Positions 1-41,136 of a stretch of DNA of 41,136 bases are shown here, in pieces; position 1 is the stretch's first letter; each line of letters begins with the position of its first letter. Origin of the DNA: Cochliopodium minus (Eukaryota > Discosea > Himatismenida > Cochliopodiidae); assembly GCA_024220525.1 (NCBI GenBank), contig JAMYWO010000319.1:1-41136 (forward strand), in the 5' to 3' direction. The notes beneath the pieces were generated by a model, which worked only from the letters and a program-made list of their open reading frames with translations, was not told the DNA's origin and made no database searches. Made by a program: the position numbers and the translations under genes.

Positions 1-306
1 ATTGTTATTGTTATTGTTATTGTTATTGTTATTGTTATTGTTATTGTTATTGTTATTGTTATTGTTATTGTTATTGTTTAAACCAAATCCAAGATTATTA
101 TTATTGTTAGGATTATTGTTTAGGTCATTATTGTTATTGTTTAATCTAAATCCAAGATTATCATTATTGTTTAGGTTTAGCTCGTTATTATTATTTATCC
201 TAATAAAATTATCAAAATTATCATTAATCCCGCCTAAATCATAGGGATGAAACATTCTGTCTCCCCCTATCATATTCCCATTAATAAATCTGGCGTTCTC
301 AACGGG
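1..306. repeat. Left copy of terminal direct repeat, with Asn-codon microsatellite at 1-78
   Basis: Positions 1-78 are about 13 copies of a 6-nt unit that encodes Asn-Asn on the minus strand. Positions 79-306 match 40903-41136 in the same orientation. I count four base substitutions and one 6-nt indel (two Asn codons), so about 98% identity. The microsatellite is at least five units longer here than at the right end. Both copies keep the minus-strand reading frame open. Confidence 0.95.
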
Positions 307-3300
307 TTCCTCGTTAATTTTTCCAATGGCTAGACTTCTAAAACACAATTTCTTGATGTCCTTGGTAGTATTGGTCAAAGTATTTTCATCACTGCTGCTT
401 TGTTTTCTTTTACGGGATGGATAGGAGTAGGTTTTGTGATTTCTGAAATAGATTATCTTATTTATCTTTTGCAAAGTCAATGTTTTCTCATTGATAAGAT
501 TTTCAATGAATCCAAACAAAGAAGGGTCCAAATGGGAGGTTAAAGACAAGAGATACAAAGAGAATTCGAGCAAAGAATTTTCATCTTCAAGGAGCATCAA
601 CAGATCTTTTTTGGTGAGATGTTTGTGCTTTTCAAATATTTCTTTTGCATAAGTTACAATCTGATCCAAATTTGATATTGATCCACAAGAAACCAACCTA
701 TTTCAAATAGTTTTAAAAAGATTTTTTGTAAAATTTAAATAAATTTTAAATTTATCTTTTTTTTTTATTACAAACAGTAATAATAGACATCCCAGAATTT
801 TCCATAAAAGTTTGTTTTGGAGAAATTTCTTTCTATGTAGTTAGTTGCAGTAAGTCCCCAAGAATCCAAAGAATTTATATCTAAATCTTTAGCATACTTA
901 ATGAGTGGAATCAAGAAAGGAGATTTATGTTCACCTAATAAAAAATTTGAAATAAATAATTTTTGAAAGAAAAAAAAAAAAAGAATTTTTTAACAAGCAA
1001 TGTGAAGAGGAGTTTGATCGTAATTGTTTTTCAAATTTAGATTGGCACCATTTTTCAACATGATACTTTTAAAGTTAAATTTAAAATTAATAAAAAATAG
1101 TTCAAGAAAAATTTACGTGATTGGATTATCTTCATTGACAAAGAAGATGTCTTTTAGTTCTTTGGAGATGATTTTAGAGGAGACAGAATAGTTATCGGGG
1201 AAATATTTAACCAAAGAGTGAAGAGGTGTCTCATCTTGTTTGTTTTTTTGATTTACAAAAGAAGGATCATTGCAAAAGCTAAAGACAATCTCCAGTGATT
1301 CACAAAAGTTTTTGTCGAGGTATTTAAAATTTTTGCACAAGAAATGGAGGATGTTGTCTCCATCTACATCGCACGCTTGAAAGTTTTTGTATTTTTCAAG
1401 AATGATCTTGAGAGATTCATTCCGGTTGTAGTTGTGAGAGATTATCATCATAACTGGGTTGGTTCCGTTGATGGAGGAAATGTTTGGATCAGTGTTGGAC
1501 AACAATTTGTAAAAGAGTTTATTACATCTTCAAAAAAAAAAACGATCAAAATTAAAGGGATTAATGTAAAAAAAATAAATACATACCTTTGTGTATCAAC
1601 TCCAAACATATTTGTTTGGAACTGGAATTTTCTTCTCATGTAAGGAGACTGATATGATTCGAACAAGTTTGTCTGGTCGTTACTCAAAAGGGAACTATCA
1701 AAAAATATCATGGAAGGAGTATTTCCTGATTTACTTTTTTGTTTAAAAAATTAAATGTTTAAAAATCTAAATTTTTTTTTTTGTTTACTCTAAAATATTG
1801 AAGTCCACTTTAGAATGGATGAGTCTTTCGAGTATATAATATTGAGTTTCAGTGATTTCGAGGGAGTTGTTAGAATTTTCATTGTACGGAGTAAAAGGTC
1901 TTTTTGAAGTTGCTTGTACCTAATAAAAAAATAAAATAAATCTTGGGATTTTTTTTTAAAAAAATTGTTTTACCCTTGAATTATGTAAGGAGATCCAGCT
2001 TGGATAAAACAAGAAAGAATTTTTGTTATTTTTGTGTTGTAGGTTATATTTGATGTCAATGTCATATTCAAGATTGGCTCGATCTCTATATGTAGAGTAC
2101 CAATGCTCTGATTTCCGAACAATTGAATTTTTGAGAGGCAAGTCAAACTTTTTAGGATGAACTTCGAATATGCAATTTGGCTCTGTTATTTCATTGAACT
2201 CGCTATTTTTCCCAGTCAGATAATAAAGTGCATAATGAATATAAGATCCTCCCTAAAATGGTTTTTTTTTTAAAAGTCCATTAATTTGATTGAAAATTTT
2301 TTTTTTACTTTATATCCGATTGGACACAAATTGAAATCGTTCGTCAAAGAATAAAAAATGTCAAAAAGAGGTTTGTTTTGATTGATGATAGAGTAAGACA
2401 AAGGAGTGTGCCTGTTTTTGTTCTTCATATTTATGATTTCTTTAGAGGGAGTGATCTGGTTTAATAGTTGTAGACAAATAGAGTCACCCTCATTCTGCAT
2501 TGCAAGGTAATGAAACATAGAGTTTAAACTATCATCAACATGGTTGAAATTTGCTCCATTTTTAACGAGAAAGTTGATTGTCTTTTCTTTTTCGAGCTGA
2601 AATTTCTTGAAATTTGCGATCTCGTAAGTTCTGTCTGAAGCCCATTCTTTGTTTTTCTTGAATAGACTGGAGGAGTTGATGGGTTTACAACAAGCCAAGA
2701 GGGGAGTTACTCCAAAGTTGTCTTTTTGATCAACGACAGGATTTATGTTGTAAAACGAAGGAATCCAACTATGTAATATTTAAAAATTAATTGAATCAAA
2801 AAAATATTTAATTAGATTTACTTTGGAAGTAAAATGGCTGCCAAATGTGAAGGATAAATGCCATTAGTATCTGAAATATTTAATGCATTTTTCAAATTTT
2901 TTGGAGATGCTTTCCACAAAATGTTCATTATATTATTGAGATATTTAATAGGATTTGGGGATTCTCTTGTCATTCCAAATCTACAAAAATTAAAAGTTTT
3001 TTTTAAAAGTTGGGAAATAAAGGGTCACATCGTTTACCTTGGAGATTTTATTTTTTCGATTTTTTCTGAAAAAATATCTGGGAGAAGTAATGCAGCAAAC
3101 AAAGGTGTTATTGATTTTTTGTTTGGCTAAAAGAAATAAAACTTAAAAAATGACAATATGTAAAATATTTTACTATTGAAACGTCAGCACCATTCGAAAT
3201 CAAAAATTCAATCTTTTGTTTAAATAAAAGTTAGAAGAGAATTTTTAAAAAAATTTTCAAAAATATGTTACAGCTTCCAAGTTTCCCTATTTAAATTTAA

Positions 3301-5406
3301 ATTTAAAAGTTTTTTATTTTGATCCTTTTATGTTTTACCTGAATCTAAAAGAAATTAAAAAAGAAATTTTAATTTTCAAAAAATTTTTTTAAAAAAATTT
3401 ACAATTGCATGATGAAGCACAGTGTTTCCATTATTGTCTTGTGTATCTAAGTAGAGAAATCTACTGTCGAAATAAGAGTTTTCTGTAATTTGGTGATACA
3501 TGTTCAAGAAAGAAATCTGACAAAAGCTGACCATGTGCATCAGAAGAGAGTATCCATCTACCAATTTCTTGAAGTCTACTTGTAGATTTTTAGCAATCCA
3601 AGATAAAGAGTTAAATTCAAACTGATAGAGAGATTCATTTCCATAATCTTTTTTTTTTTGAAAATTTTTTAATATTATATCAATTTTAAAAATAAATTTT
3701 ATTTCTATTTTATTTTATACCTTTCAAAAGCTCAACAATCAATTCTGTGCCATCTATAATATCTTCTCCAGACATGTTACAAATGAATTGAAGTACATCA
3801 TTATCTTTTTCGTTTTTGTCGTCAATGGAATAGAGAGCTAGAGTGAGGAAAGACCTTCCCTTTTTATCTTTGACATTAAAGTTGCATTCTAAAGTTTTTA
3901 GCAATTTTAATGTTGAATGGGCAGAGGGAGAATAAAGGGCAAGCACACAAGCATTTAATCCTTTGGAGTCTACCAAATTTTTATTTGCTCCTTTCTTTGA
4001 TAAAAATTCTAGTGCTTCAAGAGATGAACTAACAATAAATAAATAATTAAATTTGTAAAAATAATTAAAAATTTACTTAAGAGCGGCAAAATGGAATGGT
4101 GTTCTACAATTTACATCGAGGGAATCTATAAAAGCACCATTCTCCAAAAGAATTTTCATAGATTTAACATCATTTCTAATTGCAGCAAGATGTAAGGGAG
4201 TAGAGTATTTAGAAGCAATTTTCTTAAAGTCTTTGACATAAGGAAAAATGAAAGGTACACTAATCTTCCAAGGTTGAGAGTTTAGATCAATTTTGATTTG
4301 AGAGTTGGGATCCGCTTTGTTTTTGAGTAAGAATTTTATTATTTTGTATTCAGATTGAGTTACAGCATAGTGTAGAGGTGTCAATCCAATGGGATACATT
4401 TGTTGGTTAATATCTTTGATGTGTTTGATATACAGATGATTGATATTAAATTCTTCAAAGTGGTTTTTTCTTTCTAAGAATTTATCTTGTATTATATTTA
4501 TGTCCGAAGAGAAGGTAGAAGGAGATACATCAGAGTCTACGAATATGGTATTCACATTAATGTTTGTTGTGTTTTCTCTTACAAACTGATTTCCTCTTAT
4601 ATCCAATATTCTCAATTTTTTGAGTTGTGAAATGTGGCCTTGTATTTTATGAAAGGAATTTATTCCTCTTGTCAAACAAAGTACTTCCAAGTTGGGCAAG
4701 ATTTCGTGTAATTGCACTTGCCTCTTCTTCTTTTCCATGAAATGATCGTTTCCACTGTTGATGTAATCACCTGCTGGGCAAAGTCGCAGAAATTTTAGTT
4801 TATCGTGGTAGATGGAAGATAGATTTATTGTGGATCTTGAATCTACTTTTACATCTTCGCATAAACTATCTGTTATGATACTCAATCTCTCGAGATTTGA
4901 AAATTCTATCAATATATTTCTATTGTATTTTTTGATTATAGGGATATATTTGATTTATCATAAATATAATTTTATATAATACTTCTCTTACTTTAAATAA
5001 TTTGATCTTTCTCCAAATGCAAATTCTCCACTGTTTTTTTTATTTCTCAATATGATTGATAATCCATGAACAAGATGTTTTGCATTCACATATTGTAGAA
5101 AGGAGATGAATTCACTCACTGAATTGATCACACAATCAATGTTTTGATAGATTATTGGTTGGGATCTGCATAATTGTCTGAATTTTACATTGAGTTTGGA
5201 TATGCGATGAATTATATCTTCCATATTCAAGAAAGAACATATATATACTATTTATAGTTTGGATGTAATTGCAAGAGGTTTAATTTGTTATTCAATAGAT
5301 AATATATGTATGAAAAATTTTATTTACTGAAGACTGATTTGGGTAATGATTCAAGCAAGTTGAATTCTTTGATATCTGATGAAATTGAACTACTTCTTTT
5401 ATTCAT
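1..5406 (-). CDS. F-box/LRR/ankyrin-repeat protein, 5' part; 3' end off the left edge
   Basis: Start ATG at 5406. Exons on the minus strand: 5406-5328, 5247-4992, 4919-4077, 4028-3721, 3647-3403, 3344-3339, 3286-3272, 3212-3174, 3126-3038, 2980-2822, 2768-2309, 2252-1974, 1919-1789, 1733-1587, 1527-1117, 1065-995, 934-772, 697-1. All introns are GT-AG and the frame stays open for 1466 codons. Residues 20-65 form an F-box (LPKSVF, then IYICSFLNMEDII, then KFRQLC), the SCF adaptor fold. Short leucine-rich segments follow (LPNLEVLCLTRG, LRILDIRGN). Many ankyrin repeats then run to exon 15, for example TPLHYAVTQSEYKIIKFLLK and TPLHLAAIRNDVKSMKILLE. The last exon becomes Asn-rich and leaves the window inside an Asn run. 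Its continuation is probably the exon at 40264-41136. By family it would recruit substrates for ubiquitination; the target is unknown. It shares an 86-bp divergent promoter gap with the carboxypeptidase. The 6-nt and 15-nt exons are supported by ankyrin-repeat register. Confidence 0.82.
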
Positions 5407-5492
5407 CCTTTAATATTTTTTATTTTATTTTCAAAAAAAATATTGAAAGCAGAATAAAATTGAGAGGTTGGCAATTATTCATTCAATAGAAA
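5407..5492. promoter_or_regulatory. Compact divergent promoter gap
   Basis: Only 86 bp separate the ATG of the minus-strand F-box/ankyrin gene from the ATG of the plus-strand carboxypeptidase. The sequence is T- and A-tract rich, with no distinct TATA box that I can single out. Both 5' leaders and both promoters must fit here or overlap. Confidence 0.5.
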
Positions 5493-7753
5493 ATGAAATT
5501 GAATATCTACATAGAAGATGAAATGCCTAATCCTAAATTATCGAGAAAGAATATAATTTTATTAATTACTTTGATCGCTATATTGATTCTTACAATCATA
5601 ATTATCATTGTGATAGTTATCAATAAATATGGGGTATGAACATTATTGAAATAACTAGATCATAATTTCATTCTGCACAAATATATAGGGTAAATGAAAA
5701 TATAAATTTTTTTATTGGGTGAATTTGATACGAATAAATAACAGGACATGAAGTTGATCAAGTAATATCACTACCAAAAATCGGAATAATGAAACAGAAA
5801 ACATATAGTGGACTGATTAAAGTCAATAACGAGACAAATTCAAATTTATTCTATTTATTTTTTGAATCAAGAAACATATCTCCAAATACAAAAGTTATAT
5901 TATGGTATAATATCATTCAATATGTTCAATAATTAAAATAAATTTAATATATTTTTTTTAAAAGGCTAAATGGTGGACCAGGATATTCGTAAAAAGCATA
6001 AAAATAATATATTTGAAATAGATATTCATCCTTTTTTAGATCTATCATAGATGCATTCCAACAAAACGGACCATTTACAATTTTACTGGATAACACTTTT
6101 GAACCAAACAAATTTAGTTGGAATGAAAACTATCATTTATTATACATTGACAGTCCAGTAAAAAAAAATAATTAAAATAAATAATAAATAATAAAGAATA
6201 TTGACAAAAGGTTGGAGGTAATAATTACTATTTATTTATTCATCAATTAAATTATTTTTTTTAGCTGGATATTCTTACACTGATTCGAATGAAGGATATC
6301 TGAATACATCAAAGAATGTAGCGGAAAACATTTATTTAGCTTTGGAAGTTTTCTTTCAAAAACACAAAGAATATTCTTCTTTGGATTTTGTTGCTGCTGG
6401 TGTTAGTTATGGAGGAAAATACATGTAATAAGAATTTAATAATAATAATCTTTAATCATCTTTTTAGTCCTTATTTATGTGATCACATTCTAAGACAAGA
6501 GAAACCTGTTGTTAATTTAACAAAAGCAATAATTGCAAATGTAAAAAAAAAAATTTAAATGCATTACAGCTAGATGTAATTTAACAAATTAAACAGGGAT
6601 GTAAAAAATTTTTAAAATTTATTAAAAAAGATTAAAAATTTTTTTTAAATTTTCTTTAGGGACGAATCCTTTAAACCAAGTGGAATCTTATTTACCGTTT
6701 CTGAACCAAAATTATAGGTATTAATTAATTTAATAAAAGATTTTTTTTTCAATCTTTTTTTATTGAATTTTTACAAGGTTACATCCAAACGACAACCTTT
6801 CTCATATAGATTACCTCTTAAATAGTTGGAGAGAAAATATCAATGAAGAAAATTGTAATAAATTCTAAAATATAAATACTTTTAAATAACATATTTTTTT
6901 AATAAAGATACTCAAGCATTTTTCTTTGAAGATTCTTTAAATAAGGTGATCAAAAATTGAAGTACTTATTCAATTTTATTTACTTTTTTTTTTTAAATAG
7001 TATTTCACATCTTTGCCAAATATTAAAAGTATTTACAATATAATATATCATGATGAAAAGAATGGAGATTTAGAAAGTTATTTTAATGAAGATGGTGTTA
7101 AAAAAGCATTACACGTCCCAAAAGAAATCAATTTTTCGGAATTTAACCAGTCTTCTATGGATGCTTTGGATGATGACGAAGAAAGAGATGCGAGCTATTT
7201 ATTGCCATTCATTTTGGGAAAAATCCCAATTTTATTTGTAATAATTTTTTTTTTTGAATAAATCTGTTTATAAAATTACTTTAAAAAGTACAATGGAGAC
7301 AAAGATTTGATTTGCAACGTAAAATTTTTTTATTTATTAAATAATTTTTTTTTTTTAAAAAGATTTTTTATAGTATGTTGGTACAGTTTCTTTTTTAGAA
7401 AGATTAAATTGGACATTTTCAGACGAATTTTCGAAAACTTTGAACTTTACTTGGACTTACAAAGACTTTGACAGAACCAGGTTTGCTGGATTGTACAAGA
7501 AAAAACAGAATCTCATGTATGCCTCCGTTTTCGATTCTGGACATACTGCTGCGATTTGTAAACCAGCAGAAGTTTATCATTTAATTTCAAATTTCATTGA
7601 AGGTATTTTTAACTTTTATTATTTTTAAAGAATTTTTTTGAATATTTAAAACTTTTTCAAAAAGATAAATGGAATGATACGGATTCTTCTCAGTTTGAAA
7701 ACTATTTTTTAAATATAAATTCGAATAATGTCAAAAAAAGAATGTTCAGATAA
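5493..7753 (+). CDS. Serine carboxypeptidase (peptidase S10), N-terminally membrane anchored, with micro-exons
   Basis: Exons: 5493-5633, 5689, 5745-5904, 5965-5988, 6040-6157, 6211-6217, 6265-6424, 6468-6540, 6597-6600, 6660-6717, 6778-6854, 6908-6945, 7001-7237, 7289-7318, 7374-7602, 7665-7753. The product is 481 aa. Residues about 20-43 form one Ile/Leu-rich membrane segment after a short charged N-terminus, so it looks like a type II anchored enzyme rather than a cleaved secreted one. S10 landmarks are the oxyanion loop LNGGPGYS (102-109), IDSPVGAGYSYTD, the nucleophile Ser198 in GVSYGGKY, ANGWTNPL, the Asp-bearing YNGDKDLICN (367-376) and His433 in DSGHTAA. The triad therefore looks complete. 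The usual LNGGPGC cysteine is tyrosine here. It should remove C-terminal residues from peptides in the lysosomal/secretory lumen. Three exons are 1, 7 and 4 nt long; leaving out any of them breaks the frame. The 1-nt exon is the least certain. Confidence 0.88.
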
Positions 7754-7798
7754 CATAAAAGAGTTTTTCAAAATAAAAATGTTAAAAATAAAAAAAAA

Positions 7799-8757
7799 AT
7801 GAAAATCTTCCTCAATAAATTTAAAAATAACAAAAAGATAAATAAATCCTTTTCATCTTATTCCCATAAATTCAAATTCTATCAATCTTTTCATTTATCA
7901 AAAAGATATATTCATGATAATAATAATAAAGAAGAAGGAAGGAAATATCTTGATGCGAAAATTTTGAAGGAGATATCAGAATATGGGAATGAAAGCAATA
8001 TGGATTCTACATTGAAGAAATTCAAGCTAAATGATAAACAATATAACAAGATATTAAAACCACAATTCGAAAATTATTATCAAAATAAAAAATTGCCAAT
8101 ATTCTTACCTGGGATTGCATTTGGATTGTTATTAACGAAATTTGAATCTCATTTTTTCTACATGGAGATTTTGGATAACAACTTGTGGATCTTTTACCTT
8201 CTAAACAGTTTGGGATATGCTTATTTGTTTGAGAGAATGAGCTGGGTATCGAAGTCGAGAGACTATTTGAAGCTTCTGTATAAGGGAGGTGTCATAGACA
8301 AGGTTTTGTCTGACATTTATGAAATCTGTCATTTTGAAATGATTGCTGTGGCAGAGAAACATACCTTTGAGAAAAAACTTGTTGAGTAAAATATTTTTAT
8401 TTTTAAAAAAAATTCATATTTTTTATTGTTCAATATCTTTTTAAATACAGATTCATTCTAGCAATTAAAAATGGGAAAATATTTTCGAATTTTTATAATT
8501 ATGCTTTGGTAAATCTTTTGAAAAACTTGCCCACATTATTATACCTCAAACCGGAGAGTCAAATAGATTTCGTCAATGTGTCCAAGGATGTTATAAAGTC
8601 TTCTCACTACAAATCCCAAACTAAACTCATTTTTTTGACTTATCTTTCTTTCTTAACTTTTTTCTTGGGTTCTACTTTACTTTCTATTGGTTTTGATGAA
8701 TTGGATCTTTTGAAAAATGGTGAATATCATATATTAATAAAAAGAAGATTGTTTTGA
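7799..8757 (+). CDS. Probable mitochondrial membrane protein of unknown function
   Basis: Two exons, 7799-8385 and 8451-8757, give about 297 aa. The first 40 residues are rich in Lys, Ser, Phe and Asn with almost no acidic residues, and end in FHLSKRYIHD, like a mitochondrial presequence. A charged helical stretch follows, then hydrophobic segments near residues 98-115 (IFLPGIAFGLLLTKF) and 125-143 (LWIFYLLNSLGYAYLF). A third lies near 265-285 (IFLTYLSFLTFFLGSTLL). I do not recognise the family. The last codons are uncertain: a GT at 8720 followed by an AG at 8815 would replace the tail with a stop two codons later. It starts 45 bp after the carboxypeptidase stop on the same strand. Confidence 0.7.
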
Positions 8758-8871
8758 ATTTACATCAAATAATATTTATTTATTTAACAAAATCTTTTAT
8801 AATTTGAATGTCCAGATTAATCTTTGGGAGATAAAGAAATTGATGATAATTTTCATCTTAAAAAGATTGTA

Positions 8872-8895
8872 ATGGAGGATAGACATAATGAATAA
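8872..8895 (+). promoter_or_regulatory. Upstream ORF overlapping the next start codon
   Basis: A 7-codon ORF (MEDRHNE, then TAA) begins 16 nt before the ATG of the F-box/LRR gene and overlaps it in another frame. If the leader includes it, initiation here would lower translation of the main ORF. Its presence in the transcript is not shown by the sequence. Confidence 0.3.
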
Positions 8896-10843
8896 TAATA
8901 AAAAAAAATTGGTTGAAAAATTATTCAATATAACCTTTATGGGTGTAAAAAATACAAAATATATATTGAATAAAGGAGAAAATGGAAAGACAAAGGCCAA
9001 ATTATTTGCACCTCCTATCACTGTAGATTTTAATATGAAGATTGAATTGCCTCATTTTGCTCCCAAATTATGGTCAGATTTGATAATCCCTCATCTTAAT
9101 CTAATAACTATTCTAGCATTGGGATCCACAAGCAAGGCGTTTTACACATTTGTGAGGAAATATCTCAAAAAGATTGATTTTTCAGAATTTGAGATCATAT
9201 TGGAAGATTATCCGAAAGAATATCAAAAAGAATTGCTTAAATTCATTCTCAAGAAATACCAAAATTTGAGGATATTGGATCTCAGTGGATTATTCAAGCA
9301 ATCCAATACTAAATTCGCAGTATTGCCAATAAATATGATAAAGAAGAATTTTCCAGAGAATTTGGATGAGATATACCATCTATCATTGGGAATGATGGAA
9401 TTGAAAACACTATTCCAAAAATTACCAAATTTATCAACCTTATCATTCAAATATATCGCCGGAATAGAAAAGTTTTCATGGAAGCAGATAAATCATCCAA
9501 GCCTCAAAGATCTCCAAATAAGATTGCCATTTGAATGTGAGGATGTATCAATAATACCAAACATGTTAGAAAAATTAAAGATATTCAAAACAGGAAATAT
9601 TTGTATAGACTTGGTGGACGCAGAAAATTTGAAGCAACTCACCATCTCTTGTTCATCACAAAACAGAGTCTCTTTTTTTTATGATCGTAACAAACTTCCT
9701 AAAAACTTTCAAAGCTTCACTGTAATTGTTTCCACCCAAAAGGAATCGAAAACACAAGAACAACTTTGTAATTTGGAAGAATTTATCGGAGATATCAAGA
9801 CGCTTAAAGAACTCAAACTCAGCAAACTTATTTTGTCTTCACAACTCAACTGCGAGTTTTTGAAAAAACTCATTTTGAAGAATGTCATCGTCACTAAGGA
9901 AAGCTCAAAAATTTTGGGTTCAATGAAACAACTGAAGCGGTTGAAGATTTCTCGGATGGCGATAGTTGGTTGGTGTTCAAACCTTCCAAAGTCTCTCAAA
10001 AAAATAACAGTCTCGAGATGCACTTTTGAGAAAATCGAGAAGGGAAAGGGAGATCTCTCGTTTCTTTCTGTACTTCCTCCTCAATTGGAGAGAATCGATA
10101 TTTATTATGCTCAACAAAATATGAAAAAGAGATTGTTTCTCAATGAAAAAATTATTCAAAGTTTACCTCCTTCTTTAAAGTCTTTTCGTATCTTTGAACG
10201 CTTCTTCATACCTTACGGCCACTCCATGAAGCTTTTGAAGTTTTTCCCTGAAAAATGCAAGAGCATTTCCATTACTCATATCATCTTGAAATCTCCCAAA
10301 GAAATCACCACCTATTTAAGGGGAGATGTTTCATTGGGAAACTTGTCCGTTCCCATCTCCATTCTCAAATCCTCACAAGATGAACTAATAAAAAACTTTC
10401 CTTTTCTAGAAAGTCTCATCATTTTAAATTTGGAGGGAGTAGAATTTTATAAAGTAGATGACTGGTCGGTTTATTTTCCTTTCTTCCAAGTTCTTTTCAG
10501 CAAGTGTAAAACCATAGAACTCAAGGGTTTTGAAATCGATTTTTCTTTCATCGATTTTTTATCTAAAGTAGCCAATTCTGTCAACTATTGCCTTCCTACT
10601 CAACTCATGCTTAAATATTGTAATTTTAAGTTTGATAAGTTTGTTGGATTAAGTTTTCCAAGAACTTTTTCCCGCCTCAAAATTTTGAAGGGTAGTGGTG
10701 TCATCTCTCTTTTGTGTATCGCCTCCATCTGCAAGTATCTTCAAGAGATCACCATTGAGGGAAAGTTTGGTTATTCTTCCACTCAGATTGAATCTATCAA
10801 AAAGAAATTTAAATGGAAAAAGTTGACTTTTTTCTCCAAATGA
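8888..10843 (+). CDS. F-box/leucine-rich-repeat protein
   Basis: A single open frame of 651 aa without introns, unlike its neighbours. Residues about 50-100 resemble an F-box: LPHFAPKLWSDLIIPHL, a TSKAF segment, then FVRKYLKKIDFS. The rest is a series of irregular leucine-rich repeats, for example LRILDLSGLF, LSTLSFKYIAG, LKELKLSKLILSS, LKRLKISRMAI, LKKITVSRCTF and KTIELKGFEIDF. Such proteins act as substrate receptors of SCF ubiquitin ligases; the substrate cannot be read from the sequence. The ATG at 8888 is the first in frame. No signal peptide or membrane segment is visible. Confidence 0.75.
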   Translation: MNNNKKKLVEKLFNITFMGVKNTKYILNKGENGKTKAKLFAPPITVDFNMKIELPHFAPKLWSDLIIPHLNLITILALGSTSKAFYTFVRKYLKKIDFSEFEIILEDYPKEYQKELLKFILKKYQNLRILDLSGLFKQSNTKFAVLPINMIKKNFPENLDEIYHLSLGMMELKTLFQKLPNLSTLSFKYIAGIEKFSWKQINHPSLKDLQIRLPFECEDVSIIPNMLEKLKIFKTGNICIDLVDAENLKQLTISCSSQNRVSFFYDRNKLPKNFQSFTVIVSTQKESKTQEQLCNLEEFIGDIKTLKELKLSKLILSSQLNCEFLKKLILKNVIVTKESSKILGSMKQLKRLKISRMAIVGWCSNLPKSLKKITVSRCTFEKIEKGKGDLSFLSVLPPQLERIDIYYAQQNMKKRLFLNEKIIQSLPPSLKSFRIFERFFIPYGHSMKLLKFFPEKCKSISITHIILKSPKEITTYLRGDVSLGNLSVPISILKSSQDELIKNFPFLESLIILNLEGVEFYKVDDWSVYFPFFQVLFSKCKTIELKGFEIDFSFIDFLSKVANSVNYCLPTQLMLKYCNFKFDKFVGLSFPRTFSRLKILKGSGVISLLCIASICKYLQEITIEGKFGYSSTQIESIKKKFKWKKLTFFSK

Positions 10844-11013
10844 GTTTGATAATATTTGTTTTTTGTAATTTTTTTTGGCCTTCGTTAAATTTGATATGTA
10901 TAAAATTTATTTATGTTTAAATTTCTTTTTTTGTTTGATATTTTGACTGTTTACACTCATCTTTTTTATACTTTTTGATTTGGATTGTGATTTTTAATTA
11001 TAAAAAAAAATTG

Positions 11014-12943
11014 ATGGACAAATATGAGGATGATATTCCCATGATAGATGATTCACAAGTATTGAATGAGAAGAAAAGTGATCCTCCATTATATGCTGCA
11101 GTATTTAATTTAGGTCTTAATTTTTTTTATTTTTAAAACGAATATTATTTATATAATTGTCACAAATCACATCGGTTATCAGCAAATGCAACAATAGGAT
11201 CAGGTTTCAAATTAAAGATAAAAATTACTTGTCATTTCAAATACAATATTTTTATAAAGGTGTTCTTGGGTAAAAAATATAATAAATCAAAGTTCAATAT
11301 TCACTAAAAAAATCATAGTCTTCCATACATTTTTTATAAATGCGGAATTATACTTGGTTTATTTGTGTTGTTTCTTTTTGCGATAGTGGCAAACTTTACA
11401 CTTCAACTATTGACCAATTTGAGTGCAAAATTGATAGAGGTTTAAAATTGTATTTAAATCATTCAAATGAAATTATTTTAATAATAAAAAGACACATCCA
11501 AAAAAATTTGATTATGAAGGTAACAAGTCTTTAATTTGTTTACATTATGATTAATTTTATTTTTTCAAAAAAGATCTTGGTTCTTTTTATTTGGGAAAAT
11601 ATGGTGGAGTTGTAGTAAAGATTTCTATCATTATAATTAACTTGGGAGGGTGTATTTCTTATATTCATCTTATTGGAGATTTTTTGGGTTTATAATCAAA
11701 CTATTATAATTAAATTTTAAAGTTTTTTCTTTTGTTTGTAAAGGTGATCCACTATTTAGATTGTTTGGAGAACATCATTGGTACATTTCAAAGCCTTTTT
11801 ATACTGCAATCTTGGCTCTGCTTGTATTACTTCCTTTATCTCTTTTTAAGAAAATGTCACAATTACGTTTTACATCACTTTTTTCTATTGTGGGCAAAAT
11901 AAAATTTTTAAATTTTTTTAAAAATTTAATATTATTTATTATTTATTTTGAAATAGTTGTGATGTCTTTTGTTGTGTTTGTGATTGTTGGATATGGAACG
12001 GATATTGGAAAAGATCAGAAACAAGGAGAAGCTATTTTGTTTAGGTTGAATATGGACATCTTCAGCGTCTTATCTATTGCCACCTTTTCTTATTCTTGTA
12101 AACAAATTTTAGTTTATTTTTTATTTTATTTTTTATTTTGATGAAAGGTCACACTAATATTTTGACTGTTGCAAGAGAGTATTCTGATTATAAAAAAGTA
12201 TCAGTCGCTATTCATTTCTCTAGTTCAATATGTTTTATTACTTACACTTTAGTATCACTATTTGGTTACCTTGTAAAAAAAAATTTTTTTTTGTTCTTAA
12301 CTTTCTTTATTTATCTTGACTTTTGAAAAAAAAATTGTTTGAAAAGACTTTTGTTGAAGCTACCAAAAGCGATATTATTCTTTCTTATCCTCAAAACAAA
12401 GTGATAGTGGATATTGTAAGAGTAGGTTTACTTTTGTCCATCATGCTAACTTACCCAACAACAAATTATCCTGGTAAGTAGAGAGGAAAAATATTAAATA
12501 ATCTGGTTTAAGAATTATTTTTTTAAAATGTAGCAAGAAACAGTTTAGATAATTTAATTTTTCCTGATAAGAAAAATCCTAATATACCTTCAAAAAGTAA
12601 AAGATACTTTGTAGAAACCATTTTAATAATGTCTATCAGTTATGTCTTGGGAATATTCGCTCCTTCTGTAGGATTTATTTTCTCTTTAACGGGTGCTGTT
12701 GGTTCTACTATGTGTAAACAATCTCAACTCATTTTTTTGCTTTTTTTTCTTATAATTTTTATTCAATTAGGCACCTATGTTTTGCCTTCATTGATGTATT
12801 TTCTTTTCACCAAGAAATTTCCTTATGAAACCAAAAGCAAAATCAAAAAGAATTTATCTATTGTTCTCTTTTTTGTGGGGATTGCTTTTGGTTTATTGTC
12901 AACTTTTTTTGTTATTTTCAATCAAGTCAAAAAAAAGAATTAA
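11014..12943 (+). CDS. Amino-acid transporter, SLC38/AAAP family
   Basis: Exons: 11014-11113, 11183-11203, 11260-11269, 11319-11439, 11492-11519, 11574-11687, 11744-11893, 11957-12097, 12148-12272, 12347-12473, 12534-12713, 12771-12943. The product is 429 aa. The family hallmark of the first helix, NLANATIGSGVLGLPY, is assembled from four exons, one of 21 nt and one of 10 nt. FSYSCHTNILTVARE matches the AAAP helix that usually reads F-x-F-x-C-H-x-N. About ten or eleven hydrophobic segments can be counted, with a short acidic cytosolic N-terminus. By family it moves neutral amino acids across the plasma or lysosomal membrane, coupled to sodium or protons. The intron 11894-11956 begins with GC and is treated separately. 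Confidence 0.88.
11894..11956 (+). other. Probable GC-AG intron, in frame and without stops
   Basis: This 63-nt AT-rich stretch begins GCAAAA and ends ATAG. It splits a membrane helix: SLFSIV before it and VVMSFVVFVIV after it. Its length is a multiple of three and it has no stop in the transporter frame. Retention would insert 21 residues, including a Lys and Asn-rich patch. Removal restores a continuous hydrophobic segment, and no GT donor in the region gives an open frame. Confidence 0.6.
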
Positions 12944-13213
12944 ATCCATGTCTTTTATGATTGATAAATTTAGATTATCTTCCTTTTTCATCACCAGTCA
13001 AGCTAATTCATCCTTAATTTAAATTAAATATTAAAATTGATTTTATATTATCAAATTAAAATAAAAGGATGATAACATAATTCTGATCTGGTTAGCTTTG
13101 AAAAAAGATTAAAAAAAGAGATTTTTGAACATTTAAAAAAATCGGTGCCTGTTAAAATTTGAATATAAATAAAAAATAAATAAAAAAAATTTGATCCTAA
13201 AAAGGAATAAAAA

Positions 13214-14509
13214 ATGTCAAATCACCATCATGATGAACATAAAATTTCCAAATTAAGGGTTCCAATTGGAGGAATTCTCTTAGGAATTACCTCTGCAGTG
13301 CTTTTCTATTTCAGCATCAGAACAAAGAAGAGAAGCATCAACATGGATACAAATTGCAAGGAATATAACCATGAGACAATCAATCAAGCACAAGATGGAG
13401 ATTATGTTTCTTTGAGTGGTATTGTGCAGCCTTTGCAAGATGGAAAATACATCAAAACTGATAAAGGAATTAATACAGTACTCAATATCTCCAGTATTGT
13501 CGAGAGAGTAAAAGTGACATATCAAGATGAACAAACAATTGGACAAAGTATAAAAAATAACCAAAAATATCCTTTAATTTTATCAAAATATTTAAAATGT
13601 CTTTATAAAATGGGTTATTATTAAATCACAGCAAAATAATGTTTAAATGATTTGAAATAATTCGAATATCATTGATTCGAATATCGAATCCAAAATATAA
13701 GGATATAGATTATTTAACACTTCATAAAGAAGTTTTAAAGGCAATTGTTCTTATTTAAAATTTATCAAATCTTCTTTTATTTAATAAAAAGAAACAAGAA
13801 ACCCAAGAAGAATATATACAAGAAGAACAGAAACACAAGAGAATGTAGTATCACCACCATACGAAAGCAGAGTAAATTTTGGTCTTTTCGATTCCAAAAC
13901 TAAGGGAAACATTGAACTCAACATCTCCACCTCCTACTTTGATGGATCTCTCATCACCCAAAAGAACCCTTTGCCAAACAATAACAATGGTAACAATGGA
14001 AGCAACATTAATATCAACATTGGTGGGTTGGGACAAGAGAGTTCAAATACTCCTATTGTTGGTGAAATTTCAAGAGTTGTCGAGGGAATCTGGAAGGTTG
14101 AGAGATATCTTCCTATTGATGATAAAGACAGTAAGAATATTATTTTTTATTTTTATTTTTATTTTTATTTTTATTTTTATTTTTATTTTTATTTTTATTT
14201 TTATTTTTATTTTTATTTTTATTAATACTTATTTTATTTATAAAAGATGACAGACCAAGATATTATTCTACTGTTTTTGGTTATGTAGAGAAACATAACA
14301 ACACTGTTGTTCTTACTGATCAGGGCGCTTCTTCTTTGAAACCTTGCATCTTCGCACAAAAAAGAAGAAACGAAATCATTGAAGAAGAAAGAAAAACTTC
14401 CAGAATTTTACACTATTTTGGTCTTGGTTTGCTAGTAGTTTCTGGTGTTTCCACTTTTTTTGAATTAAAAGGAGGTTTTCCAAGTGAAAAAGTTGATAGA
14501 ACTTGGTAG
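13214..14509 (+). CDS. GIDE/MUL1-like membrane protein without a RING finger
   Basis: Exons 13214-13547, 13792-14130 and 14247-14509 give 311 aa. Layout: His-rich N-terminus, a membrane helix at about residues 18-35 (VPIGGILLGITSAVLFYFSI), and a GIDE-like domain starting GDYVSLSGIVQPLQDGKYI. The domain continues through ESRVNFGLFDSKTKG to GEISRVVEGIW and DRPRYYSTV. A second helix sits at about 275-293 (FGLGLLVVSGVSTFF) and the tail ends DRTW. MUL1-type mitochondrial E3 ligases share helix-GIDE-helix but then carry a RING; here the protein stops 17 residues after the second helix. The role is inferred only from that architecture. The Asn/Gly-rich loop and the long first intron (244 nt) are local additions. 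Confidence 0.62.
14147..14222. repeat. Hexanucleotide microsatellite (ATTTTT)n in an intron
   Basis: About twelve near-perfect copies of ATTTTT lie inside the intron 14131-14246 of the GIDE-like gene. The 19.6-kb array is the same unit on the opposite strand. Confidence 0.95.
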
Positions 14510-14576
14510 ACAAAGTCAATTTGGGATCAATTAAAATTAAATAATTATTTTAAAAAAATCTTTTTTATTTATTAAT

Positions 14577-16289
14577 TTAATTTTCAACTTCTTCCCAAAG
14601 TGTGTTTTCTTCAAACCATTCTATTGCTTTTTGTATTCTTTCTCTTATTGCTTCTTCGGATTTCCCAATCACCAAAAACAAAGAAACAAAGTTTGCACTG
14701 TCTGTTATTTTGGTGACCACACTTCCCTCTTCAAAAAGTTTTGCATAATAAATCACGAAAGAAGGAGGCTCAACTGTAGGATATTTTACAAGTTTGGAGT
14801 ATTTTCTAGGATAAACAGCACAATGACCAATTAGATCTTCAGGATCCTCTCTTTGATCATAATTTGTTAGAACAGATTTGTTGTGAAATTCGACATTGGC
14901 TTGATACTCTGTGAAAATTTTGTACATGTCAAATCCCCACAGCATCTCAATGCTCTTTCCTATTGGAGGTCCTGCTATACGTGATGCTATCTCGCACAAA
15001 ACCAGTTCCTCGTTATTTGTTACCCAAACTTCTGCGTGGAAAGGGAAAGAATTTCCTCCATCCAAAGCTTTGATTACCTTTATAACATAATCTTTCAATT
15101 TTAAAGTGAGAGGATTTGAAGGATCAAGATTAACTCCACCTAAGAATCTTTTTAACAATGTTTTATTTTTTCAAAATAACTAAATAAAAAAAATTTTTAC
15201 TTTAAAGAATCAAAATCAACACAAAGACCTATATATTTGGAAGGCCAAATCAATTTTATTTCTCCTTGATGGTAAAATCCATCAACATGGTACATTTCCC
15301 CATTTATATATTCTTCAACTTCCAATTCGATCATGTATCCTTTTTCTATATTGGACATTTTCTCGAAAAAAGACAATAAATGTTTTTCTTCCTTGATAAT
15401 AAATGTATTAACAGAACCACAACCTAAAAAATTTTATTTTAATGATTGGTAAAAATATTGAATAAATTAAAAATAATAACAGGTAATTCTAATTCTTTTT
15501 TTTTACCTTTTGTATGTTTCACAACAACAGGTAATCCATTTTCTTCTATAAATTGAATTACATCGGTCATTTCGTTGACTCTTTTGAATTTGGGAACTTG
15601 TATGTTTGACTCCAACAACCTATTCTTCATTTCAACTTTGTCTCTGAATCTCAGCGCTTGCCCTGATCTTTGTCCGTGTTCTATTTTCAGTGTTTCTCTC
15701 AAAAACGAAGCTCTAATTAGATCTTCTTCATGTAATGCGATTATCTTTTTTGAAAATGTTTTTAATTTTTATTCACCAAAATTTTTTTTTTTTTACGCTT
15801 GTGAAATTATATTCCAAATGCAATTTTGTTGCTCTGTATAACAAAAGAGGATTTGTATCATAGTTATCAAATCTATCAAATTAATTTTATTTGAGTTTCT
15901 GATTTCTTATATAATAATTTACATTGTTATATTACCCTTCAAAATGCTTATAGAATGATAATGCCTTTTTGTCCACTATGAATTAACAATGTTTAATTGA
16001 TATAATCCTGAATATAATTTTTACTTGTTTCGATGGTTGATTTGCTTGTCAACAATATTTTATCTACTTGTTTATGAAGCTATATAATCTAATGAATAAA
16101 CCAAAATATGAAATGGAATGTTTAATTTACGAATTCCTGATATGGCCTGTAATATCCACTCAATATCAGCACGCATGTTCTTTGTTTTGGTGGTTGTGGG
16201 AAATTAGATCCTACTAAATTCAATACTGATTTCTCATTTGTCTCGCTCTTTTTCAAAATTTCTTTCTTTTTTAACAATTCATCAAACAT
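14577..16289 (-). CDS. ATP-grasp domain carboxylate-amine ligase-like protein
   Basis: Minus-strand exons: 16289-16131, 16079-16025, 15975-15936, 15872-15797, 15744-15507, 15423-15201, 15147-14577. The product is 453 aa and the introns are 42-76 nt. A predicted N-terminal Rossmann-like part (CVLILSGYY) is followed by a linker with ALHEEDLIRASFLRE. The ATP-grasp core contains RFRDKVEMKNRLLE, GLPVVVKHTKGCGS, MIELEVEEYINGEMYHVDGF and GNSFPFHAEVWV. ELVLCEIASRIAGPP is the metal-binding Glu/Asn-type stretch near the end of the fold. ATP-grasp enzymes join a carboxylate to an amine through an acyl-phosphate; the closest relatives I can think of are the carnosine-synthase-like group, but the substrate is unknown. 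It is convergent with the GIDE-like gene (67-bp gap) and divergent from the RCC1 gene. Confidence 0.8.
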
Positions 16290-16849
16290 TTTTTTTTAAT
16301 TATTTATGAAATATAAGAAAAATGACTAATATATTCTGTTTGATCATTTAGATCAATTATTAGATCTAAAAAATAAAAAAAAAATATTGGTTATTTGAGG
16401 TAAAACAATGAATCTTTCTATCCATTCCTACTTTTAAAAAATGATTTATTTGTTAAAAGAATAAATATATCAAAAAGGAAATATATTTACTTTCAAATGA
16501 TACATTATTCCTTTATAATCTCATAAACAACATAAATTGAATATTAATTTTTTTGGAAGATTCTTATAATTTTTTAAAATTTTAATCGGATCAATTAGGC
16601 TTGATTATTATAATCATATTATCAAATTGATCAATTATATAGTACCTAATGAGATAAAAAATTGATCCAAATTAGATCAAGAATATTAATTCTCACAAAA
16701 AAATTTTCAAATACCATTATTAATTTTACAACTTTGTTAGCAGATATTAAGAATTTTAATGTATAATTTTGAACATCTCTAGATAATAATTATACAAAAT
16801 GTTCTTCTAACTTTAATCATTTTATCTTTTATTTGAAAGAATTTCAAAA
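16290..16849. other. AT-rich intergenic region between divergent genes
   Basis: 560 bp separate the start codons of the ATP-grasp and RCC1 genes. I see no gene in it. It holds several copies of the motif GATCAATT and its complement around 16590-16680, which could pair, and a degenerate copy of the inverted-repeat element found at 21961. Confidence 0.5.
16713..16784. repeat. Degenerate copy of a short inverted-repeat element
   Basis: The core CAACTTTGTTAGCAGATATT here matches CAACTTTCTTAGCGGATATT at 21982 at 18 of 20 bases. The right side, ATTTTGAACATCTC then TA, matches the right arm of the 21961 element. The left arm is largely eroded. Confidence 0.55.
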
Positions 16850-18642
16850 ATGAAACAAAATTCTTCTTCTTGTTTTTCTCAACACAACATTTTCTTGAAA
16901 GGTAACATAAATAAAGTTTAAAAAATAAAAATGATTTAACAACAACCATTGTTAGAAAATGGGGATGTTTATTCATTTGGGAGTAATAGTTGCGGTCAAT
17001 GTGGAACAGGAAATACAAGTAATGTACAAACACCTACCAAAATAATGAACAACCCCAAAATAAAGTCTATAGTCTTGGGTGTGCATTATTCTTTTTATTT
17101 GGAATGTAAATTTTTTTAAATTATCATTTATATTTTAAAATAGTTTTAGATGAAGGGAACTTATATGGTTGTGGTAAGATTATTGAAATGTTCCATTTTT
17201 TTAATATTCAATAATTTTTTAATTTATTTAGGTTTAAATAATTGTGGACAATTAGGAATAAAAAATGATGAAATATCAACATTTACATTCATTTCTTCTA
17301 ATATGACTCAAATTTGTGCTTCTGACTCACTGACTGTTTTCCAAAAAGGTATTCATTATTTTATTTTTATTTTTATAAAATTTTAATACGAAATATTACT
17401 TTAATTTTTTTAGATGATGGGAAAATATATTGGAGTGGTTATTGGGGTGAATTAAATAGACGAACTGATGGACTGACAGAATTAAACATTGATAATGTCA
17501 TTTCTTTTTCTTGTGGATATCATCATGTTTTATTTTTAAAAAGTAAATAAAATTATAAAAAATTTTTTTTAATATTATAAAATAAAATATTTAATTTTCT
17601 TTTAAAAAGAAAATGGAGAAGTATGGGTGATGGGATCTAATAATTTTGGACAATGTGGATTTGAAAAAAAAATAAGTGTTGTAGATATTCCTCGTCTTTT
17701 ATTAAAAGATTCTAATATTCTTTCTATAACATGTGGAATTAATTCTTCTTTCATATTAACTCGTAAAAAATAATAAAAATAATCAAAAAATCAAATAATA
17801 TTATTAAAAAAAAAACTCAAAAAAGGAGAAGAAAAAGGAAATACAATTTTGAAATGTTTTGGAAATAATTTATATGGGGAATTGGGGATAGGGAATATCG
17901 ATACTACATTTGAAATTCAAACGATAAACTCTTATACAAACATTTCATCTGTTCATTGTGGTGGATATTTTACTTTCATATTAACAAGTAAAAAAAAAAC
18001 TTTTTCGAATTAAAACCCAGAAAAAAAAATTGAAAAATTGTCAATATTTGTTAAAATAACAAAAAAATAAGGACTTACTAAATTAAAAATTTTTTAGGAG
18101 AAGGAGATGTTTATGGAAGTGGATTTAATGAATATGGACAACTTGGATTAGGAAATAGTGATGACTATTGTTCTTTTACAAAAACTAATCTTCAAAACAT
18201 TTCTTTCATTACAACTGGATATGATCATTCTATTTTTGTTGACAGTAAAAATAAAATATTTTTTAATTTTATTTTTATTTTTTAATTTTTATAATTAGGG
18301 AATAAAGAAATATTTGTTTGTGGATACAGTGAAAATTATCAATTAGGATTAGGAGATACAATTGACAAAAATATCGCTTGCAGACTTGAATTTGATGATG
18401 TCAAATTGATTCAAAACAATCTTCTTTTTTTTGTACAAATTTTTATTTTCAATTTTTATTGCATTTTAAAAATTAATTTTAAATAGGATTGGTCTCCAGA
18501 AGAACACAAATATTTTACAAAAGAATTTAAAGATAGAGTAAAAGTGTTTGTGTTTTGTTTGAAAAGGATTTCTTGTTTCAACAAAGTTTTCAAAATACCA
18601 AAACCAGTTTTGTTCATTATGATTGGATCACTGAAATATTAA
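16850..18642 (+). CDS. Seven-bladed RCC1-repeat propeller protein
   Basis: Exons: 16850-16901, 16956-17105, 17150-17173, 17232-17348, 17414-17542, 17610-17762, 17826-17987, 18098-18244, 18299-18432, 18487-18642. The product is 407 aa. Seven blades start at NGDVYSFGSN, EGNLYGCGLNN, DDGKIYWSGYW, NGEVWVMGSNN, ILKCFGNNLYG, EGDVYGSGFNE and NKEIFVCGYSE. Most introns are phase 1 and sit at the same point, just before the x-G-x-V-Y strand, so the gene is close to one exon per blade. The short N-terminal exon closes the ring (HNIFLK joined to ENGD). After the propeller comes a tail, WSPEEHKYFTKEFKDRVKVF then IPKPVLF, which also appears in the antisense fragment at 18856-19143. RCC1 propellers serve as GTPase exchange factors or as protein-binding scaffolds; which applies is unknown. 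Confidence 0.85.
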
Positions 18643-18855
18643 AAAGTCTGTTTACAAATTAAATGATTAGGAATAATGATTGTTTATTTTCAAAACTTTT
18701 TTTTTTTCATGGATCAACTAATAAGAAAATATTCTTAAGGCTTATGGGAATTTTGTCTTTTGACTTCATTTATCAATGGGAGTAAAGGATTTTGGACCTT
18801 TATGCTTGTTTTAAAAGAAAATTGATATTTTCAAAAAATTAAAAATAAAAAAATT

Positions 18856-19143
18856 TTAAAAACAACAAAACTGAACAAATAATTTCCATAAAAAGAAAAT
18901 CAAATATTTTTGGAGTACTTTGGGCAACTGTAATCCTCCAAATAGCTTCTCAAAACCTTTCAAAGCAAGAAGAAGGAGAAATACAGATTTTTTAAAGACA
19001 TGAGGGTATAAGTGGTGACTTGTTGGAGACCAGTTTGATAAAGAAGAGACTTTTTTGCAATAAAAACAAACAAGAATACCTTTACAAGAGCATTTGTCCC
19101 TAAAATCATCAATGCATTGACAAAACAAACAAACTGGAGGCAA
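18856..19143 (-). pseudogene. 3' fragment of a gene with a Cys-rich motif and the RCC1-gene C-terminal tail
   Basis: A minus-strand open frame ends with TAA at the 18856 side. It encodes a Cys-rich stretch (CLFCQCIDDFRDKCSCKG, then CFYCKK) followed by NWSPTSHHLYPHVFKKSVFL and LQLPKVLQKYLIFFLW. The second half aligns with the tail of the RCC1 gene 200 bp away: W-S-P, H-x-Y/F, F-K, V, L, K, L/I-P-K, L-F. The two copies lie tail to tail. No ATG start is seen. An AG at about 19135 could be its acceptor, and upstream lies the LINE fragment. I read it as the surviving last exon of a truncated relative, though a longer gene broken by the assembly at 19631 is possible. Confidence 0.5.
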
Positions 19144-19169
19144 AAATATAGAAACTTCATTTTGTTTTG

Positions 19170-19630
19170 TTCTTTTTTGTTCTGCTCTTACATGCCCAGA
19201 GACATCTTCGCGTTTTGCAAGATAAGAATAGAAAACTCATGAAGAGAGGAGTTGAACTCTCATGGAATATTGAAGTTAAGTTAGTGGGATTTGTGGATGA
19301 TCTACTTTTGCTAAGTAGAACAAAGGAAAACATTGAGAAATGTTTGGCAATCTCAAAAATTTACGAGGAAGCTTCCAATGCCAAACTCAACAACGATAAA
19401 AGTGAATTGATATCAACAATGGAACTCCTACCTGAAATTAAAGGAATCAAACAGCACTCGGGAGAAGTCAGGCATCTAGGCTTCTACTTTAAAAAAGAAG
19501 GAATCATTAATAACCTGTCTGAAGTTTTAACAAAAGCAGCACATACTCTTCTCCTTCTTAAAAAACTGTACCCTAACTTTTCTAAAAAAATTAATCTTTT
19601 GAAAAGCTATCTTTACTCATCTATCACCTA
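19170..19630 (+). mobile_element. LINE (non-LTR) reverse-transcriptase fragment
   Basis: The open frame contains the RT palm motif in the form FVDDLLLLSR (usual form F/Y-A-D-D), preceded by ELSWNIEVKLVGF. Then come NAKLNNDKSELI and VRHLGFYFKKEG, the typical positions of RT motifs C, D and E of non-LTR elements. The finger domain, endonuclease and 3' end are absent. The left end is near 19170 and the right end stops at an N and a microsatellite. The second catalytic-motif residue is Val instead of Ala, which may be drift. It is a dead fragment of about 460 bp. Confidence 0.78.
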
Positions 19631-19740
19631 NAAAAATAAAAATAAAAATAAAAATAAAAATAAAAATAAAAATAAAAATAAAAATAAAAATAAAAATAGA
19701 AATAAAAATAAAAATAAAATCAAAATCAAAATCAAAATCA
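19631..19740. repeat. Single N followed by (AAAAAT)n microsatellite
   Basis: Position 19631 is the only ambiguous base in the window. About eleven copies of AAAAAT follow, then a short ATCAAA-type array. The N interrupts the LINE frame exactly where the simple repeat begins, so this is a likely scaffold join or collapsed repeat. Confidence 0.9.
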
Positions 19741-19903
19741 ATCAAAAAATTGAAAAAATGTGGAATGAAATATAAAAACAGAAACAAGAATTTTATTTTA
19801 TATTTATTTCATTTGATAATTAATAAAATTTTAAAAATTTAAAAATTTCAAAAACAATTATTAAAAATAAAAAACAATTAATAAAAAAAAAAATTTGCAA
19901 CAG

Positions 19904-21220
19904 AAAAATTGGAGATAGAATCAAACTTCAAAGAAAAATTGAAAAGATTGTTTAATGAATTGGAAAAGACAAAGTCAGAATCTCAGGAAACCATCTCCAC
20001 TATCAAGAAAACTGTCCAAGACTTGAAAGAAGAGAATCACAACCTCCAACTCAGTGTGGACGAAGCATTAACTCAACTAAGTGAACGTAAAAATTTTTAT
20101 TTAAATTATTTTAAAACATTTTTTTTATTTTTTTTTTTGTTTTTAAATTTAAAAACAATTTTTTATTTTTATTTTTTTTAGAAAACAAAATAGAGTTTGA
20201 ATTTTTTCCAAAATACTCAGAAACAGAAATAAGTAAAAATTTTCAATTATTTTATCTTTTTTTCTTAATTTTAATTTTAAATATTATTATCTTAATTTTG
20301 TTTTAATTTTAAATTTTTTTTAATTTTTGAAATATTTTTTGTATCGAAAAGTTGGCATGAAGAAAGATTTGGAGATAGCCAAAATAAAGATAGAGGATCT
20401 GGAGAAAGCAAAGCTGGAAAAGGATCTAAAAATACAGTCCCTGAAGAGAACTTTAGAATATCAAGAAATCGAAGAAATAAAGATGCAACCCTCTTCCCTA
20501 AATACTCCTAGAAACAGTAAAATAAATTAATATCTATTATTTTAATTATTTTAATCTTAATTAAATTTTAATGATTTTAATTTTAATTATTTTAATTTTA
20601 ATTTTTTATTTTTTAGATACTCCAAAGTCTGTCAAAAAGGAAATTGAGAATAAAAAAGTTGTGAAATTGCAAACTGAGTTAGATGAAAAGAAAAAGAAGA
20701 TAGATGAGATGGAAGAAGATAAAAAACTTGTTTTTGACAAAGTAAGAAAGAAAGTGGAAGAAATGAAATTAAACAGAATAACCACTGCAAATGGTAAAAA
20801 AAAAACTTTTTATTTTTTATTTTTTTAATTTTTTCATTTTTATTATTTTTATTTTCAGAATTATTGTTTTTGAAAAACAAAAATCAATTAAGTGAAGATT
20901 CAATCAATAACCTTGAAAATGAAAACAAAAAAACTAATGAACAGATTCAGTTGATCAATACGAAAAACCAGCTTTTGCAGGATACCATCATACAGATCAC
21001 AAACGATCTTTATGGGAAAGAAGAGTTAATAAATAAGTTGAATTTGGCAAACAAAGAAATTATGGAAAAACAAGAGTCAATGGATCAAATTCAATCAAAA
21101 ATTGAGATTTTGGAAATAGATAAGAGGAACTTGGCTGAAAAAATAGATGATATGCAAAAGTTACAAGATGATCAAGAGAATTACATCAAAACACTTGAAG
21201 AAAAGTTGATGAGTTTGTAG
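19904..21220 (+). CDS. Coiled-coil protein, 5' end not found
   Basis: Exons: 19904-20086, 20182-20232, 20352-20516, 20617-20793, 20859-21220. There are about 312 codons from the first visible acceptor. Nearly all of it is heptad-like and rich in Lys, Glu, Gln, Ile and Leu, for example LKRLFNELEKTKSE, LEIAKIKIEDLEKAKLEKD, LQTELDEKKKKIDEME and NLAEKIDDMQKLQDDQEN. The first visible exon opens at an AG in phase 1 with no ATG, and nothing convincing lies between it and the repeat at 19740. The start exon is therefore missing, perhaps through the break at 19631. All introns are phase 1. Exons 3 and 4 meet at NTPRN and NTPKS, a short repeated Ser/Thr-Pro motif. Function unknown. Confidence 0.7.
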
Positions 21221-21377
21221 AAATATAAGAAAAAATTAAATAATAGAAATGAAAATTTAATTATTTTACAAAAATAAAAAAAGAATTTTGAATAAAATTG
21301 TTCTAAAAAAAAAACAAAAAATTTCTTGTTTTATTGTTTTTTTTTCCTCTTTCTTTTTTTCTTCTTCTTTTTTTTGA

Positions 21378-24311
21378 TCATTTGTTTACAGATTCGATAT
21401 TTGATTGATTGAAAAATCCAGTGGGTAAGTGAAGTTGCAATTTTTCTTTGATAGGATTTCCAAGAAAAGAGAAATTTTCAAAAGGAATTTTGAGATAGTT
21501 GTTAGCAATAAAACCCAAACAATATTCAAAAACAACCTTGTTTTCTTTCTGAAAAGCAGAATCACACAACGAGCATACACTATCTACATTAAGCAAGTTG
21601 CTGATAAGAAAATTACATCTGTTGTCAACTTTATCAAGAGTATTTGGCAACTGAGTAGTAATTTGATTTTGAAAAGAAAAATCGTTTTTTTCCGAGAAAT
21701 TTTTGAATAAAAATTGTTTTTGAGAACTTTCAACACGAGAATGAACAGGCTCCGGGCTGAAAAAATCATCAAAAACTTTTCTCTTTTTGAGCATGTCGGT
21801 TGATCTTTGATTGTCTTGCAATCTCTTCTTTTTGTATTTTTCCAATTCCAACTGAAACTTGAGAATATTACTTTTCTCATCTTTATCACCTTTAAAAAAA
21901 ATTAATTTTAAAAAAATAAATAAGAAAAATAATAAAATTAAAAGATATTGAATAAAAATATTTAGACATGTCCAAAATTTACAACTTTCTTAGCGGATAT
22001 TAATTTATAACTAACAAATTTTAAACTGTTGTAAAATTTTGAACATGTCTAAAAAATATTGAAATAAAGTGAAAAATTTTACTAAAGCCCATCTCTTTTT
22101 TGAGGTTCAACAAAATGTCAACACCAGGCTTGCTCTTCACACCACGAGACTTATCGCTCAACTCAAACTGATCATTCTTGTTACCAAGGCGATCAAGATG
22201 ACCGATGGAGTTCAAAGTGTTGATGTTGGAGATGCTGTTGAGGTTGCCAGCAAGAGTTTCGAGGTTGCTCAAATTGTTGCTGAAGCTGTTTTGAAGGTTG
22301 GTAAGGCTGTTGTTGATGTTGTTGAGCTTGGTATTGATGTTGTCCAACTTGTTGAGTTTATTGTTGAGGATATTGTTGTGGTTGGTATCATTGATGAAGT
22401 GATGATCGTCAAAGGGGTTCTGGATAAAATTGTTGTTGACCATCTCTTCATTTTGGTTAATGTGGTCGATGAGGCCTGGGATCTCGTCCAAAATCGAGTT
22501 GGGATGGTTATTTTCCTCTTCGTTGTTTTGGTTAGAGTTGGAATGGTTTTTGTCATCGTTGTGGTTGAGATGATTGTTGAGGGTGGTGTTGATGAGGGAA
22601 TGGTCGTTCAAGAGATTATTGTTGAGGAGGGAGTTGTTAGAAGTGAAAAGAAAGTTGGAGTTGGATAGATCACCAGAGGGGTAAGTTCCGAAAGAAGGGT
22701 TGAAGGAGGAGTCGAAAGAAGGGAGATGATCATTCATTGGGGTGGTGTGTGATTGAGAAGATGGGCCATTAGGAGAGGTGTTTTTGGTGTTTTGTTGTTG
22801 TTGTTGTTGCAAAGGAAAGGGAGGGATGATTTGGGAATGAGATGTGGATTGGAGAAGGGAGATCGATTGGATTGGAGAGATGGTGGAAAGGGAGGAGCTA
22901 TTATTGTTGAGAGGGTTGGAAGAGCTGATCTTCTTGGAATCATTTTCTTCTTCGGTGGGATTATCTGTCTTGCGCGAAAGATCAAGGGAACCTTCTGTTT
23001 TGTCAAGTTGAAATTGTCTGTATTTCTCCAAAATGGATTTTCTTCTTTGCAACCGTGATTGCTTATCCTGATTGAGAGGTGTTAAACTCAAAGAAGAGGA
23101 GTTGGGATTGGAGCTGAGATTGAGGATGGGAGGATGTGTGATCTCCTTACCAACGCCATTAGGATCTGCCTTCTTAGATCCGCCACCGGGATTGATGGAG
23201 CCAAGGAGGGGATTGTTTGATTTGAGGGGAAATTTCACACGATGGATCTTATTTGCTTCGTTATCATAAGTGGTGGTGGATTTTCCATTGGAGGAAGAGG
23301 TGAGATTGGCAAAGGTGAGATCAGAGGAGGTGTAATATTTCTTGCGGGAATCCAAAGAGAAATCCTTCTCCTCCATGCACATGTTATGGTTGCTCGATTC
23401 AAACAACCAACTGCTATTGACGATCTTGATGCCCCATAAGATCGCATAGCGATATTTAATGCCCGATCTCTGCTCTGCTATGAGATGGGTGCATGTCTTG
23501 GTCAGATCTGGCGAATATAGACCTCCCATCTCTGTCAAGATTGAGCTCATTATTTTTCTTGCATTATGTGTGAATCCAGTCAAGGAGATCCTACATCCTG
23601 TCAATGGAGAGACCACATATTTCTCTGTCATCTCCCTTATTGAATTTTCCCAACATTTATTCAGCCATTCTGCATTCACCACTACTTTTCCAAGATTATA
23701 TGCAATTCTCGTCTCTTTGCTGTATCCTGTCTCTGATATCACTATATCTGTCTTTTTATTTGTTGTCTGCTCTATTTTTCCATTCATCATTATTATCTTC
23801 ATGTACAGCTTGGATCTTGGTTCCATGCTTTGACATACACATACATTCTGTTTTTCCAATGTTCTGCTCTTCAATGGATATTTCGCATCGTTTCTCAATC
23901 CCAATCCCTTCTCTACACTATCTACTATGAATTGTGTTCCCAATATTCTTGGTTTGTTATCTTCTATTTTAACAAACATGCTCTCCTTTTTGATTATATG
24001 ATATGCGTTATAAGATGCAAAATTTAAAAAAAAAAGTCTATTTTGTAATAATTATTTTATAAAATATTGGATAGGTGTATTTATATTCACAATAAATATT
24101 ATCTATTTCATTTTTCAAATTATATCAGTTTTCATTTCATTTATTTGTTTTTTACAATGTTCATTTCAGATGATTCCACCACGTGATATTGTGTTTTTTC
24201 ATTTCCTTCTTCCTCTATCAATTCTGCTCCATTATTTTTCAATAATTCTATCATTTCATCTCTTTTATGTACATTTTTATCTACAAATGCTGTTACTTTA
24301 TCAAATAACAT
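21378..24311 (-). CDS. TOPBP1/Rad4/Dpb11-like BRCT protein
   Basis: Exons on the minus strand: 24311-24156, 23985-22083, 21889-21378. The product is 856 aa. Three N-terminal BRCT-like units are visible. The first is residues about 1-80, MLFDKVTAFV through PRILGTQFIVDSVEKG. The second, about 98-175, has the motif VVVNAEWLNKCW. The third, about 182-265, reads GCRISLTGF, GGLYSPDLTKTCTHLIAEQ, KYRYAILWGIKIVNSSWLFES. This BRCT0-1-2 layout and the spacing GC-x-I-x-x-TG resemble TOPBP1 and its yeast relatives, which bind phosphorylated Treslin/Sld3 and the 9-1-1 clamp in replication start and checkpoint signalling. Residues 300-640 are low-complexity Asn, Ser and Gln. The C-terminal exon has a basic patch KYKKKRLQDNQRS and no clear domain. 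More distal BRCTs of animal TOPBP1 are absent. Intron 2 (193 nt) contains an inverted-repeat element. The frame is consistent across both introns. Confidence 0.8.
21961..22055. mobile_element. MITE-like element with 26-bp terminal inverted repeats
   Basis: Left arm from 21961, TTTAGACATGTCCAAAATTT then ACAAC. The reverse complement of the right arm, ending at 22055, is TTTAGACATGTTCAAAATTT then TACAAC. The arms differ by one substitution and one indel. The ends are flanked by TA, which fits a Tc1/mariner-type target duplication. The element is about 93 bp with no coding capacity and lies wholly inside the second intron of the TOPBP1-like gene. A second worn copy lies at 16713-16784. Confidence 0.65.
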
Positions 24312-24574
24312 TTTTTTTTTTTTATTTTTATGAAAATACTTGACAACAATTTTTTTTTATTTTATCATTTCGCTATTCTTTTGTTTGAAAGAGGATGATT
24401 TGTAATAATTTATAAATTACTCAACATTTCAAAGTGAAGGAAAAATAAAGAATTAATTGAAAAATAGGATTCTTTGTTAAATAAAATTTTTTTTTTTCCC
24501 TCAAATTTCAATATAAGAAACATAATCAAAAAAAGATGTTTAAATATGTTTATTTTTTTTTCATTTTGAATGAT

Positions 24575-27500
24575 TTATTCAAACACTCTAATGATGTGTT
24601 GATTGGTTGAAACAATTTCGACTTCAGGAGAATCCTCTTTCGAAAAAAGTAAAAATTTGAATCTGTTCAAATTATAATAACCACTCTTAACAAAACCAGC
24701 AGTGAATTTTATGACAATCTTACTGTTAGGAGGAAGCTTTTCTCTAGTTAAAGTTTGACCAGACCAAACAAAGCCAGTACCCCAAATTTCAGCGACGTTG
24801 GAATAAGTGTTTTTTAAATGAGAGGGAATAAAATTAGGAGGTACTGCTTCAAAAGAAAAGTCCAAAACTTCATCTTTAGGATTTTCCACTGTAATTGACA
24901 AAGGAACAAAGCAAATAGGATTTGTATTAAAGTCACATTTGTATTCGGAGGGAAAGTCAAAGTTGAACAAGAGAAGAGATTGCATTTCTTGTTTAGGATA
25001 GGGAGAGGATTTGTAATGGACCCAACTTTCATTGGACATAAAAGAAACTTTGAGGGAAGTACTCATACCTACTCTGTTATGAGATTTCCAGAAAATCATG
25101 AGATCGAGATCATTTTCTTGATACAATGGAGCAGGTGCTTCTTCCAAGATACTGTTTACTTTATTTAAAGAATAATAGTTGGAAGGAGTTTTTTCTTGGG
25201 ACAAAAAGGAAAAGAAAGGTTGAGAGGAAGAGTCTATTCCATTCTTTTGAGAAGTGATGTTGGTGTGTATCAAAGAGATTTTGTTTTTGTCAAAAGGTTT
25301 CTTTTCTTGTCTTTCGACCCGAAAGAAAATGTTGGCAGCCTCTTGAGGCTTGACACTCACGACTTCTTGATCGGAAATAGGTTTGAACATCCATTTAGGA
25401 CTGACGCCAGATATTTGAGTTACGTGAAAGATGGAATTCTCTTGTATATTCTCGATTTTTACACCAAGTAGAAAGGAATCACTCTTTTGACAACTTTTGT
25501 GGGCACTTGTTGTTATTTTGAAAGAAGGAGATACTTTGCAGTGAGCACTTATTCTGTATGATCTAGATTGGAGGATGCTTTTGTTGTCTATGTCGGGTTC
25601 ATAATAGATCAAGAATCTAAAATGTTGCAAGCCTTCCTTAGAACCAATCAACCACACGGGTATTTTGATGGATTTATCAATCTCCAGTCTGTTGAAATTG
25701 AGTTTAACAAGGGAATTATCTTTGGGAAGATTATCAATAATTTGTTGTGACATGACCTCGAAATCTTTCTTCTTAATGAAAGGCGAATCTCCATCTCTCG
25801 GTTCTCCAAAAAAGAAAAACTTTGGATGAGATATCTTCATGCAGAGATTGGAAAAAGTCTCCAAAGATCCGATGTTCTTGATAACCAAAACAAGTTTACA
25901 AATTTCTCCCTCAAAAATATTCTCAGGGAAAGGTTCTTCGAAATAAGCTTCAAGGAGAGGCATTTCACCACAAACTCTCAAGTCAAGCTTTTTGTTCTCT
26001 TCGTAATAAATTCCCTGTTGTTGTTGAGGTGTATTGTTGAGTCTGATCTTTTTGAGAGTGAGATTCCTCCTAACATCAACACCAAAGAGTTTATAAGCAA
26101 GGGAAACTATTTTGAGCTTTCCTTCTTTCTTTGGAATTACTGAAAAAACGATTTTCTTTCTTTCTGTAGGTCCCATGATAAATGAATAGGTCTCAACCTC
26201 GAAAATGTCCTTCCCTATCTCGCTTTGTGTACCTTTGACAGGGTTTGAGAAAGGAGCACTGAAGATAGCTACCAACTCCAAGTCTGAGATTTGAAGAGGA
26301 ACCAAAAGAGGATTTATAAAATCCACTTCAACATAAACATACTCTTCTATTGCAGATATTTTTTCTTTTGTTTTGGTTTCAACAACAAATGATGTGCTCA
26401 TTGATTTGGATGGTTTGAAGATTAGGGAATGTTCCATTTTGTCCCATATGTCGGATGTTCCTTGATCCTTCATTGCTTCTTCTTTGGTGGCGTAGTTTCT
26501 CAAATATACATTAATAGAAGATTTATCAACTAGAGGGATTTTGACATCAGTAGGCATTTTTCTGAACTCCATATTTTTCTAATAAATTTGAATTAAATTT
26601 AAAATAATAAAAGAAATTTTGTTTTACTTCAGCTGCATGAAGGTATTCTCTCAAATGGGTATTTTGTTTGAAAGGAGATGTTATAAGACAATTTTTCAAC
26701 AATTTTTCACTATAATACATTGATTGCAAATACTTATTTACAATTGCATATTGCCTTGAAAGTTTGATTTGGAGGTTGTTCTCAATAAATCCCCAATCCT
26801 TCTTTCTGTACATGTTATATATTACAGAGTAGCAACGTATAGCATGTTCGTGCAACCCTCCATTCTTGAATTTCTTTGCAGCTTCTAAAAGAGAGAAAGT
26901 GAAATATCTTAATTGAGGTTTCTCCACGTTAAGAAAAGAGAATGCAATTTGTTCTTTGATGAGACCATTTGTTGAATGTGTTAAATCCTAAAAAAAGAAT
27001 GAAAAACACGAATAAAAAATATGAATAAAAATAACTACAGTTTCTGATGCTTTAATCAATTGTTCCCTTGACGTGATATGATCAGATTTTAGTCTGTACA
27101 AAGTGGAGGATAACAAAAATACTCTCATCAAAAACCTGAATTGTTGGGGCTCTTGCTTTAAAGATAAATACTTTGAACACGCTTCGTTGAAACTTTTTTT
27201 GAGATCAGTGAGATTGCAATTTTCATCTCTGAGATAAGTTGAAAGAGCAATCATTTCGAGTGTTCCTGCGAAATGTTTAACTGAATTTTTGAACTCTCCT
27301 TGACATTCTTTGTAGTTTGTTAGTGCGACATCGTATTGTTGCAAAATAAAGGCAATATCAGCATACTTTCTCCTTAAACAAGCTGTTTGAAAACGACTTT
27401 CATTGTCACTAAAGAAAAAGAATTAAAAAACGAAACTGAAAAGTAAAAATTGTTTTTACTTTTCTGTTGTCTTTCTCGTAAATAAAAACCCCAAGTTAAA

Positions 27501-28855
27501 ACTAAAACTACTTTTGGTTTCAAACTAGAAAGAAAAATTAATTTCAATTCTTAATACACTCAAACCAATTGAATTTACCTTTGACTTTAAATCATTATAT
27601 ACATTAGTTAAATGAGGAAAAACAACTTGAGAAAATAACATTGATGTGAAATTTCCAATCTCTTCCCAATCATTTTTAGAAAGAAAACTTTCAACAGCAA
27701 CTCCACCTTGCATAGTAGTCTCCATTGAGCTAAGAGAATTGATTTTAAGAAAGCTGCAATACTCTTTTCCCAAAATAGGAACCATATTCTTCTGAAATTT
27801 TTCTTTAGCAACGTCAGTTGCACCTTCGTGATCATCATGTAGTAAAACATATCTCACTTTTATGTTTCCATCAACTTGTCCCTCAGGAAATACTCCTTGT
27901 GGAGGAGAAGTACTATTGTTTTTTTTTTTTTAATAATTGTTAAAAGGATTCAAAATAATACATACAAAAACGTCTTAATTTTTGAATTACCTATTATACA
28001 TTTTCTTTGCAGTCAAATTTAGGTCTTGTTCTTGTGATGAAATTACTACTACACAAGCTATTGGATGATTAAAATACTCGTGGTTTGAAACTCCCATGTT
28101 GGACATGTGTTGAGAACAATATTCAGTGAACCACGGGGTGATATCTTGGTTTTTTTTTATTGAATGATATTCATTGGCTCCATTGATAGATAAATTGAAA
28201 GGATATTCTGGATTGCAATTTTTTTCGATCGTTTTTGTTAAGATTTGATTGAATTCCGTCTCTGATGATGAAGAACTTTTTAGATCCACCAATTTCAATT
28301 GAAATTTATATGATTTTTCATTATTATCGAGCTTTATATCAACTATATTTTTGGATTTGTGTATTATATTGTTAGAATATTTAATATTATTGAATGAATG
28401 ATCTTGATAAATAATATTTCGCTTCATTTCGATGTAAATTTGACTAATAACTTTTTAAAATAATATCAATATCTTTTATTGAAGTATATTTGAAAATTTG
28501 ATCGTATAATTTGAATATATCTTTATGAAAAAGAATGATTGATCGTAAAATGTAACAAAGATTAATAGAATATGAATAAATAGTTAGATATCTCATTTAT
28601 TTAAATATAAAATTTTATCCCTTATGTTGTTTCATAAAGGGTAAAATATATTCTCCAATAAAAATATATTTCAATTATTTTCAACAGGAAATCTATATCA
28701 TTACCATTTCTGGGTGTATTGCAAAATGGAGAGATCAAATCTGTGAATGACATTCCATTTCTATTACATAGGGATGATGCTTCATCAGAAACAACAAATA
28801 ATACTCGTGGAGAATATATTTTCTGAATAAAAGATTTAAAATCAGAATAGTTCAT
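24575..28855 (-). CDS. TRAPPC8: TRAPPC8 (Trs85-like) subunit of the TRAPP III tethering complex
   Basis: Minus-strand exons: 28855-28705, 28450-27991, 27912-27579, 27524-27460, 27408-27039, 26987-26628, 26578-24575. The product is 1247 aa, close to the usual length of the family. The N-terminus FIQKIYSPRVLFVVSDEA resembles TRAPPC8 starts. The middle matches the Trs85 domain: RYVLLHD, ESFLSKNDWEEIGNF and the helical segment RKYADIAFILQQYDVALTNY with ALEM-like GTLEMIALS. The last, 2-kb exon is largely beta-sandwich material (VYVEVDFINPLLVPLQISDL, CKLVLVIKNIGSLETFSN) as in the family's C-terminal Ig-like repeats. The protein directs TRAPP to Rab1/Ypt1 activation in autophagy and ER-Golgi traffic. 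The first intron (254 nt) is longer than the rest, and a small exon in it cannot be excluded. Confidence 0.87.
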
Positions 28856-28917
28856 TGAAAATTTTTTCTTTCACTATTTTTTTTTTTTATTTTTTAATTT
28901 GATTGAAAAATTTTTTA

Positions 28918-28999
28918 GTTGAATCCTTCTTCTAACGAGAAGATAAAAAAATTAATGTTGAGTTGTGGCATTTCGCATTCAATTTGGGTGATAAAATGA
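28918..28999 (+). pseudogene. Orphan RCC1-repeat exon
   Basis: After a T-rich tract and AG at 28917, the frame reads LNPSSNEKIKKLMLSCGISH and then SIWVIK with a TGA stop. LSCGISHSIWV fits the RCC1 signature pattern (hydrophobic, two small residues, G-x-x-H, small, hydrophobic). No other blade lies near it. It sits between the start codons of TRAPPC8 and the next gene, so it is probably a relic of an RCC1 gene. The gene at 16850 is the nearest relative in the window. Confidence 0.5.
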
Positions 29000-29199
29000 T
29001 TTTTAAATTTTAATCTTTTAAATTAAAAATTTGAAAATTAAAAGCCAACAAATTGAAAAAAAAACTTAATTCGATTCAAAATCAAATGTAAAAATTGTCA
29101 CCTTGGGAAGTTTAACATAAATCGCAATAAAAAATACAGTTTTTTCAAACAAAGATATCGAAGTTTTTTGGTGTTTTTGGATTTGTGCTCCAAAAGGAA

Positions 29200-29969
29200 A
29201 TGTCAATAAATAAATTGGATTGTAAAAATATAAAAAAAATGAAAAGAAAAGTTGAAAATACAAATGAAAAATATCAAAAGAAATTAAATAAATTGATCAA
29301 AGCTATTGGAATAGATAATGAAGAAAATAGTGCACATCATCTATCATTTCCAAGTATATAAAAAAAATTATTTATTCCATTCATTTTCTCACATCATATA
29401 AAATTTTTGATTTCAAATCAGATATGTCAAACATTGATAACAAATCCAAATTGATACAGAAAAGTTGCAATTTATCAGTTGAATTGGTAGGATTAATTTC
29501 CCAATTACAAAAAAATAGCTCCAAAATAGATTCCAAACAAAACGAATTGATTGATCTATTGGATTTGAAAATCAATCCAATGTTAAGCGAAACAAAACAA
29601 TATACAGAAATTGGTTTATGGAAAAAAATACAAAGAAAAAATCTCCGCAATAAAAAACATTATGATGATTATTTCTCCAACAAACAAAAGATCGAAAAGA
29701 AACAAAAGGAAATTAATATGATTGAAAAAAATGAATCCACCAAGAAACAAACCTTCAAACAAGTCTATTTGGGTGAGGTGATGGAGAAGTATGAAGATGA
29801 TTTGGATAGATTGAAGAATAATGAGCAGAATCTCGATCAAGAGAAGATAGAGATTCTCATGGGTTGTTTGGAAAATGATGTCAACATCTTTGAAGATCTC
29901 GAGAAAAAGCTCTTCTCCAATAATAATAAAGATAACATCCATATACAGTTGAATCAAAAAAGGAATTGA
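29200..29969 (+). CDS. Small charged coiled-coil protein of unknown function
   Basis: Exons 29200-29353 and 29422-29969 give 233 aa. The first exon is very basic (KNIKKMKRKVENTNEKYQKK). The second holds helices such as LVGLISQLQKNSSKIDSKQN and EVMEKYEDDLDRLKNNEQNL, with predicted coiled coil at about residues 115-205. The C-terminus is Asn-rich. No catalytic motif, signal peptide or membrane helix is visible, and I do not recognise the family. A start at the second in-frame ATG of exon 1 (29239) is possible. Confidence 0.65.
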
Positions 29970-30139
29970 AGGATATATTAAATCCCCTTATTTATTCTCT
30001 AATTATTTTACCCATCATTTGCATTTGTTAATATTCTTTGAATAAATTTCAACATACCAATGATTATGTTGTTTCACATTTTTTCCTTTATATCTTTGAA
30101 AAATATATTTATATAAAAAAAATTTTGATTGGATTTTAA

Positions 30140-30774
30140 ATGGACGAAGAAACTGGAAGAATTAATCTTCATGAATTTGCAAAATCAAATGGAACTGATG
30201 AAATTATCGATGAGGTGAATTTTATTTGTTAGACAAACAAATAATTTTTTATAATTCTCTTTTGTTAGTTAGAAAAAGGAACCAATGTTGATATTCAATC
30301 CAACATGGGTGAAACTGCTTTGTTTTGGGCAGCCAGAGGTATTTTTAACATAAATAATACTTTAAAATCAAAGAAAAACAAAAATTATGTACTGAAAATA
30401 TTTATATATTGAGGAAAAAATAACATTTTATTGCTTTATACTTCAAATGTGCAAATAAAGAGATTTTAATCGACGATATATTTATTTACACTAAAGGTGG
30501 GCATGTTGATTCAATCAAATTATTGTTGGAAAATGGTGCAAATGTAAATCATCAAAATTCAAAGGGTGATACAGCATTACATATGGCTGCATTCAAAGAT
30601 CACGATGGTGCATGCCAAGAATTGGTAGATAGAGGTGCAAATAGAGAATTGAAGAATCAAAAGGATGAAAGACCATTGGATCTTGCAAAATCTAGACAAG
30701 TAAAGTATATTGTTGCTCCACCTCCAAGTGATGACGAAGATTTTGATGAGGCAGAGGATGAAGATAGTGATTAA
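30140..30774 (+). CDS. Small ankyrin-repeat protein with acidic tail
   Basis: Exons 30140-30214, 30269-30338 and 30497-30774 give 140 aa. There are three to four ankyrin repeats: LEKGTNVDIQSNMGETALFW, then GGHVDSIKLLLENGANVNHQ, then KGDTALHMAAFKDHDGACQE and LVDRGANRELKNQKDERPLD. The protein ends in a run of Asp/Glu (PPPSDDEDFDEAEDEDSD). Nothing beyond the ankyrin fold is visible, so it is probably a binding adaptor. It is 195 bp upstream of the myosin start on the same strand. Confidence 0.82.
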
Positions 30775-30969
30775 AACAAATATAAACAAGAAATTTTTTT
30801 GACCTTTTTTTATTGAAGCAAATATTCACTTTATTGGTCTATTTCACAATAGTTTTCAAGATATAATAATTATTCCTTTCAATTTTAATCTTACTAAGGT
30901 TTTTATCCATTTATTTACGAAGATATATTCAAAAGTTTTTCAAAGATTAAATTTGAAACAAATTTGAAA

Positions 30970-33900
30970 ATGAATCCTAAAACTTTACCCAAAAAGGTTT
31001 CCATCTCCTTTTTAGATTTTTTTTTTTATATCTGTTTAACTGAAAAAATTATTATAAATATTCGGTTTCTCTATATTGAACTATAATACATTTACAATAT
31101 GCTATAAACTGTATCAGATCAACTAAAATAAATAAATATAAATGTGAATAAAAATAATTTATTTTAAATTAAAAAATAAAAAAATATTACTCTCATTCGA
31201 ATATTTAAAAACAAACCACATTTTGCGAATATCAAATAAATTCAAATGGTACATTACAATAGATTCAAAATACTCAAAATAAATTATTTTTTATACCCAT
31301 CTTTTAAATAAGAATTATTGAAGCATTAAATTTTAATTCCATTTTATTCAATCATAAAGGCAAAATATACAAATGGTGTTGATGATTTAGTATTATTGAC
31401 AGAATTGAGTGAAAAAGAAATTACAGAGACTTTAGCAAAAAGATTTCAAAATGGTATCATTTATGTAAGAAGCATATTTTCAAATCCAAAACAACAAAAA
31501 AAAAAGAGAAAATTAATAATATCCTCTCAAAAAAAAAATATTTAAAAATTAATATATTTATATTTCTTTAACAAAACTATGAAAAAACCAATAAATTATA
31601 ATCAATAAAAAATAGACATATATCGGACCTGTACTTTTGGCAGTAAATCCATATGAAAAATTGGCAAATACTCCAATGAAACAATATAATGGAAAATTTC
31701 AACATGAAAATCCTCCACATATTTATGCACTATCAGAAGATACTTTCAGAAATATGAAAAATGACAGAGAAAGTCAATGTGTTATCATTTCAGGAGAATC
31801 TGGAGCAGGAAAAACAGGTAAAATAAAGAAGAGAACTAAAAAATTAAAAGATATAATTTAAGAAGCATCTATTGTCCCATAACCCCTTTATAATTAGAAC
31901 AATATAAGAATTAAAAAGGTTTATTTTTGACAAAAAATTAAAATTTTATTTATAGTTTCCAGTAAAATGATTATGGCATATATTGCTGCAGCCAGTGGTA
32001 ATTCAGAAGGTGTAGATTATGTAAAACAGGTCATTTTGAGCTCCAATCCATTATTGGAGGCGTTTGGTAATGCAAAGACTATTCGTAATGATAACAGTTC
32101 TCGTTTTGGTAAATATTTTGAGATTCAATTCAACAAGAGATCCGAGCCATGTTGCGGTAGAATCACCAACTATTTGCTTGAGAAATCACGTGTGGTGGGT
32201 CTCACAGAGGGTGAAAGAAATTTCCACATCTTCTATCAATTGGTATTTGGTGCACCAAGTGAATTGCTCACCTCCCTTCAACTCTATGAACCTAAATATT
32301 TCCATTATCTCAATCAGTCCTCTTGTGTAAAAGTAGATACTGTCAATGATAAAGAGGAGTTTATTGCTACTTGTGAAGCTATGAGAGTGATGGGTATCTC
32401 TGATACAATCAAGCAAAACATTTTTGAGCTCCTCGCTGGTATTTTGCATCTTGGTAATGTAAATTTCTTGGAGAATCAAAAGGGATATGCAAATGTAGAT
32501 GAGAATTCTTTGGAAGAATTAGATCTTGCTTCTAAATTGTTTGGAGTAGATTCCTCTGTTCTCAAGAATGCGATGTTATTCAGAGTTGTTGAAGTCCAAA
32601 GTAAAAGAGGATCCACCTATAATTCACCTCAAAACGTAGAACAAGGTAAATTAAAACATGATTTGCAAAATAAATCTATAATATCCTTAAATTTGGCCTA
32701 TACTGAATAATCCTTAAATTTTAAAAATAACAGCTGGATCTGCTAGAGATAGTTTGTCAAAGACAATTTACAGTAGATTGTTTGATTGGCTTGTTGGTAA
32801 AGTGAATGAAGCTTTATCTCAAGGAGGAGAATCCACTGATCTTGTGATTGGAATTTTGGATATTTTCGGATTTGAAATCTTTCAATGGAACGGATTCGAA
32901 CAATTCTGTATCAATTTCGTCAATGAGAAGCTCCAACAGTATTTCATCGAGTTGACATTGAAAGCAGAACAAGAAGAATATCAAGAAGAAGGTATCAAAT
33001 GGACACCTATCAAGTATTTCAACAATCAAGTCGTATGTGATTTGATTGAGGGTAAAAAGCCTCCAGGAATCTTTCAACTTCTCGATGATATCTGTTCCAC
33101 TGCTCATGCTGTCTCATCTCAAGAGGCTGATAACAAATTTCTTCAAAAGATGGGTGGAGGATGCCAAGGAAACAGATATTGGAGAGGTTTCAACACTGCA
33201 TTTTCTGTGCAACATTATGCTGGTGATGTAACTTATGAATGTTCAGGATTTACCGAAAAGAATAAAGATACTTTGTTCAAAGATTTGATTGAGACTGTCC
33301 AATCTTCCGAGATGCAATTCTTGGTTTCTTTGTTCCCTGAAGATGTGAGCGCAAGTACATCCAAACGTCCTACCACCGCTGGATTCAAGATGAGATCATC
33401 TGCTGCTGAATTGATGAAGGCTTTATCTTCTTGTACCCCGCATTATGTGCGTTGCATCAAGCCCAACGATCAAAAACAACCTAGAGTTTTAGATAGAGAG
33501 CGTGTGATCCATCAGGTCAAATATCTGGGTTTGTTGGAAAACGTCAGAGTGAGAAGAGCTGGTTTTGCTTACAGAGCTCCTTTCCAGAGATTCGTAAAAA
33601 GATATAAAAAGGTAAATTCTTTCCCCTTTGTCAATTAAAAAATACTCATAGAAAAATATTATCTTATTTGAATCAAATTATAAAATGTATTCATTGATAT
33701 CTGCATATCCATACATCTAAAACAATAATTTTTATAGTTATCACCAAAAACTTGGGGAACTTGGGGAGAATGGAATGGAGATGCGATCCAAGGAGTAGAA
33801 ACAATTTTGGCGGATGTTGGAATATCCAAAGATGCATATCAATTAGGTAAAACCAAAGTGTTTTTGAGAAGTCCAGAGACATTGTTCTTCCTCGAAGAAT

Positions 33901-35387
33901 CTCTCGAAAGATTCCAACACGATTGCACCACCAGAATCCAAAAGGCATGGAGAAACTTTCAGTTGAAGAAAAAGGCAATAGAAGAAAGAGCAAAGGCAGC
34001 CGATCTCCTAAAAGGTAAAAAGGAAAGAAGAAGAGAGTCAATGGAACAAAAATTCATTGCAGATTACATGGGTTACAACGAGAACTTTGGTTTGCAAGAA
34101 GCTATCAAACAGGGAGGTGGTGGAACTGATCTCATGGTGTATGCCAGTCAAAACTTCAAATTTAACAGAAGATTAAAACCAGAGAAAAGAGATTTTGTTG
34201 TCACCAACAAGGCTATTTATTTTGGAATGAGAAAGAAAAAAGGAAATGATATCTTGTATAAATTGACCAGAAGATTGGAGCACAGTTCTGTCACTTCGAT
34301 CTCTTTGTCCACCCTTCAAGACTCTTTCTTTATTATCCATGCTACTGATTACGATACTGTACTGATGGACGAGCGTAAAACCGAAATAGTAACCAAAATC
34401 ATTGAATATGCCAGAGATGAGTATCAGAAGAATGTTCCTATCAATTTCACTGATAACATGACCTACAAAATTAAGACAAGTGATCAAAGAAGTGTCTTCT
34501 TCCAATCTAATCCTTCCTTTCCTACCACCAACTTTACCAAAAAAGGAAAGAACATCAATGTCCAGATCGCTCCTGGTTTGGATAGAAACACTGATACCAC
34601 TCCTCTCTCTTGGACCAAACAATTACAACAACAGTCTTCCCAAAACAGACAAGGTGTTCAAGTTAAATCCCATTTCAAGAAGATGCAAGAAGATAATGAC
34701 GAAGATTTGTTATCTGATAAAATCTCTTCGAATATCTTGACTCCTCCTAAATGGAACAATGCTCCTCAAAACATTCCTCCTCCTTTGAGCAACAACCAAC
34801 CCGTCAAACAACCATTCAAACAACCACAAAAGCAACCTCAAAACATCACTTCTCCTCAGGGTAACAACGGTCCTGTAAAGGGACCAAATAAGGGACCCAT
34901 GAAAGGAGGACCAATGAAAGGTGGACCTATCAAGGGAGATGGACCAATTAAAGGGCCAATGAAGGTATTTAAAAAAAATGAATTTCTCTTCCGAACCTTT
35001 TAATTTTTTTCTTTTTTAAAAAGGGACCTATGAAAGGACCTATTAAAGGAGATGGACCAATGAAAGGACCAAACAAGGGACCAATGAAGGTACATATTTT
35101 TCTTTTATAATTCAAATTTCATTTAATAAATTTTATATCTTAAATAGGGACCAATGAAAGGACCAATGAAAGGACCAAACAAACTCCCACCTCCTCCTCA
35201 AGTTCAATCTTTTAGTGGTCCACAAGCTAGAGCACTTTATGATTACGATTCCTCCGCTCCTGATGAATTGAACTTTACCAAAGATACTATCATCAACATT
35301 CTTCAACAAGATCCTTCTGGATGGTGGGAGGGAGAGATAAATGGAAAGAAGGGTTGGGCTCCTGCAACTTATCTTCAATTAATTTAA
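30970..35387 (+). CDS. Long-tailed class I myosin heavy chain (head, IQ, TH1, GPMK-rich TH2, SH3)
   Basis: Exons: 30970-30996, 31360-31464, 31616-31817, 31956-32645, 32734-33611, 33738-34964, 35024-35089, 35148-35387. The product is 1144 aa. The start exon encodes MNPKTLPKK before [13 protein letters not shown]. The motor has P-loop GESGAGKT (104-111), [10 protein letters not shown] (switch I), DIFGFE (switch II) and YVRCIKPN. Ser331, in KRGSTYN sixteen residues before DSLSK, is the TEDS site, so PAK/MIHCK-type kinases should activate it as in other amoebal myosin I proteins. One IQ motif lies at about 695-715 for a light chain. A TH1 lipid-binding tail spans about 730-900. A basic Pro/Gln region follows, then the Gly-Pro-Met-Lys repeats, then an SH3 domain ([22 protein letters not shown]) at the end. 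The role is membrane-actin linkage in endocytosis and cortical movement. Intron 1 is unusually long (363 nt). Confidence 0.93.
34863..35190 (+). repeat. Gly-Pro-(Met/Ile/Asn)-Lys repeat tract split by two introns
   Basis: The myosin tail repeats the tetrapeptide GP(M/I/N)K, with variants GGPMK and GDGPIK, at least fourteen times. It spans the end of exon 6, all of the 66-nt exon 7 and the start of exon 8. It takes the place of the Gly/Pro/Gln TH2 region of other amoebal myosin I tails, which binds actin independently of ATP. The lysines make this version strongly basic. Confidence 0.88.
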
Positions 35388-36385
35388 AAGGCGCTTCCAT
35401 TTCATATCATTTTCTTCAAAACACTTATATAAAAAATATAGCGGAATTCAAAAATTTCTTTGGAAAAAAATAAAAAAATTTAGTGTGATAAATCTTATTT
35501 TATAATTCCACAATTTCGAGTAAGAATTTGAATGAAATTATAACCATTAAAAGATAATTATAGAGACCTATCACAATTATAAGGGAAACCAATTAACAAA
35601 CCAAGTTCAATTGTATGATGGTCCACATTGATCTTCCTCCCAACATTTGATCAAAATTCTTTGATAAGAAAAATGGGAGAAACTAGAAAAACAATTAAAT
35701 TACTGCAATCTTGTTATTTTCTTCTCAGTGGTGGAATTCAAAATTTCTTTAGAAAATTTAAAGAATGAGTTTGAATTATAATCTAATGGATTCAGACGAT
35801 GTTTGTTTACTGAAAATACTATCTTTAATTGAAAAAACTTTAAAATTATAATAAAATTTGATCATCTAAGAAAATTAAAAATTAATCATAAATTTATTTC
35901 CGTTTCCTTAAAGAATAAAAAAACGTCAGTGAAGATTGTAAATTATATCCGATTTTTTAAAAAATTGATTTCCTTTAACAAAATTTAGAATTTTGAAAAT
36001 TGAGTTCTTTAACTACAAGTTGATTCATCTCTTTTTATGAAATTAATTAGCATATTGTTCAATAAAAAAAAAATTTTAATTTTTAAAAATCCTTTAACAA
36101 CAATGTTTGACTTTAATTCAACTTTTTTTTTAAAAAAAACAGTATTTGAAAAAGAAAAATTACTTGTTTTGAACTTTAGAATTCTATTTTTTAATGTTAG
36201 AAAGTGGATATGATCTTTATCATCTTTTTATTTTTATTGAAGAAAAAAATATATTATTCAGATTAACATTTTCTCTAAAAAATTAAAAATAAAAAAAATA
36301 TTTCAAAAGAAAAATATAAATAATTTAAAAAATTATAAAAAAAAAAATTGGAATAGATTTTTTTGAAAAGAAAAGAGAAAAAAAA
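35388..36385. other. Longest gene-free stretch (1 kb)
   Basis: I find no credible ORF or RNA gene. It is AT-rich except for a slightly more mixed patch at about 35580-35720. The motif GGAATTCAAAA followed by TTTCTTT and a purine-GAAAA occurs twice in direct orientation, near 35443 and 35734. The last 150 bp before the thioredoxin-like gene are A-rich. Confidence 0.5.
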
Positions 36386-37406
36386 ATGAAGTTTATAAAC
36401 TTTACATGTTTATTTTGTATTATTATTTTGATTGCTGGTTGTAGATTTGATAACTCCACATCTGTATATTGTGATAATGATTATTCGAACGATCTCCTCA
36501 CTATGAAACCATCAAGAGTAGAATTGATCGATAATGCATCTGAAATGATCCAACAAATAAACAATTGCAATGAAACTCATATCTTTATTAATGTAAGAAC
36601 ACTTCCTCAAAATTTTTTAACAAATCATAAAATAAATTAATTCATATTGGAAATGATAAATCATATAATTAGCAAATTATAAAAAAATAATTAAATTCTA
36701 TTTAAATACGTTGATAAATTGAATAATTGTTAAAATCTTTTTTATTTTAGGTGTTTTCAAAGGGATGTGCCTTCTCCCAATTTTTCTCTCCTGTTTATGA
36801 TTTTGCCTCCAAGCATTTTGAATTCAGCAATGATACCAAATTCTTCATGATAGATGGTGACAAGAACTACGATCTAATGAAAAACTATATTTTCATGAAT
36901 GTAAGAAAATCTTTTTTCTTTATTACTAAAATGATACAAAGAATATTTTATGAAAACTTTTTTTAAGCTTTTATTTTTTTAATTTTGAAAAATCTTTAAT
37001 CTTTCAATTCAATCTTCAAAGATTGACCCACTTCTTATAATATAAAAAAAAAAAAATTCATTTTTACTCATCTTACTCTTTCTTCTATTATTAGGTCTAT
37101 TCCTTTCCTACATTGCTTTACATCAACAAAAAAAAGATCATGAATGCTCAGAAGCTCAATAAGAGAAAAACAGTTGAAAATGTTCTCAATTTTATTTCCA
37201 AGAAAACAGGAATCTCTCAACAATGTAATTTCAATGCTGAGCAGTATGAATCTCTTCAAGTTTCTTTGAAGCCAAAAAAGATAGATGTTCCATCTAGGAA
37301 TCTTTTCTACTCAACCTCAATTGTATTATTGATCATCGGCTATTATATTCTTAATTCTGATAAATCAAGAAATACTATAATGAGATTTGCAAGATTTGGT
37401 CTCTAA
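36386..37406 (+). CDS. Thioredoxin-fold, single-pass membrane protein of the secretory pathway
   Basis: Exons 36386-36592, 36751-36900 and 37095-37406 give 222 aa. There is a signal peptide at about 1-19 (MKFINFTCLFCIIILIAG), a thioredoxin-like domain at about 48-150 and a membrane helix at about 190-207 (STSIVLLIIGYYIL). A short basic tail RFARFGL follows. The strand-helix FSKGCAFSQFFSPVYDFASK corresponds to the active-site region, where only the first Cys (C75) of a CxxC pair is kept (CAFS). VYSFPTLLYINKKK contains the cis-proline after the redox helix. It resembles TXNDC15/TMX-type ER proteins. One active-site Cys suggests an isomerase or binding role rather than a disulfide oxidase. Confidence 0.75.
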
Positions 37407-37865
37407 AAAAAAAACCTCTCTTTTTTCCGAGAAAGAAAAATTTTGATTGTATTTTAAGAAAAAAATTTTGTTTAATAAATAAAAAAAAGTGTTCAAAAGT
37501 AAAGATTATTGTTTCTTTTTTTGTGACATATTTTTTAAAAGTATTGAAATATTGCCAATATAAATATCAAGTTTTTACACAAGATTTCTTTAATAAATTT
37601 TCTTCGGAAAATGATTTTAGGGATTTCAATCAATTAAGTGGAGGAGTTTCAAAGTTCCTCTTTTATTAAAAATTCCTTCAATTTTAAATTCCCTTTTTAT
37701 TATTTTTTTTTTGAAGATCCTCAAATATTAAAAATACAAATCCACCAAGATTTCAGAAACAAAGAAGATTAGAATCATACTTTTTGGTAAAAGAATATTC
37801 AACTATAGAATATTAGACCAGATAGATTAAACCAAATTTTTGATTCTAAATTTTGTTTATTTTTT
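37407..37865. other. Convergent 3' intergenic region
   Basis: 459 bp lie between two converging stop codons. It is AT-rich with A and T tracts that may serve as polyadenylation signals on each strand. I see no gene or repeat. Confidence 0.5.
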
Positions 37866-40050
37866 TTATAAAATATATTCTTCTATCTTGTTATCAAGGT
37901 ATTTAAAAGTCTCTTTTAGACCTTGAATTGCAATACGATAAGGATCAGCGAAAGAATTGGTTCTATCTTCTTTTGTGGATCTAAAAGATTCCATTTTTTT
38001 TTGGAGGGCTTCAAGATCTTCTTTCAATTTGAGCAATTCTTTGCCTTCTTCACAAGATCTAGACAAGCTATCAATTTCATTACGTTGATTAAGCAAACTT
38101 GTCCATTGAGTGTCAATAGCCTATAAATAAAAATTAAATTATGAAATAAAAATTAAATAAAAAATAAATACTTTCTTTATTTTAGTCTCCAAACCAAGGA
38201 TCATTTTGTTGAAAACAGTGTTGTTATATTTACGAAAGAAAGACTTCCACTTCTCAATGGTATCCTTAAAAGTCTTGAAGATTTCGAGATCCAAATCATC
38301 AGAAATCAATTTCTCAATTTCTTCGGCTTCATACTTTAGTTTGAGATCGATAATTTGTTCAATTAGACTCTTTTTCTCTTCGTTGACAATTTCCAAAGCG
38401 GATCTTTTTGCGCTGCTGTCAAAATCGTCACAGATTCTTTCTCCAGCACGTTGGAAGTCGCCAAGTTTGGTTTCTACACGTTTTACATCAAAGGTATCGC
38501 TGGAAAGAATAAATTCGATAATCCTTGTTTTTTCATCTAAGAATTTAATGTTTATTTTAATTAATTGTTTCAACAAATTATAAATTGTTTTATTTATTGA
38601 TCAAAATTTTTTACCGTCAAGCCCGTTCTTTATAATTTCTGCGATCCTAGATTCAGATCCTTTGGTCATTTTGTCTTCTTCAAAAGTTTCATAATTAAAG
38701 TCATCTTTGAAGTCGTTATAATTATCATTTTTGAAGTTATTTTGGAAGAAATTGTTATTATTTTTTTTTTCATTGTTTTTGTTTGTGTTGTTGGTGGTGT
38801 TGGTGGATGGGATGACCAATCTACCCATTCTGGTGTTGAGAACAGTTTCATAAAATTTTATCAAGGTGTTGTTTTCATCACTAAAAAATAACATTTAAAA
38901 ATGAAAAAATATTGAAAAATAAATATTTAAAAATCTAAACATATTTAAAATAAAAATATTTTAAAATCTAGAAATTATTTTAATAACGTTTACAGAGGCT
39001 TGATTTGAAAGGTGAGAACGTCTCCTGATCCAATTTCTAATTCCTTGAAGGTCTTGTTGCTTTCCAACAAATCTATTCTGAGATCCTTGTATCTAATTTC
39101 CTTGAAAAAAATTTTTATTAAAAAATAAAAAATCAATAAAATTAAATAATAATTAAATTAAAATTTTTACTTCATAAAGAAATATTTCCTCTTCTTCTTT
39201 AACATTGGCAAGTTGTTTGATATCTTTTAAAATATCTCCCACCTTTGTGTCTCTGCTTACAAATATTCTTCCGACATAAATAGGATACTCATTTCTTTTG
39301 GTGTAGTCAAAATACTTGATGAAGAGATGACACTTCCCTTCATTCTCATCAACTTTATCAACGAGGATATCAAGTATTTTTTTGTCTTTGTTTTTGATAA
39401 AATCTCCTATGGCTAAAAGAAGGTTTTTTTTTTTGTATTGTGAAAGATTAGTTTCTTTAAACAAATTTTTTTTTTTAAAATTTTCATTCTTGAGATAATT
39501 CTTGTATTTATCAAAATAAGTTTGATTATTCTAAAAAATAGATTCAATTGTATTAAAATGATTAAATTATCCCTGTAAAAAGATTCTTTCTGATTTAAAT
39601 TAAAATTGATTTTTTTTTGATAAATCTTGATTTTTGTTTTTCTTGAGTTAATTTTAAAATGAAAAAGATTTTTTACTTTTATATTCCATTTCCTTCGTTA
39701 TTAATCTGCATGGTCTCACTGTTTTGTTGCTTCTCAAGACGAACTTCCAGTATCTTTGTTCCGATGGCTTGATGCCTGTTAATGCTTCGATAGCCACTTT
39801 TATTTTGTGGAGAGGCAATGATGAGTTTCTTTCTATCGAGTTATTATTGAATTTGATGATATCTGTTCCTTTATATTTAGTTATATCTGATATTGTGGTT
39901 ATCTGAACAAGAAAAATATAGGTTATATATGAGATGATGAGTATTGTTATTTCTTGATATGTTTTGAAAGATATTTTGTTTTTAAGGTATTATTTTATGA
40001 AATTTATAAAATTTTACCCTAATTTTGGCTGTGTAAGAATCATCATCCAT
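37866..40050 (-). CDS. Stand-alone USP7-type HUBL (tandem ubiquitin-like) protein with C-terminal coiled coil
   Basis: Minus-strand exons: 40050-40018, 39902-39677, 39530-39171, 39100-38994, 38880-38615, 38536-38172, 38120-37866; about 536 aa. Residues 1-90 match the first ubiquitin-like unit of the USP7 C-terminal region: SYTAKIR, then LPLHKIKVAIEALTGIKPSE and QRYWKFVLRSNKTVRP, as in USP7 R-x-W-x-x-x-x-R-x-N-x-T-x-R-P. The second unit is HLFIKYFDYTKRNEYPIYVG through EEIFLYEEIRYKDLR to GSGDVLTFQIKPL. A weaker third unit starts FYETVLNTRMGRLVIP, then an Asn/Lys linker and a long coiled coil (EEGKELLKLKEDLEALQKKM). The USP catalytic domain and MATH domain are absent, and the ATG falls where UBL1 begins. 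One problem: exon 2 ends in phase 1 but exon 3 needs phase 0, a 1-nt mismatch. Possible roles are USP7-like binding or activation. Confidence 0.68.
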
Positions 40051-40263
40051 ATTAATTTTGGTGGATATATTTGATAAATGGAAAGTAAAAGTATTTGATG
40101 GGATGTCTTTTTATTTAAACAAGCACAATTTTTTTTTTTTATTTTTTCAATCATTTTTAATAGGACACTAAAAGATTTCGTTGATTGTATTAATATTAAA
40201 GAATGAAAGGTAATTGTGCAAAGAAATTTAAGTATTGAAAAATATGAGTAAAGTAATTAAAGT

Positions 40264-41136
40264 TTATAAGGAATCATCATCCAAATCCTTTTTCTCTATT
40301 ATCTTCTTTTCTTTAAGCTTTTTGGTAAGAGAACCAAATTTTTTGTCAATGTTCTTTACATAATCCATGATCTGGAGAAGGAGGCCCTTTTCATCATCAT
40401 CATCATCTTTTGAAGATTGATTATTTTTGATTGATTTAAATCTTCTACCAGGTTTTTTACGAGTTTTCTTCTCGCTCTCTACTTCTTCAATATCAAAATT
40501 TTCATCTTCAACAAGTTCTCTTTTTTTACTCAAAACAAGACTTTTGATAGAATTAGTAGGTTTGGGAAAATTATTGAACTGGGGATAGTTTGGATATCCA
40601 ATATTGTCATTGTTTTTTTTGTTATCCAAAAAGTTGTTTGTATATCTTGGAAGAAATTTTTTATCATTATTATTGTTTTCATTATTATCGTTGTTGTTGT
40701 TATTATTTTTGGGTTTAAGTTTGTTGAGAGGAAAGCCTTCCAAGTCATCATCAAATTTGATTTTTGTTTTGTAAGCCATTTTTTTCTTGGGGAGGGTGGG
40801 TTTGTTGTTAAAGTGGTTTTGGTATTGGTTGTTATCAAAACCAAAATTAAAAGCATTGTTATTGTTATTGTTATTGTTATTGTTATTGTTATTGTTATTG
40901 TTTAAACGAAATCCAAGATTATTATTATTGTTAAGATTATTGTTTAGGTCATTATTGTTATTGTTTAATCTAAATCCAAGATTATCATTATTGTTTAGAT
41001 TATTGTTTAGCTCGTTATTATTATTTATCCCAATAAAATTATCAAAATTATCATTAATTCCGCCTAAATCATAGGGATGAAACATTCTGTCTCCCCCTAT
41101 CATATTCCCATTAATAAATCTGGCGTTCTCAACGGG
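40264..41136 (-). CDS. Asn-rich 3' exon of an F-box/ankyrin-type gene, 5' end off the right edge
   Basis: The frame is open from the window edge (PVENARFINGNM at the edge side) to TAA at 40264, about 290 codons. It encodes an Asn-rich region with LGFRLNNNNN repeats, then a basic and acidic C-terminus: TLPKKKMAYKTKIKFDDDLE, SLVLSKKRELVEDENFDIEE, KKTRKKPGRRFKSIK and the closing KKLKEKKIIEKKDLDDDSL. The KKTRKKPGRR patch looks like a nuclear localisation signal. The first 90 residues are the same as the end of the left-edge gene apart from a few changes, so this is either its real last exon (if the contig closes on itself) or the last exon of a very recent duplicate. Confidence 0.8.
   Translation of the reverse strand, partial: PVENARFINGNMIGGDRMFHPYDLGGINDNFDNFIGINNNNELNNNLNNNDNLGFRLNNNNNDLNNNLNNNNNLGFRLNNNNNNNNNNNNNNNNAFNFGFDNNQYQNHFNNKPTLPKKKMAYKTKIKFDDDLEGFPLNKLKPKNNNNNNDNNENNNNDKKFLPRYTNNFLDNKKNNDNIGYPNYPQFNNFPKPTNSIKSLVLSKKRELVEDENFDIEEVESEKKTRKKPGRRFKSIKNNQSSKDDDDDEKGLLLQIMDYVKNIDKKFGSLTKKLKEKKIIEKKDLDDDSL
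40855..41136. repeat. Right copy of terminal direct repeat
   Basis: Matches window positions 1-306 in the same orientation, with a shorter Asn-codon microsatellite (about 8 units, against at least 13). The last base of the window corresponds to position 306. Confidence 0.95.

Follow-up and report, generated by a model that had tools for sequence, protein, structure and literature searches.

In the 41,136-nt stretch of Cochliopodium minus DNA analysed here (the window), the four nucleotides GGAT at positions 6597–6600 of the forward strand very probably form a genuine coding exon of 4 nt, used constitutively in a working (predicted) carboxypeptidase gene and joined to its neighbors by two successive intron-defined splicing events. 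The window has a G+C content of 28% (A+T, 72%) and belongs to an assembly of 44.65 Mb in 598 contigs. Its introns of spliceosomal type, its actins and its Ras-family genes indicate a eukaryotic source. The only match in a search for duplicates of the region was the region itself, so there is no close copy with which to compare it. The features of the gene, in window coordinates, are:

5493..7753, + strand: serine carboxypeptidase (peptidase S10) gene, predicted, with 16 coding exons (three of them micro-exons), 481 amino acids and an N-terminal hydrophobic segment
5493..5633, + strand: exon 1 of the gene model, encoding the hydrophobic N-terminal segment
5689..5689, + strand: probable 1-nt micro-exon G, between two 55-nt introns (frame scan, shuffles)
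6211..6217, + strand: 7-nt micro-exon GTTGGAG, encoding VG and the first base of A in YIDSPVGAGYSY (shuffles, guides)
6405..6407, + strand: Ser codon of GVSYGG, aligned with GESYAG of yeast carboxypeptidase Y (CPY)
6468..6540, + strand: exon before GGAT, with the C-terminal residues ...AIIAN
6541..6596, + strand: upstream intron of GGAT, 56 nt, GTAAAA...AAACAG
6597..6600, + strand: 4-nt micro-exon GGAT, the finding (anatomy, guided alignment, shuffles, frame)
6601..6659, + strand: downstream intron of GGAT, 59 nt, GTAAAA...CTTTAG
6660..6717, + strand: exon after GGAT, starting with the last two bases of the W codon, then TNPLNQ
7304..7306, + strand: Asp codon, the second D of GDKDLICN, aligned with GDKDFICN of CPY
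7542..7544, + strand: His codon of DSGHTA, aligned with GGHMVP of CPY

The predicted protein supports assignment of the gene to the serine carboxypeptidases of peptidase family S10, with a match to Pfam PF00450 (Peptidase_S10) over the whole domain (E = 2.2e-85, 288 bits, profile positions 7–419 of 420) and PDB matches to CPY and the lysosomal protective protein (PPCA), the triad residues Ser, Asp and His being present in their motifs. It has WLNGGPG, SPVGAGYSY, NGWTNP and the aligned Ser/Asp/His in common with these two enzymes and differs from them in carrying GVSYGG for GESYAG, GPGYSS for GPGCSS and the N-terminal hydrophobic segment. The Ser of GVSYGG is presumably the nucleophile, and the aligned Ser, Asp and His are taken to be the catalytic triad of the family. 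All junctions of the 16-exon model (5493–7753) are GT-AG, intron lengths range from 43 to 62 nt and zero internal stops occur across the 481 residues, provided that three micro-exons are included: 1 nt (5689), 7 nt (6211–6217) and 4 nt (6597–6600). The gene model of the first-pass annotation, made from the sequence, already contained GGAT and stands in that part; it was incomplete in lacking the 7-nt exon and the probable 1-nt exon.

GGAT has TTAAACAG on its left and GTAAAAAA on its right and separates introns of 56 and 59 nt, as the earlier reading had described; at 4 nt between AG and GT, it falls within the length range of micro-exons (≤15 nt). With GGAT included, the spliced translation reads ...AIIANGWTNPLNQ..., restoring the ANGWTNP form of a conserved S10 motif and bearing out the proposal that a family motif is split over the 4-nt exon. 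The early stop that had been claimed for skipping is likewise confirmed: without GGAT the frame shifts to ...IANGRIL*, with residue 230 the first altered, three residues altered in all and a stop at 233.

The need of frame and motif for GGAT exceeds chance in guided alignment, in shuffles and in a frame scan. A spliced-alignment program written for this analysis was run at three intron costs with CPY, a paralog from the same genome (L014) and a mouse PPCA fragment as guides. Both CPY and L014 chose GGAT and the 7-nt exon at all three costs, and models with GGAT scored 17–27 above the best one lacking it. With the PPCA fragment the 7-nt exon is again supported; at GGAT this guide gave gains of 4.4 and 0.4, with the exon absent at the highest cost, but its alignment runs no further than the motif and is therefore no real test of GGAT. 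Chance was assessed with 20,000 dinucleotide shuffles of each gap, counting as a candidate any AG-(1–15 nt)-GT with both introns of 38–80 nt. In the 119-nt gap at GGAT, a candidate of any kind arose in 30% of shuffles; an in-frame, stop-free one was present in 11%, and ANGxTNP was restored in 0.125%; under the same rules GGAT is the sole candidate in the real gap. The split motif, together with the choice made by the CPY and L014 guides, is thus good evidence of a real exon, as first proposed, and it is motif and frame that carry the case, since AG/GT candidates alone are common in this AT-rich sequence.

That same frequency of candidates could favor a coincidence, in which a single intron of ~119 nt is removed and either another junction is used or the gene is a decaying copy. 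The nearest relative lends this some color: the closest S10 paralog by score, L013 (C56:33500–38000), has in-frame stops in its best alignment and seems to be a decayed copy. However, a scan of single introns across the gap (donors 6500–6599, exon starts 6600–6699) found zero GT-AG or GC-AG introns that keep the frame, and the five AT-AC introns that do keep it all lose the motif wholly or in part. With the other 13 introns regular, the frame open over 481 residues and the aligned triad residues present, a coincidence is highly improbable.

Two more micro-exons in the same gene had been missed by the earlier reading, as had a similar split in one paralog and the wider habit among GTPase genes. 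The 7-nt exon GTTGGAG is better supported than GGAT, with its motif restored in 0 of 20,000 dinucleotide shuffles of its gap and the exon recovered with the CPY, PPCA and L014 guides at a score gain of 28–41. In the range scanned for this gap (donors 6120–6214, exon starts 6215–6299), two GT-AG and eight AT-AC single introns keep the frame; the GT-AG substitute preferred by the aligner drops the motif and scores 28–41 lower. A second candidate in the gap, of 14 nt (6197–6210), is out of frame. The G at 5689, which links the hydrophobic N-terminal segment with the enzyme domain, is a probable 1-nt exon. In its gap (donors 5600–5689, exon starts 5690–5789), the frame is kept by zero single GT-AG or GC-AG introns and by eight AT-AC combinations. 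The assignment is probable rather than firm because some in-frame exon of 1–15 nt occurs in 3.7% of 20,000 shuffles, and its support is weaker because it lies outside the conserved domain.

An error of sequencing or assembly could create a false need for a micro-exon, and for the 1-nt exon alone this is plausible, as exon 1 terminates in a run of G where one miscounted base would restore the frame as well. A one-base error cannot, however, supply the four bases of ANGWTNP or the seven of SPVGAG, both of which are present with AG and GT flanks, and as an account of GGAT such an error is scarcely credible.

If GGAT is real, it could still be included alternatively as an on/off switch, with skipping yielding a truncated, unstable message. 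Each of the three micro-exons has the property that such a switch would exploit, with skipping causing a frameshift to a stop (after 12 altered codons for the 7-nt exon and after 6 for the 1-nt exon), and animal studies report regulated neuronal micro-exons. Neuronal cassette micro-exons of the SRRM4 type, in contrast, are multiples of 3 and preserve the frame when skipped, whereas the exons here are of 4, 7 and 1 nt and each skip leads to a stop. Moreover, the credible tiny exons of this genome (see below) are mostly non-multiples of 3 in conserved motifs, which fits constitutive use, albeit that multiples of 3 are harder to detect here. A search for the SRRM_C domain (PF15230), carried by the regulators of SRRM4-type inclusion, gave zero matches in this genome and in the control genomes alike and so carries no weight either way. 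A regulated switch is an unlikely reading.

For a constitutive GGAT, the proposed route is intron definition, with each intron of ~55 nt identified as one unit by its own pair of sites, a GT donor and an AG acceptor. Because each intron would be recognised in this way, an exon between two of them would need no minimum length. The pair around GGAT would probably be removed sequentially, as a 4-nt exon is unlikely to seat the factors for both of its sites together. Inclusion in the RNA would restore the frame and ANGWTNP, and exclusion would bring a stop ahead of the catalytic Asp and His. A study of PRP-40 in animals describes very short exons as thought to escape exon definition, proposes intron definition for micro-exons and reports that short flanking introns relieve their need for help (PMC8378409); with introns near 55 nt, the carboxypeptidase gene may need nothing special for splicing. 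Minigenes of human MPC1 are reported to splice with exons of 4, 2 and 1 bp, and even with none, which the authors credit not to intron definition but to exon-definition signals in the flanking introns, an ‘exon island’ (PMC9929638). The MPC1 exon is, like GGAT, 4 nt long and a non-multiple of 3, and its inclusion is reported as constitutive, whereas that of GGAT is inferred; GGAT also differs in lying between introns of just 56 and 59 nt, in a genome where other genes carry tiny exons too.

Among the S10 paralogs, a split of the GGAT type has a similar counterpart in L013 alone. There the motif is spelled by AATGG, a 3-nt exon ATG and GACG, giving the same spliced bases, AATGGATGGACGAATCC, as the window gene, and the 3-nt exon was also chosen by the aligner, with the window's own protein as the guide. 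As both splice points are displaced relative to the window gene (by 2 and 1 nt), the split is similar and not identical. L009 is unsplit at the motif and L014 has an intron close by at a different place. In L010, L011 and L012 the alignment breaks off or grows weak near the motif or ahead of it, and in L015 it stops well short. These six paralogs were set aside as direct witnesses of the split, and L016 and L017 were left out for poor alignment. Tiny exons elsewhere in these paralogs, identified without a decoy control, have lengths of 8 nt (L011, in each of its two tandem copies), 11 nt (L010) and 5 nt (L012). Low-penalty models of the paralogs, which contained many spurious tiny exons, were excluded from the counts.

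Tiny exons are present in other gene families of the genome. Using five human proteins as queries, 72 small-GTPase loci were aligned, in a sample biased to intron-bearing genes: 52 loci were drawn from at least 164 matches, mostly where the match begins partway into the domain, suggestive of an upstream intron, and the other 20 were picked as relatives of a Rab family with a 4-nt exon (see below). The 70 loci modeled with introns contain 178 internal exons, with a median length of 54 nt, and 248 introns, with a median of 67 nt. Exons of 1–15 nt were called 21 times in 18 loci, and 20 of the 178 internal exons are credible at this length, in 17 of the 70 intron-bearing loci of this biased sample, half of them (10/20) of 1–5 nt. 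The first 52 loci alone account for 12 of 131 internal exons in 10 loci, fewer than random breakage would give (12 versus 29 expected), while exons of ≤4 nt are near expectation (6 versus 8.5), with four of these six from one family. In this first set, introns beside micro-exons are shorter than others (median, 62 versus 71 nt; n = 23 versus 159; Mann-Whitney p = 0.009) and have similar splice sites.

Decoys with shuffled introns, ten per locus, gave one call in 520 runs for the 52 loci without micro-exons and 43 calls in 180 runs for the 18 loci with calls. A decoy equalled or exceeded the real score in four runs, all at L119, and in 0 of 170 runs on the other 17 loci; the tiny exon of L119, for which 4 of 10 decoys scored at least as well, was dropped. 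Scaled to 70 loci, decoys give 4.4 calls versus 21 real ones, 2.0 versus 10 at ≤5 nt and 1.1 versus 3 at ≤2 nt, so the 1–2-nt class is the least well separated by numbers alone. A 0-nt exon in L073, an artefact produced by the intron limit, was gone in a later alignment.

The credible tiny exons of the GTPases are mostly non-multiples of 3 and lie in conserved motifs, with exons of 1, 2, 2, 5 and 5 nt in P-loop, WDT or DTAG motifs. In a Rab7 relative (L116), a 1-nt exon at position 504 is the middle base of a P-loop glycine, whose codon is thereby divided among three exons; in the same gene, an exon of 5 nt gives I and most of W in QIWDTAG. A 2-nt exon TG in L073 forms, with the next base, the Trp of WDTAGQ, and a 2-nt exon GG in L081 completes a P-loop Gly. 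Five Rab paralogs (L091, L092, L095, L101 and L102), three of them on contig C375, have one common 4-nt exon (GCGG, GCGG, TGTG, GCGG and TCTG, respectively), which covers the codon for residue 3 and the first base of that for residue 4 in DTAGQE, DTCGQE or DSSGQE. The proteins of the first four are 44–62% identical, and the similarity of their introns beside the exon is mostly at shuffle level (0.70–0.87 versus 0.75 ± 0.06), the highest values, 0.87 and 0.85, being up to two standard deviations above shuffles; the introns of L092 and L101 have a visible stretch in common.

A survey of 24 actin loci for calls of ≤15 nt retained L040 (14 nt, gain 36.9) and a position common to L030 (15 nt, gain 7.6) and L049 (15 nt, gain 20.6). 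Calls in L035 (12 and 2 nt; gains 5.4 and 6.9) had too small a gain, and the call in L038 (9 nt, gain 26.6) reads a stop.

Micro-exons of 1 and 4 nt are already known elsewhere, and the unusual part here is their abundance. In plants, exons of 1–15 nt are reported in 0.6–2.6% of expressed genes (PMC8831610), compared with 17 of 70 intron-bearing GTPase loci here, a different set of genes in a biased sample called from sequence alone; as modeled, the frequency is far above the plant level. The plant examples, which include 1-nt exons in APC11 and VPS55, resemble the present ones as coding exons that annotation often misses; they are conserved, and about half are non-multiples of 3 (PMC8831610, PMC4674806). 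An RNA-supported 1-nt exon of Fusarium CYP621A, described for one gene family, was spotted like GGAT through a broken family motif and the frame, GGAT being known from its DNA only (PMC12940212). Searches of the literature on micro-exons with intron definition in amoebae, and in protists, found no matching report among the entries listed, as judged by titles and the starts of abstracts.

It is somewhat favored that constitutive exons of 1–15 nt occur in a large share of the intron-bearing genes of this genome, perhaps at ten times the plant frequency, with practically no lower limit to exon length. Tiny exons probably arise where introns come to sit a few bases apart, and short intron-defined introns combined with repeated intron insertion would leave scraps that selection keeps, the Rab 4-nt exon and the glycine codon spread over three exons being possible examples.

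Micro-exons of 1, 4 and 7 nt are easily overlooked in annotation, and because the smallest plant micro-exons are reported to be often missed or misannotated in reference genomes (PMC8831610), an annotation would present genes like this carboxypeptidase as broken or mispredict them. Should tiny exons be as frequent as the sampled GTPases suggest, the genome would offer a natural system for how the spliceosome handles exons too short for two sets of factors, and would also suit questions of a fixed order of intron removal and of tolerance to intron gain near existing introns, for which the five-member Rab family is a ready comparative test.

The genome has at least 164 Ras-family and at least 83 actin-family matches, with exons counted separately, which suggests that both families are expanded. 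One Ras-like match (G000, C1:633782–634150, − strand) lies within an open frame of 14,711 amino acids, which would be a giant gene.
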